A stretch of DNA of 64,000 bases. It comes from Sedimentisphaerales bacterium. GTDB lineage: Bacteria > Planctomycetota > Phycisphaerae > Sedimentisphaerales > Anaerobacaceae. Location of the stretch: contig JAFGDN010000093.1 of the NCBI GenBank assembly GCA_016932095.1, positions 23,101 to 87,100 on the forward strand, given 5' to 3'. The notes below the pieces were generated by a model, which saw only the letters and a program-made list of their open reading frames with translations, was not told the DNA's origin and did no database searches. Shown piece after piece: positions 1 through 64,000 of this stretch (positions are counted from its first letter, which is position 1; each line of letters begins with the position of its first letter). The translations under genes were made by a program, and so were the position numbers.

Positions 1-1
1 C

Positions 2-1825
2 AACTATGCCGGCTGGCTCCAGCAGGTCCAGGTAGAGCGGGTCGAAAATCACAAAAGAAGAATCGTAGCCGATTTCAACGTCGCGGAGCAGTCAAATATG
101 GCACACCAGGAATCCGCTGTGGCGATTCAGGATGGCGACCTCATAAAGATTTTTGCCGTTTCTCCGTTTGAGCAAAACGTTGTCCGGCTGGTTGGCCACG
201 TTGGCAGGCCCGGAAAATACGAGTTAAAGCCGGGGATGTGGCTTCGAGACATACTCAAATCTTATGACACGTTGCAGCCACAGCCGGATCTGGAATATGG
301 CGAAATAGAAAGACTTGTTGAGCCGGATTTCCACCCTATAGTTATTCCGTTCAACGTTGGAAAACTGCTCGATGGAGACGAGTCTGAAAACATCGAGTTG
401 GCAAGATTTGATACAATTAGAGTCTTTCGCTGGGATGAGAGAGTCAAAAGGAGCGTTTCTGTCTCTGGCCTGGTTTTTCGGCCTGGTGACTACCGTCTTA
501 TTCCAGGTATGAAGGTAAGCGACCTGATCGATGCAGCAGGCGGTTTTATGAGGAAAGCGTATCTGAGAAGGGCAGAGGTCAGTCGCAGACACATAAGCCA
601 AAGTGGGATAGACACCGAAGAAAGTGGGGTGCAAACAGAAGAAATTGCCATCGACCTTGAAAAGGCACTCGCTGGAGTTCCTGAACACGATATTGCACTA
701 CAGGATGGCGACTCTTTATTAGTCAGGCCTATAGATGAAAGGATCAAAAGAAGCGTTTCCGTCTCTGGCTTAGTTTTTGAGCCTGGTAAATATCCTCTTA
801 CTATGGACATGAAGGTGAGCGACCTGATTGATGCGGCGGGCGGTCTTATGAAAAACGCGTATCTGAGAACCGCAGAGATTACTCGCAGACATATAAGCCA
901 GAGTGGTATGCAAACGGAAAAGATTAACATCAATCTCGAAAAAGCCCTTGCAAAAGACACGTCACAGGACATTGAACTGCAGGATTATGACTATTTGGTT
1001 GTCAGGGCTATCCCTGAACTTGAGTTTGACCGTGCAGCAACCATATCGGGGCAGGTTCGATTCCCCGGTGTGTATCCGGTAACCAAGGGCGAGAGCTTAA
1101 GCTCGCTTATCGAGCGGGCAGGCGGTTTTACTGATAAAGCATATCTCAGGGGAGCGGTCTTCACCCGTGAAAGCGCAAAAGCAATACAGAAACAGCGGCT
1201 TGATGAGCTTATAAACGAGCTTGAAGAATCAGTCCTGACCACCGCGGAGAAGGAAACAGACGCGTCTTTGGACGAGGAAACTAACCAGGCACAGGCGGCG
1301 ACAATGAGGGCCAAAAGGGAATTACTGGTAAAACTGCGTAACGCTAAAATTGACGGCAGAGTGGTTGTCAAGCTGGCGGCAGCCGAAAAGTTCAAAGGTT
1401 CGAAATACGATTTGGAGCTGGAAAAAGGCGACTCCTTACTTGTTCCAGAAATGCCGGGAATCATTAACATTGTCGGCGACGTATATAATCCAACCTCATT
1501 GTTGTATGAAAAAGACAAGACAGTGGCATACTATCTTCAAAGGGTTGGCGGGCCTACCCGCGACGCGGACTCAAAGCATATAAGCGTCATAAAGGCCGAT
1601 GGCTCGGTTGTCAGCATCGCACAGAAAAATCCAGACAGCGTTTACTGGGATTCGGAGTCGCACCAGTGGAATTTCGGGGGTTTTATGAGTATCCGGCTTA
1701 ATCCCGGCGACACAATCGTTGTGCCGCGGAAGATGGACCAGTTCCTCTGGCTTAAAACCACCAAGGACCTTACCCAAATCCTGTTCCAGGCGGCACTGAC
1801 TGCCGGTGTGATAATCGCATTGTAG
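2..1825 (+). CDS. SLBB-repeat polysaccharide export protein (5' partial)
   Basis: The reading frame is open to the left window edge, so the gene begins outside; the ATG at 98 is internal. The protein is built of successive SLBB (soluble ligand-binding beta-grasp) units, recognisable by the recurring pattern 'SGxVxxPGxYxL...LIxxAGG', about five copies plus a partial first one. It ends in a hydrophobic segment (LTQILFQAALTAGVIIAL), which suits a membrane or periplasmic anchor. SLBB proteins of the Wza/GfcE type form or gate the outer-membrane exit for exopolysaccharide. The Wzz-like gene follows after 21 bases. Two SLBB units are nearly identical at DNA level with a 300-base period (about 434 and 734). 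Family assignment is firm; the exact export role is inferred. Confidence 0.88.
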   Translation, partial: NYAGWLQQVQVERVENHKRRIVADFNVAEQSNMAHQESAVAIQDGDLIKIFAVSPFEQNVVRLVGHVGRPGKYELKPGMWLRDILKSYDTLQPQPDLEYGEIERLVEPDFHPIVIPFNVGKLLDGDESENIELARFDTIRVFRWDERVKRSVSVSGLVFRPGDYRLIPGMKVSDLIDAAGGFMRKAYLRRAEVSRRHISQSGIDTEESGVQTEEIAIDLEKALAGVPEHDIALQDGDSLLVRPIDERIKRSVSVSGLVFEPGKYPLTMDMKVSDLIDAAGGLMKNAYLRTAEITRRHISQSGMQTEKININLEKALAKDTSQDIELQDYDYLVVRAIPELEFDRAATISGQVRFPGVYPVTKGESLSSLIERAGGFTDKAYLRGAVFTRESAKAIQKQRLDELINELEESVLTTAEKETDASLDEETNQAQAATMRAKRELLVKLRNAKIDGRVVVKLAAAEKFKGSKYDLELEKGDSLLVPEMPGIINIVGDVYNPTSLLYEKDKTVAYYLQRVGGPTRDADSKHISVIKADGSVVSIAQKNPDSVYWDSESHQWNFGGFMSIRLNPGDTIVVPRKMDQFLWLKTTKDLTQILFQAALTAGVIIAL

Positions 1826-1846
1826 CTTATTTAGGAAACCTTTGTT

Positions 1847-2773
1847 ATGGATGATATGACACGTTCGCAAAGCATCGCTGGCAGGACGGCTGTCAGTGCA
1901 CCCGTAAACGCCGATGGTTCGTCAACCCAACAGGATGCTGAGGATGAAATAAATCTCGCTGATTATCTTCGCGTAATCACGAAGCACAGGCGGATGATTT
2001 TCTGGATTTGTGCAGTAACAGTTATTATTACGGCGTTCATAAGCCTGCTTTTGCCTAAAATGTATGCCGCCAGCGTTTCAGTTGTGCCGCCGATTGACAT
2101 CCTGCAAAAAGAGTCGAGTATGGCCGGCGGCCTGGGTGCAGCGAAAAGCTCTATCTTGCGAAATGCGATGGATGTCGGCGGCATATCTGATATGTATGTT
2201 GGAATCCTGCGAAGCCGAAGCGTTGTTGATGCTATTATTGAGAGTTTTGATTTAGGTAAGGTTTACAAGGTCAAACACGGTTTTTCTGCTATCAGGCGAA
2301 TTCTGAAAAGCAGAACGTTCATTAAGGTTGGCGACGAGGGCATTGTTACCATCACGGTCGAAGACAGAGACCCTTGCCAGGCGGCGTCTATGGCCAACGC
2401 CTACGTCGAAGAATTGGACAGGCAGAACAAGCGGCTCTTTGTCGGCCAGGCCGTAAGCAAAAAGGTATTTCTCGAAAACAGACTCAGAGAAATTGAACAG
2501 GAGCTTAGCCGAATCGACAACCTTCTCAGCAGAGACGCCAAAATCAAGGAGATGCTCTTTGAGCTTCTCACTCGCGAATACGAAATCGCCAAAATCGAAG
2601 AAGCCAAGACTATGCCGACGATTCAGGTTCTTGACAAGGCCGTTGTGCCTGAGAATAAATGCAAACCCAGAAGAAAGCAGATGATAATAACAGCCGGAGC
2701 GGCGGGCTTTTTCTTTTCGGTGGCGGCGGCGTTTATAAGCGAGCGTTTCTGCCGGTCGGCCCCGCTTAAATGA
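1847..2773 (+). CDS. Wzz/GumC-type polysaccharide chain-length determinant
   Basis: This 308-residue protein has the classical Wzz layout: a short cytosolic N-terminus, a transmembrane helix near residues 44-66 that ends in a Pro-Lys-Met motif, a periplasmic region with a coiled coil (about 200-255), and a second transmembrane helix near 280-300. It lacks the C-terminal tyrosine-kinase domain found in some relatives. Such proteins control polymer length together with a Wzy polymerase, and one is encoded at 6697. The stop codon overlaps the next start (ATGA-type overlap), so the genes are probably translationally coupled. Confidence 0.85.
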   Translation: MDDMTRSQSIAGRTAVSAPVNADGSSTQQDAEDEINLADYLRVITKHRRMIFWICAVTVIITAFISLLLPKMYAASVSVVPPIDILQKESSMAGGLGAAKSSILRNAMDVGGISDMYVGILRSRSVVDAIIESFDLGKVYKVKHGFSAIRRILKSRTFIKVGDEGIVTITVEDRDPCQAASMANAYVEELDRQNKRLFVGQAVSKKVFLENRLREIEQELSRIDNLLSRDAKIKEMLFELLTREYEIAKIEEAKTMPTIQVLDKAVVPENKCKPRRKQMIITAGAAGFFFSVAAAFISERFCRSAPLK

Positions 2774-3606
2774 CTACGGATATAATGCAGCTTAAGAATA
2801 AGGCAGCGGTGCTGATTGCCTCCTGCGATAAATACTCGGATTTATGGGGGCCGTTTTTTACACTGTTTCATCGTTTTTGGAGGGATTGTCCGCTCGACAT
2901 TTATTTCTTAAGCAATAAGTTCGGTGTTGATACCCAGGTAGTCAAAAATATCCTGGTGGGCGAAGATGTTTCCTGGTCGGATAACCTCCTGAAGGGGATT
3001 GGCCGGATTGAGCAGGAGTATGTGCTTTTATTTCTCGACGACTTGTTTTTATATGACTACGCGGACACAAATGGATTTCTTGAGGTCCTTGACTGGATTT
3101 TGGAATACAGGCCGGCCTGCGTCAGAATGAACCGCTACGTGGACAATTTCATCGGCTCGCAGGGGCCCGACAAATCCTTTAGTTCTCTGGTCGGTGTCAT
3201 CTCGAAGGGATTGCCTTACAGGGTTTCCAGCGTTTTAACGTTTTGGCGTGCGGATATATTGCGGGACATATTGCGCGGCGGCGAGAGTATCTGGGAATTT
3301 GAGATTTATGGCACCCAAAGGGCTGATGCCCGGGATGGTTTTTATTCGGTGTTAAGAAATTATTTCCCGGTGATTAACGGGGTAATCGGCGGCAAATGGC
3401 GGTCGGCGGCCGTTAAAAAACTTGAATGGCTCGGCGTTGAAATTGATAGGGGCAGGAGACAAAAGATGACGCCGGGCCAGACGGCGATGTTGTATCTTAA
3501 AGCAAAACGGTCGCTGCTGTTGAACTTTTTCGCACCAAAGCACAGAAGGAAAATAAAGGATTTTTTTTCGGGCGGCAGGCCGATTGCCGGCGGTCTTAAG
3601 CGATGA
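2770..3606 (+). CDS. Putative glycosyltransferase-like protein of polysaccharide cluster
   Basis: The 278-residue soluble protein begins with a beta-strand rich stretch (AAVLIASCDKYSDLWGPF) and has an acidic motif LFLDDLFLYDY near residue 80 that could be the DxD-like metal/nucleotide-sugar site of a GT-A enzyme. Similar proteins occur in capsule and lipopolysaccharide loci, usually annotated only as hypothetical or as glycosyltransferase. It overlaps the Wzz-like gene by 4 bases and the flippase gene by 4 bases. The function is inferred from the motif and the neighbours, not established. Confidence 0.6.
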   Translation: MTTDIMQLKNKAAVLIASCDKYSDLWGPFFTLFHRFWRDCPLDIYFLSNKFGVDTQVVKNILVGEDVSWSDNLLKGIGRIEQEYVLLFLDDLFLYDYADTNGFLEVLDWILEYRPACVRMNRYVDNFIGSQGPDKSFSSLVGVISKGLPYRVSSVLTFWRADILRDILRGGESIWEFEIYGTQRADARDGFYSVLRNYFPVINGVIGGKWRSAAVKKLEWLGVEIDRGRRQKMTPGQTAMLYLKAKRSLLLNFFAPKHRRKIKDFFSGGRPIAGGLKR

Positions 3607-5153
3607 TTAAGGGCAATAGAGAGATAATCAAATCATCGGTATTTGTATCCCTGATTACGGCAGTCGGCCTGATTATCGGATTTTTCAGCCAGGTACTTAT
3701 CGCATATTACTTCGGGACGTCAAGGGAATTGGACAGATTCTTTGTGGCGTATGCTTTTCCTGCCATTTTCAGCGGTATGGCGGGGGCGGTTTTCAGCTCC
3801 TGTCTGATACCGGTTGTTACTCCGATTAAAAACGAGCCCGAGGCGTTAAAAAAGGCCGTCTCAATGGCGTTTTTTTTTGCGTTGGCGGTCTCGTCGTGTA
3901 TGGCGTTGTTCGGGTTTCTTGGACGCGAATTTATTCTAAAAGCCACGACGAATCTTTCCCGTCAGGATTTGGAGAAAACCGTCACGCTGGGCGGACTGGT
4001 ATGGATGATTGTAGGGATTACTATTTTGACCAGCTTTATAAGCTCCGTTTATCAGCTTACCAAAAGCTTCTGTTTACCGGCCGTGATGTTTTTGCTCCCG
4101 ACGACGGGCAGGATACTGGGCACTGTGATTTTCGCAAATAAGCTCGGCATTATGGCATTGATACTGGGAGAGATGGTTTTCAGCATTTTATCACTTTTGA
4201 TAATGCTGCCGATTATTTTTAAGTATGTGTCCTTTCCTTTTAGAATCGAATTTGGCAACATCTACACAATCCACTTTATCAAGGCAATAATTCCCGTGGG
4301 GATTTCATTGGTCCCATTTACGATTCTGCCGTCTATTGATGTTTTTTGGGCGTCCCGTCTTGCTGCGGGAAGTATATCGTATATAGGTTATTCCACGAGA
4401 ATAGTGGTCGCGCTGGGTTGTTTGGTGATAAATGGTGTTTATATGGTGATTCTGCCGTATCTGTCAGAGGATATAAGCAATAACAAAAAAGATGAATTTA
4501 TATCGAGATTAAGTGCTTCCATACAGGCGGTGTTGATCATTTTCATCCCGATAGCGATTTTTTGTTCTTTCTTCAGGTATGATTTCATCAGCGTTTTGTT
4601 CAAAAGAGGCGAGTTTACGGAAGAGTCGGTCAAATCTGTGGGTTTATTACTTCCGCTTTACTTGTTTGGATTGGTCGGAATGGGGCCGACTACTCTTATC
4701 AGCAGGGCTTACTGTGCGAAAAAGCAGTTCGCGAAATTTGGCATCATAAGTATTGTTTTTATCGTGATATACTTTGTGCTGGCTGGTATTTTATCACATT
4801 ACTTCTCGTATATAGGCATAGGATTTGCATATCTGATATATTGGTTTTCGTTGTTTGCCGTGAGCACTTTATTTCTGGAAAGCAAAATTCTATCGTCTTT
4901 TTTTTTCACAAATTTATTAAAAGTTTCCCTTTATGCAATTGTCAGCGTCACGCTAAGTTATTTTATAGTTATTCGATTGCTCTCTGGTTGTGTATTTGTC
5001 GGATTGATTGTTGGTTTTGTCGGCGCAGGCCTAACTTTTACAGCGATGTGTTATTTCTTTAAAGTGCCGCAGGTTGTCTCGCTTACTAAGTATGCCTATG
5101 ACCTGTCATTTCGGAGAATTATTTATGCTCTACGGTGTATTAGAGAATCATAA
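3603..5153 (+). CDS. MurJ/MviN-family lipid-linked oligosaccharide flippase
   Basis: The 516-residue protein is almost entirely hydrophobic, with about 14 predicted transmembrane helices. It carries MurJ-family features: the N-terminal 'GFFSQVLIAYYFGTSRELDRFFVAYAF' type segment (first helices) and the 'LFKRGEFTEESV' loop near residue 340. In this operon it most likely flips the undecaprenyl-linked repeat unit across the inner membrane, taking the place of a Wzx protein; a role in lipid II export cannot be excluded. It overlaps the previous gene by 4 bases, and its stop codon lies close to the outer arm of a nested inverted repeat. Confidence 0.8.
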   Translation: MIKGNREIIKSSVFVSLITAVGLIIGFFSQVLIAYYFGTSRELDRFFVAYAFPAIFSGMAGAVFSSCLIPVVTPIKNEPEALKKAVSMAFFFALAVSSCMALFGFLGREFILKATTNLSRQDLEKTVTLGGLVWMIVGITILTSFISSVYQLTKSFCLPAVMFLLPTTGRILGTVIFANKLGIMALILGEMVFSILSLLIMLPIIFKYVSFPFRIEFGNIYTIHFIKAIIPVGISLVPFTILPSIDVFWASRLAAGSISYIGYSTRIVVALGCLVINGVYMVILPYLSEDISNNKKDEFISRLSASIQAVLIIFIPIAIFCSFFRYDFISVLFKRGEFTEESVKSVGLLLPLYLFGLVGMGPTTLISRAYCAKKQFAKFGIISIVFIVIYFVLAGILSHYFSYIGIGFAYLIYWFSLFAVSTLFLESKILSSFFFTNLLKVSLYAIVSVTLSYFIVIRLLSGCVFVGLIVGFVGAGLTFTAMCYFFKVPQVVSLTKYAYDLSFRRIIYALRCIRES

Positions 5154-5246
5154 TTCATTAATTTACGGTTTCGGGTGTATTGCTTCGGCTTCGTCGGGGC
5201 CTTCGCCTCAGCAATACACTATTGGAAAAACGGATAATTCTCTAAT
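5139..5246. repeat. Nested inverted repeat after the flippase gene
   Basis: Two perfect inverted pairs are nested: outer arms ATTAGAGAAT (5139-5148) and ATTCTCTAAT (5237-5246), inner arms GTGTATTGC (5175-5183) and GCAATACAC (5211-5219). The inner loop is GC-rich. There is no T tract after it, so it is not a normal intrinsic terminator. It may be an mRNA-stabilising structure or a small mobile repeat. Confidence 0.55.
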
Positions 5247-5278
5247 CGCATGTGGTACATAATTAGGGGTCAGAACAG

Positions 5279-5812
5279 ATGTCTTCGAGAAAATTAAATG
5301 TTGGTTGCGGGAAAGATATTAAAGAAGGATGGATAAATCTTGACCTAGTAGCGCTGCCGGGAGTCGACGTGGTTTGCGATATCGAGAGAACTCCCCTGCC
5401 TTTCGCGAATGAACAGTTTGATGAGATTCTTTGTAAGGATGTACTGGAACATGTAGAGTACATTCCTGTTCTCAGTGAGCTGCACAGAATACTGAAAGTA
5501 GGGGGCAGATTAAAAATCAGGGTGCCGCATTTTACATCAAGGGCAAGTTTTGCAGATCCCACTCATAAAAAGATCTTCACCTTCAGGACCTTTCAATTCT
5601 TTGTGAAAAACTCGGAAAAAGGATATTATTTTAACTACCATTTTGAGAAGATTTCTTGTATTAAAATCGCATTTCGGAAGGGTGTTCTTTGTTACAATTA
5701 TCTTGTCGAGCCTGTTGTCAACTTATGCATTAAAATGATGGCTTTCTACGAGGCCACTGCTTTTTCAAGAATATTCCCGGCTGATAATATCTATGTAGAG
5801 TTTGTGAAGTAA
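5279..5812 (+). CDS. Class I SAM-dependent methyltransferase
   Basis: The 177-residue protein has the Methyltransf_11 core: motif I KLNVGCGKDIKEGWINLDL at residues 5-23, the acidic post-I strand, CKDVLEHV near residue 57 and the GGRLKIRVPHF strand near residue 77. The start is supported by AGGGGT about nine bases before the ATG. It probably methylates a sugar or lipid-linked intermediate of the surface polymer, but the substrate cannot be read from sequence. The surrounding stretch 5100-6700 looks more AT-rich than the rest of the locus. Confidence 0.75.
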   Translation: MSSRKLNVGCGKDIKEGWINLDLVALPGVDVVCDIERTPLPFANEQFDEILCKDVLEHVEYIPVLSELHRILKVGGRLKIRVPHFTSRASFADPTHKKIFTFRTFQFFVKNSEKGYYFNYHFEKISCIKIAFRKGVLCYNYLVEPVVNLCIKMMAFYEATAFSRIFPADNIYVEFVK

Positions 5813-5856
5813 TTTATTTATGCTGTGTTTAGCCTGGCGACAGGAGTATTAGCTAA

Positions 5857-6704
5857 ATGTCTAATAATTTTCTCAGAGCCATTCTCAAACCGATACTGAG
5901 TAGGAGAGTTATTCAACCGATTTTCGAAAAAGCACATTTATTTGCTCTGGCCGCGATGAACTTTGGTATCGGAGAAGTTGATGAGAGCGGAGAATCTTTT
6001 GTGGCAGGATATGTTCGGAGAAGACTACAAAATAATCCAAGTCCCCCGTAATTTTTGACGTCGGAGCCAACGTGGGCAATTGGAGTTTGCAGTGCATCAA
6101 ACAATTTCAGAGAAGTGTTCGTTTGTACGCATTTGAGCCATCCAAACATACGTTCGACCAGCTTGCCGAAAATCTCTCGGCTGCAAATGGACACCTAATG
6201 GGTAAGGTTGTTTTTCCGTTCAATATAGGATTATCTGATGTTGCCCAGACCAAGATGTTATACTATGACAGAGAACTTTCGGGTCTTGCCTCTGTATATA
6301 AGAGGAACCTCGCTCACTTCACCAAGAGTATGGACTGTCAAGAACAGGTCTCGCTTGTTACCTTGGATGACTTCTGCCGGCAGCAGCGTATCGAAAGAAT
6401 TAACTTTTTAAAACTGGACACGGAGGGGCACGAGCTTAATATACTTAAAGGGGCCCAAAAACTCATCGAGGCCTCTGCTATTGACTTTATCCAATTCGAG
6501 TTTGGCGGTTGCAACATCGACTATAAAACTTACTTCCAGGATTTCTTCTATTGCCTGGCTCCCAAATACAAAATATACAGAGTATGCAGGGATGGCTTGC
6601 GGTACATTACTTCCTACAAGGAACAATACGAGATTTTTATCACAGTGAACTATTTGGCAGAAATTCGAGAACCTTCTGTGCCTGAACAGGCGGTTCTTGA
6701 CTAA
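5857..6704 (+). pseudogene. FkbM-family methyltransferase, frameshifted
   Basis: Two adjacent reading frames together make one FkbM methyltransferase. The first (5857-6051) gives the N-terminal region and stops just after NNPSPP. The second frame, entered at 6048, gives VIFDVGANVGNWS (motif I) and continues with FEPSKHTFDQL and LDTEGHELNILKGA to the stop at 6704. The break lies at a run of five C (6043-6047); one more C would restore the frame exactly. The intact paralogue at 15820-16650 aligns across the junction (VPLVCFDVGANVGDWS). It may be a true inactivating deletion or a homopolymer sequencing error. FkbM enzymes O-methylate sugars. Confidence 0.75.
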
Positions 6705-8202
6705 TGTTATCACTTTAAATCGTAGTATGGATAATAAAATTAGTGTAAGCGGTTCTGGCCGATACGATGCGAAGTGCTTATCACCCCAAAGTATGCTGAC
6801 GGGCAGCTTGCTTTCTCTCGCTAACTCAGTATTTATTATTTCTGTTGCTGTCAGGGCGTTGCAACCCGGAACGATATTTACTTCGTATTTCATTATTGTC
6901 TCTATGGCGGTAAGCATAGCGATTTTGTTCTTTTTGAACTACATAATCTTCAGGACATACTTCAATTTGCTGAACGTTTTTATGGCGGCGTTTTTTGTCT
7001 TTTACGCAGTTCATGCTATTACCGTAATCAACGGCACGGCGATAATGACGATATTACCCAGATGGAATTTTGATGTAATGAATTATTCACTGATTGTTTC
7101 CTATTTTGCCCTGGTCGCCGCTATGAACGGATACGTTTTCTCGTCGGGTGATTCTCTCATAAGATTTTTCCAGAGGCGTAAAGCAAGGACCATCAACCAG
7201 AAGAAGCTCAAGGTTGCGATTTTAGTGTTGATTATAACATCTATGGTGTTCTTTTATCTCTTTTCCAAATCTTTGGGCGGCATAATTAGTGCTCTTCATA
7301 ATATGGGAATGTTGCGGATATCGAAAGAGTTTTTGGGTAAAGGGCTTTATTACATTCCGATGGTTATTCTGGGGACCGTGAGCACGTTTTTAACATTTGG
7401 CTTGAAAAAGAACAGCAAAATTTGGCTTGCCGTTACGCTTTTATACGGCCTTCTGGCGACCTTCGTGTCGGCGTTTCGCTATACTATCGCAATTTTACTT
7501 TGCGGAGTTCTTGTTATTCAGCATTTACGCAGGCCGTTTAAGCTCAGGGTAAAGTATCTGCTAATGGGATTCCTGGCGTTTATTCTCATAGGCCCTTTGC
7601 CTTTTGCGTTCCGGGGTAAATACGGCCAAATAAAATTTACTTCGCTCGGCGAGCAGATTAAATACGCCGTTTCCTACGCCTCGGCTTTTCGGGTATCAAT
7701 GGTATGCGACGTGCTGTTGCACGGAAATTCCATCCTTGCGGTTATGGCCATTACGTCAAAAATGTCCGACGCGGGTCAATACCAGTATGGTTATTACTCA
7801 ATTTCGTCGCTGGCGGGTTTGATTCCGAGAGCGGTCTGGCCCGGAAGGCCTACTATCGGCGCGAAGTTGATCAATAATTATTTTTGGCCCGGCAAAATCA
7901 CGGATACCGGCTCTCCGACCGTTTCCAGTGTCGGGGAGGCATATTGGGAGGGCGGCATCGCGGGCGTGGGAATCGTGTTTTTTGCCCTCGGCGGCCTTTT
8001 CAAGTTTCTTGAACAATTCCGGGTAAAGGCCGCGTCAAATCTGTGGGTGGCCTCGGCATACGCGCTGACTCTTTGGTTTGGTTCGATTTATTCTCACGAG
8101 GCGTTTTTGGGCACTCTGGCTACGTCGCTGTTATACGGAGTTGTCTTATTTGTCGTATATAAACTGACCACCAGTCCTGTCAAGACCGTCAGGCAGCGTT
8201 AG
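6697..8202 (+). CDS. Wzy-like oligosaccharide repeat-unit polymerase
   Basis: The 501-residue protein has about 12 hydrophobic helices and, near its C-terminus, the motif region IPRAVWPGRPTIGAKLIN followed by SVGEAYWEGGIAGVGI, typical of Wzy-like O-antigen/oligosaccharide polymerases. These join lipid-linked repeat units in the periplasm. The start is uncertain: the TTG at 6697 overlaps the preceding stop and would give coupling, whereas the ATG at 6727 lacks a visible Shine-Dalgarno sequence. Its partners are the Wzz-like protein at 1847 and the flippase at 3603. Confidence 0.78.
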   Translation: MTNVITLNRSMDNKISVSGSGRYDAKCLSPQSMLTGSLLSLANSVFIISVAVRALQPGTIFTSYFIIVSMAVSIAILFFLNYIIFRTYFNLLNVFMAAFFVFYAVHAITVINGTAIMTILPRWNFDVMNYSLIVSYFALVAAMNGYVFSSGDSLIRFFQRRKARTINQKKLKVAILVLIITSMVFFYLFSKSLGGIISALHNMGMLRISKEFLGKGLYYIPMVILGTVSTFLTFGLKKNSKIWLAVTLLYGLLATFVSAFRYTIAILLCGVLVIQHLRRPFKLRVKYLLMGFLAFILIGPLPFAFRGKYGQIKFTSLGEQIKYAVSYASAFRVSMVCDVLLHGNSILAVMAITSKMSDAGQYQYGYYSISSLAGLIPRAVWPGRPTIGAKLINNYFWPGKITDTGSPTVSSVGEAYWEGGIAGVGIVFFALGGLFKFLEQFRVKAASNLWVASAYALTLWFGSIYSHEAFLGTLATSLLYGVVLFVVYKLTTSPVKTVRQR

Positions 8203-8230
8203 AAGAAATAAGCTGTAAAGGATAAATAAA

Positions 8231-8683
8231 ATGGCGGAAACGTTAGGTTCTCTGTGCGATAAACTTACCATTGTAAACCTCAAGATATGGCATAGCGACG
8301 ACGGGGCCAAACTTTCGAGTTTGTTAAAACAGTCAGCGGCGATTCAGGAAGAGCTGAATGAATACGTGGAAGATGCTCTTAAGGGCAATATCTCACAGGA
8401 CAAACTGACTTTCGCCTCAAATAAAATTTACAGCGGCAAAGACATTGAGATTGATGAAATCGAAGGGTCAATCGGCGCCATTTTTTCGAAACTTGCCGAG
8501 GTAAACTGTGAATTGTGGCACCAGCAGGAGAAGGTATTTGAATTTGAAAAAGTGCCCGTTGAGCAAAAAGACAGGGTAGTGAAAGGCCTGGCTCTTTTAA
8601 ATCTCAAAAGAACCAGATGTATCGACTTAATAGACAGGCGATTCGCCGATAAGGTCAGAGAAAAGCGCGTCCAGTTCAGTTAA
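8231..8683 (+). CDS. Conserved protein of unknown function (polysaccharide cluster)
   Basis: The 150-residue, mainly helical protein begins LGSLCDKLTIVNLKIWH and has a second, similar helix around SKLAEVNCELWHQQEKV, so an internal repeat of a helix ending in a Trp-His pair is visible. It has no signal peptide or membrane segment. Short helical proteins with the LxDKLTIxxLKxWH start occur in surface-polysaccharide loci next to GT9-like genes, as here (8815), but I do not recognise a proven function. The start is preceded by a weak AAGGA. Confidence 0.6.
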   Translation: MAETLGSLCDKLTIVNLKIWHSDDGAKLSSLLKQSAAIQEELNEYVEDALKGNISQDKLTFASNKIYSGKDIEIDEIEGSIGAIFSKLAEVNCELWHQQEKVFEFEKVPVEQKDRVVKGLALLNLKRTRCIDLIDRRFADKVREKRVQFS

Positions 8684-8814
8684 ATATGCAAATACGGGGA
8701 TTTGTGGCGCCCCCTGACATTGAAAATAAATTAAAAGGGCAGGGAAATGCAATCGTCTGCCATGACAATTATTAGAGGTTGCCTTGATTTTTGATTTCTG
8801 CGACAGGGGGACCG

Positions 8815-9546
8815 ATGAAGGAATTTGTGATAAGAGTCAGGTACGGCGGGCTTGGCGACCACCTGCTTTGGAGTCATTTGCCGCGAATCGCCAAAACGGT
8901 CGGGGGCTATGAGAAGGTCTATATTTCCAATTTTTCTGAATATCGCCATCCCGACTACAAAAAGCTGGTCTGGGAGCTTAATCCGCTTGTTGACGGTTTT
9001 TGTGACCGGGACGGCGAGTGTCCGGCGATAACGACTATTATGCCCGGGGCTAACTTTCTGGATATGCTGATGCTTGCGTTTGGCCTGGACGATGGCTCGC
9101 GTTTTCATGAGCCGGAGATATTTTACAGCCCGAGGATTATTACCCAGCTCCAGGACAAATGCGTATTCGACCCGAACTATGCCTCGCACACCGGCGCTAT
9201 ATCGAGCAGGAAACTTATTCGCTATCTGGATGAATCGGGGCCCGTGGACCTGCAAATGCCGACGCGTGTCAAGTCGTATGGAGCACGCAGGGACGTTCCC
9301 ATTCTTGATTCCAAAGGCGTTTTCCACTATTGTGATGTTATTGCGTCCTGCCGGAGGTTTTATTGTTTGACTTCCGGCGGAGCGACACTGGCGGCGGCGC
9401 TGCGGAAACCGTCCACGGTTTTTTACGGGTATGGGGTTAGTCGGTGCTTTCATCATTCCCCGCAGCATAAGTACGTGGATGTCTCAATGGCGTTTGCAAA
9501 ACTAATGTATCCGGCAGTTCGAATCCTGGACAAGATTCGGTGTTGA
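8815..9546 (+). CDS. GT9-like (heptosyltransferase-fold) glycosyltransferase
   Basis: The ATG at 8815 with an AGGGGGA site is preferred over the upstream TTG at 8791. The N-terminus VRYGGLGDHLLWSHLPRI resembles the glycine-rich first turn of the GT9/ADP-heptosyltransferase GT-B fold, and the C-terminal SGGATLAAALRKPSTVFYG resembles the GT9 donor-binding loop. At 243 residues it is shorter than typical GT9 enzymes (about 320-350), so it may be a reduced or divergent member. It overlaps the following radical SAM gene by 7 bases. Confidence 0.6.
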   Translation: MKEFVIRVRYGGLGDHLLWSHLPRIAKTVGGYEKVYISNFSEYRHPDYKKLVWELNPLVDGFCDRDGECPAITTIMPGANFLDMLMLAFGLDDGSRFHEPEIFYSPRIITQLQDKCVFDPNYASHTGAISSRKLIRYLDESGPVDLQMPTRVKSYGARRDVPILDSKGVFHYCDVIASCRRFYCLTSGGATLAAALRKPSTVFYGYGVSRCFHHSPQHKYVDVSMAFAKLMYPAVRILDKIRC

Positions 9547-10511
9547 TAAGGATAGTCAACGAGTACGATTGTTCGAAGGGTAATCGCGGCTCTCTTAATG
9601 CGCTGCGCGGCTCGGTGGGTCTTCGACGGATGTCTCTCGAAGTTGTCTGGCGCGCGTACCGGCTTTTGCGGACTTCTATGCCCTCGGCGATAGAAATCGA
9701 GACAATCAACCGATGCAACAACGAATGCGCCTTTTGTCCTGTAAACAGGCATAAAGACCCTCGCCGGCCGGCCAGAATGTCCGATGAGCTGCTTGAAAAA
9801 ATTGCCCGTGAGCTTCACGAAAGGCAATATAAGGGCCTATTAGCCCTTTTCAGTAATAACGAGCCGCTGATGGATAAGAGAATTGTCGATATCTGCTGGC
9901 TGTTCAGGAATGAGGTGCCGCACGCGTATATTTATATTTCTACAAACGGCATCCTGTTGACGTCCGAGATATATACCCGTCTTTTTGACGCCGGCCTGGA
10001 CCAGATGACAATCAACAATTACGACGACGGGCTGGAGCTGATCGGCCCCGTTAAGGCGATGGCGGGTTTTATGAACTCCGCCCGCGATTCGCGAATCGCC
10101 GGGTACGTCAAAAAAACAAAAATAGTGATGAGAAAGAAAAACGAGATTTTATCCAATCGCGCCGGTTGCGCGCCTAATAAAGATGAGAATTTTGACAGGT
10201 CTTACACGCGTTATTCCAGTTCTTCCTGCACACTGCCTTTTATTCAGGTTGTTATTCGTCCGTCCGGACAGGTCAGCTTGTGCTGCCAGGACGCGCTGGG
10301 CATGGTTACTTTGGGTAACGTGAATAATCAGTCAATCCGGGGTATCTGGAACTCGCAGGAGTTCAATGACGTTAGAAACCGGCTCAGCAAATATGGCAGG
10401 AAGGCCGTGCCTTTGTGCAGTGTCTGCGACGTTGCTCTTCTCTGCAAGGCGGTTACCGAGAGGCGGTTGTACGGTTTCATCGGTTTTGGAATGAGTCGTT
10501 TCGAGATTTAA
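9540..10511 (+). CDS. Radical SAM / SPASM-domain protein
   Basis: The radical SAM cluster motif C-x3-C-x2-C is present in TINRCNNECAFCPVN near residues 56-70. The C-terminal half has the cysteine set of a SPASM or twitch domain that would bind auxiliary FeS clusters: SSCTLPF, VSLCCQDA, and LCSVCDVALLCKAV. GTG at 9540 is taken as start because it overlaps the previous stop; the ATG at 9630 is an alternative. Radical SAM/SPASM enzymes modify peptides or sugars by radical chemistry. Its place between glycosyltransferases and a methyltransferase suggests a sugar or lipid intermediate as substrate, which is inference. Confidence 0.8.
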   Translation: MLIRIVNEYDCSKGNRGSLNALRGSVGLRRMSLEVVWRAYRLLRTSMPSAIEIETINRCNNECAFCPVNRHKDPRRPARMSDELLEKIARELHERQYKGLLALFSNNEPLMDKRIVDICWLFRNEVPHAYIYISTNGILLTSEIYTRLFDAGLDQMTINNYDDGLELIGPVKAMAGFMNSARDSRIAGYVKKTKIVMRKKNEILSNRAGCAPNKDENFDRSYTRYSSSSCTLPFIQVVIRPSGQVSLCCQDALGMVTLGNVNNQSIRGIWNSQEFNDVRNRLSKYGRKAVPLCSVCDVALLCKAVTERRLYGFIGFGMSRFEI

Positions 10512-10736
10512 TGTGAAAAAGCGCTTTGTGCGGAATGTACGGAGGATATGAAACAGCATCCTGATAGCATGTTTCTTTTTGCCAGCGGAGACTTAAAAGT
10601 AAACTATCCGGTGTTCATTTCAGAGCCGATTTGAGTCGAAATCGTAAGGCTGGCCAATATCGTGTCACTTGGGTATGGGTATGAATGGTCGGTAAGTGGG
10701 TAATGATGGTCCTTGGATACATATGGAGGCTAAACT

Positions 10737-11822
10737 ATGAAACTGACGTTACTCAACTACATAGCTTGTCAAAAGTGCGGTAGTGCGTTTGAATTACGAG
10801 AAGCGGCTTATGAGCACGGCGAGGTTAAACAAGGGTTTCTGGCTTGCGCCAAATGCAACTTGGAATTTCCTATAACGAATTTTATTCCTAGGTTCGCTGA
10901 AGCAGATAATTACGCTGCCGCATTTGGTCTTCAATGGAACCGATTTAGTCGCACACAAATCGACAAATATAATGGCACGACTTTGTCGAGCGACCGATTC
11001 TACAGAGAATCAGGATGGAGCCCGACAGACCTGCGAGGATCTATGGTCCTTGAGGCAGGGTGTGGTGCGGGGCGATTCACACAAGCTTGTCTCGATGCAG
11101 GCGCGGAGGTTGTTGCTTTCGATCTGAGCAACAGCGTCGACGCCTGTTTGCAGAATCACGGCTTGGTGCAAAACCTTCACATAATTCAGGCGGACATATA
11201 TAACTTACCCTTCAAAAAAAAGCTGTTCGACCGCGCATTCTGTTTCGGTGTTTTGCAGCATACACCAGACCCTGAAGGGGCGTTCGCGAGTCTCGTGCCG
11301 TACTTGCGGCCCGACGGCTTTGTTGCGGTCGATGTGTATCGAAAAGTGTTCTGGAACTGGTTATTACCAAAGTACTATTTCAGATTTGTGAGCAGGCTTG
11401 TTTCTTATCCCAAGCTGTTCGACATTGTATCAAACAAGATGGTTCCTTTACTGTTGCCGTTTTCCGACTTTATTGGGCGCATTCCACGGATTGGTCTTTA
11501 TCTACGTAGAATCCTGCCCGTTGCCAATATTAGAGGATATGCTCCGCTCAGTGAAGAAGTAATCAGAGATTGGGCTGTCCTCGATACATTTGATATGCTC
11601 GCTGCCAGATATGACCAACCGCAAACTGCGACGCAAATTCGTCGCTGGTTTGCTGATGCTGGCCTCGTAGATACTGTGGTCTGGAATCGACGAACTATCG
11701 TAATCGGTCAAGGGCATGTCCGCAGTCAAAACGCCGTCGTCAGTGCGCCGAACTGCTCTAAAGGACGGAAATGTGCTCTTAACTCCCCAACAGTTAACAT
11801 TCCTGCTCATAACGAGCGATAG
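10737..11822 (+). CDS. SAM methyltransferase with N-terminal Trm112-like zinc ribbon
   Basis: Residues 1-50 form a zinc ribbon with two CxxC pairs (Cys11/Cys14 and about Cys37/Cys40), as in Trm112-type domains fused to methyltransferases. Residues about 85-230 form the Methyltransf_11 core with VLEAGCGAGRFTQACLDAG and the FGVLQHTPDPEGAF region. A GGAGG site precedes the ATG. The gene is isolated by a 225-base gap before and about 50 bases after, without the overlaps seen elsewhere in the locus, and its codon use looks different, so it may be a separate acquisition. The substrate is unknown, probably a glycolipid intermediate. Confidence 0.75.
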   Translation: MKLTLLNYIACQKCGSAFELREAAYEHGEVKQGFLACAKCNLEFPITNFIPRFAEADNYAAAFGLQWNRFSRTQIDKYNGTTLSSDRFYRESGWSPTDLRGSMVLEAGCGAGRFTQACLDAGAEVVAFDLSNSVDACLQNHGLVQNLHIIQADIYNLPFKKKLFDRAFCFGVLQHTPDPEGAFASLVPYLRPDGFVAVDVYRKVFWNWLLPKYYFRFVSRLVSYPKLFDIVSNKMVPLLLPFSDFIGRIPRIGLYLRRILPVANIRGYAPLSEEVIRDWAVLDTFDMLAARYDQPQTATQIRRWFADAGLVDTVVWNRRTIVIGQGHVRSQNAVVSAPNCSKGRKCALNSPTVNIPAHNER

Positions 11823-11875
11823 CCCTTCCTATTCGTGATCAAAAACGTCAAGGATTAGGCTAACTTTGGATGACT

Positions 11876-13837
11876 ATGTGCGGAATATGCGGATTTGTGC
11901 GTTTTAACGGCGTCGTAACCGATGGCAGCGAGACGTTACATCGTATGACGGCGGCTCTGGGCCATCGCGGTCCCGATGATTCAGGTTATTACGTCGGCGG
12001 CTGTTACGGCAGGCCCGCGTCCGTTCTGCTCGGACACACCCGGCTGAAGGTCATAGACCTCACCGAGGCGGCAAGCCAGCCGTTGGCCAATGAGGATGAA
12101 ACCGTCTTTGTGGTGTTTAACGGCGAGATATATAACTTCTCTGATTTGCGTCGTCGGCTCGCTGCAGACGGACACCGCTTCCGGTCTGCGTCGGATACGG
12201 AGGTCATTGTCCACGCATACGAGCAGTTCGGGGATGATTTCGTTCGGCATCTCGATGGAATGTTTGCTTTTGCTCTGTGGGATACCCGACGCAACGCCTT
12301 GGTGCTCGCCCGCGACAGAACGGGCAAAAAACCGTTATACTATTCGTTCAACGGCGACGTTTTTGTCTTTGCCTCGGAAATAAAGGCGATTATGGTCTGT
12401 CCCTGGATTGAACGCAGGGTCTCGGTTGATACCTTTGCCGAGTATTTTACTTTCGGCTACGTCGGTGCGCCTCGAACGATGTATGAAGGCATAAGTCAGC
12501 TTGCGCCGGCTTCCTGTCTTGTTTTTGAAAATAATACGATTCGCGGTCCTGATACTTATTGGCGGCTTGATTTCCCGCCAGAAGGCCGTGAAGAATCGCG
12601 TCCCATTGACGCCGTAAAAAGTGAAATCAGGGAGCTTGTCGTTTCGGCCGTCCACAGGCGGCTAATCAGCGACGTTCCCTTGGGCGTATTGCTCAGCGGC
12701 GGGCTGGATTCTTCGATAGTCGTCGGCGTAATGAGAAAGTTGAGCGGGTCCGACATCAGGACTTTCAGTATAGGGTTCGAGGGCGAAACGTCGTTTGATG
12801 AAAGGCCTTATGCCGCCCGGGTCGCAAAGCACTTTGGAACGCGACACACGGAATTTGTCGTCAAAATCGAGCCGGTGGAGCTGATGGAAAAACTTCTGTG
12901 GCATTACGACCAGCCATACGGCGATTCGGCAGCCATTCCGACGTATCTGGTTAGCAAAATGGCAAGGCAGTTTGTAACGGTTGCCCTCAACGGTGACGGC
13001 GGCGATGAGGTTTTCGGCGGCTACGAAAGGTTCAGGGCCGCTTTATTTTGCGCCAATATTCCGGCCTTTGTTATGAAGGCGGGGGCTTATTTCACGGGTC
13101 TGATGCCGAGAAATTACGGATATTACAGTCCTAAAAGACGGCTCGAACGTTTCTTCAGCGGCAGCAACAACGGCACTGTTATGTCGCGATACTTGGACTG
13201 GATTTCAATCTTTAACGGCGATATGCTGCGGGAATTGATTAGCAGGGGGGGCGATATTTACGACCTGATGGAGCGGCGTTTAAAACTTTCAGAGAATGCG
13301 TCTCTTCTGAACCGTATGCTTCACTTCAATTTCATAACCTATCTGCCCGGGGACCTGAACACAAAAATGGACCGGATGAGTATGGCGCACGGGCTGGAAA
13401 CAAGGTCGCCGTTTCTCGACACCGGACTTATCGAATACGTCGCTCGGATTGGTCCGCGTCTTAAAATAAAGGGTGGCTGCACAAAGCGCATACTTCGTCT
13501 TGCCTTCAAAGATATGCTGCCGGCGGGGATAATCAAAAGAAAAAAGCACGGCTTTGGTATGCCGCTGGGATTGTGGTTCAAAGACGGCTTGGGCGATTGT
13601 TTCTCGCAGTTGCTTCTCAGCGACGCCTGCAGGGCAAAACAGTTCCTCAACCCGGATTATATCGGCCGGATTTTCCGGGAGCATCAGCAGGGCAGCCACG
13701 ACCACGGTTATCGCCTGTGGACGCTGCTTCAGTTTGAGATGTGGCTGCGAATGCTGGAAAAGCCCCCGACCTGGCGGCCGGGAGAGGCAATTGAACGGCC
13801 GACTGAAAAGCGGCTGGTTCAAACGGGGAAATTATGA
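11876..13837 (+). CDS. asnB: Asparagine synthase (glutamine-hydrolysing) family protein
   Basis: The start at 11876 is chosen because it gives Met-Cys-Gly-Ile-Cys-Gly, placing the class II glutaminase nucleophile Cys at position 2; the ATG six bases upstream would bury it. Residues 2-210 are the Ntn-type glutaminase domain (GHRGPDDSGYY, FNGEIYNF). The C-terminal synthetase domain has the ATP-binding PP-loop LLSGGLDSSIVVGV near residue 272 and NGDGGDEVFGGY. AsnB homologues in surface-polysaccharide loci amidate sugar or amino-acid carboxylates, or simply make asparagine; the locus favours the first but does not prove it. It overlaps the next gene by 4 bases. Confidence 0.9.
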   Translation: MCGICGFVRFNGVVTDGSETLHRMTAALGHRGPDDSGYYVGGCYGRPASVLLGHTRLKVIDLTEAASQPLANEDETVFVVFNGEIYNFSDLRRRLAADGHRFRSASDTEVIVHAYEQFGDDFVRHLDGMFAFALWDTRRNALVLARDRTGKKPLYYSFNGDVFVFASEIKAIMVCPWIERRVSVDTFAEYFTFGYVGAPRTMYEGISQLAPASCLVFENNTIRGPDTYWRLDFPPEGREESRPIDAVKSEIRELVVSAVHRRLISDVPLGVLLSGGLDSSIVVGVMRKLSGSDIRTFSIGFEGETSFDERPYAARVAKHFGTRHTEFVVKIEPVELMEKLLWHYDQPYGDSAAIPTYLVSKMARQFVTVALNGDGGDEVFGGYERFRAALFCANIPAFVMKAGAYFTGLMPRNYGYYSPKRRLERFFSGSNNGTVMSRYLDWISIFNGDMLRELISRGGDIYDLMERRLKLSENASLLNRMLHFNFITYLPGDLNTKMDRMSMAHGLETRSPFLDTGLIEYVARIGPRLKIKGGCTKRILRLAFKDMLPAGIIKRKKHGFGMPLGLWFKDGLGDCFSQLLLSDACRAKQFLNPDYIGRIFREHQQGSHDHGYRLWTLLQFEMWLRMLEKPPTWRPGEAIERPTEKRLVQTGKL

Positions 13838-14709
13838 GCGCGCCGGTAACGGTTATAATTCCTGCCTATAACGAGCAGGTCAATTTGTCCGCGGCGATAA
13901 AAAGCGTCGCCGGCTGGGCCGAGCAGGTTATCGTCGTTGATTCTTTCAGCAAAGACGCCACTGTTGAAATCGCAGACACCCTCGGTGCCGAGATTTATCG
14001 GCATAAATACGAGAGTATCGCAGCCCAGAGGACGTGGGCGATGAACCTACCGGCAGTCAGAAACCGGTGGATTTTTAACCTTGACGCCGATGAACGTCTT
14101 ACCGATGAGCTTAAAGATGAGCTGAATTACCGGCTGCACAATATCCCCGATGAGGTCGGCGCCTTTGCAATACGCAGAAAACACATCTTTATGGGAAGAT
14201 GGATGCGGCACGGCGGCGACTACATCTGGCTCATCCGGCTTGTCAGAAAAGGCCGATGCAGAATCATAAAAACACCTTACCTCAATGAGCATACCATAGT
14301 AAATGGGCGCGTTGAGAAACTTGAAGCCGATTTTATTCATCTGACCGAAAAAACCTTCACTGAATGGGTCGAGCGACAGGCACGCGGCTCGCTGAAATAC
14401 ACCCTCGCTATGCTGAATAATACCACCGACGACCCCCGGCCGGATCCCGAAAAAGGAGAATCCATTGAAGGCCCTGTTCGCACTTGGCTGAATCACCGGC
14501 TCTTTTATAAAACGCCTTTTTTCATCAGGCCTTTTATAAGATTTTTCGTGAATTATTTTTTGCGGGGCGGCTTTCTCGACGGCTGGCAGGGTTACGTTTA
14601 TCACACCGTCAACGATTTTCTATATCCGTTTTTTGTTTACGCAAACCGAAGGGAAATCAGGCAGTCCGCCGACGCGAGAGAATTCGCCGAGAAGTCCCTA
14701 TGGCGTTAG
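13834..14709 (+). CDS. Glycosyltransferase family 2 (WaaE/KdtX-like)
   Basis: The 291-residue protein has the GT-A nucleotide-binding start VTVIIPAYNEQVNL, the strand VIVVDSFSKDAT and the metal-binding FNLDADERL motif (DxD) near residue 76. The C-terminal half (RRKHIFMGRWMRHGG, LNEHTIVNG, LTEKTFTEWVERQARG) matches lipopolysaccharide-core GT2 enzymes of the WaaE type. It overlaps asnB by 4 bases and the next glycosyltransferase by 10 bases, so translation is probably coupled. The transferred sugar is unknown. Confidence 0.85.
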   Translation: MSAPVTVIIPAYNEQVNLSAAIKSVAGWAEQVIVVDSFSKDATVEIADTLGAEIYRHKYESIAAQRTWAMNLPAVRNRWIFNLDADERLTDELKDELNYRLHNIPDEVGAFAIRRKHIFMGRWMRHGGDYIWLIRLVRKGRCRIIKTPYLNEHTIVNGRVEKLEADFIHLTEKTFTEWVERQARGSLKYTLAMLNNTTDDPRPDPEKGESIEGPVRTWLNHRLFYKTPFFIRPFIRFFVNYFLRGGFLDGWQGYVYHTVNDFLYPFFVYANRREIRQSADAREFAEKSLWR

Positions 14710-15776
14710 GTGGACAGGTCGGTAAAGATTCGAGTATGCAGACGTTTCCGGAAATCTCCGTAATTGTTCCGATGAAAGATGAGGCGGGCTACGCGGCTGG
14801 GTGTATCGAGCGGTTGTTTTGCCAGACGTATCCGAAGGACAGGACCGAGATTCTTGTCGTTGACGGTCGCAGCCGGGATGAAACAAAAAGCATTGTTTCA
14901 TCCGTCGCGGCCCGCAACGGCAGCGGGCCGATTCTCCGGCTTCTCGATAATCCGAAAAGCCAGAGGGCCTCCGCAATGAACATCGGCATCAGAAATGCCA
15001 AAAGCGACGTTATCATTCGTATAGACGCCAGGACTGAAATAAATCCCGATTATATTGAAAAATGCGTCGAGACGCTTCTTAAAACGGGGGCCGACAACGT
15101 CGGGGGAATGCAGGCGCCTAGGGTCTGGCGCAACGGTGACCCCGACAAGGAATTGACTCAGCGGGCCATTGGTCTGGCTCTGTCGCATCCTTTTGGTATC
15201 GGCAACGCACAGTTTCGACTCGGCAGGCAAAGCGGTTACGTCGATACGGTATATCTGGGGTGCTTCAATAAAAACGTTTTCAGCAGGGTAGGTCTGTTCG
15301 ATGAGGATTCGCCCGTTATCAGCGAGGACTCTGATATGAATTACCGGATTCGCGAATCCGGGGGCAGGGTCTATTTTAACAAGGATATTGTCGCCTATTA
15401 CTATCCGCGGGATAATTTCAAAGAGCTGGCGCGGCTGTATTTTCGCTACGGTGGTGCAAAGGCGGGCAATTTTCTTAAAATAAAAAAGTTCACCGCCTGG
15501 CGCCAGCTTGTCCCGCCGGCGTTTTTGGCCTTGATTGTTGTTCTGGGTTTCGGCTCGTTATTTTCGCTTTGGGCGGCAATTGCCTTTGCCTTTGTTTTAG
15601 GTGTCTATGTGCTTGCGGGTTTGCTGGTCAGCGCGAAACTTGCTGGAAAGGAAAGGCGAGTTTCGTTATTTGGCCGGCTTTTAGTGGTTTTCCCCGTTCT
15701 TCATTTTTCCTGGGCGACGGGTTTCTTCGTCCGATTGATGCAAAGGCCCGAACCCGGCCGATACTGGGGTTATTGA
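14700..15776 (+). CDS. Glycosyltransferase family 2 with C-terminal membrane helices
   Basis: The GT-A domain runs over residues 18-250: ISVIVPMKDEAGYAAGCI, VVDGRSRDET, and IIRIDARTEIN as the DxD. The distal QRASAMN-type and SEDSDMNYRI (ED-x-D) motifs suit a processive-type or ExoA-like GT2. Two hydrophobic helices near residues 270-310 and a third near 335 would anchor it in the inner membrane. The start may be the ATG at 14700, overlapping the previous gene, or the one at 14736. It belongs to the same coupled operon. Confidence 0.82.
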   Translation: MALGGQVGKDSSMQTFPEISVIVPMKDEAGYAAGCIERLFCQTYPKDRTEILVVDGRSRDETKSIVSSVAARNGSGPILRLLDNPKSQRASAMNIGIRNAKSDVIIRIDARTEINPDYIEKCVETLLKTGADNVGGMQAPRVWRNGDPDKELTQRAIGLALSHPFGIGNAQFRLGRQSGYVDTVYLGCFNKNVFSRVGLFDEDSPVISEDSDMNYRIRESGGRVYFNKDIVAYYYPRDNFKELARLYFRYGGAKAGNFLKIKKFTAWRQLVPPAFLALIVVLGFGSLFSLWAAIAFAFVLGVYVLAGLLVSAKLAGKERRVSLFGRLLVVFPVLHFSWATGFFVRLMQRPEPGRYWGY

Positions 15777-15819
15777 GCCGGGTGTTTTATTGCGGCAATT
15801 TCATAGAGGGAGCTTAAGA

Positions 15820-16650
15820 TTGGCTCATAGTTTCAGCAAATTTATTTTATCCCCGGTTCTCGGGCGCAAGTGTCTTCAGCCGGTTTACGAAAAACTTCAT
15901 TTTCTGTCTTTGGCGGGGATGAATTACGGTTTCAGTGAAGTCGAGATAAGCGGGGAGCTGAAAACAATCGGTTTTGCGGCCAGGAAGCTGAAAGCCATTT
16001 ATGGGCCGGTGCCTTTGGTTTGTTTTGACGTTGGCGCCAACGTCGGTGACTGGTCGAGGGCCTGCCTGGGATTTTTCGGCGGCAATTTGAACCTGTATCT
16101 TTTTGAGCCGTTGCAAAATACGTATGAAATCCTGCACCGTAAGATGCAAAAGGACTTTTCCGGCCTGATAGGCAGCAGGGTTCGTTTGTTTAATCTTGGT
16201 TTCTCAGACAAAAAGGAAACGGCCGACGTTTTTTATGACGTCGGCGGGTCGGGGCTTGCGTCGCTTTATCAAAGAAAAATGGACCATTTTAACAGGCGGC
16301 TCGATAAGACCTCGAAGGTTGCGTTGACGACCGTTGATGAATTTTGCCGGGACAATAATGTTGAAAAAATTCATTTTATGAAGCTCGATATCGAAGGGCA
16401 CGAGCTGGCGGCGCTGAAGGGGGCTTCCGGATTGATAAACAAGGGCGGCATCGATTTTATACAATTTGAGTTTGGCGGCGCGAATATCGATTCCAAAACG
16501 TTTTTTCAGGATTTCTTCTACTTGCTTGGTCCTTACTACGATATTTACAGAATCTGCAGGAACGGATTAAGAAAAATATCGGCCTACTCGGAACAATACG
16601 AGGTCTTCATCACAATAAACTATCTGGCGGTGCGAAAGCGGCTTTATTAA
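15820..16650 (+). CDS. FkbM-family methyltransferase
   Basis: TTG at 15820 is preferred because AGAGGG lies about nine bases upstream; a TTG at 15790 lacks such a site. Motif I is VCFDVGANVGDWS near residue 65, followed by LFEPLQNTYEIL and LDIEGHELAALKGA, the diagnostic FkbM pattern. The protein is a clear paralogue of the frameshifted gene at 5857-6704, sharing the C-terminal FFQDFFY and the final YEVFITINYLA segments. FkbM enzymes transfer methyl groups to sugar hydroxyls in polysaccharides and natural products. Confidence 0.85.
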   Translation: MAHSFSKFILSPVLGRKCLQPVYEKLHFLSLAGMNYGFSEVEISGELKTIGFAARKLKAIYGPVPLVCFDVGANVGDWSRACLGFFGGNLNLYLFEPLQNTYEILHRKMQKDFSGLIGSRVRLFNLGFSDKKETADVFYDVGGSGLASLYQRKMDHFNRRLDKTSKVALTTVDEFCRDNNVEKIHFMKLDIEGHELAALKGASGLINKGGIDFIQFEFGGANIDSKTFFQDFFYLLGPYYDIYRICRNGLRKISAYSEQYEVFITINYLAVRKRLY

Positions 16651-16678
16651 TTCAAGACCTCTTTAACGGGAGTGATTT

Positions 16679-17623
16679 TTGCAAAAGGCAAACGTTTTAA
16701 TCACTGGTGTAGCGGGTTTCATCGGCAGTAACCTCGCAGACCGGCTGTGTTCGCTGGATGGTTATAAGGTAACAGGCATAGATAATCTGGCATACGGCGT
16801 AAGAGAGCAGGTGCCTGACGCCGTTGAGTTTCACAAGGTTGATATTCGCTCCAAGGCGATATATCCGCTTTTTGAAAACGTCGATTATGTTTTTCACCTT
16901 GCCGCGAAAAACTGTATCAGCGACTGCCAGGCCGACCCCGTCGAGACGGCCGACGTCAACGTTACCGGGACGGTAAATGTTTTCGAGGCCGCAAGACGGG
17001 CGGGAGTTAAAAAGGTCATTTACGCCGAATCATCAGCTTTATACGAGGCCAGCACTGTTTTCCCGACGCCCGAGGCGCAGGTCAAACCGGAGAGCTTTTA
17101 CGCCGCAAGCAAAGTCGCCTCGATGTATTTTGCGGACTCGTTCGGGCGCTTTTCGGATTTGCGTTTTACGGCGCTACGTTACTTTTGCGTGTATGGCCCC
17201 CGCCAGGATTACAGAAGGAACATCCCGCCCGTAATGAGCGCGTTTATTATAAAGTTGCTGAAAGGCGAGAACCCGGTCATATACGGCACGGGCGACAAGA
17301 GACGGGATTTTGTTTACGTTGACGACGTTAATGATTTTCATTTGCTCTGTATGAACAAAGGCGTTACCGACGGCCGGGCGTTCAATATCGGCTCAGGTGA
17401 AAATTATTCCGTCAATGAGATTTATCAAATGATAGCCGAATTGCTGAATGTTCGGGTAAGTCCCCTTCATAGGCCTGATTTGCCGGGCGAGGCGGTACAG
17501 ACGCTGGCCGACGTTACAAACGCCCGACGGCTGGGATGGTCGCCTAAAACGGCCATAAAAGACGGGCTTAAAGATATGATTGATTTCATCAGGCGTGAAT
17601 TTCAAAAGGGGAATATAAAATAG
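16679..17623 (+). CDS. NAD-dependent epimerase/dehydratase (extended SDR)
   Basis: The TTG start is supported by ACGGGAG upstream. The N-terminal Rossmann motif is ITGVAGFIGSNLADRL (GxxGxxG), the catalytic Tyr-Lys pair is in YAASKVASMYF near residue 144, and the substrate part has RYFCVYGPRQDY. The 314-residue length fits GalE/WbpP-type nucleotide-sugar 4-epimerases. It is the first gene of the module that continues with a nucleotidyltransferase and a heptose-kinase homologue, so a GDP- or UDP-linked product of that module is its likely substrate. Confidence 0.85.
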   Translation: MQKANVLITGVAGFIGSNLADRLCSLDGYKVTGIDNLAYGVREQVPDAVEFHKVDIRSKAIYPLFENVDYVFHLAAKNCISDCQADPVETADVNVTGTVNVFEAARRAGVKKVIYAESSALYEASTVFPTPEAQVKPESFYAASKVASMYFADSFGRFSDLRFTALRYFCVYGPRQDYRRNIPPVMSAFIIKLLKGENPVIYGTGDKRRDFVYVDDVNDFHLLCMNKGVTDGRAFNIGSGENYSVNEIYQMIAELLNVRVSPLHRPDLPGEAVQTLADVTNARRLGWSPKTAIKDGLKDMIDFIRREFQKGNIK

Positions 17624-17625
17624 CG

Positions 17626-18348
17626 ATGAAAGCCATACTTCTTGCTGCCGGAAAAGCAGAACGCCTCAAGGGCGTCCTCGATTGTTTGCCGAAGCCGATG
17701 GTGCAAATTGCCGGAAAACCCATCCTTGAGCATAATATCGAATGGCTCAGAAGTTACGGCGTAACCGATGTTTATATCAATCTGCATCATTTGCCCGAGG
17801 TCATAAAGCGTTATTTCAGCAACGGCATCGACCGGGGCGTTAAAATAACTTATTCGTATGAACCGGCGCTGCTTGGCACCGCCGGCGCAGTAAAAAAAAT
17901 CGCGCACGATTGCTGGAATGATAATCCTTTCGAACCGTTTATCGTTGTTTACGGCGATAATCTCGTCTCGGATTTCAACCTCAATCGCATAATACAGTTT
18001 CATAAAAGAAAAAAGGGCATCGCGACTATATGCCTGTATCACAGGCCCGAGGAGGTCTCAAAAAGCGGAGTCGCCGTGCTCGACGAAGACCACCGAATTA
18101 TCGCCTTTGTTGAGAAACCATCGGCCGGCCAAATTGCCGGCGACCTTGTTAACACGGGAATTTACATCCTCGAAGCGAATATCCTCCAATACATACCCGC
18201 CGGCTGCTGCGATTTCGGCAAAGACGTTTTCGGCAGAGTCCTCGACTCAGGTGAGTCGCTTTATGGAATCGTTCTAAACGCCAATCTCGTTGCAATTGAC
18301 ACCCCGCAGCTTTACGAAAGAGTCGTCGACTCGGGGGTCTTAAAATGA
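17626..18348 (+). CDS. Sugar-phosphate nucleotidyltransferase (HddC-like)
   Basis: The 240-residue protein has the nucleotidyltransferase signature AILLAAGKAERLK...LPKPMVQIAGKPIL, a form of GxGxRL-x(n)-PKP, the FIVVYGDNLVSDF metal-site motif near residue 106 and FVEKP near residue 160. Length and fold match single-domain enzymes such as D-glycero-alpha-D-manno-heptose-1-phosphate guanylyltransferase (HddC) and glucose-1-phosphate thymidylyltransferase. The neighbouring heptose-kinase homologue points to the HddC role. It overlaps the kinase gene by 4 bases. Confidence 0.8.
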   Translation: MKAILLAAGKAERLKGVLDCLPKPMVQIAGKPILEHNIEWLRSYGVTDVYINLHHLPEVIKRYFSNGIDRGVKITYSYEPALLGTAGAVKKIAHDCWNDNPFEPFIVVYGDNLVSDFNLNRIIQFHKRKKGIATICLYHRPEEVSKSGVAVLDEDHRIIAFVEKPSAGQIAGDLVNTGIYILEANILQYIPAGCCDFGKDVFGRVLDSGESLYGIVLNANLVAIDTPQLYERVVDSGVLK

Positions 18349-19463
18349 TTATAATCCGCACTCCTTTCAGGTTCACATTAGGCGGGGGAGGCACCGACCT
18401 TCCCGCCTATTATTCAAGATTTGGCGGCTTTATTTTTGCCGCCGGTATTAACAAATATATGTTCATCAATCTCAACAGGCCCGTTGTTGATGACCTTATC
18501 AGGATTAAATATACAAAATCGGAGACCGTCGAAAGCCGCGACGATATTCAGCACGAAATCGCAAGGGCTGCTATGGAAATGACCGGCGTCGAGAACTCGC
18601 TCGAAATCGTCTCAATGGCCGACGTCCCCGCGGGAACGGGGCTTGGCTCGTCGAGCTGCTACGCTGTCGGGCTGCTCAACGCCATACACACGATGAAAAG
18701 GGAGCATATCCCTCTGGAGCGCTTGGCAGAAGAGGCCTGCCGGCTTGAAATCGACGTTTTGAAAAAACCGATCGGAATACAGGACCAGTATATGGCCGCC
18801 TTCGGCGGCCTTACGGTCCTCGATATCGACAAAGACGGCCGGGTCGGTATCAGGCCGGCAAACGTCTCCGAAGAAACAATCGATGATTTGAACAAAAACC
18901 TCCTGATGTTCTATACCAGCACGCAGCGCGACGCCAATAAAATCCTTGCCGAGCAGAGCAAAGGCGCCGACTCCAATAAAAAAAACGTCGTCGAAAATAT
19001 GCATTACATAAAGGACATCGGCCTAAAAATCCTTGCCGCCGTCGAGTCGGGCAACATCACCGACGTGGGATTGCTTTTCGACAAGCACTGGGAATACAAA
19101 AAGAAAATCTCGAATAAAATGTCGAGCCCGAGGTTCGACGAAATTTATTCAATCGCCAGACAAAACGGGGCGCTGGGCGGCAAAATTTCGGGCGCGGGCG
19201 GCGGCGGCTTTTTCGTCTTCTACGTCGAAAATAACCACAGCAGGTTCAGAGAAGTTATGAAAATGCAGGGCCTGCGCGAAATGCGGTACAGGTTCGATTT
19301 CGAGGGCACTAAGGTCCTGGTGAATTTTATGGACGGCGTTAGGTATATCGAGGAGCGTCTTGATAACGAATCAAATAAAAATAGGCGTAGTCGGCTTGTG
19401 GCATTTAGGTTGCGTAATAAGCGCCGCCTGGTCCAAACTAGGCATTCCCGTTGTCGGTTTTGA
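18345..19463 (+). CDS. GHMP kinase, D-glycero-D-manno-heptose-7-phosphate kinase-like
   Basis: The start IIIRTPFRFTLGGGGTDLPAYY, the ATP-binding VPAGTGLGSSSCYAVGLLNA near residue 90 and the C-terminal KISGAGGGGFFVFYV are the three GHMP kinase motifs; the N-terminal GGGGTDLPxY form is typical of HddA-type heptose-7-phosphate 1-kinases. The family domain ends near residue 338. The last 34 residues overlap the next gene by about 104 bases in another frame and are very rich in Arg and Lys, so they look like read-through after loss of the original stop. Upstream it overlaps the nucleotidyltransferase by 4 bases. Confidence 0.85.
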   Translation: MIIIRTPFRFTLGGGGTDLPAYYSRFGGFIFAAGINKYMFINLNRPVVDDLIRIKYTKSETVESRDDIQHEIARAAMEMTGVENSLEIVSMADVPAGTGLGSSSCYAVGLLNAIHTMKREHIPLERLAEEACRLEIDVLKKPIGIQDQYMAAFGGLTVLDIDKDGRVGIRPANVSEETIDDLNKNLLMFYTSTQRDANKILAEQSKGADSNKKNVVENMHYIKDIGLKILAAVESGNITDVGLLFDKHWEYKKKISNKMSSPRFDEIYSIARQNGALGGKISGAGGGGFFVFYVENNHSRFREVMKMQGLREMRYRFDFEGTKVLVNFMDGVRYIEERLDNESNKNRRSRLVAFRLRNKRRLVQTRHSRCRF

Positions 19464-20688
19464 CTATTCGCGGGCTTTGATAGATAACCTTAATTTGCAC
19501 AAGCAGCCCATTTTCGAGCCGAATCTTCAGGAGACAGTTGCTGCCTCAATCACCGCGGCCCGGCTGCGGTTTACAGACCGGCTTGAGATGTTGAAGGACT
19601 GCGATTTTGTATTTTTGGCATACGATACCCCCGTCCTCGACGACGATTCCTCCGATTTAAGCCCCTTGAAACGGGCTATCGATGATTTGGCCGACGTTAT
19701 GAAAAATGATGGTGTTGTTATTGTAAGCTCCCAAACGCCCGTTGGAACCTGTAGTGTTTTCAGGGCTTCGCTTCAAAAACGCAATCCCTCGGTCGAGCTT
19801 GTGTATTCGCCGGAAAATCTGCGGCTTGGCGAGGCGATAGAGTGCTATCTGAAACCCGGCCGGGTCATCGTGGGGGCCGATTCGCAAAAAGCCGCGTCGA
19901 AAGCCGCACAATTATTCGGTCTGCTGGACACTGAAATTATTACGATGGGTCTAGCAAGCGCGGAAATGGTAAAGCACGCCATAAACGCCTTTCTTGCCGA
20001 TTCGATTGTTTTTGCCAATCACTTGGCCGACCTGTGCGAAGCCAGCGGTGCGAACATACTCGACGTTGTCAAAGGGGTCAAATCGGATGAACGTATCGGC
20101 AAAAGAGCGTATTTGTCCGCCGGAATCGGTTTTTCAGGCGGTACCCTCGGACGTGATTTGCAGGTTTTGGCAAAACTGAATAAATCCGCCGGTCGAAAGT
20201 CCTTTCTTTATGAATCGATACACCGCTTCAACGGCGAGCGGAAAAATATAATCGTTGATAAAATTGCAGGTATCATCGGTTCGTCGCTGAATAATAAAAC
20301 AATTTCTCTTCTTGGTCTTACTTACAAACCAGGCACCAGCACCCTCAGGAGGAGCTTGCCTGTCGAAATCGCCGGGCTTCTTGCGCAAAAAGGCGCGAAA
20401 TTGAAGGTCTATGACCCGCAGGCCGATTTCGACGAGATTAAGGGAGAGCTTCCTTTTGAGATATGTTCTTCAATTGACGACGCTCTGCTCGACAGCGTCC
20501 TGGCGGTTATTTTAACGGAATGGAAAGAATTCAAAAAATATCCCTGGGAAAAGGCGGCTGAGAAAATGAATCAAAGAAGGGTTTTTGACCCGAAAAATTT
20601 CCTTTATGATTTACGGCTCAAAGACGCTGGCTTCGATTATTACGGAACTGGTTTCACGAATACGGGGGATTCTTATGGGATTGCTTGA
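19360..20688 (+). CDS. UDP-glucose/GDP-mannose dehydrogenase-family protein lacking catalytic Cys
   Basis: The TTG start has AGGAG a few bases upstream. The three family domains are present: N-terminal NAD-binding (IGVVGLWHLGCVISAAW), central helix (SAEMVKHAINAFLADSIVF with Lys205 and Asn209), and C-terminal UDP-binding (TISLLGLTYKPGTSTLRRS). The active-site loop, normally GFGGSCxPKD, is GIGFSGGTLGRD here: the thioester-forming Cys is Thr262 while Asp266 is kept. Known members need this Cys for the second oxidation to the uronic acid, so a complete oxidation is unlikely; a two-electron oxidation or another step is possible. It overlaps the kinase gene by 104 bases and the SDR gene by 14. Confidence 0.82.
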   Translation: MITNQIKIGVVGLWHLGCVISAAWSKLGIPVVGFDYSRALIDNLNLHKQPIFEPNLQETVAASITAARLRFTDRLEMLKDCDFVFLAYDTPVLDDDSSDLSPLKRAIDDLADVMKNDGVVIVSSQTPVGTCSVFRASLQKRNPSVELVYSPENLRLGEAIECYLKPGRVIVGADSQKAASKAAQLFGLLDTEIITMGLASAEMVKHAINAFLADSIVFANHLADLCEASGANILDVVKGVKSDERIGKRAYLSAGIGFSGGTLGRDLQVLAKLNKSAGRKSFLYESIHRFNGERKNIIVDKIAGIIGSSLNNKTISLLGLTYKPGTSTLRRSLPVEIAGLLAQKGAKLKVYDPQADFDEIKGELPFEICSSIDDALLDSVLAVILTEWKEFKKYPWEKAAEKMNQRRVFDPKNFLYDLRLKDAGFDYYGTGFTNTGDSYGIA

Positions 20689-21538
20689 AAATAAAACAAT
20701 CGTAGTAACCGGCGGCAGTATGGGAATCGGGCTGGCCGTGGCTCAACAGTGCGCAAAGGAAGGGGCTTTGTTAATTCTCATCTCTCGTCATCGCGGCGAC
20801 CTCGAAAAAGCCCTCAGTACTCTCGATAACGGCCGAATGCACGGCTGTTTCGCACTCGATGTCGGGTCACTTGCCGAAGTTTCAAAAACCGCTCGGATTA
20901 TCGCTAAAGAACGCGGTCTCATAGACGGGCTGGTCAATTGTGCCGGCGTCTATGGCCCCATAGGCGCGGTGGACGAGGTCAATCCGGCGGAATTTGCGGA
21001 CGCTATAAGGATAAATCTGCTTGGCACGTTTTATATGTGCCATTATTTTGTTCCTCTTTTGAAAAGGGCAAAGCGAGGGAAAATCGTAAATTATTCCGGC
21101 GGGGGGGCTGCAGGGCCTTTCCCCCGCTTTTCCGCGTATGCGGCAGGCAAGGCCGCGATAGTCCGGCTGACCGAAAACACGGCTTTGGAGCTCAGGCAGG
21201 ACAATATCGACGTTAATGCGGTTGCCCCCGGCTTTGTTGTTACCCGTCTTCACCAACAGACGCTCGAGGCAGGCGACAAAGCAGGGCGGGATTTTCTGCA
21301 GAAGACCAATGAGCAAATCGCCAAAGGGGGAGTTCCGCCGACGGTTGCCGCCGAATTAACCGCTTTTCTTTTGTCTCCGGCTGCCGATGGGATAACCGGA
21401 AAATTTATAAGCGCACCCTGGGACCTGTGGCAAAAGCAGGAATTTATCGATAAGCTCAAAGCCGACCCGGATTTTACCGCCTTGCGGCGAATAGACGATA
21501 AGACGTTTTTCAAAGTCAGTAATCCCGCCGTCAAATGA
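20675..21538 (+). CDS. Short-chain dehydrogenase/reductase
   Basis: ATG at 20675 with ACGGGGGA upstream is preferred; it overlaps the previous gene by 14 bases, while the frame is open further upstream to 20585. The cofactor motif VVTGGSMGIGLAVA (TGxxxGIG) is at the N-terminus, followed by LVNCAGVYGPIG (NAG) and the YAAGKAA catalytic Tyr-x3-Lys with the upstream Ser in NYSGGGAAG. The C-terminal region (SAPWDLWQKQEFIDKL) is longer than in ordinary classical SDRs. It most likely reduces or oxidises a nucleotide-sugar or sugar-phosphate made by this module. Confidence 0.85.
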   Translation: MGLLENKTIVVTGGSMGIGLAVAQQCAKEGALLILISRHRGDLEKALSTLDNGRMHGCFALDVGSLAEVSKTARIIAKERGLIDGLVNCAGVYGPIGAVDEVNPAEFADAIRINLLGTFYMCHYFVPLLKRAKRGKIVNYSGGGAAGPFPRFSAYAAGKAAIVRLTENTALELRQDNIDVNAVAPGFVVTRLHQQTLEAGDKAGRDFLQKTNEQIAKGGVPPTVAAELTAFLLSPAADGITGKFISAPWDLWQKQEFIDKLKADPDFTALRRIDDKTFFKVSNPAVK

Positions 21539-22539
21539 GTCATAACGTTGCCATAATCGGCGCCGGCCTTATCGGCACAAAAAGGGCAGTCGCCCTTGGT
21601 GCTTTTGGCGATTGTCGGCTTAAAATGGTCGTTGATATCAATCAAACCGCCGCCGAAGAGCTTGCCGGTCGGTTCGGGGCCGAAGCCGCGACCAACTGGA
21701 GAAAGGCGGTTGAAAGTCCCGATGTTGATTTGGTTGTGGCTTCAACCTGCAATAATGTCCTGGCGCCGATTAGTATCGCCGCGCTGAAAAATAAAAAGCA
21801 CGTTCTTTGCGAAAAGCCCCTGGGCAGGAACGTAGGTGAGTCGCGTTCGATTCTCGAAAACGCGCAAAACGGCATCGTTCTCAAAACCGGCTTTAATCAT
21901 CGCCATCACCCCGCCATATCGAAGGCAAAACAACTCGCCGATAAGGGTGAAATAGGAAGAATCATGTTCCTCAGGTGCCGATACGGCCATGGCGGCAGAC
22001 CAGGCTACGAAAAAGAATGGCGGGCCGACAAAGACCTGTGTGGCGGCGGCGAACTGCTCGACCAGGGCGTTCACGTCGTTGACCTGTTCCGGTGGTTCGC
22101 GGGCGATTTTCACGAGGCATTCGGCTACACCCAGACCAGCTTTTGGGATATGCGGGTCGAGGACAACGCCTTTGTGATGTTCAAAAGCAAGGCCGGCGTC
22201 GTCGCTACGATGCACACAAGCTGGACGCAATGGAAAAACCTGTTCTCACTTGAAGTTTTCGGCGACCTGGGCTATCTGCTTATCGAGGGGCTTGGCGGCA
22301 GTTACGGTATTGAAACGCTGAAATTCGGAAGACGAAATCCAAAAGGCGGCCCCCCCGAAGAGCAAATCGAACAGTTCCCCGGCCCGGACTTTTCCTGGCG
22401 GCTTGAATGGGAAGAATTCACGCTCGCCATACGTGAAAAAAGAGAGCCCCTCGGCAGCGGCAACGACGGCTGGCAGGCAAACAGGATGATTGAGGCCGTG
22501 CAAGAATCAGTGCGGCTTAAACGAGTGGTCGAAATATGA
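21535..22539 (+). CDS. Gfo/Idh/MocA-family oxidoreductase
   Basis: The N-terminal Rossmann domain has VAIIGAGLIGTKRAVALGAF; the family motif CEKPLGRN (EKP) appears near residue 92 and the C-terminal GGGELLDQGVHVVDLFRWF carries the His-Asp region used in catalysis. At 334 residues it has the standard length. Such enzymes oxidise or reduce sugars, inositols or nucleotide-sugars with NAD(P). It overlaps both neighbours by 4 bases, placing it firmly in the sugar module. The substrate is not predictable. Confidence 0.85.
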   Translation: MSHNVAIIGAGLIGTKRAVALGAFGDCRLKMVVDINQTAAEELAGRFGAEAATNWRKAVESPDVDLVVASTCNNVLAPISIAALKNKKHVLCEKPLGRNVGESRSILENAQNGIVLKTGFNHRHHPAISKAKQLADKGEIGRIMFLRCRYGHGGRPGYEKEWRADKDLCGGGELLDQGVHVVDLFRWFAGDFHEAFGYTQTSFWDMRVEDNAFVMFKSKAGVVATMHTSWTQWKNLFSLEVFGDLGYLLIEGLGGSYGIETLKFGRRNPKGGPPEEQIEQFPGPDFSWRLEWEEFTLAIREKREPLGSGNDGWQANRMIEAVQESVRLKRVVEI

Positions 22540-23051
22540 GCCGGGCGGTCTTCTTGGACAGGGATGGCGTAATCAATCGGGTCATTGTCAGGGATGGCTT
22601 GCCATTTTCGCCTGCGACGCTCGATGAATTCATTTTATGCGACGGCGTTGAAGCGTTCCTTGCAGGGTCGAAAAAGGCGGGCTTTCTCAATATCGTAATC
22701 ACCAATCAGCCCGATATTGCCCGGGGCCTTGTTGATACCAAAACGATTCAGTCGATGCACGAGTCCCTCAGGCGAAATCTACCGGTCGATGACGTGTTTT
22801 TGTGCCCTCACGACGACGCGGACAATTGCAATTGCCGCAAGCCCAAAGCCGGTATGCTGACCGCCGCCGCCGAAAAATGGGATATCGACCTGGCGAGTTC
22901 GTTTATCATAGGCGACCAGTGGAAAGACGCACAGGCGGGCAAGTCCGCCGGCTGTGTAACGATACTGCTCGATTGTCCCTACAATAAAGACGTTGACTGC
23001 GATTATAGGGCGCTGACTCTGCGGTCGGCTCTAAAGTTTATCACGCGTTAA
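22536..23051 (+). CDS. HAD-IIIA phosphatase, GmhB-like (heptose-1,7-bisphosphate 7-phosphatase)
   Basis: The HAD motif I is AVFLDRDGVINR (DxDG), motif II VITNQPDIARG, motif III Lys in CRKPKAGM and motif IV IIGDQWKDAQAG. The zinc-binding insertion CPHDDADNCNC is the hallmark of GmhB and the related histidinol phosphatases. The 171-residue length matches GmhB. Next to a heptose-7-phosphate kinase homologue it most likely removes the 7-phosphate from the bisphosphate before nucleotidyl transfer. It overlaps the Gfo/Idh gene by 4 bases. Confidence 0.85.
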   Translation: MSRAVFLDRDGVINRVIVRDGLPFSPATLDEFILCDGVEAFLAGSKKAGFLNIVITNQPDIARGLVDTKTIQSMHESLRRNLPVDDVFLCPHDDADNCNCRKPKAGMLTAAAEKWDIDLASSFIIGDQWKDAQAGKSAGCVTILLDCPYNKDVDCDYRALTLRSALKFITR

Positions 23052-23065
23052 AAATGGGGGTTGTT

Positions 23066-23665
23066 ATGGATGACTACGTTAAAAAGTTTCTTGTGGAAAT
23101 TGTTCAGATTGCCCGCGGCATAGACGCCGCGGGCGTCGAGCAAATGCTTGACTGCCTTGTCAGTATCAGGGAAAGGGCGGGAAGGTTGTTTTTCCTCGGC
23201 GTCGGCGGCGGCGCAGGAAACGCCTCGCACGCCGTCAATGACTTCAGAAAAATCGCCGGTATCGAATCATACGCACCGACCGATAACGTTTCGGAGCTTA
23301 CCGCCAGGGCAAACGACGCCGGCTGGAATTCCATTTTTGCCGACTGGCTGCGGGTAAGCCGGCTAAGCGCAAATGATGGCGTATTTATCTTTTCCGTCGG
23401 CGGCGGAAGCAAGGAAAAAAACATCAGCGTAAATTTGGTCGAGGCGCTCGAATACGCATCGGAAGTCGGCGCTACAATCCTCGGCGTCGTCGGCAGGGAC
23501 GGCGGCTTTACTGCAAAAGTCGCTGACGCCTGCGTGATTGTTCCGACCGTCTCGCAGGATACCATAACGGCTCATACCGAGTCGTTTCAGGCGGTCGTGT
23601 GGCATCTAATCGTTTCAAATCCTCGAATCAAAGTAGCGCAAATGAAATGGGAGTCCGTCAGATAA
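23066..23665 (+). CDS. SIS-domain sugar isomerase (GmhA-like, divergent)
   Basis: ATG at 23066 is preferred because GGGGG lies seven bases upstream; the ATG at 23054 has no site. The SIS fold is visible in RLFFLGVGGGAGNASHAVNDF, FIFSVGGGSKEKNIS and the C-terminal helix TITAHTESFQAVVWH. In GmhA the first loop usually reads CGNGGSAADAQH; here it is GVGGGAGNASH, so the protein is a divergent relative. With the kinase and phosphatase it probably isomerises a heptulose phosphate, which is inference from neighbours. Confidence 0.75.
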   Translation: MDDYVKKFLVEIVQIARGIDAAGVEQMLDCLVSIRERAGRLFFLGVGGGAGNASHAVNDFRKIAGIESYAPTDNVSELTARANDAGWNSIFADWLRVSRLSANDGVFIFSVGGGSKEKNISVNLVEALEYASEVGATILGVVGRDGGFTAKVADACVIVPTVSQDTITAHTESFQAVVWHLIVSNPRIKVAQMKWESVR

Positions 23666-23680
23666 AAAAGGAGATCTGTT

Positions 23681-24448
23681 ATGGCAATATTTGTTGACTC
23701 ATCGGATATGGTTGAAATCCGCAAGTTTATGAAAATGGGCGTCCTACGCGGTGTTACAACCAACCCAACAATTTTGCTCAAGGACGGCCTCACCGGCGGC
23801 GTAGCCGAGATAAAAAAACGCACACTCGAAATCGCAGAGACCATTTACCCCTATCCGCTTTCCGTAGAGGTTACAACCAACGACAGGGACAAAATGCTCG
23901 AACAGGCGCAACAGCTCGCCGCATGGGCCGACAATATAGTCGTTAAAATAACCATTCACGGCCCGCAGGGCGAGTTGCATAATCTCGAGGTCATTCACCT
24001 CCTCGCGCACAAGCATAATGTCCGCGTCAACGTTACCGCGATTATGAGCGCCCAGCAGTGCCTGCTTGCCGCTATGGCCGGAGCTGCTTACGTGTCTTTA
24101 TTCTGCGGCAGGGTAAATAACATGGGTTACAACTGCATCGAGGAGCTCAAAAAAACCAGAAAACTCCTCGACCAACTCAATCTCAAGGCCAAAATTATCG
24201 CCGCCTCAACGAGAGAGATTGTGAACATTGTTGAATGGCTTGAAGCCGGTGCTCATATCGTGACCGTCGTCCCGAAACTGCTCGAAGGAATGCTGGTCCA
24301 TCCATACACAAAGGAGACCGTAAGCCAGTTCCTCGAAGATGCACTCAGGTCGGAACAATTGGCGCAACATCCTGCAATTCACACTCTTGCGGAGAAGGTA
24401 TCGCCGGCAAAAAGCAAGAAAAATGATGTAGTTTCAACAACTTTTTGA
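23681..24448 (+). CDS. Transaldolase / fructose-6-phosphate aldolase family protein
   Basis: The 255-residue TIM-barrel protein starts IFVDSSDMVEIRKFM and has GVTTNPTILLKDG (the TTNP motif), the Schiff-base lysine in NIVVKITIHG near residue 91, RVNVTAIMSAQQ, and AAYVSLFCGRVNNMGYN near residue 138. Size and motifs fit the short TalC/FSA class. AAGGAG precedes the start. Transaldolases make sedoheptulose 7-phosphate, the heptose precursor, so it could feed the module or build an unusual carbon skeleton. Its inclusion in a polysaccharide operon is notable. Confidence 0.85.
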   Translation: MAIFVDSSDMVEIRKFMKMGVLRGVTTNPTILLKDGLTGGVAEIKKRTLEIAETIYPYPLSVEVTTNDRDKMLEQAQQLAAWADNIVVKITIHGPQGELHNLEVIHLLAHKHNVRVNVTAIMSAQQCLLAAMAGAAYVSLFCGRVNNMGYNCIEELKKTRKLLDQLNLKAKIIAASTREIVNIVEWLEAGAHIVTVVPKLLEGMLVHPYTKETVSQFLEDALRSEQLAQHPAIHTLAEKVSPAKSKKNDVVSTTF

Positions 24449-24524
24449 CCGATATACACAATAATCGGGCAATTGTTTTTTTGATTTGTAAGCGTTCTTC
24501 ATGGATGTTCGTGGGGGGCACGCT

Positions 24525-25262
24525 ATGGGACAGGATGTCGAATTTGTTCAGCCCACTGTGAAAAGCGGGGCGGTGTCGGTCGGCAATGTATCGGCGTTGA
24601 ATAGGCCTTCTCCTGTTGTCTCGGAAAAGTTGGTTCAAAGCGATAGTTGTGCTCTTGAGCCAATTGAAATCACCAAACCGATCGAGATATCTCAGTTTTC
24701 CGAGATGCTTATAAGGGCGGTTGATGTTACAGGTTCGCTCTTTTTATTCCTGCTCATGACGCCTGTGATACTTTTTACCGTTCTACTTGTAAAACTCACT
24801 TCTTACGGCCCTGTTCTTTACAGGCAGCAAAGGGTCGGAAAAGCCGGTAAAATTTTTGTGCTCTACAAATTCAGAACAATGGTTGACGGAGCGGAAAAGC
24901 ATACGGGACCGGTCCTTGCAGCAAAGGATGATGGGCGAGTAACTCCCGTCGGCAGAATTCTCAGGTGCACACGCATCGATGAGCTTCCTCAACTGTTCAA
25001 TGTTATCAGGGGCGATATGAGCTTGGTTGGCCCAAGACCTGAACGCCCCTTTTTTGTCAGCCGACATACCGCCCTGCGGGGCGTTCGTCTCACCGTCAAA
25101 CCCGGTATCACTGGATTGGCGCAAATCAGGGCGTTTTACGACCTCAAGCCCGAACATAAGCTCAAATACGATTCTCTTTATATCCAGAACCGTTCCTTGC
25201 TGCTTAACCTCTTAATCCTCCTTCAAACCATTCCGGTTATCTTTCTCAAAAAGGGTTGGTAA
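24525..25262 (+). CDS. Undecaprenyl-phosphate sugar phosphotransferase (bacterial sugar transferase)
   Basis: ATG at 24525 with GGGGGG upstream is preferred over the ATG at 24501. One transmembrane segment (residues about 62-85, SLFLFLLMTPVILFTVLLVKL) is followed by the cytosolic catalytic domain with PVLYRQQRVGKAGKIFVLYKFRTM, RIDELPQLFNVIRGDMSLVGPRPE and the terminal GLAQIR. This is the monotopic phosphoglycosyl transferase family, which starts polymer repeat units by moving a sugar phosphate to undecaprenyl phosphate. It lacks the long N-terminal multi-helix part of WcaJ. Confidence 0.88.
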   Translation: MGQDVEFVQPTVKSGAVSVGNVSALNRPSPVVSEKLVQSDSCALEPIEITKPIEISQFSEMLIRAVDVTGSLFLFLLMTPVILFTVLLVKLTSYGPVLYRQQRVGKAGKIFVLYKFRTMVDGAEKHTGPVLAAKDDGRVTPVGRILRCTRIDELPQLFNVIRGDMSLVGPRPERPFFVSRHTALRGVRLTVKPGITGLAQIRAFYDLKPEHKLKYDSLYIQNRSLLLNLLILLQTIPVIFLKKGW

Positions 25263-25395
25263 CAGAAAGCTGGTTTTTATGCTTATACCGGTCGTTCTGC
25301 TTTAATCCCTTGCTTATTTTTCTATGAAGATTATTATATCCCACGACGCAGGTTTTGTTTTTACATATTATTAAGCATTTGTGAGGGTATATAAC

Positions 25396-26400
25396 GTGAG
25401 AAAGGCGCTTGTAACGGGAATAACCGGTCAGGACGGCTCATATCTGACTGAACTATTGCTCAAAAAGGGCTATGAGGTCTGGGGTATAATCCGCAGAAGC
25501 TCTTCTTTTCACACCGGCAGAATCGACCATCTCTATAAAGACCCGCACGAAAAACCGCGATTGCGCCTGATTTACGGAGACCTCACCGACGGCGGCAACC
25601 TCTCGTCAATCGTAAGTGAAATCCAGCCCGACGAAATCTACAATCTCGCCGCTCAAAGCCACGTCAAAGTCAGTTTCCAGATGCCCATTTATACCGTTAA
25701 TACCGATGCCCTCGGCACGCTGCGGCTGCTGGAGGCGCTGCGCTCGATGAAAAGACCGGCAAAATTCTACCAGGCGTCCAGCAGCGAGATGTACGGCAAA
25801 GTAGTCGAAATACCCCAGACAGAAAAGACCCCGTTTTACCCCCGCAGCCCATACGCCGCCGCCAAGGCATACAGCTTCTGGCAGACGGTCAATTACCGCG
25901 AGGCATACGGTATTTTCGCCAGCAACGGCATCCTCTTCAATCACGAATCGCCTCGCCGGGGCGAAACCTTCGTTACCCGAAAAATCACCCGCGCCGCGAC
26001 CCGAATAAAGCTCGGCCTGCAGGAAAAGCTCTTCCTCGGCAACCTCGACGCCAGGCGCGACTGGGGTTACGCCGGCGATTACGTCGAGGCGATTTGGCTG
26101 GTTCTCCAGCACGATAAATCCGATGATTTTGTGATAGCAACAAATGAAAGCCATTCGGTCCGTGAATTTCTCGATGAGGTCTTCGGGTATCTGGAACTCG
26201 ACTGGAAGAAATACGTCGAGGTTGACGAGAAGTATTTCAGACCCACCGAAGTTGATTTTCTTCAGGGCGACGCGGGCAAGGCGGAGAAATTGCTCGGCTG
26301 GAAATCAAAAGTGACCTTCAAAGAGCTTGCCAGGATGATGACCGACGCTGATATGAAAATTGCCGAAAACGAAAAAATTCTCGCCGACCACGGAAGATAA
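25396..26400 (+). CDS. gmd: GDP-mannose 4,6-dehydratase (or GDP-heptose 4,6-dehydratase)
   Basis: GTG at 25396 is preferred because GAGGG lies eight bases upstream. The Rossmann motif is [19 protein letters not shown], with [36 protein letters not shown], the YAAAKAY catalytic pair and [18 protein letters not shown], all strongly Gmd-like. It converts GDP-D-mannose to GDP-4-keto-6-deoxy-D-mannose. Because a GDP-heptose set lies just upstream, a DmhA-type activity on GDP-heptose is an alternative that motifs cannot settle. About 130 bases separate it from the previous gene, so it may have its own promoter. Confidence 0.9.
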
Positions 26401-26402
26401 CT

Positions 26403-27350
26403 GTGAGTGATTTCTTCAAAGATAGACGTATAGTAATTACCGGCGGCGCGGGATTCTTAGGCGGTTATGTTATCGACGGCCTTAAAAAACGCGACTGTAG
26501 AAACATCCTTGTTCCCAAGATAGATGACTATAACCTCATCAACGACGCCGATATTGTCAGGATGTATGACGATATGAGGCCGGATATCGTCATTCATTTA
26601 GCTGCCGTCGTAGGCGGTATCGGCGCAAACCTGCGGCACCCGGGCAGATTTTTCTACGAAAACCTTATGATGGGCGTCCAGCTTATCGAACAGGGGCGGC
26701 TTAGAAATATCGAAAAATTTGTTGCCATCGGCACCATTTGCGCTTACCCGAAGTTCACCCCCGTTCCCTTCAAGGAAGATGACCTCTGGAATGGCTACCC
26801 CGAGGAGACAAACGCCCCTTACGGTCTGGCGAAAAAAATGCTTCTCATCCAGTCACAGGCGTATCGCGCCGAATACGGATTCAACTCCATATTTTTACTT
26901 CCCGTCAATCTATACGGCCCCGGTGATAACTTCAATCCTGAAAGCTCCCACGTGATACCCGCCTTGATAAAAAAATGCTTTGATGCGCTCGACGCCGGAG
27001 ACGACCACATCGTATGCTGGGGAACAGGCAGGGTATCGCGAGAATTTATTTACGTCACGGATGCCGCCGAAGGTATTCTCCTGGCGACCGAGCGCTACAA
27101 CGGCCCGGAACCTGTAAATATTGGCGCCGGCTTTGAAATAACCGTTAAAGACCTCGCTGAAAAAATCGCGAATCTTACCGGCTTCAAAGGCGAAATTCGC
27201 TGGGACCCCTCAAAACCCGACGGCCAGCCCAGACGCCGCCTCGACGTCTCACGTGCGAAAAAACTCTTCGGTTTTGAGGCCAAAATGCCCTTCGACGAGG
27301 GCCTCAAACGCATCGTTGGCTGGTATCAGGAAAACAGAGTTAAGTCGTAA
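26403..27350 (+). CDS. GDP-L-fucose synthase family (Fcl/WcaG or DmhB-like) epimerase-reductase
   Basis: The GTG start lies two bases after the gmd stop, so the pair is one transcription unit. The motifs are [69 protein letters not shown] (read as separate segments; Tyr-x3-Lys is YGLAKK) and [10 protein letters not shown], all characteristic of GDP-L-fucose synthase. It finishes GDP-6-deoxy-sugar synthesis by 3,5-epimerisation and 4-reduction, or 4-reduction only in DmhB-like enzymes. Confidence 0.88.
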
Positions 27351-27406
27351 CATCAATGAAATTAAAGCATTATGTCATAGCTTATTAACCTTGAGCCGAA
27401 ATCATC

Positions 27407-27434
27407 TTGTTTTTTACCTCAGAAGGTGTATAAT
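27407..27434 (+). promoter_or_regulatory. Candidate sigma70 promoter of a leaderless or short-leader gene
   Basis: TTGTTT (27407-27412), a 16-base spacer and a perfect TATAAT (27429-27434) precede the gene at 27441. Transcription would begin at about 27441, at the ATG itself. This is a pattern match only. Confidence 0.4.
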
Positions 27435-27440
27435 AGTTAT

Positions 27441-28073
27441 ATGATGAAAACCTCGATATTCAGCTTAATTTTAACGGTTGTAATATGCGGGCCGGCCTTG
27501 TCGGCACCTGAGCCGGCTATTGTGCCGAAACCCGGCGACTGGACGCTCGAGGTGCGATTTGAGCAACCCCAGCAGATGGTTTTGAAGGGAGACAAAACTC
27601 AGCAGCGATTCTGGTATATCATATTGAACCTGACCAATAAATCGGATAAAGACGTCGATTTCTTCCCGAGGTGTGAGCTTGTTACAGACACTCTCCAGGT
27701 CCTGCCCGCCGTCGAGGGCGCCTCTGACGTTCTCTTTGAAAAGATTAAAAAACGCCATCAAGGCAAATATCCATTCCTGCAGCTTCTCGAAAACGCCGGA
27801 AACAGGATGCTTCAGGGGCAGGACAACGCCCTCGATATCGCGGTTATCTTCCCTGATTTCGACCCTAACGCCAAGACAGCAGCTATTTTCATTTCGGGTC
27901 TCTCTAATGAAACCGTCGCAGTTGACCATCCGACAGAAAAAGACCAGGATGGCAGCCCGGTCAAAATCTATCTGCGGAAAACCCTGCAGCTTACTTATTC
28001 GCTTGCCGGGGACCCTGTTTTTCGCTCAGAGCAGAAGCTCAGATTTGTCGATAAACGCTGGGTAATGCGTTAA
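27441..28073 (+). CDS. Exported protein of unknown function
   Basis: The protein begins with a signal peptide (MMKTSIFSLILTVVICGPALSA, cleavage expected after the Ala-containing end) and is otherwise soluble, with many beta strands (WTLEVRFEQPQQMVL, WYIILNLTNKSDKDVDFFP), suggesting an immunoglobulin-like fold. I do not recognise a family. The ATG at 27441 or 27444 is taken as start; a GTG at 27426 would add residues before the signal peptide and lies inside the predicted promoter. It lies just after the polysaccharide locus but is separated by about 90 bases and probably independent. Confidence 0.65.
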   Translation: MMKTSIFSLILTVVICGPALSAPEPAIVPKPGDWTLEVRFEQPQQMVLKGDKTQQRFWYIILNLTNKSDKDVDFFPRCELVTDTLQVLPAVEGASDVLFEKIKKRHQGKYPFLQLLENAGNRMLQGQDNALDIAVIFPDFDPNAKTAAIFISGLSNETVAVDHPTEKDQDGSPVKIYLRKTLQLTYSLAGDPVFRSEQKLRFVDKRWVMR

Positions 28074-28126
28074 TCACGAAGAGACAAAGGGGCATTCTAC
28101 ATTTCGCCGATTTGATTACGTGTTTC

Positions 28127-28924
28127 TTATGTCTGGCTTGCCGCCTTTTGCATCAGCTCGTGCACCCAGTCCTCGAAAAAGAGGGGGTAAATGTTCAGCC
28201 GTTCACTGGCGAGCTGTAAGCCATCCTTCGACAAAAGCTCCCTGAGGCGGTCTTTTTGCTCAGGGAATTGCCGCGAAATCCTTTTCAGAAACAGTGCCGC
28301 CAGCACCTTGACCCGCTGTTTTCTCACGCCTTCATTCTCCTCTGCCCCGCGGAAGTATCTTCGAACCGAATCCACCGTTACGCCCGGCTCGGGGAAATAT
28401 GACTCCAGCCGCTGCGGAAGATTTACGGGCAAGGTTAATTCACCGTCTATCGTTACCTCCAGCTCATCCGGCTCATAGTGAATAAACGGGTCATAGAAGA
28501 ACGCCGCCGGGTTATAGTCAGTCCGGTGTTTTGCCAGGTAAGGCACGAAAACGTCTATCGACTTACCAGCCGTGAAAAGATTCAGGGGGCCGTCTCCCAC
28601 AAGGACCGTAAAACAGTATTTATTCAGGTCTTTGCGGTTATATCCTGTGATTTTATTGAATCCCTGGTGTAGGGCGGCAAGCGTCGTTTTACGCACGTCC
28701 AGTATGAACATTCTTGCCGCAGTGGTTTTTTCCGCCGACTCCTCAATCTCGGCGATGCGTTCCTTGAGACGGAACTTCTTCGGTGTTATAAGCTCATAGT
28801 ATCTGGTCCGCACATTTCCTCTAAGCCGCTCGTAAATGTCGTCTGCCAGGACGCGGTCCAAAGTAAGGATGTGAATCCTCGGCTTTCGCTGCTGATAGCT
28901 TAATACGTCAAATTCGCCTTCCAT
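28127..28924 (-). CDS. Conserved protein of unknown function
   Basis: The 265-residue protein has no signal peptide or membrane segment. Its N-terminal half has alternating strands and helices (PRIHILTLDRVLADDIYERL, ARMFILDVRKTTLAALHQGF, FTVLVGDGPLNLF), reminiscent of a Rossmann-like or receiver-like fold, and its C-terminal half is helical. No catalytic motif is recognised. It is convergent with the exported protein and divergent from the metallo-beta-lactamase gene, with 140 bases between that could hold both promoters. Confidence 0.6.
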   Translation of the reverse strand: MEGEFDVLSYQQRKPRIHILTLDRVLADDIYERLRGNVRTRYYELITPKKFRLKERIAEIEESAEKTTAARMFILDVRKTTLAALHQGFNKITGYNRKDLNKYCFTVLVGDGPLNLFTAGKSIDVFVPYLAKHRTDYNPAAFFYDPFIHYEPDELEVTIDGELTLPVNLPQRLESYFPEPGVTVDSVRRYFRGAEENEGVRKQRVKVLAALFLKRISRQFPEQKDRLRELLSKDGLQLASERLNIYPLFFEDWVHELMQKAASQT

Positions 28925-29065
28925 AAGTTTCTATTATAATACTATATTTATCGTTAAATTTCAAGGTTTTCTGTCGTTAATTTGGTTTGACACGGCCGAT
29001 TTTTACTGATAACTTTTAGCTGTGTTTAGCGAAATTTGTGATACAGCATTTTATGGAGTAGAAGG

Positions 29066-29797
29066 ATGAAAGTTTCAAGAGCAATTATTGTGATTGCTTT
29101 AGTTTGTAGTATGGGCCGGGTTTACGCAGAGGCGCCGGCCGACCCGAACGGAAAGGAGAAAACTATGGCTGTTACAATACAATGGTTTGGACACGCCAGC
29201 TTCAAAATCACCGATGCGAAAACAGTAGTTTATATCGACCCCTGGAAGCTGAAAGACGCAAGTCACGACGCAACTATAGCGCTGGTCAGTCACAGCCACT
29301 ATGACCATTTGTCGGCAGCGGACATAGAGAAGGTTTCTGACCCCAATACCCGGCTTATTGCCACCGGCGACGTGGTGAAACAGCTTAAAAAAGGCGATGT
29401 TCTAAAGCCCGGCCAGGCGATTGCCGTCGGCGACGTCAATATAACGGGCGTTCCCGCTTATAACACAGCCAAAAAGTTTCATCCTAAATCCAACGACTGG
29501 CTGGGATTTATCATCGAAGTAGGGGGCAAGCGAATTTACTACGCCGGCGATACCGACGTTACCGAAGAAATGAAGGCGCTCGAAAATATTGACATAGCGC
29601 TGCTGCCGGTGGGGGGAACTTATACGATGGATAGCTCAGAGGCCGCCGATGCAGTGAAGTTTTTCAAGCCCAAAACGGCGATACCCTATCACTGGGGCGA
29701 CATTGTAGGCAAACAATCCGACGCGGAGGATTTTGCTAAAAAGGCCGCCTGCACCGTGCTTGTTATGCAGCCGGGCGATGCGATTACCCTAAATTGA
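29066..29797 (+). CDS. Exported metallo-beta-lactamase-fold hydrolase (UPF0173-like)
   Basis: A signal peptide (residues 1-21, ending YAEA) is followed by a metallo-beta-lactamase domain starting VTIQWFGHASFKI. Metal ligands are visible in LVSHSHYDHLS (HxHxDH), YYAGDTDVT (Asp) and IPYHWGD (His). The short 'UlaG/UPF0173-like' form without the extra zinc ligands of glyoxalases fits. These proteins hydrolyse phosphodiesters or lactones; export to the periplasm is unusual for this subgroup. GGAG precedes the ATG and a hairpin terminator follows at 29891. Confidence 0.8.
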   Translation: MKVSRAIIVIALVCSMGRVYAEAPADPNGKEKTMAVTIQWFGHASFKITDAKTVVYIDPWKLKDASHDATIALVSHSHYDHLSAADIEKVSDPNTRLIATGDVVKQLKKGDVLKPGQAIAVGDVNITGVPAYNTAKKFHPKSNDWLGFIIEVGGKRIYYAGDTDVTEEMKALENIDIALLPVGGTYTMDSSEAADAVKFFKPKTAIPYHWGDIVGKQSDAEDFAKKAACTVLVMQPGDAITLN

Positions 29798-29890
29798 TCA
29801 ACTTATCAGGTGAAGACAATTCTTTATCTGAAGCCATTTGTTTTGTCGGCATGTAGTAATGATAGCGGAAAAACCGGAAGTCCTATGTGA

Positions 29891-29920
29891 AAGTCGGATT
29901 ATATCGACGTCCGGCTTTTT
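29891..29920 (+). terminator. Intrinsic terminator after metallo-beta-lactamase gene
   Basis: AAGTCGG (29891-29897) pairs with CCGGCTT (29911-29917), including one G-U pair, with GTCG/CGAC extending inside the loop; the stem runs into TTTTTATT. Confidence 0.55.
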
Positions 29921-30038
29921 ATTACAACCGTCATGCAGTCCGGCGGCTTTTTTTCTTGCCTCGTAGCCCGTAAATCAGTAACATTGGAAGCCATGTTGTT
30001 TACAGGAATATTATTGCTTTAACAGGAAAGGACGGCTT

Positions 30039-30146
30039 ATGTCTAAAAGTCGTGACGTTAGAAAAGAAGCGAAAAAGAAACCGCAAAGAACGTTAAAAGA
30101 GAAACGCCTTGCCAAAAAAGCCAAAAAAGAGGGTCTTCATTTCTAA
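30039..30146 (+). CDS. Small highly basic protein (35 residues)
   Basis: The frame ATG-TAA encodes a 35-residue protein starting MSKSRDVRKEAKKKPQRTLK and ending KKAKKEGLHF, with about 15 Lys or Arg residues. AGGAAAGGA lies about ten bases before the ATG. Tiny proteins with the same MSKxRxxKKExKKKPxKTxKEK pattern occur in many bacteria, which supports that it is a real gene, but the function is unknown; nucleic-acid or ribosome binding is plausible from charge. It ends 4 bases inside the end of the convergent M48 protease gene. Confidence 0.7.
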   Translation: MSKSRDVRKEAKKKPQRTLKEKRLAKKAKKEGLHF

Positions 30147-31378
30147 CTATTTGTCGTTGCTGGTCTTTTCAGCTCCAGTGTCCTTTGACAACGGGGACAT
30201 ACGACTTGTTCGCCCTTGAAATTAGGCGGTATTTTCAGCGTTACACCGCACTGGCAGGGTATGAATATAAATCCGTTCACCTTGCGCATAATATCGCCGA
30301 CTTCCCGCACTTGTCCTGTAATACGTTCGCTTTTCGCCTCCTCGCTGGCTTGTCGTAAGGCAATATCCTCTTTTGTTAACGCGGTCGCTGGCACAACTGT
30401 CCTGCTCTTCGTAACCTTCTCGAACGCATCAGAATAATTCTTAAACGACACTCCCTGCGCGATACTTCGCAAAATCTTTATTCTTTCCGAAATCGGCGGA
30501 TGTGTGCTTGTCAGGTTGGATAGCGACAATTGACCGGTCTTTTTCAGGGGGTTTATTATAAACATCGGTGCGGTTACATTGTTGGCCGTCGCAAGCCGGG
30601 GAGCCGAGTCGTTGGCGATTTTTTCCAGCGCGCTTGCCAGTCCCTCCGGGTATCGCGTCAGTCGCGCCGCACCGGCGTCGGCAAGGTATTCCCTTCTTCT
30701 CGACAACGCAAAATAAAGCAATTGGGTCATAATCGGCGCCAATATCGCGGCTATAATCGCGATTAACATCATAACTGCCATAGCCCTGCCTGCTCCTTTA
30801 CTCCCGCTTGAATACCTCTTTCTCGAACCCATCCCGCCGTAGCGTAAACTTCGCAAATATACCTGTGAAAGAAGCGCCACCGACCCTAACATAGTTGCCG
30901 CCGCCGTAACGAACAGAATATCGCGGTGCAGTATGTGGCTCATCTCGTGTGCGACAACACCCTGAAGCTCGTCGCGGTTTAGTTTTCCCAACAGCCCGGC
31001 TGTTACTGCCATCGAGGCCGATTTTGGACTTCGGCCGGTCGCGAAGGCGTTGGGGGCGGGGTCGTTTATGATATAAACCTTCGGAACAGGCAATCCCGAC
31101 GCAATCGACATTTCTTCAACGATATTGAACAGCCGGGGGTGGACTTCGTGCGTAACTGGTATGGCGTTGCTGGCCTTTAGCAATATCTCATCTCCCGCTG
31201 AAAAACTGATAAGCGTCAGAACCAGCCAGATTACCGTTGCCGCCAGAATGCCAAGCAACAAGCCGTTTTGCCCGGCAATTGTAATCCCTATAATTGCTCC
31301 CAGCGCCACAAGGCATAACGCCATTGTTATCAGCAGTAGAATCGAATTCCTCTTGTTTATCCTTATTAGTTCCCACAT
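30143..31378 (-). CDS. M48-family (HtpX-like) membrane metalloprotease with C-terminal zinc ribbon
   Basis: Two transmembrane helices (about residues 12-62) precede the peptidase domain with the zinc motif VVAHEMSHILH (HExxH) near residue 140, two further helices, and the third ligand in SRRREYLADAGAARL. This is the HtpX arrangement, a quality-control protease of the inner membrane. Unlike HtpX (about 290 residues) the protein has an extension to 411 residues ending in a CxC...CxxC zinc ribbon (PCQCGVTLKI, VVCPRCQRTLEL). Start at 31378 has no strong Shine-Dalgarno site. Confidence 0.85.
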   Translation of the reverse strand: MWELIRINKRNSILLLITMALCLVALGAIIGITIAGQNGLLLGILAATVIWLVLTLISFSAGDEILLKASNAIPVTHEVHPRLFNIVEEMSIASGLPVPKVYIINDPAPNAFATGRSPKSASMAVTAGLLGKLNRDELQGVVAHEMSHILHRDILFVTAAATMLGSVALLSQVYLRSLRYGGMGSRKRYSSGSKGAGRAMAVMMLIAIIAAILAPIMTQLLYFALSRRREYLADAGAARLTRYPEGLASALEKIANDSAPRLATANNVTAPMFIINPLKKTGQLSLSNLTSTHPPISERIKILRSIAQGVSFKNYSDAFEKVTKSRTVVPATALTKEDIALRQASEEAKSERITGQVREVGDIMRKVNGFIFIPCQCGVTLKIPPNFKGEQVVCPRCQRTLELKRPATTNS

Positions 31379-31482
31379 AAGCGGAACATACTACCAAGAA
31401 ATCGGCTTCGGCTCAAGAAATGAAAATCTTTCAAAAGTCCTCTTGCTTTATTCACACCCAAAAGATAGATTCAGAAATTTAT

Positions 31483-32397
31483 ATGCTGCGAATGCTTAAC
31501 ATAGTTGAAGGTCGGCTCATTGAAAGCCAGAATGGCTCGGGTTCGGTCTATGTTTATATCTCCCCTGATGAGAACGAACGGAAATTTCTCGTCGAACAGC
31601 TTAAAATCGACGAGCACACGCTCAATTCGTCCCTCGACCCGGATGAGCCCAGCCGACTCGAATTTGAGCCGGAGCACGTGGCGATGATTTTCAAAAGACC
31701 AAAGCGGTATGACGCCCAGGATAAATTCCTCTTTAAAGCATCTTCAACAGGCGCTTTTATGTTCAAGGACAGTCTTGTTATAATTGTGGCTGAAGATGTT
31801 CCTCTCTTTGAGGGCAGGTCTTTTACAAAAATCCAGTCGATCCAGGATGTGTTTCTTCGCCTTGTAAACAGGAGTATTTCACACTTCGTCGAGCACATCA
31901 GGGGCATCAATGCCATGTCAAGCGAGCTTGAGGAGCAGATTTATGTATCTATGGAAAATAAGCACCTCGTTCACCTCTTTACGCTCGAAAAATCGCTTGT
32001 GTATTACCTCAACGCCATCAACTCCAACGGCGCCCTGATTGAAAAACTCAAAAACAACACCGCCAAAATCGGCTTTTCGCCCGAAAACATCGAATTCCTC
32101 GACGATATTATGATTGAAAACAACCAGTGCCGTATGCAAACCGAGATTTATTCGCAGGTCCTGGCCTCCATGATGGACGCCCGCGCCTCAATCGTCAGCA
32201 ACAATCTCAATATTCGAATCAAGGCGCTCACCATTATTACTATCGTCATTATGCTGCCTACTCTGATTGTTAGTTTATTCTCTATGAATGTCAGAATCCC
32301 CCTCTCCACGCATCATCATGCCTTCTGGATTATTTTTACACTTTGCGCTATATCTGCCGCAATCGTCGGCTTCCTCTGGTGGCGAAAGAAGTGGTAA
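31483..32397 (+). CDS. CorA-family divalent metal transporter (SMN variant)
   Basis: The soluble N-terminal domain and long helices (SISHFVEHIRGINAMSSELEEQI) are followed by two C-terminal transmembrane helices (LTIITIVIMLPTLIVSLF and FWIIFTLCAISAAIVGFLWW) and a basic end, the CorA plan. The selectivity motif at the end of helix 1, normally GMN, reads SMN here. Start: ATG at 31483 (MLRMLNIVEGRL) fits the family better than ATG 31420. It probably moves Mg2+ or another divalent ion, possibly with changed selectivity. Confidence 0.78.
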   Translation: MLRMLNIVEGRLIESQNGSGSVYVYISPDENERKFLVEQLKIDEHTLNSSLDPDEPSRLEFEPEHVAMIFKRPKRYDAQDKFLFKASSTGAFMFKDSLVIIVAEDVPLFEGRSFTKIQSIQDVFLRLVNRSISHFVEHIRGINAMSSELEEQIYVSMENKHLVHLFTLEKSLVYYLNAINSNGALIEKLKNNTAKIGFSPENIEFLDDIMIENNQCRMQTEIYSQVLASMMDARASIVSNNLNIRIKALTIITIVIMLPTLIVSLFSMNVRIPLSTHHHAFWIIFTLCAISAAIVGFLWWRKKW

Positions 32398-32418
32398 GCC
32401 GCTGCCTTTCGTCTTCTG

Positions 32419-32820
32419 TTATCTGTCTTCTGTTTCCTGGCCGAACATATCCGCCAATAGCTGTTTGATTTTATTGCCCTCGTCAAGCGATGCCTTTTCG
32501 ATAATATTATGTAGCTCGCCTTTATCGAACCACAGGCCGTCGCCGTTGACGCACCTGTCCAGCATCGGCCCCGCTTCAATCTCGCTGGCGACTATCTTCT
32601 CCATATTCTTGTCGCATATCGGGCATTTTCTCTGTCCTTCGCCTGTTTGGGGCGCTTTATGAAACGACCTTATAAAGTCCTTTGATTTTCCCCCGTTACC
32701 CAGGAGTATTTCCATTTCTCCTTCATCGAGCCAGATACCGTTACAGCCGGTGCAGTAGTCAATTTCCACATCAGCCAGTTCCATTGTTATCATCGGGTTT
32801 TTGCATACCGGGCAATCCAT
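32419..32820 (-). CDS. zf-TFIIB-type double zinc-finger protein
   Basis: The 133-residue protein holds two similar zinc units: MDCPVCKNPM...DYCTGCNGIWLDEGEME and KCPICDKNME...LDRCVNGDGLWFDKGELH; in the second the last Cys pair is altered (CVNGD). The CxxC...CxGCxGIWLDxGE pattern is the zf-TFIIB family. Function is unknown; such proteins are often small regulators or maturation factors. The end of the gene lies in a short CAGAAGACAG-like tandem word, giving the tail ETEDR. Confidence 0.75.
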   Translation of the reverse strand: MDCPVCKNPMITMELADVEIDYCTGCNGIWLDEGEMEILLGNGGKSKDFIRSFHKAPQTGEGQRKCPICDKNMEKIVASEIEAGPMLDRCVNGDGLWFDKGELHNIIEKASLDEGNKIKQLLADMFGQETEDR

Positions 32821-32950
32821 ACTTTTCTCCAGCCGTTATTACATCCAGAGTGTAAATGTTAAACCATCAGGTATCGGTCATCAATGAAAAATCCTGGAAA
32901 GGGGGATATGATTTTTTCGATGGATTGAAAAATCTGCAACCCGGAAATCT

Positions 32951-34210
32951 TCAATTCGCGGCGGCTGAATCCACTACGTTCGGGACGGCGTTTTGAAAAA
33001 TATGCCCGATGGAGACCGGGGCCGGCTGGGGGTATTTTGAGATGCGATTATGCAGGTTGCCTAATATGTTCATAAAATTGATATAGGAGTCGTAAGGCGA
33101 GTCATAGGGATTGAAATATTTATGGACATCGCCGTCAGAAAACCACTTGGTGCACATATAATAGAAGTGGTCCGAGGTTTGCAGCTTGCGCCAGTCGCTT
33201 ATAAGATTTTCGTCGCCGGTACTTTTGATTTGTTTTTCGAGCCGGTACAGCTCGTGTATGGCATTGGACTGCATCGCGTTTCCCAGCCATGCCGAGAGGT
33301 CTCTTTCGATATCCGCCCAGCTTATCAGGTGAGGCACGTCGACAATGCCCATTGGAGGATACGCCTCAATGACCTCGCTGGGCGTCTTGAAATCGTTATC
33401 CGGGTGTTTGAATACCTCTTCGGGCAGTTGTTTCAGGAAATCGAAGATGCCCGTTTCCTTCCACTGGTGCTCGCCGAAGGTTTCGTAATCCATAAAGAGA
33501 TTGACGACGAAGCCGTTGCCGTTGACTTTGCTTATCCAGTGCCCGAACTTGTCCGCCGTCAATGGCCATTGGTTCCAGTCGTGGTTGGAGAACCGAAAGG
33601 CGATGTCGTCGCTGAGCGTGTAATTCTTCAATAACAGCCGGATGTCTTTGCACCCCTTGGGGCTATAGACAAAATTGGGGCTTCGATAGCCGAGAATGTG
33701 GTCGGCGCCCTCGCTGAGAATAGCGTCGAAGCAGCCCATCGACTCAATAAGCGAGGCCAGCTCATTATTGTATATAAGCTCGGTGTTTCTGAAGATTCTG
33801 GGGGTCTGGCCGAAGAGGTTTTTTATTGTCTGCATTTGTTTGCTTATCTGGCTGACAAATTCGCGACGGGAATAGAGGAAACTTAAGCTGTGATAATACG
33901 TCTCGGCCAGAAACTCCACGCAGCCGGTGCGAGCCAGGGCTTCAAAAGTGCTAATAACCTCAGGGCAATAACTAAAAAGCTGCTCAATAAGGACGCCCGT
34001 AATGCTGTATGCGACCTTGAACCGGCCGTCGTATTTTCGTATCAGGTCGAGAATCAGCCGGTTAGCCGGCAGGTAGCACTTGTTGGCGACCTTCCTGCAG
34101 ATTTCGGCGTTTTTATGGTCGTCGAAATAATACTGGTTGTGGTCAAATACGGTGTAATGTCTTAATCTCTGGGGCTGATGCACCTGAAAGTAAAAACAAA
34201 CTGAAGCCAT
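32951..34210 (-). CDS. Glycoside hydrolase family 57 (alpha-amylase / glucanotransferase type)
   Basis: The 419-residue protein starts SVCFYFQVHQPQRLRHY, the GH57 HQP motif. The expected catalytic residues lie in EFLAETYYHSL (Glu) and NLFMDYETFGEHQW (Asp), and the HxW-like NDFK and GIVDVPHLISWAD parts follow. GH57 enzymes cleave or rearrange alpha-1,4-glucans in the cytosol. It follows a GT4 synthase-like gene on the same strand with 37 bases between, so both probably form an alpha-glucan operon with the debranching enzyme at 37709 nearby. Confidence 0.88.
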   Translation of the reverse strand: MASVCFYFQVHQPQRLRHYTVFDHNQYYFDDHKNAEICRKVANKCYLPANRLILDLIRKYDGRFKVAYSITGVLIEQLFSYCPEVISTFEALARTGCVEFLAETYYHSLSFLYSRREFVSQISKQMQTIKNLFGQTPRIFRNTELIYNNELASLIESMGCFDAILSEGADHILGYRSPNFVYSPKGCKDIRLLLKNYTLSDDIAFRFSNHDWNQWPLTADKFGHWISKVNGNGFVVNLFMDYETFGEHQWKETGIFDFLKQLPEEVFKHPDNDFKTPSEVIEAYPPMGIVDVPHLISWADIERDLSAWLGNAMQSNAIHELYRLEKQIKSTGDENLISDWRKLQTSDHFYYMCTKWFSDGDVHKYFNPYDSPYDSYINFMNILGNLHNRISKYPQPAPVSIGHIFQNAVPNVVDSAAAN

Positions 34211-34247
34211 TCCGTGGTTCCCGTAGAAAGTGTTTATGAAAACAGAA

Positions 34248-35546
34248 TTAACCCGTTTCTGCCCCTACAAGAAGTTCCTCGTAAATTTGTGAGCATTTCA
34301 CGGCGGAGTCCGACCATTTTAGTTTTCCCACCTCATAATTGCCGTGGTTTCGCAGCGTAACGCCGAGGGCCGGATGCTGCAGAACGGCAATTATTTTGTT
34401 CGCAATCTCATCGACGTCCCAGAAATCTACCTTGAGCGCGTGCTTTAAGACCTCCGCTACGCCGCTTTGCTTGCTGATGATAACGGGGACGTCATTGTCA
34501 AGCGCCTCTAAAGGAGCGATTCCAAACGGTTCCGATACCGAAGGCATTACATAAAGGTCCGCCATTTTATAAATTTTCTGGACGTCCGCGCCCTGCAGGA
34601 ATCCCGTGAAGAGGACCTTGCTTCCTATGCCTAATTCTGCGGCCATTTCGACTGCCCTGTGCATAAGGTCGCCCGAGCCGACCATTACGAACTTGACATT
34701 GTTCATTTTTTCCAAAACTTTTTTCGCGGCCCTGAGGAAGTAATCAGGGCCTTTTTGCATCGTTATTCTGCCGAGGAACAGAACCACTTTTTCGTCTTTC
34801 GATATGCCCGTTCTGGCGGCAGTGCCGTTGCCATTGCCGTTGCCGTTTCTTTCAACGCCGTTATATACGACCTCAACCTTGCTGCCGCTGACGCCGTATC
34901 GGCCGATTATGATGTTTCGGGTAAGGAAACTGACTGCTATAATCTTGTCGGCTGCGTGCATACCCATTCGTTCGATGTCGTAAACCATCTGGTTGACATG
35001 CTCGCCGCTGCGGTCGAATTCGGTCGAGTGAACGTGGACAACGAGGGGCTTACCTGTTGCCCTGGCGACTGCGATGCCGGCGGGGTAGGTCATCCAGTCG
35101 TGCGCGTGAACGACATCAAATTCCTCTTCGGCGGCCAGCTTGACCGCAAGGTCGGCATAACGATGGACTTCCTTGTACATATCGCCGTGATAATGAATGC
35201 CCCGGCTGCTCGGCGTTGCCCTGCCGTGAGCGGCCCTGATACGTTGCAGGGATTCTTCCATTCTCTGCTGATAATTGTCCGGCCTTTCGTATGGTTGCAG
35301 CGGCGATTTGATGGTCTTGAATTTCACGTTCTTAAGCGTGCGGCGCCTTGTAGTTGCCTGCGGTATTTTCATTCCCGGCATAACAAGCTTGACATGAGTC
35401 GCATAGCTGGTCTGTACCAGGGTAGGAAGGACAAATGTAATCTCCACACCAAGCTGGTCGAGGGCTTTCGTAAGCCCGTAGCACGCCGTTCCCAGTCCTC
35501 CACTGATAAACGGCGGAAACTCCCAACCAAGCATAAAAACTCTCAT
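34248..35546 (-). CDS. GT4/GT5-type glycosyltransferase (glycogen-synthase-like)
   Basis: The N-terminus VFMLGWEFPPFISGGLGTACYGL has the glycine loop of starch/glycogen synthase-like GT-B enzymes, HAHDWMTYPAGIAVA is the family's DW motif, and the C-terminal donor site shows LFLGRITMQKGPDYFLRA, SVSEPFGIAPLEALDNDVPVI (Glu-x7-Glu). At 432 residues it lacks the longer N-terminal part of GlgA. A low-complexity Asn-Gly repeat (RNGNGNGNGTAAR, about 34833-34857) lies between the two domains and comes from a six-base DNA repeat. Likely role: alpha-glucan synthesis with the GH57 enzyme downstream. Confidence 0.85.
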   Translation of the reverse strand: MRVFMLGWEFPPFISGGLGTACYGLTKALDQLGVEITFVLPTLVQTSYATHVKLVMPGMKIPQATTRRRTLKNVKFKTIKSPLQPYERPDNYQQRMEESLQRIRAAHGRATPSSRGIHYHGDMYKEVHRYADLAVKLAAEEEFDVVHAHDWMTYPAGIAVARATGKPLVVHVHSTEFDRSGEHVNQMVYDIERMGMHAADKIIAVSFLTRNIIIGRYGVSGSKVEVVYNGVERNGNGNGNGTAARTGISKDEKVVLFLGRITMQKGPDYFLRAAKKVLEKMNNVKFVMVGSGDLMHRAVEMAAELGIGSKVLFTGFLQGADVQKIYKMADLYVMPSVSEPFGIAPLEALDNDVPVIISKQSGVAEVLKHALKVDFWDVDEIANKIIAVLQHPALGVTLRNHGNYEVGKLKWSDSAVKCSQIYEELLVGAETG

Positions 35547-35983
35547 TTCGGCCCTCGTTGCCTGAATGTTATAACCATTAAATTGTCAATGACTAACGGT
35601 CAAACGCCCTGATAAAGACAAACATCCCCTTAAGGCGGTTGGCATCGTAAAGTATCATCATTATCGACGGCGATATAGACCGCCTTAATCACATATAGAT
35701 ACAAAAACTTCCCAAATGCACTACCTTGATATAATAATCGGGATTTTAACCCCCATTGATTAAACAATTTTTGCGAAATGTCCCGATTAAAGCAGCGTCC
35801 TGCCTGATTTTACCGGCCTGACCCTTCAAAGGAGCTGCAATACGGTGATTTAAGGAATTTTTGTAAATTTAGGCAATTTGTTGAGCAAAATACCAGCCGG
35901 CGCCAACTTAGGACTGATAACATAGTGAAACCCCATAGTATTGGATATATCAGCTAAGGGATTCCCTTGTTGAACAATAAAAT

Positions 35984-36015
35984 AGCCCTCCCACCCAGCA
36001 CTGAATGGAAGGGCT
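35984..36015 (-). terminator. Second hairpin terminator downstream of histone gene
   Basis: On the - strand AGCCCTTCC and GGAGGGCT pair (one bulged base), followed by ATTTTATTG. It lies behind a first hairpin, giving a tandem terminator. Confidence 0.6.
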
Positions 36016-36030
36016 CAAATCAAGGTATTT

Positions 36031-36062
36031 GCCCCGCTGGTAAAACCGAGGTTTTTCGGGGC
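36031..36062 (-). terminator. First hairpin downstream of histone gene
   Basis: GCCCCG (36031-36036) pairs with CGGGGC (36057-36062), with an inner AAAACC/GGTTTT stem. It begins 17 bases after the histone stop codon. There is no long T tract directly after it, so it may be an mRNA 3' stabiliser that works with the next hairpin. Confidence 0.6.
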
Positions 36063-36078
36063 TTGTGTTGAGGACCAG

Positions 36079-36264
36079 TTATAGATCCTGAGCTTTAATG
36101 GTGCTGCGACGGTTGGCCTTGGCTCTATTGGCAGCATTGTCGAGCATAGAATAAACGGCGTTACTAATAGCGCCGATTGCTTCCGATGAGGTCATCATCT
36201 TTTTGCTCTTAATATAAGCCCTTACCTTGCTGGCTACAACCAAAACTTCTCTTTCCTTTGCCAT
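36079..36264 (-). CDS. Bacterial single-histone-fold protein
   Basis: The 61-residue basic protein reads as a histone fold: helix 1 about residues 8-20 (VLVVASKVRAYIK), a short loop, long helix 2 about residues 25-51 (TSSEAIGAISNAVYSMLDNA), then RRSTIKAQDL at 52-61. That end matches the archaeal histone loop 2/helix 3 signature GRKTIKAEDI, but the protein stops there, so helix 3 is very short. This compact form resembles the Bdellovibrio histone Bd0055. It should bind DNA as a dimer. GGAGG precedes the ATG, a 9-bp hairpin lies in the upstream leader and two hairpins follow the stop, so it is a monocistronic gene. Confidence 0.82.
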   Translation of the reverse strand: MAKEREVLVVASKVRAYIKSKKMMTSSEAIGAISNAVYSMLDNAANRAKANRRSTIKAQDL

Positions 36265-36309
36265 TCTAAAATGCCTCCATAATTCAGTTTAAAACTAAAG
36301 TTCAAACGA

Positions 36310-36333
36310 GCCGACACACACTACTGTGTCGGC
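36310..36333 (-). promoter_or_regulatory. Perfect 9-bp hairpin upstream of histone gene
   Basis: GCCGACACA (36310-36318) and TGTGTCGGC (36325-36333) form a perfect inverted repeat with a six-base loop, about 45 bases before the histone ATG. It can be a 5'-leader hairpin that protects the mRNA, or an operator for a dimeric regulator. Confidence 0.5.
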
Positions 36334-36561
36334 AGATTAGATGACTGTTATGGCGGATAAACGAGTTATTTGCAACAAAAAAAACACCTTAAAAAACAAA
36401 TTTTTATAGCCCCTGTCTTAAGGCCTGCCATAAATTCGATTGTGAAAAAGCGGCTTTTTTAATGTTCTGCTTAAGTTCCTGATAATCCCTGCCGAACAAT
36501 CTGATGAATATATTTGTAAACGGTTTTAGCAAATTTATAAACGATATATGGGAGCTGCCAA

Positions 36562-36879
36562 ATGACGAAGCGGAGCAGGAAAGCCCAGAGGTCCCGTTCG
36601 GGCACGCAGGAGCTTGTCATCATCTCAAGCACAGATACTATGGATGAGGCAAGGGATTATGAAACGCTGCTGAAAAACAATGATATTCCCGCCATTGTGA
36701 AAAGGCATCAGGATGAGCTGACAGGCGTAAAGCGTTTCGTCGTTATGGTGCCTGAGGAAATGGTTGATGAGGCGCACGTTATAATCGAGAGCCAGGATTC
36801 ATACGATGACTTCTATGATTCCGAGCTTGACGACGAAATAAGCGAAGAAGATTTGGAAGGCGATATTTTCGATGACTGA
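36562..36879 (+). CDS. DUF2007-like (putative signal-transducing) protein
   Basis: After a basic start (MTKRSRKAQRSRSGT) the core ELVIISSTDTMDEARDYETLL...RFVVMVPEEMVDEAHVIIE has the ferredoxin-like beta-alpha-beta pattern of DUF2007 proteins, and the last 25 residues are almost all acidic (YDDFYDSELDDEISEEDLEG). The split of a basic head and an acidic tail is striking. No enzymatic residue is seen. The gene is divergent from the histone gene across about 300 bases and is followed by another charged small protein gene. Confidence 0.65.
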   Translation: MTKRSRKAQRSRSGTQELVIISSTDTMDEARDYETLLKNNDIPAIVKRHQDELTGVKRFVVMVPEEMVDEAHVIIESQDSYDDFYDSELDDEISEEDLEGDIFDD

Positions 36880-36966
36880 AAATCAGCCGTCCGGCGTTGT
36901 CGGCGGTCTGGGCTGAATTGCAGCGGGCGCCAAGGCCAATAAACCGCGGGGCAAGAGAGGGAAAAA

Positions 36967-37365
36967 ATGGAAACGGACAACCAGCAATTCGATGATTCGG
37001 CTAAACCCGACCAACAATCCTCACAGCAGTTCAAAGAACGCAGAAGCGGAGTTGAGCGGAGGAAAGGAACCGGCCAATGGAACGGGGTTGAACGCAGGCA
37101 AAACGTTGTTGACAGGCGTCTGGGCCTTGACCGCCAACGCGGTCCCGGCCGTCGGCGAGGCGATGACCGGAAAGCCGCCGAAGAAGGGTGTATGTCGGAT
37201 GAGCAGTTTGAGTTTTTGATGGCGATTGATGAGTACAAGAAGCAAAACGCCAGGCCATTCCCTTCCTGGACAGAAGTCCTCGAGGTAATAAAAGCCCTCG
37301 GTTACCGCAAGGTAGCTGAGCCCGCTCCTCTTGCTGAATGTAGCGAGCAAGCCGGGAAGAAATAA
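36967..37365 (+). CDS. Arg-rich repeat protein with conserved C-terminal motif, unknown function
   Basis: Residues 23-65 contain degenerate repeats of the type [35 protein letters not shown], making a very basic segment. Residues 77-115 form a separate helical unit ([38 protein letters not shown]) that recurs in proteins of this kind and may be the functional domain. The ATG follows a GAGAGGGAA site. Nucleic-acid binding is possible from the charge; nothing more can be said. It lies 87 bases behind the DUF2007-like gene. Confidence 0.6.
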
Positions 37366-37708
37366 AAAAAGACGCCCGGTTTGACCAATCCGGCTTTGCC
37401 GGGACAAAAGAAAACGAATCAAAAAATAATGAAGCTCACCTCGCACAGACCCGCCTAATCGCATTATCCTGAAATCGAGGTTTTCGTGGTCTAAGTACGA
37501 AAAAAGGGTTCGCCTCTTGCTATTGAGAAAAACTATGTCTATGATAATGTAGGCGGTATGATGTAATATCTCAAAGCAAAGACGTTCGATTCGGCGGCGT
37601 GGGTGGGGTTTTTGAAATATTAAACCGCACACGCCGGGCGTCGGTACCGTAAGTTTGATACATTTTTCGACGCAGGAATTTGGCCGGAGATTCGGGCAGG
37701 GCGATAAC
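37366..37708. other. Intergenic region upstream of the debranching enzyme
   Basis: The 343 bases contain an imperfect CCCGG/CCGGG hairpin near 37378-37407 and, at 37517-37545, a candidate promoter (TTGCTA, 17-base spacer, TATGAT) that could drive the debranching enzyme. No convincing gene is present; frames crossing it are antisense shadows. Confidence 0.4.
37517..37545 (+). promoter_or_regulatory. Candidate sigma70 promoter of debranching enzyme gene
   Basis: TTGCTA (37517-37522) and TATGAT (37540-37545) are 17 bases apart. The -35 match is only 4 of 6, so this is tentative. Confidence 0.3.
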
Positions 37709-39730
37709 ATGTTGAATCTTAAAAGACCAAGTGAGAAGACAGGTATCCAGATGTTGACGGCCCATATACCTGTCGAACAATTGCTTGAAAAAGAGTGGCT
37801 GCTGACAAATGGCGGGGGGGGTTACGCTTCATCAACCGTTGTCGGCTGCAATACAAGGAGTTATCACGGTCTGCTTGTCGGCTCTTTCGATAGGCCCGCC
37901 AACAGGATATTGGCGTTATCCAACTGCCTTGAAACAGTGTACTGGGGTTCGGGCAAATTTGAGCTTTCCACCTTCGAGTTCCCCGGCGGTATCCTGCCAG
38001 CAGGTTACCTTCGCTTAAAACAATTCAGTTGGGACGTCGGCACTCACTTTCATTACGAAATTGGGGACCTTCGCCTGATAAAGTCCGTTTATCTTCTTCG
38101 CGACCGCAATACCGCCGCGATAGTGTACGAATTCACCGACGTTGAACAGCCCGTTGAGTTTGTGATTCGGCCTTTTGTCGCGCTCAGGGACTTTCATCAG
38201 CTTCAGAAATCGTCCGCGCGTCTCGAATCGAGGCCGGTTGCCGGGGGCGCTCATATCTGGCACCCTTTGCCTGAACTGGGGCATCTGTTGCTCAATTGCA
38301 GGGGAGCGCTTTTTGAAAACGAACCCCAGTGGTGGTTCAATTTCGTTTACCGGCTGTCGAAGGAGAGAGGGCAGCAATTTGCAGAAGACCTTTTCAGCCC
38401 CGGGTTTTTCAAGTGTCTCATAGATTCGCCGCGAACGCTGGTTCTCTGGGCCGATTTTGATAAAGTGTATAAGCCGGGGCATTTTATCGCGCCGGACGTT
38501 GAATACGCCGTTGGAGAGCTTATTGAGCGTCGAAACAGCGTTTTGGCGCCGGCAAATGATGACCGGATTTTGGGCAAACTCTATCAGGCAGGCGACCAGT
38601 TTATCGTAACAAGCCCTAATCAGGGGGGGAATCGCACGACGATTTTTGCCGGCTACCCCTGGTTTGCCGACTGGGGCAGAGACGCCTTCATATCTCTGCC
38701 GGGATTACTTCTTGCGACGCGCCGGCTCGATGATGCCAAATCGGTATTGCTTACCTTTGCCCAGGTCGCCGGCCAGGGCGTCATTCCTAATCGCTTCGAT
38801 GATTACACCAATACCGCCCATTTTAACAGCGTCGATGCCTCGTTGTGGTTCATCAACGCCGCTTTCGCCTGGCTTGCTGTATCAGGCGATATACGGACTT
38901 TTCAAAGCCGGCTTTTGCCGACGATAATTTCAATCATAGATTCATATCAGCACGGCGCCGTCCAGGGAATACATGCCGACAAGGATGGTCTTATTACCGC
39001 CGGCGACCCCGATACCCAGCTTACGTGGATGGACGCCAAATACGACGGTGTTGCCTTTACACCAAGATACGGTAAACCCGTCGAGGTCAACGCCCTGTGG
39101 TATAACGCCATTATGCTGCTCGTGGATTTTCTGACCGCCAACGGCGGCGATTTTGCCCGCCTGCTTGATGTTATGAGAGCCAGGGGTGATACGGTCCGGA
39201 AAAGCTTTAACGGCTTGTTCTGGAATGAAAAATGGGGCTGGCTGAACGATTGCATTTTTCCCGACGGCACGGCAGACGCGACGCTTAGGCCAAACCAGGT
39301 ATTCGCCGTATCTTTACCCTTCTCACCGCTGGACCATACCAGACAGAAAGCCGTTGTGGACGTTATTGAGAAAAAGCTCCTTACGCCATACGGCCTGAGA
39401 ACGCTCTCTCCGGACGACCATAGATACCACGGCGTTTATACCGGCCCACAGGCGAGCCGCGACAGCGCTTATCATCAGGGTACTGTTTGGCCATATCTCA
39501 TCGGGCCTTTTGTCGAGGCATACCTGAAGGTCCACGGGGGGGCTGAAAAAAGCAAAAAGAAGGCAATGGCCTTTATTGAGCCGCTTTTGAAACACCTGAC
39601 GGACGACGGCTGTATCGGTTCGGTCAGCGAGATATTTGACGCAGACAGCCCCCATAAGCCGAAGGGCTGCTTCGCACAGGCCTGGAGCGTAGCTGAGCTT
39701 ATCAGGGCTTACCTGATGGTCAAAAGATAG
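37709..39730 (+). CDS. Glycogen debranching enzyme, bacterial/archaeal type (amylo-alpha-1,6-glucosidase)
   Basis: ATG at 37709 with GCAGGGCG upstream is preferred to a TTG at 37655. The N-terminal domain (about residues 20-280) begins LLEKEWLLTNGGGGYASSTVVG and has NTRSYHGLL, the GDE_N pattern. The C-terminal (alpha/alpha)6-barrel holds YPWFADWGRDAFISLPGL, IPNRFDDYTNTAHFNSVDASLW and YHQGTVWPYLIGPFVEAYL, with catalytic acids expected in these segments. At 674 residues it is full length. It removes alpha-1,6 branches of glycogen and fits the nearby GH57 and GT4 genes. Confidence 0.9.
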   Translation: MLNLKRPSEKTGIQMLTAHIPVEQLLEKEWLLTNGGGGYASSTVVGCNTRSYHGLLVGSFDRPANRILALSNCLETVYWGSGKFELSTFEFPGGILPAGYLRLKQFSWDVGTHFHYEIGDLRLIKSVYLLRDRNTAAIVYEFTDVEQPVEFVIRPFVALRDFHQLQKSSARLESRPVAGGAHIWHPLPELGHLLLNCRGALFENEPQWWFNFVYRLSKERGQQFAEDLFSPGFFKCLIDSPRTLVLWADFDKVYKPGHFIAPDVEYAVGELIERRNSVLAPANDDRILGKLYQAGDQFIVTSPNQGGNRTTIFAGYPWFADWGRDAFISLPGLLLATRRLDDAKSVLLTFAQVAGQGVIPNRFDDYTNTAHFNSVDASLWFINAAFAWLAVSGDIRTFQSRLLPTIISIIDSYQHGAVQGIHADKDGLITAGDPDTQLTWMDAKYDGVAFTPRYGKPVEVNALWYNAIMLLVDFLTANGGDFARLLDVMRARGDTVRKSFNGLFWNEKWGWLNDCIFPDGTADATLRPNQVFAVSLPFSPLDHTRQKAVVDVIEKKLLTPYGLRTLSPDDHRYHGVYTGPQASRDSAYHQGTVWPYLIGPFVEAYLKVHGGAEKSKKKAMAFIEPLLKHLTDDGCIGSVSEIFDADSPHKPKGCFAQAWSVAELIRAYLMVKR

Positions 39731-39780
39731 CTGCTAACCATCAGGCAGGTCAGACATTATGAAATTTGGAGGTTATAAAA

Positions 39781-40605
39781 ATGACGCGAATTAATGTTAT
39801 CAGGGCAGTGGTAATAACACTCTTGATATTCACGGTATGTCTTGCCGTCGAGGTCAATGAGCCAAATGAGAGTGTCATCCCCGTCGTTAAACAACCCAGG
39901 CCGAAAGTCGAAACCGTCACAATGGTCGAATTCTATCTGCGCGACGGCAACGCCATATCAGGAAAGCTGCTCAGCGAGGACAAAAATCAGGTCGTTGTTG
40001 AGCTGCCCGACGAAAGCAAAATTGTCGTGAGGTCATATACTAAAAAAGAGATAGATTCCCGCACTCTCACAACACGTCCTCTTATCGGGTGGAGATACTA
40101 CGTTCGGCTCGGCGATTATTTCGCGGCCAGAACGTGGGATTTTGTCGATGACCCCGATGATTTCATCGAGGCAATACGCTGTTACGAAAAGGCCAAACAA
40201 TCGCTCTTGTCTCAGGGCGGCGACAGTGAAAGAACAGCCGAAATCGACGCCTTAATTGAAAAAACCAGACAAGACAAGGAGGTCTGGACAAGCCAGGTCG
40301 AGACACGCGCCAAGCTCAAACAGCTCGAATATCAGGCCGAGGCCGAGAACCGGCTTAAAAAACTCGAAAAGCAAATCGTTGAAAGCGGCGCTAAACTCAA
40401 CGAGAGTATCAAAGCCCTCGATAAAACCGCTTCAGGCATACAGGACGATTATAAGCGTCTCGAAAAAGCAATGACCGCAATGAACAAGGATTTTGTCGAA
40501 CAAATTAGAATCCTGCAGATACAGATTAATGATAATCGGGTGTTAATTAACGACCTCTGGAACAGGATTAATTTTTTATCGATAAAACCGCCTGCCGGGG
40601 GTTGA
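39781..40605 (+). CDS. Exported coiled-coil protein of unknown function
   Basis: ATG at 39781 follows a GGAGG site. A signal peptide (MTRINVIRAVVITLLIFTVCLA) leads into a small beta domain (MVEFYLRDGNAISGKLLSEDKNQVVVEL, an Sm-like barrel or SH3-like pattern) at about residues 45-75, then a helical part with TPR-like features and a long coiled coil (about residues 165-255) containing ENRLKKLEKQIVESG. The beta motif recalls 'host-factor-like' RNA or peptidoglycan-associated modules, but I do not recognise a family. It lies 50 bases after the debranching enzyme and may be co-transcribed. Confidence 0.6.
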   Translation: MTRINVIRAVVITLLIFTVCLAVEVNEPNESVIPVVKQPRPKVETVTMVEFYLRDGNAISGKLLSEDKNQVVVELPDESKIVVRSYTKKEIDSRTLTTRPLIGWRYYVRLGDYFAARTWDFVDDPDDFIEAIRCYEKAKQSLLSQGGDSERTAEIDALIEKTRQDKEVWTSQVETRAKLKQLEYQAEAENRLKKLEKQIVESGAKLNESIKALDKTASGIQDDYKRLEKAMTAMNKDFVEQIRILQIQINDNRVLINDLWNRINFLSIKPPAGG

Positions 40606-40610
40606 TAATT

Positions 40611-40630
40611 GCTGCAATATGGCAGCTCTT
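40611..40630 (+). terminator. Weak hairpin after exported coiled-coil gene
   Basis: GCTGC (40611-40615) and GCAGC (40622-40626) form a short stem followed by TCTTTT. It lies between two convergent genes. Confidence 0.35.
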
Positions 40631-40653
40631 TTGGCGACAACGTGTTCGTAATG

Positions 40654-41286
40654 TTAAAATTTCCCGGCCATCTGCCTGGCTTTTTCGATTGCGGCGTCGC
40701 GTCTTTGCCGGGCGACCTCTGAGCCGGCCGCCAGCGTCGGTTCAACGACCAAAGAACGAACGTCCGTCAAACCCATAAAGCCGAGTATCAGCTCGATGTA
40801 TTTTTTCTGCATATCGAACGCTTCGCCGGGCGTGCCCGCCGGATATTCCCCGCCGCGGGCGTATGCGACGAAAACGGGTTTGTCCGTAATCAATCCCTTG
40901 TAATTTCCCGCCGTATCGACGGCAAATGTCAGCCCCGGCTGGACGATGATGTCGATATACTGCTTCAGCCGGTAAGGTATCGAGAAATTCCACATCGGGA
41001 CCGCTATTACGTATTTGTCTGCGCTTTTGAATTCCTCGATTACAGCGACGACATTAGCCCAGGCGAGTGTTTCCTTAGGTGAGTGCGGCTGGCTGTGCAT
41101 TACCTTGTATTTGCCCGAAGCCGCCGTGAAATCGAACTCAGGCAGCTTCTCCTCATAAAGCGCAAGCACCTTTACCTCGTCGTCGGGATGTAAATTTTTA
41201 TATGTCTCGATAAACGCGTCCGCCGCCGCGACGGAATACGACCTTTCCCTCATAGGCGATGCCTTGATATACAAAACCTTGCTCAT
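40654..41286 (-). CDS. FMN-dependent NADH-azoreductase / NAD(P)H quinone reductase family
   Basis: The flavodoxin-like fold starts KVLYIKASPMRERSYSVAAADAFIETY, the FMN phosphate loop of AzoR, followed by VIAVPMWNFSIPYRLKQYIDII and VFVAYARGGEYPAG, both typical of AzoR. At 210 residues it has the normal length. It reduces quinones or azo compounds using NADH. It lies 52 bases downstream of trpA on the same strand and could be read through from the trp operon. Confidence 0.87.
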   Translation of the reverse strand: MSKVLYIKASPMRERSYSVAAADAFIETYKNLHPDDEVKVLALYEEKLPEFDFTAASGKYKVMHSQPHSPKETLAWANVVAVIEEFKSADKYVIAVPMWNFSIPYRLKQYIDIIVQPGLTFAVDTAGNYKGLITDKPVFVAYARGGEYPAGTPGEAFDMQKKYIELILGFMGLTDVRSLVVEPTLAAGSEVARQRRDAAIEKARQMAGKF

Positions 41287-41338
41287 AATACCCTCCGAAA
41301 AACAGTTAAAATTTGGTTAACTACCTTCCCGCTGCTTG

Positions 41339-42130
41339 CTATTTCAGGGCCGCCTTGATTTTGCCGATAAACGATGCTGTCTCGCCGATTATGTGTTTCC
41401 TATTATTCAGATTTTTTTCGATAATATCAACTATTTTCGAGCCGATGATTACACCATCCGCACCGGCTTTGGCGACCTCGACGGCATGCTCGGGCCTGCT
41501 TATACCGAAGCCGACGCATACCGGCACATCAGTAACATTTTTAATCCTCGCAACCAATCCTTTAACCGAGCCGGATAGTTTCGCCCTGGTTCCCGTAACG
41601 CCCAAAAGCGATACCGCGTAAATGAAGCCGGTGGTTTGGGAGGTAATCACCTTTAGTCGCTGCGGTTCTGTATTGGGCGTTACCATGAAAACTGTATCAA
41701 GGCCGGCATTTTGGGCGGGGCCGGTAATTTCATCGGCGTCGTCGATACTCAAATCCGCAACGAGAACGCTGTTGACGCCCGCCTTGTGAAAATCTCTGAA
41801 GAACTTTTCGACGCCGTATTGAAATACGAGGTTGTAGTACATCAAAAGCCCAATCGGGATGTCTTTGTGCTGCTTGACCTCCTTGATAAATTCGAGCGCC
41901 TTTTTGGTCGTCATCCCGTTTCGCAGCGACCGCACGTCGGCCTTTTGAATCGTTGGGCCGTCTGCTATCGGGTCTGAAAACGGTATCCCCAGTTCGAGGA
42001 TGTCCGCGCCGGCGTCTATGGCCGATTTCACGATTGCCAAACTTGTTTTGTAGTCCGGGTCGCCTATGACAAAAAACGGTATGACCGCCGCCCGATTCAA
42101 TTCCGAGAAAACCTCTTTATACGCTTTCAT
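41339..42130 (-). CDS. trpA: Tryptophan synthase alpha subunit
   Basis: The 263-residue TIM barrel has the catalytic Glu in ILELGIPFSDPIADGPTIQ (both acid residues conserved), the GLLMYYNLVFQYG strand, VADLSIDDADEI, and the phosphate site VGFGISRPEHA with GADGVIIGSKIV. It cleaves indole-3-glycerol phosphate and passes indole to TrpB. It begins three bases after the trpB stop, so translation is coupled. Confidence 0.95.
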   Translation of the reverse strand: MKAYKEVFSELNRAAVIPFFVIGDPDYKTSLAIVKSAIDAGADILELGIPFSDPIADGPTIQKADVRSLRNGMTTKKALEFIKEVKQHKDIPIGLLMYYNLVFQYGVEKFFRDFHKAGVNSVLVADLSIDDADEITGPAQNAGLDTVFMVTPNTEPQRLKVITSQTTGFIYAVSLLGVTGTRAKLSGSVKGLVARIKNVTDVPVCVGFGISRPEHAVEVAKAGADGVIIGSKIVDIIEKNLNNRKHIIGETASFIGKIKAALK

Positions 42131-42133
42131 TTC

Positions 42134-43312
42134 TCAATCCCTAAGTGGTCTGAATTTTTCAACGATACCTACGTCTTTATCGCCGCGGCCTGAGAGGTTC
42201 ACAACGGCAATCGTTTCTTTTGGCAATTTACCCTTGCGGCTGACCAGGTATGCCAGTGCATGGGCGCTTTCCAGCGCGGGCAAAATTCCCTCTTGTTTAC
42301 ACGTCAGTTCAAAGGCGTCCAAAACTTCTTTATCTTCAGCCGCGACGTATTCGGCCCTGCCGGTATCTTTCAGTAAGCAGTGCTCAGGTCCGACCGCCGG
42401 GTAATCGAGTCCGGCACTTACGGATTCGGTCTCGTGGACCTGGCCTTCCTTGTCCTGCAGGAGGTAGGCCCTTGCGCCGTGCAGGATGCCGACGCGGCCG
42501 GCGACCAGTGTCGCAGCGTGTTTTCCTCTGTTTAAGCTTCTTCCACCTGCCTCGACGCCAATCAGTCGCACGTCCTTGTCCTCTAAAAAGCCCGTGAATA
42601 TCCCTATCGCATTGCTGCCGCCGCCGACACAGGCGACAACCATATCCGGCAGCCGGCCTAATTTATCAAGACATTGCTGTCTCGTTTCCTTTCCGATGCA
42701 GGTTTGGAAATGTTTCACTATCGACGGATAAGGATGCGGCCCGCAAGCCGAGCCGAACAGATAAAACGTGTCCGTTACGTTGGCCGTCCAGTATCGAAGG
42801 GCGTCGTTTATCGCGTCCTTTAATGTTCCCGTTCCGCCCTCTACCGGCACAACCTTCGCCCCGCATAGTTTCATCTTATGAACGTTGACGCTTTGCCGCT
42901 CGATATCGGTTACGCCCATAAAAATCTTCGTTTCCATCCCGAACAGTGCGCCAATCATAGCGGTCGCAAGCCCGTGCTGACCCGCTCCGGTTTCGGCTAT
43001 AAGCTTTGTCTTGCCCATATACTTTGCAAGCAGTCCCTGGCCAAGTGTATTGTTCACTTTGTGTGCTCCGCCGTGAAGCAAATCCTCGCGTTTGAGATAC
43101 ACCTTGAAGCCCACGTATTCGCTGAAGCGCTTTGCGTAATAAAGCGGCGTCGGCCTGCCAGCGTAGTCGGCCAGAAGCCCCGAAAGCTCGTCCACGAAAC
43201 GCTTATCATGGTAGAAGCGATAAAACGATTCCTCCAGCTCCTCCAGAGCCGGTATCAGAACCTCCGGTACATAAAAGCCGCCGTAATCTCCAAATCTTCC
43301 CTTGTATTTCAT
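42134..43312 (-). CDS. trpB: Tryptophan synthase beta subunit
   Basis: The 392-residue PLP enzyme has the Schiff-base lysine in [13 protein letters not shown] near residue 86, [12 protein letters not shown] ([12 protein letters not shown] form) near residue 107, the serine-binding GSACGPHP and the phosphate loop [12 protein letters not shown]. It condenses indole with serine. It is the first of the trpB-trpA pair; the upstream ankyrin gene and a 110-base spacer separate it from trpF. Confidence 0.96.
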
Positions 43313-43346
43313 AAATTCCGTCTTCCTTTTATCTTTTCTTCTTTTT

Positions 43347-43385
43347 GTTCTGCATTCTGTATTCTATGTTCTGTATTCTGTGTTC
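43347..43385. repeat. Degenerate tandem repeat of an ATTCTGT-like word
   Basis: Five to six copies of a 7-10-base word (TTCTGCA, TTCTGTA, TTCTATG, TTCTGTA, TTCTGTG) lie between the ankyrin gene and trpB, inside the trp operon. No structure or gene is associated. Confidence 0.55.
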
Positions 43386-43422
43386 AAATCCACAGTCAGC
43401 AATACGAAATCGGGAATCGAAA

Positions 43423-44571
43423 TTATTCTTTTGCGCCGGCTTTCTCAAGCATTTGCACGATGTCTTGATTTCCCCAACCTTTTGCCATTGCCAAAGCTGT
43501 TTCGCCGTAATTATCCATGACATTGGCGTCAGCGCCATATTCCAGCAGGAGTTTTACGGCTTCCTTTCGACCATTTCTCACCGCCCACAGCAGGGCCGTC
43601 GCGCCATGAGTCGTGTCCTTCTCATTGGCATCAGTGCCTTTTTCCAGAAGAAGCTTGACGGCCTCCTTATGGCCCTCTCCCGCCGCCATTATCAGGGCTG
43701 TTACACCATAGCTGTTCCTGGCGTTGACATCGGCGCCCTTTTCCAAAAGGAGCCGAATGATTTCCGTATGGCCGTTTTCCGCCGCCATTATCAGGGCCGT
43801 TCTTTCACGGCTATCCTTGGTATTGACCTCAACACCCTTTTCAAGCAAAGACCTGACGACCTCCGTATAACCTTTGTATGCCGATACCCAAAGAACTGCT
43901 ATGTCGTTAGTGTCCCATACATTGACATCGACGTCTTTTTCCAGAAGAAGCTTTTCGATTTCCGTCTGGTCTGCAAGCCACATCAGGGCCGTTATACCGT
44001 CCTTATTCCTGGCGTTGACGTCAGCGCCTTTTTCCAGCAATGACTTGACTGTATCTGTATGGCCGTTCATCGCCGCCAGTATCAGTGCTGTGTTGCCATA
44101 AGTAGCGTCCCTCGTATTCACATCAGCGCCTTTTTCCAGAAGGAGCCGGACTATCTCCGTATTGCCTTTTTCCGCAGCTATCCATAAAGCCGTTACATCT
44201 TTGTTATCTCTGGCATTAACATCAGCGCCATTTTCGAGAAGGGCCTTGACGATTTCCGTTCGTCTCATTCCCACCGCCCACAACAAGGCCGTTGCGCCGT
44301 TAATTGTGTCCTTCGCATTGACATCAGCGCCCTTTTCAAGAAGCAGCTTAGCGACCTCCATATTACCATTTCCCACTGCCATCATCAGGGCAGTTTGGCC
44401 GTTCTCATTCTTTGCATTGACATCAGCACCCTTGGCCAGAGCGGTTTTCACGGCCGGGAGGTTGCTATCTTTCGCGGCTTGAATCAATTGGGCGTTTTTT
44501 TCTAATATGTCCTCGTCGTTACACGATGTTACCATAAAAATAAACACTATGAAAAACAGGATTCGTTTCAT
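43423..44571 (-). CDS. Ankyrin-repeat lipoprotein
   Basis: The N-terminus MKRILFFIVFIFMVTSCND is a lipoprotein signal with a lipobox-type Cys at residue 17. The rest is about ten to eleven consecutive 33-residue ankyrin repeats, each with the pattern GxTALxxAxxxGxxExVxxLLxxGADVNAKD. Ankyrin domains bind other proteins. The protein would be anchored to a membrane and exposed to the periplasm. Its position between trpF and trpB on the same strand is not explained by Trp synthesis. The repeats are very similar to each other, which suggests recent internal expansion. Confidence 0.85.
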   Translation of the reverse strand: MKRILFFIVFIFMVTSCNDEDILEKNAQLIQAAKDSNLPAVKTALAKGADVNAKNENGQTALMMAVGNGNMEVAKLLLEKGADVNAKDTINGATALLWAVGMRRTEIVKALLENGADVNARDNKDVTALWIAAEKGNTEIVRLLLEKGADVNTRDATYGNTALILAAMNGHTDTVKSLLEKGADVNARNKDGITALMWLADQTEIEKLLLEKDVDVNVWDTNDIAVLWVSAYKGYTEVVRSLLEKGVEVNTKDSRERTALIMAAENGHTEIIRLLLEKGADVNARNSYGVTALIMAAGEGHKEAVKLLLEKGTDANEKDTTHGATALLWAVRNGRKEAVKLLLEYGADANVMDNYGETALAMAKGWGNQDIVQMLEKAGAKE

Positions 44572-44631
44572 CGGGTTCTCCTTTTTATTTTTAATCTCTG
44601 TGCCCTCTGTGGCTAAAAAACTCCGTTGCTT

Positions 44632-45255
44632 TTAGCCCCGCAAATCCTTTATCTTGTCGAATAGTTTTCGCATTTTGGCGTGGTCTTTTTTTCCGGGTTT
44701 CGATTCGATGCCGCTGCAAACGTCGATACCGTATATGCCAAGCCCGACCGCTTTTGTTGCGTTTTCGGCCGTTATGCCGCCGGCCAGAAAAACGCGCTTG
44801 CTGATATTGCCGATAATGTTCCAGTCAAAAACAAGTCCCGTTCCGCCGTATTTTTTCGGGTCGAAGGCGTCTAATAGAATCGTGTCTGTGAAATATTTTT
44901 CAGCGAGTTTGATATCCTTCGCGTCTTTGACCCGAATCGCCTTTATGGTTCTGGCGTTGAGCGAGCGAAACCGTTCGCAAAACTCGTTTGACTCGTCGCC
45001 GTGAAACTGAATCCAGTCGAGGCTGCACTGCTCGACGATTTGTTTGATACGCTCGAAAGAGTCGTTTACAAAAAGCCCCACGACGTCAACGAAGGCGGGC
45101 AGCCGGTTTATGATTTTCACTGTCTCGGCCGGCTCGATGTATCTGGGGCTTTTCGGATAAAAATTAAACCCGAGCATATCCGCGCCCATATCCGCCGCCG
45201 CGTAAGCGTCCTCATAATTTGTTAATCCGCAAATCTTGACCTTGACAGCTAACAT
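44632..45255 (-). CDS. trpF: Phosphoribosylanthranilate isomerase
   Basis: ATG at 45255 with GAAGGA upstream is chosen; the frame is open further, to 45294, inside the end of trpD. The catalytic Cys lies in VKICGLTNYEDA and the catalytic Asp in ILLDAFDPKKYGGTG; LDWIQFHGDES and VFLAGGITAENA complete the family pattern. It converts phosphoribosylanthranilate to CdRP. No trpC gene is next to it, although its product would be the next substrate. Confidence 0.93.
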   Translation of the reverse strand: MLAVKVKICGLTNYEDAYAAADMGADMLGFNFYPKSPRYIEPAETVKIINRLPAFVDVVGLFVNDSFERIKQIVEQCSLDWIQFHGDESNEFCERFRSLNARTIKAIRVKDAKDIKLAEKYFTDTILLDAFDPKKYGGTGLVFDWNIIGNISKRVFLAGGITAENATKAVGLGIYGIDVCSGIESKPGKKDHAKMRKLFDKIKDLRG

Positions 45256-45274
45256 TTTATCGTGCGTTCCTTCT

Positions 45275-46291
45275 TTAACTTTTTGAAATCTCAATCATTT
45301 TTTCCAGCCGTTGAGACGCCTGCCCGTTGTCGATTGCCTGCCTCGCCAGCCGAAGCGCCTCGCCGAAGTTTTCAGCCAGGCCTCCCACAATTATCGCCGC
45401 AGCCGCGTTTAGCACAACTATATCTTTTCGAGGGCCTTTTTCGACGCCGTTGAGGATATTTTTAATGATATCGGCGTTGTTCTTCGCGTCGCCGCTGCTT
45501 AGTGAATCGAATGCAACGGTTTTAATTCCGTAATCGCTCGGTGAAAACGACCATTCGCGTATCTTGCACTCATCGAGTTCCGTAATCTTCGTCGGCCCCG
45601 TAATGCTGATTTCGTCAAGGCCGTTGCTGTGCACAATCATCGCGCGCTGAGTGCCTAACAAATTCAGCGCTTCCGCGACGACCGGCATAAGCGACTGGTC
45701 TGCGACGCCCAAAACCTGTGCCTTTACGCCTGCTGGGTTTGCCAACGGTCCCAGAAAATTGAAGACCGTTCTGAATCCAAGTCCTTTTCTTACCGGCTGA
45801 ACGTATTTCATCGCCGGATGGAATTTGGGCGCGAACATAAACCCGATTCCCGCCTCCCTTATACATTGTCCCACGCTCTCCGGCCCCGCCTCGATATTTA
45901 CGCCCAGCTCCGCCAAAACATCCGCTGAGCCGCATTTACTGGTTATCGCGCGATTGCCGTGTTTGGCGACATAAACACCGGCGCCCGCCGCGACCAGCGC
46001 CGCCGCCGTCGATATATTGAACGTTTTTACCGCGGCCCCGCCCGTCCCGCAGGTATCGACGAGATTATCAACGCCGCCGTTAACTTTTACAGCGTGTTGT
46101 CGCAGCGACATGGCAAGGCCGGCAAGCTCTCCGGCGGTTGTCGGCCTGCAGCGCATCGCCGTCAGAAACGCTGCTATCTGAATCTCCGGGACCTCCCCTT
46201 CGAAAATAACGTCCAGCGCCCTTGTTGCCTGTTCAAACGTTAGGTTCTCGCCCCGCAATATCGGCTCTATGTATTCAGTTATTGTCGCCAT
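45275..46291 (-). CDS. trpD: Anthranilate phosphoribosyltransferase
   Basis: The 338-residue protein has the PRPP-binding DTCGTGGAAVKTFNIST near residue 80, the KHGNRAITSKCGSADVLAELG region and the FNFLGPLANPAGVKAQVLGV segment, all diagnostic of TrpD. It joins anthranilate to PRPP. It starts 11 bases after the trpG stop. Confidence 0.95.
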   Translation of the reverse strand: MATITEYIEPILRGENLTFEQATRALDVIFEGEVPEIQIAAFLTAMRCRPTTAGELAGLAMSLRQHAVKVNGGVDNLVDTCGTGGAAVKTFNISTAAALVAAGAGVYVAKHGNRAITSKCGSADVLAELGVNIEAGPESVGQCIREAGIGFMFAPKFHPAMKYVQPVRKGLGFRTVFNFLGPLANPAGVKAQVLGVADQSLMPVVAEALNLLGTQRAMIVHSNGLDEISITGPTKITELDECKIREWSFSPSDYGIKTVAFDSLSSGDAKNNADIIKNILNGVEKGPRKDIVVLNAAAAIIVGGLAENFGEALRLARQAIDNGQASQRLEKMIEISKS

Positions 46292-46302
46292 TGTAAAATT
46301 CC

Positions 46303-46905
46303 TTATTCGCTTCGGTATCCTTTGGCTATCCTCAAAACGTTCTCGATTATCCTGCCGCCCGCGGGGGTCAGGATGCTTTCCGGGTGAAACTGAACGCCGA
46401 ATATCGGCAGCTTTCTGTGCCGGACGCCCATATTGACGCCCTCGAACTGGGCTGTCTCCTCCAGGCAGTCAGGCAGTTTCAAGGCGCATAAGCTGTGGTA
46501 TCGTCCTGCCTGCAGGGGATTTTCGACGCCGGCAAATACGTCTTTTTCGTTATGCGATACTCTCGAGGGCTTACCGTGCACCGGCCTGGGGGCGTGTCCA
46601 ATCTCGCCCCCGAAATATTCCACTATCGCCTGATGACCTAAGCACACGCCGAATATCGGCAGCTTTTCCTTGAAATACCCGATTGCTTCGAGCGTTACTC
46701 CCGCCGTCTTGGGCGTCCCGGGCCCGGGCGAAATCACAAGCAAATCCGGCGTAATGTCATCTGCTACCTTTTTCAGGTCTTCAAGCGATGTATCCGACCT
46801 GTAAACCTTCGCCTCGCAGTTACGCTTGCAGAAATCATCGACAAGGTTATAGGTGAACGAATCGAAATTGTCGATAAATAAAATTTTTCTTGTCTTACCG
46901 CTCAT
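46303..46905 (-). CDS. trpG: Anthranilate synthase component II (glutamine amidotransferase)
   Basis: The class I glutaminase triad is visible: Cys in IFGVCLGHQAIVEYFGG near residue 82, and His-x-Glu in VQFHPESILTPAGG near residue 177. The N-terminal ILFIDNFDSFTYNLVD and SPGPGTPKTAG motifs are the TrpG/PabA pattern. It supplies ammonia to TrpE. The gene lies 10 bases after the trpE stop. Confidence 0.93.
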   Translation of the reverse strand: MSGKTRKILFIDNFDSFTYNLVDDFCKRNCEAKVYRSDTSLEDLKKVADDITPDLLVISPGPGTPKTAGVTLEAIGYFKEKLPIFGVCLGHQAIVEYFGGEIGHAPRPVHGKPSRVSHNEKDVFAGVENPLQAGRYHSLCALKLPDCLEETAQFEGVNMGVRHRKLPIFGVQFHPESILTPAGGRIIENVLRIAKGYRSE

Positions 46906-46915
46906 AACGGATACC

Positions 46916-48511
46916 TCATTGTTTTTTCAGTGCTCGTATGCACGACCCTGCCTTGTGCTCGGTTTCCTCGAATTCTGTTTTCGGAACGCTATCGTGAACA
47001 ATCCCGGCCCCGACGCGAATATACGCCGTGTGGTCTTTAATCTGCAAGCTCCTTATCGTGATGCAGCTGTCGAACTGGCCGTCAACCGTCAGGTACATAA
47101 CCGCTCCGCCGTAGTATCCGCGTTTGGTCTTCTCAAGCTGCCTGATTATTTTCATTGCCTCGATTTTCGGCGCACCCGTCAGCGTTCCCATATTCATAGT
47201 CGCAAGATATGCGCTTAACGCGTCGAGGTCATTCGCCAGCGTTCCCTTGACGTTGCTGACTAAATGCTGCACCGATTCGTATTTCTCGACGGTCAATAAT
47301 TCCGTTACGACCCTGCTTCCCGGCTCAGCCACCCGCGCGATGTCGTTTCTCGCCAAATCGACCAGCATCATATGCTCGGCCAGCTCCTTGCGGTCAATCT
47401 TCAGCTCCGCCTCGTACCTGAAATCGATGTCCGCGTCGAGCTTTCCGTTGACCCTGCCCCTCGGCTTTGTCCCGGCTATCGGCCTGATTTCCACGCTGCG
47501 GTTTTCCGTTCCGCTGACGCGCAGATTCAATTCCGGGCTTGAGCCGAGTATCGTCGTATTCGGCGTGTTTATGTAAAACATATACGGCGACGGGTTCAGC
47601 TCCCTTAATCGCTTATACACGTCCAGCGGCTCGTCCGGGCAGGGCTCAATCTTCGTCCTGCTCAGCACAACCTGAAAAATGTCCCCGTCAAGTATATGCT
47701 GCTTGGCCAGGCGAACCATTTCCTCGTATTCCTGCTGTTTAGTGTCTGTCGTCGATTCCGGCAGGGGGGCTTTGTGCTTTTGCCCCCTCGGCGTATCGAA
47801 CCTCGTGATATTGGCATAGTAATCGAAACAGTCCTGCGCCTCTTGAATCGCCTGTTCCGGGTCGCCGTCGGTTATTATGACGTTTACAACCACGTATCCC
47901 TGTCCGTGCTCGTGGTCCATCAAAAAGATATTATCCGCGAAGTACAGCTCATAATCGGGATTGCCCAGCAGGTCAGAGGTGCTGGCAGGCAGTTTCTCGA
48001 ACTGGTCAATAAAGTCGTAACTTAACGCGCCCAGTAATCCGCAGGTAACTCTAAAAGGTTTGCTCGCCATTCGAAATGAAAACGCGGCCATTCGCAAAAC
48101 ATCCATCTGGTTTGTGCTCGACAGCCGCGTCTGCTCGTCAACCAGCTTATCGGTTTGCTTGATGATTCCTTTTATTCTCTCGGCGTTAAAATCAATCCTC
48201 TCGCAAAACTCGAACCGCTCCGCGTTGCCGGTCAAAAACGAAATCATTCTCTTTCCCGTTTTGTTCAGAGCCCTTATCTCGAATTCCCTCCCCGTTCCTG
48301 TTATATACAGCGCCGGCCGGGCCGTGCCGAAGCTAAGGGCGCTGGTTCCCGCGAGGTATTCTCTCGATTCCAGAAGACAGCAGTTTTTCGACCGCCCGTA
48401 ATCGCTTATCTTTGCGAAAAAGTCCATCGGGTCTTTCATCTCGATGCGCTTGACAATCGGGATTACCTCCCCCGGCTTTGCGCTCTCTATTATCTTCCTG
48501 TAATCTTCCAT
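46916..48511 (-). CDS. trpE: Anthranilate synthase component I
   Basis: The 531-residue enzyme has the Trp feedback-binding segment CCLLES at residues 44-49 (LLES motif), DIFQVVLSRTKIEP, RPIAGTKPRG and MVDLARNDIARV, and the C-terminal GAPKIEAMKIIRQLE and RVGAGIVHDS motifs of chorismate-binding enzymes. It makes anthranilate from chorismate. The start codon is preceded by AAGGG, which can pair with CCCTT just before the ATG (five-base stem, AACA loop), so the ribosome site may be partly masked. Expression appears controlled by the attenuator upstream. Confidence 0.95.
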   Translation of the reverse strand: MEDYRKIIESAKPGEVIPIVKRIEMKDPMDFFAKISDYGRSKNCCLLESREYLAGTSALSFGTARPALYITGTGREFEIRALNKTGKRMISFLTGNAERFEFCERIDFNAERIKGIIKQTDKLVDEQTRLSSTNQMDVLRMAAFSFRMASKPFRVTCGLLGALSYDFIDQFEKLPASTSDLLGNPDYELYFADNIFLMDHEHGQGYVVVNVIITDGDPEQAIQEAQDCFDYYANITRFDTPRGQKHKAPLPESTTDTKQQEYEEMVRLAKQHILDGDIFQVVLSRTKIEPCPDEPLDVYKRLRELNPSPYMFYINTPNTTILGSSPELNLRVSGTENRSVEIRPIAGTKPRGRVNGKLDADIDFRYEAELKIDRKELAEHMMLVDLARNDIARVAEPGSRVVTELLTVEKYESVQHLVSNVKGTLANDLDALSAYLATMNMGTLTGAPKIEAMKIIRQLEKTKRGYYGGAVMYLTVDGQFDSCITIRSLQIKDHTAYIRVGAGIVHDSVPKTEFEETEHKAGSCIRALKKQ

Positions 48512-48572
48512 AAGGGTGTTCCCTTAAAAGCGTTATCTTTAACTGCTTATAGGCCGAATTACAATAAAAAAA

Positions 48573-48603
48573 GCGGCCTGTCGTCTTTATTCCAACAGGC
48601 CGC
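48573..48603 (-). terminator. trp attenuator: terminator hairpin (regions 3 and 4)
   Basis: On the - strand region 3, GCGGCCTGT (48595-48603), pairs with region 4, ACAGGCCGC (48573-48581), with a 13-base loop, and is followed by seven T. It lies 62 bases before the trpE start. Confidence 0.88.
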
Positions 48604-48628
48604 TTTTTTAACTCTTTTTTTTCTTAGT

Positions 48629-48669
48629 GCAGATTTCCCGCCTGCCCGTCGGATTATCCAACAGGCCGC
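48629..48669 (-). promoter_or_regulatory. trp attenuator: anti-antiterminator and antiterminator pairing regions 1 and 2
   Basis: Region 1, GCCTGTTGGA (48657-48666), overlaps the end of the leader peptide and is identical to the start of terminator region 3 (13 bases shared). Region 2, TCCGACGGGC (48644-48653), can pair all ten bases (two G-U) with either copy. Pairing 1:2 leaves region 3 free for the terminator; pairing 2:3 destroys it. AATCTGC (48629-48635) can also pair with GCAGATT in the first leader codons (48696-48702). Confidence 0.82.
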
Positions 48670-48704
48670 CACCAACCAAACAAATTGTTTCGGCTAATCT
48701 GCAT
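48654..48704 (-). CDS. trpL: trp leader peptide with tandem Trp codons
   Basis: The frame ATG-TAA encodes MQISRNNLFGWWRPVG, 16 residues with two adjacent TGG codons at positions 11-12. The stop codon is exactly the three-base loop between attenuator regions 1 and 2. Scarce Trp-tRNA would hold a ribosome on the TGG codons over region 1, freeing region 2 to pair with region 3 so that trpEGDF-BA is transcribed. The predicted transcription start lies only about three bases before this ATG and no Shine-Dalgarno site is visible, so it is likely translated as a leaderless message. Confidence 0.85.
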   Translation of the reverse strand: MQISRNNLFGWWRPVG

Positions 48705-48713
48705 TATTTTATT

Positions 48714-48748
48714 ATTTTACCACATCCTGCACTTTCTGTCAATGTCAA
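48714..48748 (-). promoter_or_regulatory. trp operon promoter
   Basis: A perfect -35 TTGACA (48737-48742), a 17-base spacer and -10 TAAAAT (48714-48719) form a near-consensus sigma70 promoter. A second TTGACA (48743-48748) lies directly upstream in tandem (TTGACATTGACA). The start point would be near 48707. Confidence 0.82.
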
Positions 48749-48988
48749 GTTCGAAAAATTTTGGGATAGCAAGGGAACATAGTATCGCTCTGGCAGGGAA
48801 AAAGGTGTTTTTCAGGATATATTCAAGAATTGTTAATTTGGGCAAGATATACGGCTCTTTATCGGTCTGATGGGGGCGTTTTCATTGAAATAATGGAGTG
48901 CAGTTTAAGGCATCGCCGATTACAGAACATAAGGGGCTGGCTTGTTATTTGGCAATGATAGCAGGTGAATCCTGAAAGGAGAATGAAA

Positions 48989-49210
48989 GTGGCAAGGCGA
49001 TTGTTTGTGATAATGATGCTGGTTTTGGTGTGTTTCGGCCTGACGCAAGTTAGCGGCTGCTCGAATAACGCTCAAACGTATTGTTTGGTTGGAGGCGCCG
49101 GCGGAGCAGTTATAGGCGGGGTTACAGGTGGTGTTGGAGGGCTTGTTATTGGAGGCGCTATCGGAGGGGGCGCCGGCTACATCATCGGCAATGAAGAGGA
49201 CAAAAAGTAA
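48989..49210 (+). CDS. Small glycine-zipper lipoprotein
   Basis: GTG at 48989 fits best with AAGGAG seven bases upstream; ATG 48983 and GTG 48965 are alternatives. A signal peptide with lipobox (LTQVSGC) is followed by a glycine zipper, GGAGGAVIGGVTGGVGGLVI, and GGAIGGGAGYIIG, similar to outer-membrane SlyB/OmpA-like glycine-zipper proteins. The mature protein has about 53 residues and probably inserts in or lies at the outer membrane. It is separate from the following cluster by 120 bases. Confidence 0.75.
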   Translation: MARRLFVIMMLVLVCFGLTQVSGCSNNAQTYCLVGGAGGAVIGGVTGGVGGLVIGGAIGGGAGYIIGNEEDKK

Positions 49211-49333
49211 CCGCCGGCTGGCAGGAAAACCTTGATTCGTAAAAGACCTTACTCTCTTCGCGAGCTATTTGTGCTTGTGGAGATTTCAGTGTCTTCTTAT
49301 AATCGAATCTGTTGAGCACGTTCAGAGAATGAT

Positions 49334-50794
49334 ATGGAAGAGCGTCTAAGTAAATATACAGCCGACGGGCGCCATAAGGCCGATACACCCGTGCCACTGA
49401 TTACCAGGGTCAGATTGCATATTTTCCTGATATTGGCTGTGAGAAATTTACTGCGTTTCCTGACGGCCTGGGCGTTTGTAATCGGTGTTGTTATCATTAC
49501 ACTTCGCGTGGTTTTAACCGTTACTGTTCCGGTTATGCTATGGATAACGGCCAGTATGGCGCCTGGTTTAATATGGGTTGCCGTTGTTTCCTGGAGGGCA
49601 ACGCCTAAACATTCGGCCGTGCGCGCCCTGTTGGATAAGCTCAATAGCTGCGGCGGCCTGTTGATGACCGCGGCTGAGGTCCCACTTGGCCCCTGGAGGC
49701 AAAAAATGCCCTCTGTAGCGGGTCCCGCGATAAAATGGCACGGCTCTCGCACCATATCGGTCTTCGCGTTGTCGGTTGGCTTTGTGCTGGTAAGCTTCCT
49801 TTTGCCTCAAAGATTTGTGAATATCACTCTGGCAAGGCCGCTCGAAATAGGCCCCGATATCGCGAGATTGGCCGAACAGGTTGAGGCGATGCAGGAAGCG
49901 AATATCATTTCCGATGAGCAGGCCAGGCGTCTAAAGGAGCAGCTGGAACAATTGAGCCGTGAGACGAGCGGCTATGACCCCGCAAAGACGCTGGAGGCAA
50001 TTGACCACCTTGAGGATGTATTGACCAAAGAAGCCGTTAAGGCGGCGTCCGACGAGCTGAACCGGATGCAAAACCTTGCTAAAGCGGAATCCCTGGCACA
50101 GGGTCTTGACGAAGGCGGCGATGAATTGCCCGAGGAGCTTTTGTCGCAGGCGATGGCCGAGCTTGGCTCTGTGATGCAGTCGCTTGCTGCCGGTGATGAG
50201 GCGCTCAAAAACGCTTTAAGTCCGGATACTCTTAAAGCGTGCAAAACCGGCCGGTTCAGTCCTGAGCAGCTCAGAGAAATACTGTCGGCCTTGAAAGAAT
50301 TCAAGGGTGATATATCGCAGGCCACGGATAAACTTTGCAAAGCGGGCCTGATTGACCCCAATGCGCTTCAGGTATGTAACCAGCTCGCTGACGCGAACGC
50401 CGCGGGTCTTATCGCGTTTCTGAAGGAAAACGCCGATAAAATGGGTATGTCCGAAGCGATTTCTGCGTATTGTTCTTCACCCGGGTCGGGCGGTGTCTCC
50501 CGCGGCAGAGGCGACGCGCCGATGACCTGGGCGGATGAAAGCAGTAAGGAAGGCGCGGTTTTCAAGGAGCGGGTCTTGCCGCCGGCGGCAATGCAGGCCC
50601 TGAGAGATAGCATTAAGATGGGATTCAGCCCTGTTGCGCCTTCGGTTGAACAAGGCATTGAAAAACCGGTCGCCGGCGGCGTTCTCGACGAGGCGCCGGC
50701 AGGCAGCGGCGAAGCATTTAAGCAGAAAATTATGCCTCGTCACAGGAGCGTGGTGCAGCGCTATTTCGAGAGGGAAAAACAGGATAGCAAATAA
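49334..50794 (+). CDS. Membrane protein with coiled coil, unknown function (MoxR/vWA cluster)
   Basis: The 486-residue protein has transmembrane segments at about residues 27-80 (LHIFLILAVRNLL, FVIGVVIITLRVVLTVTVP, LWITASMAPGLIWVAVVSW) and about 145-165 (SVFALSVGFVLVSFLLP). A large soluble part follows with coiled-coil stretches (IARLAEQVEAMQEANIISDE, RLKEQLEQLSRE) and low-complexity ends. I do not recognise a named family; similar proteins head MoxR/vWA clusters in planctomycetes (inference). It begins the cluster and lies 36 bases before the MoxR gene. Confidence 0.65.
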   Translation: MEERLSKYTADGRHKADTPVPLITRVRLHIFLILAVRNLLRFLTAWAFVIGVVIITLRVVLTVTVPVMLWITASMAPGLIWVAVVSWRATPKHSAVRALLDKLNSCGGLLMTAAEVPLGPWRQKMPSVAGPAIKWHGSRTISVFALSVGFVLVSFLLPQRFVNITLARPLEIGPDIARLAEQVEAMQEANIISDEQARRLKEQLEQLSRETSGYDPAKTLEAIDHLEDVLTKEAVKAASDELNRMQNLAKAESLAQGLDEGGDELPEELLSQAMAELGSVMQSLAAGDEALKNALSPDTLKACKTGRFSPEQLREILSALKEFKGDISQATDKLCKAGLIDPNALQVCNQLADANAAGLIAFLKENADKMGMSEAISAYCSSPGSGGVSRGRGDAPMTWADESSKEGAVFKERVLPPAAMQALRDSIKMGFSPVAPSVEQGIEKPVAGGVLDEAPAGSGEAFKQKIMPRHRSVVQRYFEREKQDSK

Positions 50795-50830
50795 ACGTCA
50801 ATTCACAAATATCTGGAGAGCGAAATTAAA

Positions 50831-51886
50831 ATGGAATCGAAGGAAGCCGTCAAAGGTCTGGTGGACGTAGAGGAGTTGAAAACCGCTTCAGGTCTTGCTC
50901 GGCGGATGCTCAGCGAGCTCGACAAAATTATGCTGGGGCGAAGCGACTTGCATAAAATGGTGCTCGTCGGTATTCTTGGCCGGGGGCATATCCTGCTCGA
51001 AGGCGTGCCGGGCGTCGGCAAGACGATGCTGGTAAAGGCGCTTGGGGAATTGATGAACCTGCAGTTCAAACGCGTTCAATTCACGCCTGACCTTATGCCC
51101 GGCGATATACTCGGCACGCATATCCTGCAGGAAACCGACGGCGCAAGGCGTATGGTTTTCCAGCAGGGGCCTGTTTTTACAAACATTCTGCTGGCCGACG
51201 AAATCAACCGGGCATCGCCCAAGACGCAGTCGGCGCTGCTCGAAGCGATGCAGGAACGATGTGTAACGTTACTCGGAGAAACCAGGTCTTTGCCTGACCC
51301 GTTTTTCGTCCTCGCCTCTCAGAACCCAATCGAGCTGGAGGGCACTTACCCGCTGCCGGAAGCCCAGCTTGACCGGTTTTTGTTCAAATTGAGGGTCGAT
51401 TGCGCAGATGTCGAAGTTATGAAAGAGATAATCTCAACGCGCCGTCGCGGCGAGCCGCCTAAGCCCGGCTGCGTGGTCAGGGCCGATGAGCTGGCCGGCC
51501 TCTTTGGCGTTATGGATAAAATTTTCCTGCCCGAACCCGTTTCGAACTATATCTCCCGTCTTGTGGCCGCGACGCACCCGGCAAGTCCCGAAGCGACCGA
51601 ATCCGTTAAAAACTACGTCTCATACGGGGCAAGCCCGCGCGCCGCAATCGCGATTGCAGAGGCCGCTCGCGGCTGCGCTATTTTTGCCGTCCGGCCAAGC
51701 GTGGGTTTTGAAGACGTTCGTGCCGTTGTTTCGGCTGTCCTGAACCACAGGATAATCTTAAACTACAAGGCAAAATTCGACCAGATTGACACCATAACAA
51801 TTATCAATGACCTGCTCGGCTCGCTCGATGAAACGGCTATGAATCTGCCGCAAGACGTTAAAATTCGGGAGACGCCAAATGTGTAA
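50831..51886 (+). CDS. MoxR-family AAA+ ATPase
   Basis: Walker A is LEGVPGVGKTMLVKALG, Walker B ILLADEINRASPKTQSALLEAMQE, sensor 1 ASQNPIELEGTYPLPEAQLDRF: this is the MoxR signature. At 351 residues it has the normal length. MoxR ATPases act as chaperones for vWA and DUF58 partner proteins, both present downstream (56125, 56994, 58757). It overlaps the following membrane-protein gene by 8 bases. Confidence 0.93.
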   Translation: MESKEAVKGLVDVEELKTASGLARRMLSELDKIMLGRSDLHKMVLVGILGRGHILLEGVPGVGKTMLVKALGELMNLQFKRVQFTPDLMPGDILGTHILQETDGARRMVFQQGPVFTNILLADEINRASPKTQSALLEAMQERCVTLLGETRSLPDPFFVLASQNPIELEGTYPLPEAQLDRFLFKLRVDCADVEVMKEIISTRRRGEPPKPGCVVRADELAGLFGVMDKIFLPEPVSNYISRLVAATHPASPEATESVKNYVSYGASPRAAIAIAEAARGCAIFAVRPSVGFEDVRAVVSAVLNHRIILNYKAKFDQIDTITIINDLLGSLDETAMNLPQDVKIRETPNV

Positions 51887-53711
51887 TCGCAATCTGTTTT
51901 TATCGCGATTACAGGGGGTTCTCCCGGTTTTTACGGCGTTATTGCTCATCACCTGCCGACCCGGCGTCGGTTTAAGCGCCAATACGTATAATGATATTGG
52001 TATTTCCCTCAATACGCCGGCGTCCGAAGAAACTTTTCACGGATACGTCGAATACGGCGTATTGGTCACGAACAGCTCGGAAACGGCGACTCATTCGGTA
52101 TCTCTCGTTGCTCCGAAAAGCGCCTATAGCGGTTACGGCAATTACATCGAACGGCTTTCACGCACCGTCGTTGTGCCCCCGTCATCGTCGGTAACGGTCC
52201 CGTTTTTGCAGCCGCCGGTTATGGTTCGCGGCTCTGATATAGAGGTTACTATTGACGGCAGACGCCAGCGGGAGGCAGTCCCGTTCCACAGCCGGCATTG
52301 CACATCATATTCCGGCTATTATTCTGGCTCGGCGCACTCTCCTCGCGTTTCTGTATTGCTGAGCAGAAACGTAAGTTTCGACGATTTCGAAAAAGGTATC
52401 GAAAATGCATACTCTTCCGGCGCTGCCGGTGCATGGTCGAGGCATCCTGACAGGTGCAGCTTCATCAAGGCGGAGGTGCCCGTAACAGAGTGGAATACCG
52501 GCTGGCTCGCATATTCCTGTTACGACGGCATCGTCGTTTCGGCTGAAGATATGAGGATTATGCCGACGCCGGTTCGGGCGGCAGTCCTGCATTATCTTCA
52601 GGTCGGCGGGACCCTTTTGGTGCTCGATTCCTGGGAGCCGCCGGAAGGTTGGCTGACGGTGCGAGGCAAGGAGGGCTTATTCGACCTTCGATACGTCGGT
52701 TTCGGAATGTGCGTTATAAACCAGAAAAGCAGCCGTGATACCGATTGCTGGGACAACGATAAATTCAAGTTTCTCAAGGAGCAGGTCTGGTCACCCACGG
52801 CGTCAGCGATGATATCGAGGAAAAGTGTCTCCGATACCAATGTCTGGTTCCCTGTTGTAGCCACCCTCGCTATGCCCATTAGGGGGCTTTTCCTGCTTGT
52901 TCTTTGTTTTGCAATTGTAATAGGTCCGGCGAACCTATTGATTTTATCCCGTAAAAACAGGAGGATTTGGATGCTCTGGACGGCGCCGCTGCTTTCTATT
53001 GTCGCAAGTTTGGCCGTCATATTTTACGCCTTCTTCGCGGAGGGCTGGCGCGGGCACGTAAGAATCCAGGCCATTACAATACTGGATGAGGCCTCGCACA
53101 GGGCGGGCACTGTTGCAATAAGCGCATTTTATTGCCCGTTAACGCCCCGCGGCGGGCTGCATTTTGATTATGAAACGGAGCTGACGCCTCTCGGGACAGA
53201 GTCGTATCGTGAAGGAACACCCAAAAGCATTGACTGGACCGCCGACCAGCATCTTTCTTCGGGCTGGATGTCGGCCCGCGTTCCCGCTCATTTCCTCGTT
53301 CGCAAAAACCAGATGCGAAGGGAACGGGTTAAAATCACTGGGGATGGCAGCAGCGTCGAGGCGCTTAATGGTTTAGGCGCTGAAATCAAGCGTCTCTGGT
53401 ATTCAGACGGCCAGGGCAGGATTTACGAGGCAGAAAATATAGCCGCCGGCGCAAAGGTCGCCCTCATGGCCGGGCACGATTCACTATTAGACCCTCCAAA
53501 TCCAGATGCTTTAAGAAAGGTCTTTTCATCCGGTTGGCTGAGCGGCTATAACGAGCTGTCGCGTCTGCCTCATCAGTACCTCAGGCCCAATACATATATC
53601 GCGGTTCTCGAAGACACTCCTTTTGTCGAACAGCCCCTGAAAAATCCAAAGTCCCGTAATTTAAAATCCGTCGTTATAGGATTTTTAGGAGAGCCGGCGG
53701 ATGCAGGTTAA
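51879..53711 (+). CDS. Large exported/membrane protein of unknown function (MoxR/vWA cluster)
   Basis: The 610-residue protein has an N-terminal signal segment (LPVFTALLLITCRPGVG), a long extracytoplasmic part with beta strands and a region resembling a degraded glutamine-amidotransferase-like fold (AAVLHYLQVGGTLLVLDSW), and two transmembrane helices near residues 328-388 (LPIRGLFLLVLCFAIVIGPANLL-like, LWTAPLLSIVASLAVIFY). A soluble C-terminal part follows. It overlaps both neighbours (8 bases upstream, 11 bases downstream). Function unknown; its place suggests a substrate-facing part of the MoxR or ABC complex. Confidence 0.65.
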   Translation: MCNRNLFLSRLQGVLPVFTALLLITCRPGVGLSANTYNDIGISLNTPASEETFHGYVEYGVLVTNSSETATHSVSLVAPKSAYSGYGNYIERLSRTVVVPPSSSVTVPFLQPPVMVRGSDIEVTIDGRRQREAVPFHSRHCTSYSGYYSGSAHSPRVSVLLSRNVSFDDFEKGIENAYSSGAAGAWSRHPDRCSFIKAEVPVTEWNTGWLAYSCYDGIVVSAEDMRIMPTPVRAAVLHYLQVGGTLLVLDSWEPPEGWLTVRGKEGLFDLRYVGFGMCVINQKSSRDTDCWDNDKFKFLKEQVWSPTASAMISRKSVSDTNVWFPVVATLAMPIRGLFLLVLCFAIVIGPANLLILSRKNRRIWMLWTAPLLSIVASLAVIFYAFFAEGWRGHVRIQAITILDEASHRAGTVAISAFYCPLTPRGGLHFDYETELTPLGTESYREGTPKSIDWTADQHLSSGWMSARVPAHFLVRKNQMRRERVKITGDGSSVEALNGLGAEIKRLWYSDGQGRIYEAENIAAGAKVALMAGHDSLLDPPNPDALRKVFSSGWLSGYNELSRLPHQYLRPNTYIAVLEDTPFVEQPLKNPKSRNLKSVVIGFLGEPADAG

Positions 53712-54627
53712 AGTGGATAACCTCAAAAAGGTATTCGGCAGGACGCTGGCTCTCGACGGCATCAGCTTTGGTTTCTCCCCCGGTCAGATAGTCGGATTTG
53801 TCGGGCCCAACGGCGCCGGCAAAACAACGACGATGCGAATAATGGCGACTATCGACGACCCGACCGATGGCGACGTGTTTTACGACGGCGTTTCTCTCAT
53901 TCAGGACCCTGAGCAGGTCCGAAAAATGGTCGGATTTATGCCCGATTTTCTGCCGACGCACAGGGATATGACCGTTCATGATTATATTGATTTTTTCGCC
54001 AGGGCTTTCGGGATACATCAACCTCGACGCCGAACGGTCGTTGAAGGCGTTGAGGAGTTTACAAAACTCACCGGTATTCGCGACAAGTTCCTTAACGCCC
54101 TGTCCAAAGGTATGAAGCAGCGTGTTAGTTTAGCGCGGGCGATTGTTCACGACCCGGCCGTTTTGATTCTCGATGAGCCGGCCGCAGGTCTTGACCCGCG
54201 GGCGAGAATCGAGCTGCGCGAGCTTCTCAAGGCGCTGGCCGAGCAGGGAAAAGCAATTCTCGTCAGCTCTCATATTCTCTCCGAGCTGGCGGAGGTCTGC
54301 GATTCAGCGGTAATAATTGAAAAGGGCAAAATTCTCAGGGCCGGACTTATCAGGGATTTTGCCGTCAACAGGGCGTATAAAACTATCGTTATCCGTGCCG
54401 CCGGCGATTGTTCCATTCTGCACAAACGGCTGCTCGAAATGCCCAAAGTGGCGGCCGCCCGAATTGCCGGCGCTGCCGTCGAGGCCGATATTCGCGGCGC
54501 CGATGAGGATATAAGCGCTATCATTACGGCCCTGATACAGGGCAATTTCAAGTTACTCGAGGTCAGGCAGCTTGAGGTTGACCTTGAGGATGTTTTTATG
54601 GACGTGACAAAAGGAGAGCTTTCCTGA
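53701..54627 (+). CDS. ABC-2-type transporter ATP-binding protein
   Basis: Walker A GFVGPNGAGKTTTMRIM, Q-loop region, signature ALSKGMKQRVSLARAI, Walker B PAVLILDEPAAGLDPRARIEL and the H-loop LVSSHILSELAEVC are all intact. The 308 residues include a C-terminal extension of the kind seen in GldA/CcmA-type ABC-2 ATPases. It pairs with the permease that follows immediately (stop and start share one base). The substrate is unknown, but the neighbours suggest an envelope-related cargo. Confidence 0.93.
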   Translation: MQVKVDNLKKVFGRTLALDGISFGFSPGQIVGFVGPNGAGKTTTMRIMATIDDPTDGDVFYDGVSLIQDPEQVRKMVGFMPDFLPTHRDMTVHDYIDFFARAFGIHQPRRRTVVEGVEEFTKLTGIRDKFLNALSKGMKQRVSLARAIVHDPAVLILDEPAAGLDPRARIELRELLKALAEQGKAILVSSHILSELAEVCDSAVIIEKGKILRAGLIRDFAVNRAYKTIVIRAAGDCSILHKRLLEMPKVAAARIAGAAVEADIRGADEDISAIITALIQGNFKLLEVRQLEVDLEDVFMDVTKGELS

Positions 54628-56132
54628 TGGCAAGAACACCTTTTTTTACAGCCATACAAGACCGTATGAATCCCATTGCTGTAAAGGAGATGCGCCAGGC
54701 GGTCAAAGGCCGGACAATAATATGGGCGTTTTTATTCTTCCTTATTATTCAATTAGTTATTATCGGGGCCGTTCTCGTTTTACACGAAAATATACAAAGC
54801 GACTTTAATGTCGGTCGCGGCATATTCTCGGGCCTGCTCGGTGTTTTGATGGCGGTCTGTATGCTGTTGCTGCCCGCATACGCGGGTTTTAGAATCTCCT
54901 CCGAAAGGTCGGAAAACAACGTTGACCTTTTCTTTATTACCACTCTTAAGCCGACTTCAATCATATTCGGCAAATCATTTGCGTCTGCAGCGCTTACGAT
55001 ATTATTTTTCAGCGCGAGTTTGCCGTTTATGACACTGACCTATCTTCTCAGGGGGCTTGACGTTCCGTCGATGCTCATACTTCTGGCCCTCGATTTCCTG
55101 ATAGTCATCGCAAGCATACAATTCGGCATCTTTATGGGCTGTCTGCCCGGAGGGCTGATGAGCCGGATTGTTCGCGGCCTTATCGGCCTTGGTATCCTGA
55201 TGAGCATTTTTCAGACGACAATGGTGATTTCTTTGAGCTTGTTGTTTCACGGCGTGGGCAGCAGTTTCGGGACATGGGAATTCTGGAGCAAGGCACTGAC
55301 CATAGCCGCATTCATTCTCCTCGGCACGGGAATGCTCTTTATTCTTTCCGTTACTGTTATCACCCCTAAATCAGCCAACCGTGCCGTTGGAATGCGCATA
55401 TACCTTTTTATTGTATGGATTGTTACTGCATTCATTTTCGGCTTGTGGGCCGTTTCGACCCGCGATGAAGATACGGTATTATTCTGGATGATAGCAATCA
55501 CAATATTGTTGTGCATCAATCTGTTTGTGAGCGTATCGGAGCGCCTCGATTGGGGGCCGCGTGTCAAACGTCAAATCCCGCGTAACGTCTTTATTCGTAT
55601 CTTCACGTTTCCTTTCTTCAGCGGCGCGTCAGGCGGCCTGATATATTCCGTTATATTAATTGCCGCAACCATCCTTGTGACGTTTTCTTCTGTTAATTCC
55701 GGTTTTTTTGGCAAACTGGATAATGATGCGACGCACGCCTTTATGGTTGGGGTGAGTGTCGGCCTTTATACCTTCTGTTATGCCCTGACGGCCCTGACAA
55801 TCAGGCGTATTTTCTTCCGCAACAGCACACGCGCTGATATCACAGGGTTGATAATAACTCTTTTGATAGTGGCCGGGACAGTGATACCGACAATGGTCGG
55901 TTTTATGCTGAGGACACAATCATGGAGGCGGCTTTCACCAATGTGGTTTATCGGCAATCCGTTTGTGGTTGTGGGGTGGAAGGAAATGTGGCCTGCATGT
56001 CTTGCGTTTTCGGGTATATGGGCCGTCTGCGTCATCGCCGTTACCCTGCCCTGGCTCATAAGTCAGTTCCGGTCGTTCAGGCCCGTTTTAACGGATACGC
56101 CCCAAAAATCGCAGGTTCAGAATAATGAATGA
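54627..56132 (+). CDS. ABC-2-type transporter permease
   Basis: The 501-residue protein has roughly 12 hydrophobic helices, starting with a cytosolic amphipathic stretch (PIAVKEMRQAVKGRT) and TIIWAFLFFLIIQLVIIGAVL, an arrangement typical of ABC-2 permeases of the NatB/Gld kind (ISSERSENNVDLFFITTLKP after the third helix). It forms the channel for the ATPase encoded directly before it and overlaps the DUF58 gene by 8 bases. The permease is a single large protein rather than two halves. Confidence 0.88.
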   Translation: MARTPFFTAIQDRMNPIAVKEMRQAVKGRTIIWAFLFFLIIQLVIIGAVLVLHENIQSDFNVGRGIFSGLLGVLMAVCMLLLPAYAGFRISSERSENNVDLFFITTLKPTSIIFGKSFASAALTILFFSASLPFMTLTYLLRGLDVPSMLILLALDFLIVIASIQFGIFMGCLPGGLMSRIVRGLIGLGILMSIFQTTMVISLSLLFHGVGSSFGTWEFWSKALTIAAFILLGTGMLFILSVTVITPKSANRAVGMRIYLFIVWIVTAFIFGLWAVSTRDEDTVLFWMIAITILLCINLFVSVSERLDWGPRVKRQIPRNVFIRIFTFPFFSGASGGLIYSVILIAATILVTFSSVNSGFFGKLDNDATHAFMVGVSVGLYTFCYALTALTIRRIFFRNSTRADITGLIITLLIVAGTVIPTMVGFMLRTQSWRRLSPMWFIGNPFVVVGWKEMWPACLAFSGIWAVCVIAVTLPWLISQFRSFRPVLTDTPQKSQVQNNE

Positions 56133-56997
56133 AACGTTTGGCAGGTATCTTCTCGACGGTCAGCGAGCCGGAACTCGATACGGTATCGCAATCCCGCATA
56201 CGATTCAGCGAGGCCTTTTCGGAAATGAGCTTTCAAATCGTTCAGGCAGCTCCCTCGAGTTTATGGACCACCGGGAGTATGTTGTCGGCGACGACCTTCG
56301 CCGGATTGACTGGTCGGCGTTTGCACGAAGCGACAAGCTCTCAATAAAGCTCTTCCGCGATGAGGTCAATTCCCACGTCGATATAATCCTCGACTGTTCC
56401 GGTTCGATGGCGCTTGAGAATACCGCTAAACTGCGGGCGTCCCTCGGGCTTGCAGCCCTGTTTAGCCAGGCGGCCGCAAATTGTGATTATACGTTCACCG
56501 CCTGGCAGGCGGGTGATACCTGTCTGAAAATAGCCAATGGCGCCGACAGGCCCGTCCTGTGGGAAGGAATAAGTTTTGAGTCGTCCGTCGGCTGCGAAGA
56601 ATCGTTCAGGAAAAGCGTTCCCGCCTGGCGCCGGCGCAGCATACGCGTTTTACTTAGCGACCTTTTCTGGATGGGAGACCCGTCCGCGACGCTTGGCATC
56701 CTTGCCGACGGGGCATCGGCCGTATTTATCATCCAGATACTTGCCGAGCGGGACCTTAATCTTCCCCGGCCCGGCAATATACGATTGCACGACTGCGAAA
56801 CCGGACGGGTTGAAGATATGTTTGTCGATACCGTCGCACGGGAGCAATATCGGCGGAATCTCGCAAACCACCAGCACAACTGGAACCGCGCCTGCCGGCG
56901 GTTCGGCGCCGTTATCGCCACGGTTGTCGCGGAAAGAATCGTCGAGCAGTGGGCTCTTGACGACCTGGTTTTAGGCGGAGTTTTGAAGGTATTATGA
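56125..56997 (+). CDS. DUF58-domain protein
   Basis: The core GNELSNRSGSSLEFMDHREY, VVGDDLRRIDWSAFARSDKL, FRDEVNSHVDIILDCSGSM is the DUF58 pattern (YxxGDxxRxIDWxAxAR), continuing in a vWA-like fold with DxSxS metal-site residues. No membrane segment is seen. DUF58 proteins usually accompany MoxR ATPases and vWA membrane proteins, as here. It overlaps the permease by 8 bases and the next gene by 4 bases. Confidence 0.9.
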   Translation: MNETFGRYLLDGQRAGTRYGIAIPHTIQRGLFGNELSNRSGSSLEFMDHREYVVGDDLRRIDWSAFARSDKLSIKLFRDEVNSHVDIILDCSGSMALENTAKLRASLGLAALFSQAAANCDYTFTAWQAGDTCLKIANGADRPVLWEGISFESSVGCEESFRKSVPAWRRRSIRVLLSDLFWMGDPSATLGILADGASAVFIIQILAERDLNLPRPGNIRLHDCETGRVEDMFVDTVAREQYRRNLANHQHNWNRACRRFGAVIATVVAERIVEQWALDDLVLGGVLKVL

Positions 56998-58751
56998 GCG
57001 CTGTTTTTTTGTCGCCCTTTGCGTTTTTCGCCCTGTCGGCTGTGCCTGTCCTGGCAGCCATATACCTTTTCCGCAGCCGGTTTCAGCCCCTCTATGTTTC
57101 AACCCTGATGTTCTGGCATACGAGCAAAAAGCCCCGCCAGGGGGGCCTGCATTTGCGACGCATACAGACCCCTTTATTGTTCTTTATCGAGCTTTTACTG
57201 GTTATCCTGCTTGTTCTGGCGGCGGCGGGGCCGGCGATTCGCTCGATGAAAGACACAAGGCACATCGTCATTGTTCTTGATGATTCATTTTCTATGCTGG
57301 CTTCCGGCGAACGAACGCCCCGCGAAACGGCAATAAAGGCAATCGAGGATTTACTGGCAAAGGCCGGCAGGTTCGACGCCCGTTTCATTCTCGCCGGGAC
57401 ACAACCCCGGCTGCTTGACGTTACCGCCTCAACCGTAAAATCGGCGTCGGCTTTATTGGACAACTGGCGTTGTCTTGGCCAGGCCAGCGACCTTGAAAAG
57501 GCGAACGTTTTGGCCTCGGAGCTGGCGGGTAAAACGGCGAGAATCCTCGTAATTACGGACCATTCGCCGAAAAACATAATACAGCAGGACTCCCTCGAAT
57601 GGCGGGCTTTCGGACGGTCTTTACCCAATACAGCTTTCGTTAGCGCAACCCGAACTACCGTGGATACCAAAGATAACTGTATGCTGGCCGTTGCCAATTT
57701 TGCCGACCGGCCTGCAGCCGTGAACGTCATTGTTGAAAAAGCGGATTCTTCGCAAATCATCCTGAGCAGGGAGATTGAAATACAGGAAAATGCCGTTGAA
57801 AGGATTTTTTTTGAGGTATCTTCTGAATCGCCCCCTTTGCGGGCGCATATCCAGCCGGATTTTTTGCAAATCGACGACCAGGTCATTTTAACGCCTGAGC
57901 CGGCAAAGCCCTTGCGGGTCCGTATTGCAATCGGTAATGAAATGCTCGCTTCTGCGGTTCAAAAAGCAGTCGAGGCGGTTAATTTCGCGCAAATTACGAC
58001 TTTTTCGCCTCACCTTTTGATTACCGATAGCGCAGTCGATACGTCAAAGACGCCCGATGCCTGGATGGTGCAGATAATCGCCGAACAAAATGCCGTCGCA
58101 TTTACCGGCCCGTTCATTCTCGACCGCACCCACCCTGTTACCGGGGGGCTTTCACTCGATGGGGTTATATGGGGTGCAGCCGAAAAAACCGACAGGGTCG
58201 GCGTGCCTGTAATAGCCGCGGGTAACGTGCCCCTCGTTACAGACAGGGAAACCACGCCGAATACGCATTATATTCGAATAAACCTTAACCCGGCGGTGTC
58301 AACTTTAACCAGGTCGCCCAACTGGCCTATCTTGCTGTATAATATCATAAGGTGGCGTCAGTCGCTGCTATCGGGTTTGAAACAGGCCAATTTCGCGCTT
58401 GGCGACGATGTTACATTTTTGCCGGAGTCCTCAGACCAGCCAATAACGCTCATCAATCCGGCCGGCGAGATTATTAGAATGCCGGCTGATTCGCAGATTG
58501 TTTCTTTGAAGGCGGAAACACCCGGCCTGTATATATTAACTGCGGCCGGCCGGCAACACCCCTTTGCCGTCAATGCCCTCTCAAACGAGGAGTCCAATCT
58601 CACTGCCGCATCATCGGGTAAATGGGGCAAATGGCAGGAGGCGAACCTGTTCTGGTGGGAATATCGTTCCGTCGATTGGCTGATTTTGCTTGTTGCGATG
58701 GCTTTGCTGACGCTTCATTCCTTGATTACAACCGGACGCCTGGGGGAGTAG
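56994..58751 (+). CDS. BatA-like membrane protein with degenerate vWA domain
   Basis: The N-terminus has the two-helix BatA segment (FLSPFAFFALSAVPVLAAIYLF and PLLFFIELLLVILLVLAAAGPA). A vWA domain begins HIVIVLDDSFSML near residue 88, where the metal-site DxSxS is DDSFS. A long beta-rich part follows and one C-terminal helix (VDWLILLVAMALLTLHSLI) anchors it. It most likely forms an envelope complex with MoxR and the larger vWA protein behind it. It overlaps the DUF58 gene by 4 bases. Confidence 0.85.
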   Translation: MSAVFLSPFAFFALSAVPVLAAIYLFRSRFQPLYVSTLMFWHTSKKPRQGGLHLRRIQTPLLFFIELLLVILLVLAAAGPAIRSMKDTRHIVIVLDDSFSMLASGERTPRETAIKAIEDLLAKAGRFDARFILAGTQPRLLDVTASTVKSASALLDNWRCLGQASDLEKANVLASELAGKTARILVITDHSPKNIIQQDSLEWRAFGRSLPNTAFVSATRTTVDTKDNCMLAVANFADRPAAVNVIVEKADSSQIILSREIEIQENAVERIFFEVSSESPPLRAHIQPDFLQIDDQVILTPEPAKPLRVRIAIGNEMLASAVQKAVEAVNFAQITTFSPHLLITDSAVDTSKTPDAWMVQIIAEQNAVAFTGPFILDRTHPVTGGLSLDGVIWGAAEKTDRVGVPVIAAGNVPLVTDRETTPNTHYIRINLNPAVSTLTRSPNWPILLYNIIRWRQSLLSGLKQANFALGDDVTFLPESSDQPITLINPAGEIIRMPADSQIVSLKAETPGLYILTAAGRQHPFAVNALSNEESNLTAASSGKWGKWQEANLFWWEYRSVDWLILLVAMALLTLHSLITTGRLGE

Positions 58752-58756
58752 CTGCG

Positions 58757-61537
58757 ATGGTTCTTATAAATCCAGTATGGCTTCTTCTTGCGATACCCCT
58801 GGCGGTGTCGGTTTGGTTATTCAGGGCAAGGTCTCGATTTCTTGTTGCGGCCAGAGTCATAATGCTTGCCCTTATTTTGCTGGCGATGTGCGACCTGTCT
58901 ATAAGGATACCAAGCCGACACGGCACAGTCGTAGTCATTGCCGACAGGAGCGCATCAATGCCTCCCGACGCCGCCTCAAGGCAAAAAGAGGCCATTGAGC
59001 TTATCCAGGCAGATACGACTGAAGCGGATAACCTGGCTGTCGTATCTTTTGGCGGTGTTCCCGTTATCGAGCATCCGCCGCAGAGCGGTAAATTTGCCGG
59101 TTTTATTTCAAATCCGTCTCCTGACGGCTCAGTCCTTGCCGACGCGATGGAAACCGCCTTATCGCTGATTCCGGGTCAGTCGCCCGGCAGGATACTCGTT
59201 CTCTCGGACGGGAGATGGACGGGTAAAGACCCTGTATCCGCGGCGTCAAAGGCCGCGACGAGGAATATCGCGGTCGATTATCGTTTGCTCGAACGCTCCG
59301 CGACCAATGACCTTGCGCTCCTTCGTATAGATACCCCCTCCAGCGTTACAACCGGGGAATCGTTCATTATCACCGCCTGGGTCAAGTCGCCCGTCCAGCA
59401 GGAAATCTCTTATCGTCTCGACAGAAACGGGGCGCTCATAGCCGCCGGCACAAAGCCGGTAGTGCCGGGGTTTTCCCGTCTTACGTTTCGGGACAAGGCC
59501 GGCGGTTCCGGTACTCTTAAATATGTTCTTTCCGTTTCCGGCGGCCTGAATGACCCTATTATCGAGAACAACACGGCCAAAATACTTGTAGGAGTGGAAG
59601 GCCAAAAGCCGTTACTGTGCGTTACAAATTCCGGTCAGAAAGGTTTGGTCCGGCTGCTCGCGGCGGGGGGGCTTGATGTGCAGGCGTCGCTGCCGACATC
59701 GGTCGAGTTGACTATCGAGGGGCTTTCCGGCTATTCGGCGATAATTATCGAGGACGTGGGCGCCGGGAAAATAGGAACAGCAGGTATGGAAAACCTGGCC
59801 GGCTGGGTAACGCATACGGGCAGCGGGCTGATAATGACAGGCGGGAAGGACTCATACGGGCTCGGCGGTTATTTCAAGTCGCCGCTGGAGACCATTATGC
59901 CTGTCTCGATGGAGCTAAGACGCGAGCACAGGAAGCTGTCTGTGGCTATTGTTGTCGCGCTGGACCGTTCGGGAAGTATGACCGCGCCTGTCGGCGGGGG
60001 GCGACGAAAAATCGACCTCGCCAATCTTGCCACCGTGGAAGTCCTGAAGATGCTTTCCCCTATGGACGAAATCGGAGTCATAGCCGTTGACAGCTCGGCG
60101 CACACAATCGTTGACCTTGGTTCTGTCGAGAAAAACATTGCAAGCCAGAGCAAGATTCTCAGCATCGACTCTATGGGGGGCGGGATATTCATTTACGAGG
60201 CCCTTTCCAGGTCGGCCGCTATGCTTGCCAATGCGACGCCGCTAACTAGGCATATTATTCTCTTCGCCGACGCCGCCGACTCCGAAGAGCCGGGTGAGTA
60301 CAAAGAGCTGCTCAAAAAATGCACCGAGGCGGGTATTACCGTAAGCGTTGTCGGCTTAGGCAGGCCGGAGAACGTTGACTCGCCGCTGCTGGTCGATGTC
60401 GCCCTGAGAGGCAATGGGCGAATTTTTTTCACCGAAAGTGCAGAAGAGCTTCCGCGTCTTTTTGCACAGGATACCTTTGTTGTGGCCCGCAACACGTTTA
60501 TAGATGAGCCGACTCAGGTCCGGATAACGCCTTCGATGATAACTATCGCGGGCCGGCAATGGGATATTGACCGAAGTATAGGGGGGTATAATCTGTGTTA
60601 CCTGAGGCCGGGCGCCGAAATGCCGGCTGTTACCGTTGATGATTATAACGCGCCCGTCGTGGCCGCGTGGCATTGCGGTTCGGGCCGGGTTCTGTGCTAT
60701 ACGGGGCAGGCAGACGGGCCATTCACGGGTGATATTGCCGGCTGGGACAAAATCGGTCAGTTTCATACCAGTATGGCAAGATGGGCGGCCGGTGTTACAT
60801 CGAATCTCGGCCCGGATATGGCGCTGACACAGGAGCTTATCGCGGGCAACTGTCTTATAAAGCTGCATCTCGACCCTGCACGCAAAGACCGGGGCTTAAC
60901 CGCGATGCCAAAGGTCAGGACTCTCTATGGCGTCGCCGGCCAGACGCCGGCCGCACATACAACGACAATGCGGTTCGAGGATTCAGATACACTCGCAGCC
61001 GAAATACCCGTTGCCGGCTCATCAACGTATCTGTCAACGGTTGAAATCCCCGGCATCGGCCCTGTAACACTGTCTCCTGTATGCCTGCCTTATTCTCCTG
61101 AATTTGAGCCGGCAGAGCCATACGCCGGGGCGTCAACGCTGGCGAGGATTGCAAAGATAACCAATGGTATCGAACGCATCAAACTCAGTGATATATGGAG
61201 CGACCTGCCGAAACGGCCGCGCCTATCTTCAATGAAGCCCTGGCTGCTTATTCTTGTTGTTATTATATTGCTTATCGAGGTCCTGGAGCGGAGGATGGGT
61301 CTGATTGCGGGTGTCAGGTGGAATAGAATATTTAAGCCCATCGTTTTATTCGAGCGTCGTAAAGCTCAGGTTAGTCATAGAGTTGAAAGGCCGGAACCGC
61401 AGGCAGCGGGTATTCCTGAGCAGGCCCAGGCAAAGAGGGCTGCAAAAACAGAAGAAAAACCGGTCGCTGATGCCGGGCTGATTGACGCGATGAGCAAAGC
61501 CCGACGAAGCGCAAAGTCCAGAACGGACCATAAGTAG
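58757..61537 (+). CDS. Large membrane protein with two vWA domains and an amidotransferase-like domain
   Basis: ATG at 58757 with GGGGGAG upstream is the real start; the frame is open upstream inside the previous gene. Two N-terminal helices (residues 7-50) are followed by vWA 1 (ADRSASM at 62-68), a beta domain, a glutamine-amidotransferase-like fold (LAGWVTHTGSGLIMTGGKDS, SYGLGGYFKSPLETIMPV), vWA 2 (LDRSGSM near 401-408) and a helix near residue 835 (PWLLILVVIILLIEVLE) with a charged tail. Both vWA sites keep DxSxS. At 926 residues it is the largest protein of the cluster. Confidence 0.87.
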   Translation: MVLINPVWLLLAIPLAVSVWLFRARSRFLVAARVIMLALILLAMCDLSIRIPSRHGTVVVIADRSASMPPDAASRQKEAIELIQADTTEADNLAVVSFGGVPVIEHPPQSGKFAGFISNPSPDGSVLADAMETALSLIPGQSPGRILVLSDGRWTGKDPVSAASKAATRNIAVDYRLLERSATNDLALLRIDTPSSVTTGESFIITAWVKSPVQQEISYRLDRNGALIAAGTKPVVPGFSRLTFRDKAGGSGTLKYVLSVSGGLNDPIIENNTAKILVGVEGQKPLLCVTNSGQKGLVRLLAAGGLDVQASLPTSVELTIEGLSGYSAIIIEDVGAGKIGTAGMENLAGWVTHTGSGLIMTGGKDSYGLGGYFKSPLETIMPVSMELRREHRKLSVAIVVALDRSGSMTAPVGGGRRKIDLANLATVEVLKMLSPMDEIGVIAVDSSAHTIVDLGSVEKNIASQSKILSIDSMGGGIFIYEALSRSAAMLANATPLTRHIILFADAADSEEPGEYKELLKKCTEAGITVSVVGLGRPENVDSPLLVDVALRGNGRIFFTESAEELPRLFAQDTFVVARNTFIDEPTQVRITPSMITIAGRQWDIDRSIGGYNLCYLRPGAEMPAVTVDDYNAPVVAAWHCGSGRVLCYTGQADGPFTGDIAGWDKIGQFHTSMARWAAGVTSNLGPDMALTQELIAGNCLIKLHLDPARKDRGLTAMPKVRTLYGVAGQTPAAHTTTMRFEDSDTLAAEIPVAGSSTYLSTVEIPGIGPVTLSPVCLPYSPEFEPAEPYAGASTLARIAKITNGIERIKLSDIWSDLPKRPRLSSMKPWLLILVVIILLIEVLERRMGLIAGVRWNRIFKPIVLFERRKAQVSHRVERPEPQAAGIPEQAQAKRAAKTEEKPVADAGLIDAMSKARRSAKSRTDHK

Positions 61538-61564
61538 TTTTTGCAATGAATACGCAGGCGGGGG

Positions 61565-62146
61565 TTATGATGACGAGGACGTTGCTTCCTCAATCTTCCC
61601 GATGACCTCGGATACGTCGCCTGGTTTTGAAACGAAGCCGTCAAAACCCTTTTGCAGTAAAGCAGCCGTTTCGCTGGTTGTCAGGCGGTTGTTGGCAAGG
61701 GCGATAATCCTTATGCCACGTAAATCCTCGTCGGCGCGGATGTTTTTGCAGAGTTCCGAGGCGTCTATTTCCTTGGAAAGGAGGTTAATAAGCAGGACCT
61801 GGGGAGAGAATTTGTGGAGTATGGCTGCTGTTTCGAAAGTGCTTTTGACGATTTTGACTTCGTAGTCGGAATTGGCGTTGAGCATATCGGCCAGCGCCGA
61901 ACCGGAGTCGCCGTTGCCGTCGGCAATAACCACCCGCATACTCCCTAATGACAGGGCAGGCAAAGGCATATTATTCTGCTTCATAAAGCGAATCAGCTCG
62001 TTGATAGGAATGCGTCTGTCCTTGCTGCCCGGAATGCGATAGCCCTTAAGCTGGCCGCTGTCGAACCATTTGGAAACGGTCCGTGGCGCCACGTTGCATA
62101 TCTTGGCCACGTCGCCGGTCGTTAGAATGTTCTTGCCTTTTGCCAT
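61565..62146 (-). CDS. HTH (excisionase/MerR-like) protein with degenerate receiver domain
   Basis: Residues 7-58 are a winged HTH of the HTH_17 class (TTGDVAKICNVAPRTVSKWF, KGYRIPGSKDRRIP). Residues 70-188 are receiver-like: RVVIADGNGDS, QVLLINLLSKEIDAS, RIIALANN, FDGFVSKPGDVSEVI. In a true receiver the third strand ends in the phosphorylated Asp; here it is Asn121, while Lys174 is kept. The protein is probably not phosphorylated and may work by protein contact or ligand binding. It is convergent with the vWA gene. Confidence 0.8.
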   Translation of the reverse strand: MAKGKNILTTGDVAKICNVAPRTVSKWFDSGQLKGYRIPGSKDRRIPINELIRFMKQNNMPLPALSLGSMRVVIADGNGDSGSALADMLNANSDYEVKIVKSTFETAAILHKFSPQVLLINLLSKEIDASELCKNIRADEDLRGIRIIALANNRLTTSETAALLQKGFDGFVSKPGDVSEVIGKIEEATSSSS

Positions 62147-62345
62147 TTTTCAAATCCCTGCTCGGGTGCTGGATTGCAATTGCTTTATCGGCCTGATAAA
62201 GGGCGCTGTTTAGCAGGCCTGAACTTTTCACGCTCTGTTGCTGCCCCTGAATAGCTTGTTAAATAATACGTCCTATAAATCGAAACGGTTCCTTGCGAAA
62301 AAAAACGATTGATTGTTGATGGCGGATTATTGATAATTGAAAATT

Positions 62346-63464
62346 ATGCGCATATACCTTTCACGTCCTGATATTACGGAAAAAGAGATTCAGGCGGTAA
62401 CAGACGTGCTGCGAAGCCCGAACCTGTCGCTTGGACCCAAGCTGCCGGAGTTTGAAAATGCATTTGCGAAATACTCCGGCGTAAAGCGGGCGGTGGCGGT
62501 GAACAGCGGCACGAGCGGGTTGTATTTGTGTCTGCTTGCCCTGGGAATCGGTAAAGGCGACGAGGTGATTACGACGCCTTTTACTTTTATCGCGACCTCA
62601 AACGTAATTATGATGGCGGGGGCCGAGCCGGTGTTTGTCGATATCGACCCTGTGAGTATGAATATCGACGTGGGGGCGATTGAACGCAAAATTACCAGAA
62701 AAACAAAGGCCATTATTCCCGTCGAGGTCTTCGGTAATCCGGCGGATTTCGACAAAATTTGCCAAATCGCAGAAAAACATAAACTCATTGTTCTGGAGGA
62801 CTGTTGCGAGGCGCTCGGCTCGGCATTAAACGGCAAAAAGGCAGGGACCTTTGGCAAAATGAGCGTCTTTGCGTTTTATCCTAATAAGCAAATCACTACC
62901 GGTGAAGGCGGGATGATTCTCACTGATGACGACGATTTAGCGGATATGTGCGTGTCGCTGCGCAACCAGGGCAGGGCGAAAGCGGGCGGGTGGCTCAGTC
63001 ACGAACGGCTGGGGTATAACTATCGGCTCAGCGATATCAATTGCGCTTTGGGAATGGTTCAATTGTCGAGAGTTGATGAGATGAAAACCAAACGTCAACA
63101 GGTTGCCCGGTGGTATCAGGAAAACCTTGCCGGCGACGATAGGTTCGTAGTGCCGACCGAACCGGCGGGCTGCGATATAAACTGGTTTGTTTTTGTGATT
63201 CGTCTGGCTGACCGGTTTACCCGTCAGAATCGTGAAGAGATTTTACAAAAGATGCGGGAGGCGGGTGTTCAGGTGAGCAATTATTTCACGCCGGTTCACT
63301 TACAGCCGTTTATGGTCGAGCAATTCGGCTTCAAGCCGGGCGATTTTTCCGTTACCGAATCAATCGCCGATAGGACGATAGCGCTGCCTTACTATAACAA
63401 TCTCACAAAAGATGAGGTCAAAATCGTCTGCGACGAGCTTCGCAGGGCGGTTGATAGTTTATAA
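62346..63464 (+). CDS. DegT/DnrJ/EryC1/StrS-family aminotransferase
   Basis: ATG at 62346 is preferred over a TTG at 62337; no clear Shine-Dalgarno site is seen. The motifs VNSGTSGLYLCLLAL, VIPVEVFGNPADFDKICQI, VLEDCCEALGSALNGKKAG and FYPNKQITTGEGGMI (PLP-lysine in NKQITTGEGG) are diagnostic of the ArnB/StrS class of sugar aminotransferases. These make 3- or 4-amino-sugars for surface glycans, so it may serve the polysaccharide locus although it lies far from it. A bidirectional terminator follows. Confidence 0.88.
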   Translation: MRIYLSRPDITEKEIQAVTDVLRSPNLSLGPKLPEFENAFAKYSGVKRAVAVNSGTSGLYLCLLALGIGKGDEVITTPFTFIATSNVIMMAGAEPVFVDIDPVSMNIDVGAIERKITRKTKAIIPVEVFGNPADFDKICQIAEKHKLIVLEDCCEALGSALNGKKAGTFGKMSVFAFYPNKQITTGEGGMILTDDDDLADMCVSLRNQGRAKAGGWLSHERLGYNYRLSDINCALGMVQLSRVDEMKTKRQQVARWYQENLAGDDRFVVPTEPAGCDINWFVFVIRLADRFTRQNREEILQKMREAGVQVSNYFTPVHLQPFMVEQFGFKPGDFSVTESIADRTIALPYYNNLTKDEVKIVCDELRRAVDSL

Positions 63465-63470
63465 AAAAAA

Positions 63471-63496
63471 CGCCGTCCCGGCGAGCCGGGACGGCG
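63471..63496. terminator. Bidirectional intrinsic terminator between convergent genes
   Basis: CGCCGTCCCG (63471-63480) and CGGGACGGCG (63487-63496) form a perfect 10-bp stem with a six-base loop. It is flanked by eight A on the left (a T tract for the - strand) and by CATTTATTTG on the right. Confidence 0.8.
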
Positions 63497-63515
63497 CATT
63501 TATTTGCTGCGGCGA

Positions 63516-64000
63516 TTACTTTGGTAATTGGTCTGCGGTTATCTCTCGCACGGTCAGGTCGGCGTAAATGACGCGGTAGTTTTCGCTGCCTGTCGGCTTA
63601 TACCAGAATATCGGCGTATCGGGAGTGTCGATTTTGACGCCGTTACCCGCGTATCGCCAATTGCTGTCTTCAGGAAGCTTCCCGGTAAAAAGCAGCGCCT
63701 GGTACATTAGCTGGGGGTCAGCGTTTTTCCATACCTCTTTGAGTTTGCCCTGTTTTGCCATTTCCATTGTAATTTTGGCTATTTCAGGACCCACGACTAT
63801 GGGCGGGAAGGTTTCGTCAGTATTAGATTCGGCCCACCATCGCAACCAGTTAATGAATGTTTCTTCTGTCTCCAGGGAAACATCGCTTTTAAGCTCAACA
63901 TTTTGTGCCTTTAAACCGGCAGGCGGCGTCAAACTGAATAGTGTTTCATCCAGCTCGACATCGAATTTGATATTCTTGATGATTTTGTTCATTCCGGGGG
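63516..64000 (-). CDS. Unknown protein, C-terminal part (5' end outside window)
   Basis: The frame stays open to the right window edge (codons for Pro-Gly before the Met at 63992), so that Met is probably internal. The visible part begins with FDVELDETLFSLTPPAGLK, a LolA-like ending seen in DUF2092-type or lipoprotein-carrier-like proteins, and continues with an extra 120 residues containing GPEIAKITMEMAKQGKLKEV and a final beta part (ENYRVIYADLTVREI). I do not recognise the extra part. The stop codon is followed by the shared terminator at 63471. Confidence 0.55.
   Translation of the reverse strand, partial: PGMNKIIKNIKFDVELDETLFSLTPPAGLKAQNVELKSDVSLETEETFINWLRWWAESNTDETFPPIVVGPEIAKITMEMAKQGKLKEVWKNADPQLMYQALLFTGKLPEDSNWRYAGNGVKIDTPDTPIFWYKPTGSENYRVIYADLTVREITADQLPK

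What the first reader, a model, noticed from the sequence alone, without database searches (positions are those of the whole stretch)
48573..48748. Complete classical trp attenuator with tandem-Trp leader peptide in a probable planctomycete
Seen directly: a near-consensus promoter (TTGACA, 17 bases, TAAAAT), a 16-residue leader peptide MQISRNNLFGWWRPVG with TGG TGG, its stop codon sitting in the loop between regions 1 and 2, a ten-base pairing 1:2 and the alternative 2:3, and a terminator 3:4 with U7 before trpE. Regions 1 and 3 share 13 identical bases. This is the E. coli logic of ribosome-mediated attenuation. I know of no detailed description in this phylum, and the near-leaderless leader peptide is unusual.
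Basis: partly seen in the sequence, partly recalled or inferred. Interest (0 to 1): 0.87.

Follow-up and report, generated by a model that had tools for sequence, protein, structure and literature searches.

The report
Tryptophan attenuator across a planctomycete order
Ahead of a planctomycete's tryptophan-making genes lies a leader with a tiny gene rich in tryptophan codons and a terminator-like hairpin, predicted to shut those genes off when tryptophan is plentiful as in E. coli, and the same layout recurs in nearly every relative we could read in its order.

Summary
On the minus strand, upstream of trpE-trpG-trpD-trpF, lie a strong sigma-70-type promoter, a 16-codon ORF with tandem Trp codons, a 1:2 hairpin whose predicted loop is exactly the UAA stop, a competing 2:3 pairing and a 16-bp terminator with U7. 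It is not a one-off. Of 103 readable trpE upstream regions in the same order (Phycisphaerae/Sedimentisphaerales by relatives' record titles), all 103 show Trp codons in a short ORF and a terminator-like hairpin: 96 with adjacent Trp codons, 5 with two or more close together, 2 with one. In the window's family, pairings 1:2, 2:3 and 3:4 are kept with compensatory changes. Read-through in response to Trp is inferred, not measured. Rfam's Trp_leader model does not recognise it. The papers searched describe no planctomycete trp attenuator. A new member of a known kind.

The parts
48714..48742 (-). sigma-70-type promoter: -35 TTGACA 48742-48737, 17 nt, extended -10 TG.TAAAAT ending 48714
   Evidence: 11 of 12 matches; in 88 leaders of the order TTGAC in 83, spacer 17 in 85
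48654..48704 (-). leader ORF MQISRNNLFGWWRPVG*, Trp codons 11 and 12 at 48674-48669, stop UAA 48656-48654
   Evidence: same-genus relatives L002 and L015 also GWWRPVG, L003 LWWWPVG
48628..48703 (-). outer helix ('helix 0'), predicted: 48703-48696 (UG of the AUG and the bases after it) with 48635-48628
   Evidence: fold; on 52 relatives 82% of cells paired, 22 double-change cells against 10.2 shuffled; cognate duplex stronger than the mean of cross-family swaps in 75 of 88
48644..48666 (-). hairpin 1:2: region 1 48666-48657, loop = stop codon 48656-48654, region 2 48653-48644
   Evidence: -17.2 kcal/mol; 77.9% of cells paired
48591..48653 (-). antiterminator 2:3: region 2 48653-48644 with region 3 48600-48591
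   Evidence: -19.8; 94.9% of cells paired, 11 double-change cells against 0.6 shuffled
48566..48608 (-). intrinsic terminator 3:4: 48608-48593 with 48583-48568, U7 48572-48566
   Evidence: -26.2 kcal/mol, z -7.56; 97.4 and 95.5% of cells paired
46916..48511 (-). trpE, anthranilate synthase component I, first gene after the leader; the U-tract ends 54 nt before its ATG
   Evidence: Pfam Chorismate_bind and Anth_synt_I_N
46303..46905 (-). trpG, glutamine amidotransferase component
   Evidence: Pfam GATase; name by context
45275..46291 (-). trpD, anthranilate phosphoribosyltransferase
   Evidence: Pfam Glycos_transf_3 and Glycos_trans_3N; name by context
44632..45294 (-). trpF, phosphoribosylanthranilate isomerase
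   Evidence: Pfam PRAI
41339..43312 (-). trpB (42134-43312) and trpA (41339-42130), same strand, possibly the same operon
   Evidence: trpA by Pfam PF00290; trpB named from its sequence by eye

Best explanation
This leader has the full sequence anatomy of a ribosome-mediated trp transcription attenuator, conserved across the order, and it likely works as in E. coli. Predicted steps: transcription starts about 1-4 nt before the leader AUG, and a ribosome loads without a Shine-Dalgarno. When charged tRNA-Trp is scarce, the ribosome would stall on the Trp codons at the edge of region 1, leaving region 2 free to pair with region 3, so RNA polymerase reads on into trpEGDF. When Trp is plentiful, the ribosome would reach the stop codon in the 1:2 loop and cover region 2, and the 3:4 terminator forms. 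If no ribosome loads, 1:2 plus the outer helix on the first codons would hold region 2 and also hide the start codon, so termination would be the default. Shown here: the sequence elements, their conservation and covariation, and the operon context. Inferred: the start site, translation of the leader, ribosome stalling and Trp-dependent read-through.
For: Window anatomy. The genes behind it are trp genes. Trp codons: 89 of 89 readable upstreams of the ~530-aa TrpE type carry the leader: 56 WWW, 29 WW, one W.W, two with a single Trp, one with its start masked by N but WWWPAG* visible; a ninetieth (L007) is cut by its contig end. 14 of 14 readable upstreams of diverged trpE genes in the order (32-45% identical) carry ORFs with two or more Trp codons and a terminator-like hairpin. 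Covariation on 52 of the 58 leaders of the window's family: terminator 97.4/95.5%, 2:3 94.9% and 1:2 77.9% of cells paired, against about 50% or less for slid controls; double-change cells exceed all 500 shuffles. The first ATG after the -10 is in frame with the Trp codons in 81 of 88, and last Trp codon to stop is 9-18 nt in 63 of 88. No TrpR (PF01371) match in this genome; E. coli and B. subtilis ring among 14 controls.
Against: No expression data. In 25 of 88 leaders the stop lies further on, so 'stop in the loop' is not universal. Two leaders (L085, L087, one genus) have a single Trp codon. RNAalifold alone predicted only 1:2 and 3:4, with a covariation term of -1.4 kcal/mol and double changes in 7 of 16 pairs; it did not propose the outer helix. 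Double-change cell counts do not beat every slid control: for 2:3, slide -1 gives 15 against 11; for the outer helix, slides -2 and +2 give 23 and 29 against 22. For 2:3, 171 of 500 shuffles reach the observed number of pair types; for the outer helix, 142 of 500 reach the number of pairs with double changes. The outer-helix duplex is weak in L066, L067, L075, L076 and L079, and in the same-genus L002 its best form is a different, gapped one. Columns 54:67 of hairpin 1:2 pair in only 11 of 52.
Confidence: 0.93

Rival explanations
1. The short transcript is mainly a trans-acting product: the terminated RNA (about 140 nt) and its peptide act elsewhere, as rnTrpL and peTrpL do in S. meliloti, and attenuation of trpE is secondary.
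For: A near-leaderless leader ORF with a strong promoter, and no TrpR match, resembles the S. meliloti case, where the attenuator RNA and peptide act in trans (PMC7298713, passages).
Against: The parts that are kept are those needed in cis: Trp codons, 2:3 and 3:4. Peptide residues outside the Trp run vary between families. The two roles do not exclude each other.
Confidence: 0.08
2. The terminator is a fixed partial terminator and the ORF is incidental (Trp-independent attenuation).
For: No expression data are at hand.
Against: Two or more Trp codons in 101 of 103 readable relatives, in frame with the first ATG after the promoter in 81 of 88. A similar ORF scan over 62 trpE upstreams outside the order gave adjacent-Trp leaders with a terminator that I accept in only 5.
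Confidence: 0.03
3. A Trp-sensing protein or tRNA element (TRAP-like site or T-box) controls the terminator.
For: Other bacteria regulate trp genes so (established knowledge).
Against: No Rfam family reaches its gathering score in the window or in 20 relatives' upstreams. A TRAP gene was not searched for. Neither element needs Trp codons in an ORF.
Confidence: 0.01

Closest known systems
E. coli trp attenuator (trpL, 14-aa leader)
   Same: Tandem Trp codons at residues 10-11 (E. coli) and 11-12 (here), stop after a few more codons, terminator with U-tract before trpE (sequence fetched, read); the 1:2/2:3/3:4 logic is established knowledge. E. coli's leader also folds an outer helix, GGGUAUC just before trpL with GAUACCC near the terminator.
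   Different: E. coli's outer helix lies on the stretch before the start codon (its ribosome-binding site, established knowledge); here there is no Shine-Dalgarno-like motif and the outer helix lies on the start codon and first codons. The E. coli duplex at the equivalent place is not above shuffles (-7.3 against -6.2, sd 2.1), while the 88 leaders have median z -3.1, 66 of 88 below -2. No TrpR match here.
S. meliloti trpL / rnTrpL attenuator
   Same: Leader RNA that starts with the ATG of trpL, 14-aa peptide with consecutive Trp codons, attenuation of trpE, not subject to transcriptional repression (PMC7298713, passages).
   Different: Different phylum and gene (trpE(G) alone); trans-acting roles shown there are untested here.
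Streptomyces leader-peptide attenuators
   Same: Several leader peptides are transcribed leaderless (PMC8079986, passages).
   Different: Some of those lack a typical terminator; different phylum.
Rfam RF00513 Trp_leader
   Same: Aligns over the model's full length, 19.9 bits.
   Different: Far below the gathering score of 41; no hit at gathering in the window or in 20 relatives.

Membership tests
ribosome-mediated trp attenuator (E. coli type) | short leader ORF with tandem Trp codons | tested here: met
   Window WW. Of 103 readable relatives 96 have adjacent Trp codons, 5 two or more close together, 2 one
ribosome-mediated trp attenuator (E. coli type) | intrinsic terminator (3:4) between leader ORF and structural gene | tested here: met
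   in the window; in relatives (T-run of at least 6 in 88 of 88; weakest hairpin -11.4 kcal/mol)
ribosome-mediated trp attenuator (E. coli type) | mutually exclusive antiterminator 2:3 | tested here: met
   94.9% of cells paired in 52 leaders, double changes above all 500 shuffles, though one slid control has more double-change cells
ribosome-mediated trp attenuator (E. coli type) | protector hairpin 1:2 with Trp codons at region 1 and stop between 1 and 2 | tested here: met
   Window: the loop is the UAA. Relatives: stop within 18 nt of the last Trp codon in 63 of 88, later in 25 of 88
ribosome-mediated trp attenuator (E. coli type) | controls Trp biosynthesis genes | tested here: met
   Pfam domains of trpE, trpG, trpD, trpF behind the leader; control itself is inferred
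ribosome-mediated trp attenuator (E. coli type) | leader ORF is translated and read-through rises when Trp is scarce | not testable with these tools
   needs RNA-seq or reporters
Rfam RF00513 Trp_leader | score at or above gathering (41 bits) | tested here: not met
   19.9 bits, E 0.13; no hit in 20 relatives
leaderless trpL (S. meliloti type) | transcript 5' end at or next to the leader AUG | tested here: inconclusive
   -10 end to ATG is 9 nt in the window and 6-13 nt in 88 of 88 leaders, no AGGA/GGAG/GAGG before them; the 5' end is not mapped
T-box leader | T-box structure (Rfam) | tested here: not met
   no Rfam hit at gathering in the window or 20 relatives

The most novel reading that the evidence does not exclude
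In this order the attenuator carries its own ribosome gate: the leaderless AUG and first codons are captured by an outer helix once about 80 nt of RNA have emerged, so only a ribosome that loads in the first moments of transcription can translate the leader. Each nascent transcript would thus be read by essentially one pioneer ribosome. The device has outlived replacement of the gene it controls, standing before very different kinds of trpE.
Probability: 0.3. Interest if true: 0.68.

Novelty: new member of a known kind. Interest (0 to 1): 0.5.

Why it matters
A 2010 survey stated that, to its authors' knowledge, leader-peptide systems had not been shown outside Proteobacteria and Actinobacteria, and added Firmicutes (PMC2965389, passages). 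An order-wide set of about 100 planctomycete leaders implies that transcription and translation are coupled closely enough for attenuation in this phylum, whose cell organisation has been debated (recalled). It also gives a rich natural alignment for studying how a leader ORF without a Shine-Dalgarno can serve attenuation, and how the device persists or re-arises when the gene behind it differs.

Tried and rejected
Pattern scan for TGGTGG..T-run in 397 class genomes: 206 of 397 genomes matched, many of them outside the order, and the reversed control pattern also matched widely; not used for any claim. Weak covariance-model hits L182-L190: terminators without a tandem-Trp ORF; rejected. Outside the order, Trp-pair ORFs in L217, L219, L221, L224, L225, L228, L229, L267, L276, L280, L286, L288, L291, L301 and L304 were judged by eye not to be attenuators (no terminator, wrong place, or overlap with a gene) and are not counted; L221, L224, L267 and L286 did have a hairpin and remain uncertain; L210 (WRWR) is borderline and not counted. 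RNAalifold did not support the outer helix; I tested that helix separately. The mean pairing probability of the first 15 leader nt does not differ from E. coli (0.66 against 0.67), so it is no distinguishing trait. Fetched but not read one by one: L092-L171 (used for record titles), L172-L181, L192-L206 and L231-L260.

Dropped before counts: L007 (contig ends 24 nt upstream). 6 of 58 family leaders (L011, L016, L024, L048, L052, L091: insertions or odd lengths) left out of alignment A1. L029 (start masked by N) left out of the 88 leaders measured. 12 of 116 genomes with a TrpE match not examined: G005, G010, G018, G029, G049, G050, G057, G060, G062 and G114 (truncated or poor matches), G098 and G112 (contig ends). 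Leader starts were set by hand among in-frame ATGs in 8 loci (three of these reset) and by a short string in 3.

Full report
What was checked. The minus strand upstream of trpE (48511-46916) was read directly. The promoter is TTGACA 48742-48737, 17 nt, TAAAAT ending at 48714, with an extended -10 TG. Nine nt further on, at 48704, is the ATG of a 16-codon ORF, MQISRNNLFGWWRPVG. The predicted 10-bp hairpin 1:2 has the UAA stop as its whole loop; region 2 can instead pair with region 3; regions 3 and 4 form a 16-bp stem with U7. The leader folds 7.45 sd better than shuffles.

Operon. Pfam domains of the following four genes fit trpE, trpG, trpD and trpF. After an ankyrin-repeat lipoprotein gene come trpB (by eye) and trpA (PF00290). 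The genome has no match to the Trp repressor family; E. coli and B. subtilis rang among 14 control genomes (the genome is estimated 96% complete).

Relatives. TrpE was found in 116 of 119 related genomes. I read upstream regions of 104; one (L007) is cut by its contig end, leaving 103. Of these, 89 precede the same ~530-aa TrpE type (families f1, f2, f3, f6, f7 and two genomes of f4): 85 have an ORF with WW or WWW, L074 has W.W, L085 and L087 have one Trp codon, and L029 has its start masked by N but shows WWWPAG*. The other 14 precede diverged trpE-like genes, 32-45% identical to the window's (families f4 and f5; open frames of about 500 to 770 aa; taken as trpE from the match and the leader, not tested further). 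All 14 have an ORF with at least two Trp codons (10 adjacent) and a terminator-like hairpin. ORFs were chosen for their Trp codons, so chance must be controlled. A similar scan, over longer stretches, of 62 trpE upstreams outside the order (24; 38 of the 40, the other two being of the order) gave adjacent-Trp leaders with a terminator that I accept in 5 of 62 (L211, whose hairpin has only a short T-run, L212, L295, L296, L302). These may be true attenuators of other planctomycete lineages. Two genomes of one genus in a further Phycisphaerae family have WWWP leaders, one seen before trpD and trpC (by eye; L191/L261), the other cut by its contig end (L263).

Taxonomy.

Structure across relatives. 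52 of the 58 leaders of the window's family were aligned (A1; median pairwise identity 65% over the 58). With a named structure, cells paired were 97.4/95.5% (3:4), 77.9% (1:2), 94.9% (2:3) and 82.0% (outer helix), against about 50% or less for the slid controls. Double-change cells: 57 against 26.6 shuffled for the set with 1:2, 3:4 and the outer helix, 11 against 0.6 for 2:3, and 22 against 10.2 for the outer helix alone, each exceeding all 500 shuffles. They do not exceed every slid control, though (2:3: 15 at slide -1; outer helix: 23 and 29 at slides -2 and +2), and related sequences can exceed such shuffles. So I added a swap test: the cognate outer-helix duplex is stronger than the mean of swaps with other families in 75 of 88 (-13.98 against -9.09 kcal/mol), and 2:3 likewise in 75 of 88. 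Within families f2 and f7 the outer helix wins only in 8 of 12 and 9 of 14. An example of compensation in f2: GGCUCA/UGAGCC in L068 and GGUUCA/UGAACC in L077.

Covariance model. R1, built on A1, finds a match at E <= 0.01 in 72 of 397 class genomes. By my count from the lists, these are 70 of 95 genomes in the order (many of them in the model by construction; one, G084, a plain terminator) and 2 of 302 outside it (G325, a plain terminator; G356, a WWWP leader before trpD). The model misses some leaders that I read by eye (for example G081, G085, G089).

Near-leaderless start. In 88 leaders the best promoter, sought within 25 nt of the ATG, ends 6-13 nt before it (9 nt in 49). It matches 11 or 12 of 12 consensus bases in 68 of 88, against 5 of 440 shuffled upstreams; TTGAC occurs in 83 and the spacer is 17 in 85. 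No AGGA, GGAG or GAGG occurs in a 15-nt window before the leader ATG in any of 88, against 37 of 88 before the trpE match start (which is not the true start in some). With the usual 6-8 nt from -10 to start (established knowledge) the 5' UTR would be a few nt. The 14 leaders before diverged trpE genes differ: several show Shine-Dalgarno-like stretches (by eye).

Comparison with E. coli. At the place equivalent to the outer helix, E. coli trpL is not above shuffles, but the E. coli leader folds GGGUAUC, just before trpL, with GAUACCC near the terminator. That distal leader RNA hides the E. coli leader ribosome-binding site was, as I recall, shown in vitro in the 1980s (recalled, no call). The planctomycete outer helix looks like the counterpart for an RNA with no Shine-Dalgarno. 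The mean pairing of the first 15 leader nt is the same in both (0.66 and 0.67).

Literature. Searches of the open full-text library that joined planctomycete or phycisphaer terms with attenuation, leader peptide, trpE, leaderless or attenuator, and more general ones, listed no paper that describes a trp attenuator in this phylum. Passages seen: PMC4833913 (a leader-gene survey that includes Planctomycetes but concerns reinitiation, and cites Lopatovskaya et al. 2010, which I could not read), PMC2965389, PMC7298713, PMC8079986, PMC1262725 and PMC8632094 (no planctomycete mention). All others were seen as search listings only. Subscription papers may hold predictions.

Verdict. The finding is real, conserved and correctly read. 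The mechanism is the known one; the lineage, the near-leaderless form kept across most of the order and the start-proximal helix are the new parts. Trp-dependent read-through remains to be measured.

Noticed in passing
43423-44571 (-): An ankyrin-repeat lipoprotein gene sits between trpF and trpB on the same strand.
   Followed up: no
48525-48509 (-): AAGGG-AACA-CCCTT-ATG: a short perfect hairpin directly before the trpE start could hide its Shine-Dalgarno-like AAGGG. Conservation not tested.
   Followed up: no
L024, L052, L068, L073, L091: In-frame insertions of about 21-45 nt within the leader ORF before the Trp codons, some palindrome-like (as in L024 and L068); the frame and the adjacent Trp codons are kept.
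   Followed up: partly
L191 (G356), L263 (G351): Leaders MKRRNLSNFTWWWPTDIDAGG and MTQRNFSNCTWWWPTDIDAGG in another Phycisphaerae family; in L191 it precedes trpD rather than trpE, and TTGACA lies close enough to the ATG to suggest a near-leaderless ORF again.
   Followed up: partly
L211, L212, L295, L296, L302: WWW leaders with terminator-like hairpins before trpE in planctomycetes outside the class (families f33, f93, f48), with different leader sequences.
   Followed up: partly
L300, L305, L307-L318: Families f4 and f5 carry diverged trpE-like genes (32-45% identical), yet these too follow Trp-rich leaders (up to 5 Trp codons) with a terminator-like hairpin.
   Followed up: partly
L085, L087 (one genus): Leaders with a single Trp codon (YWRRPQA), while sisters L083 and L084 have YWWRPQA; sensing may be weakening there.
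   Followed up: no
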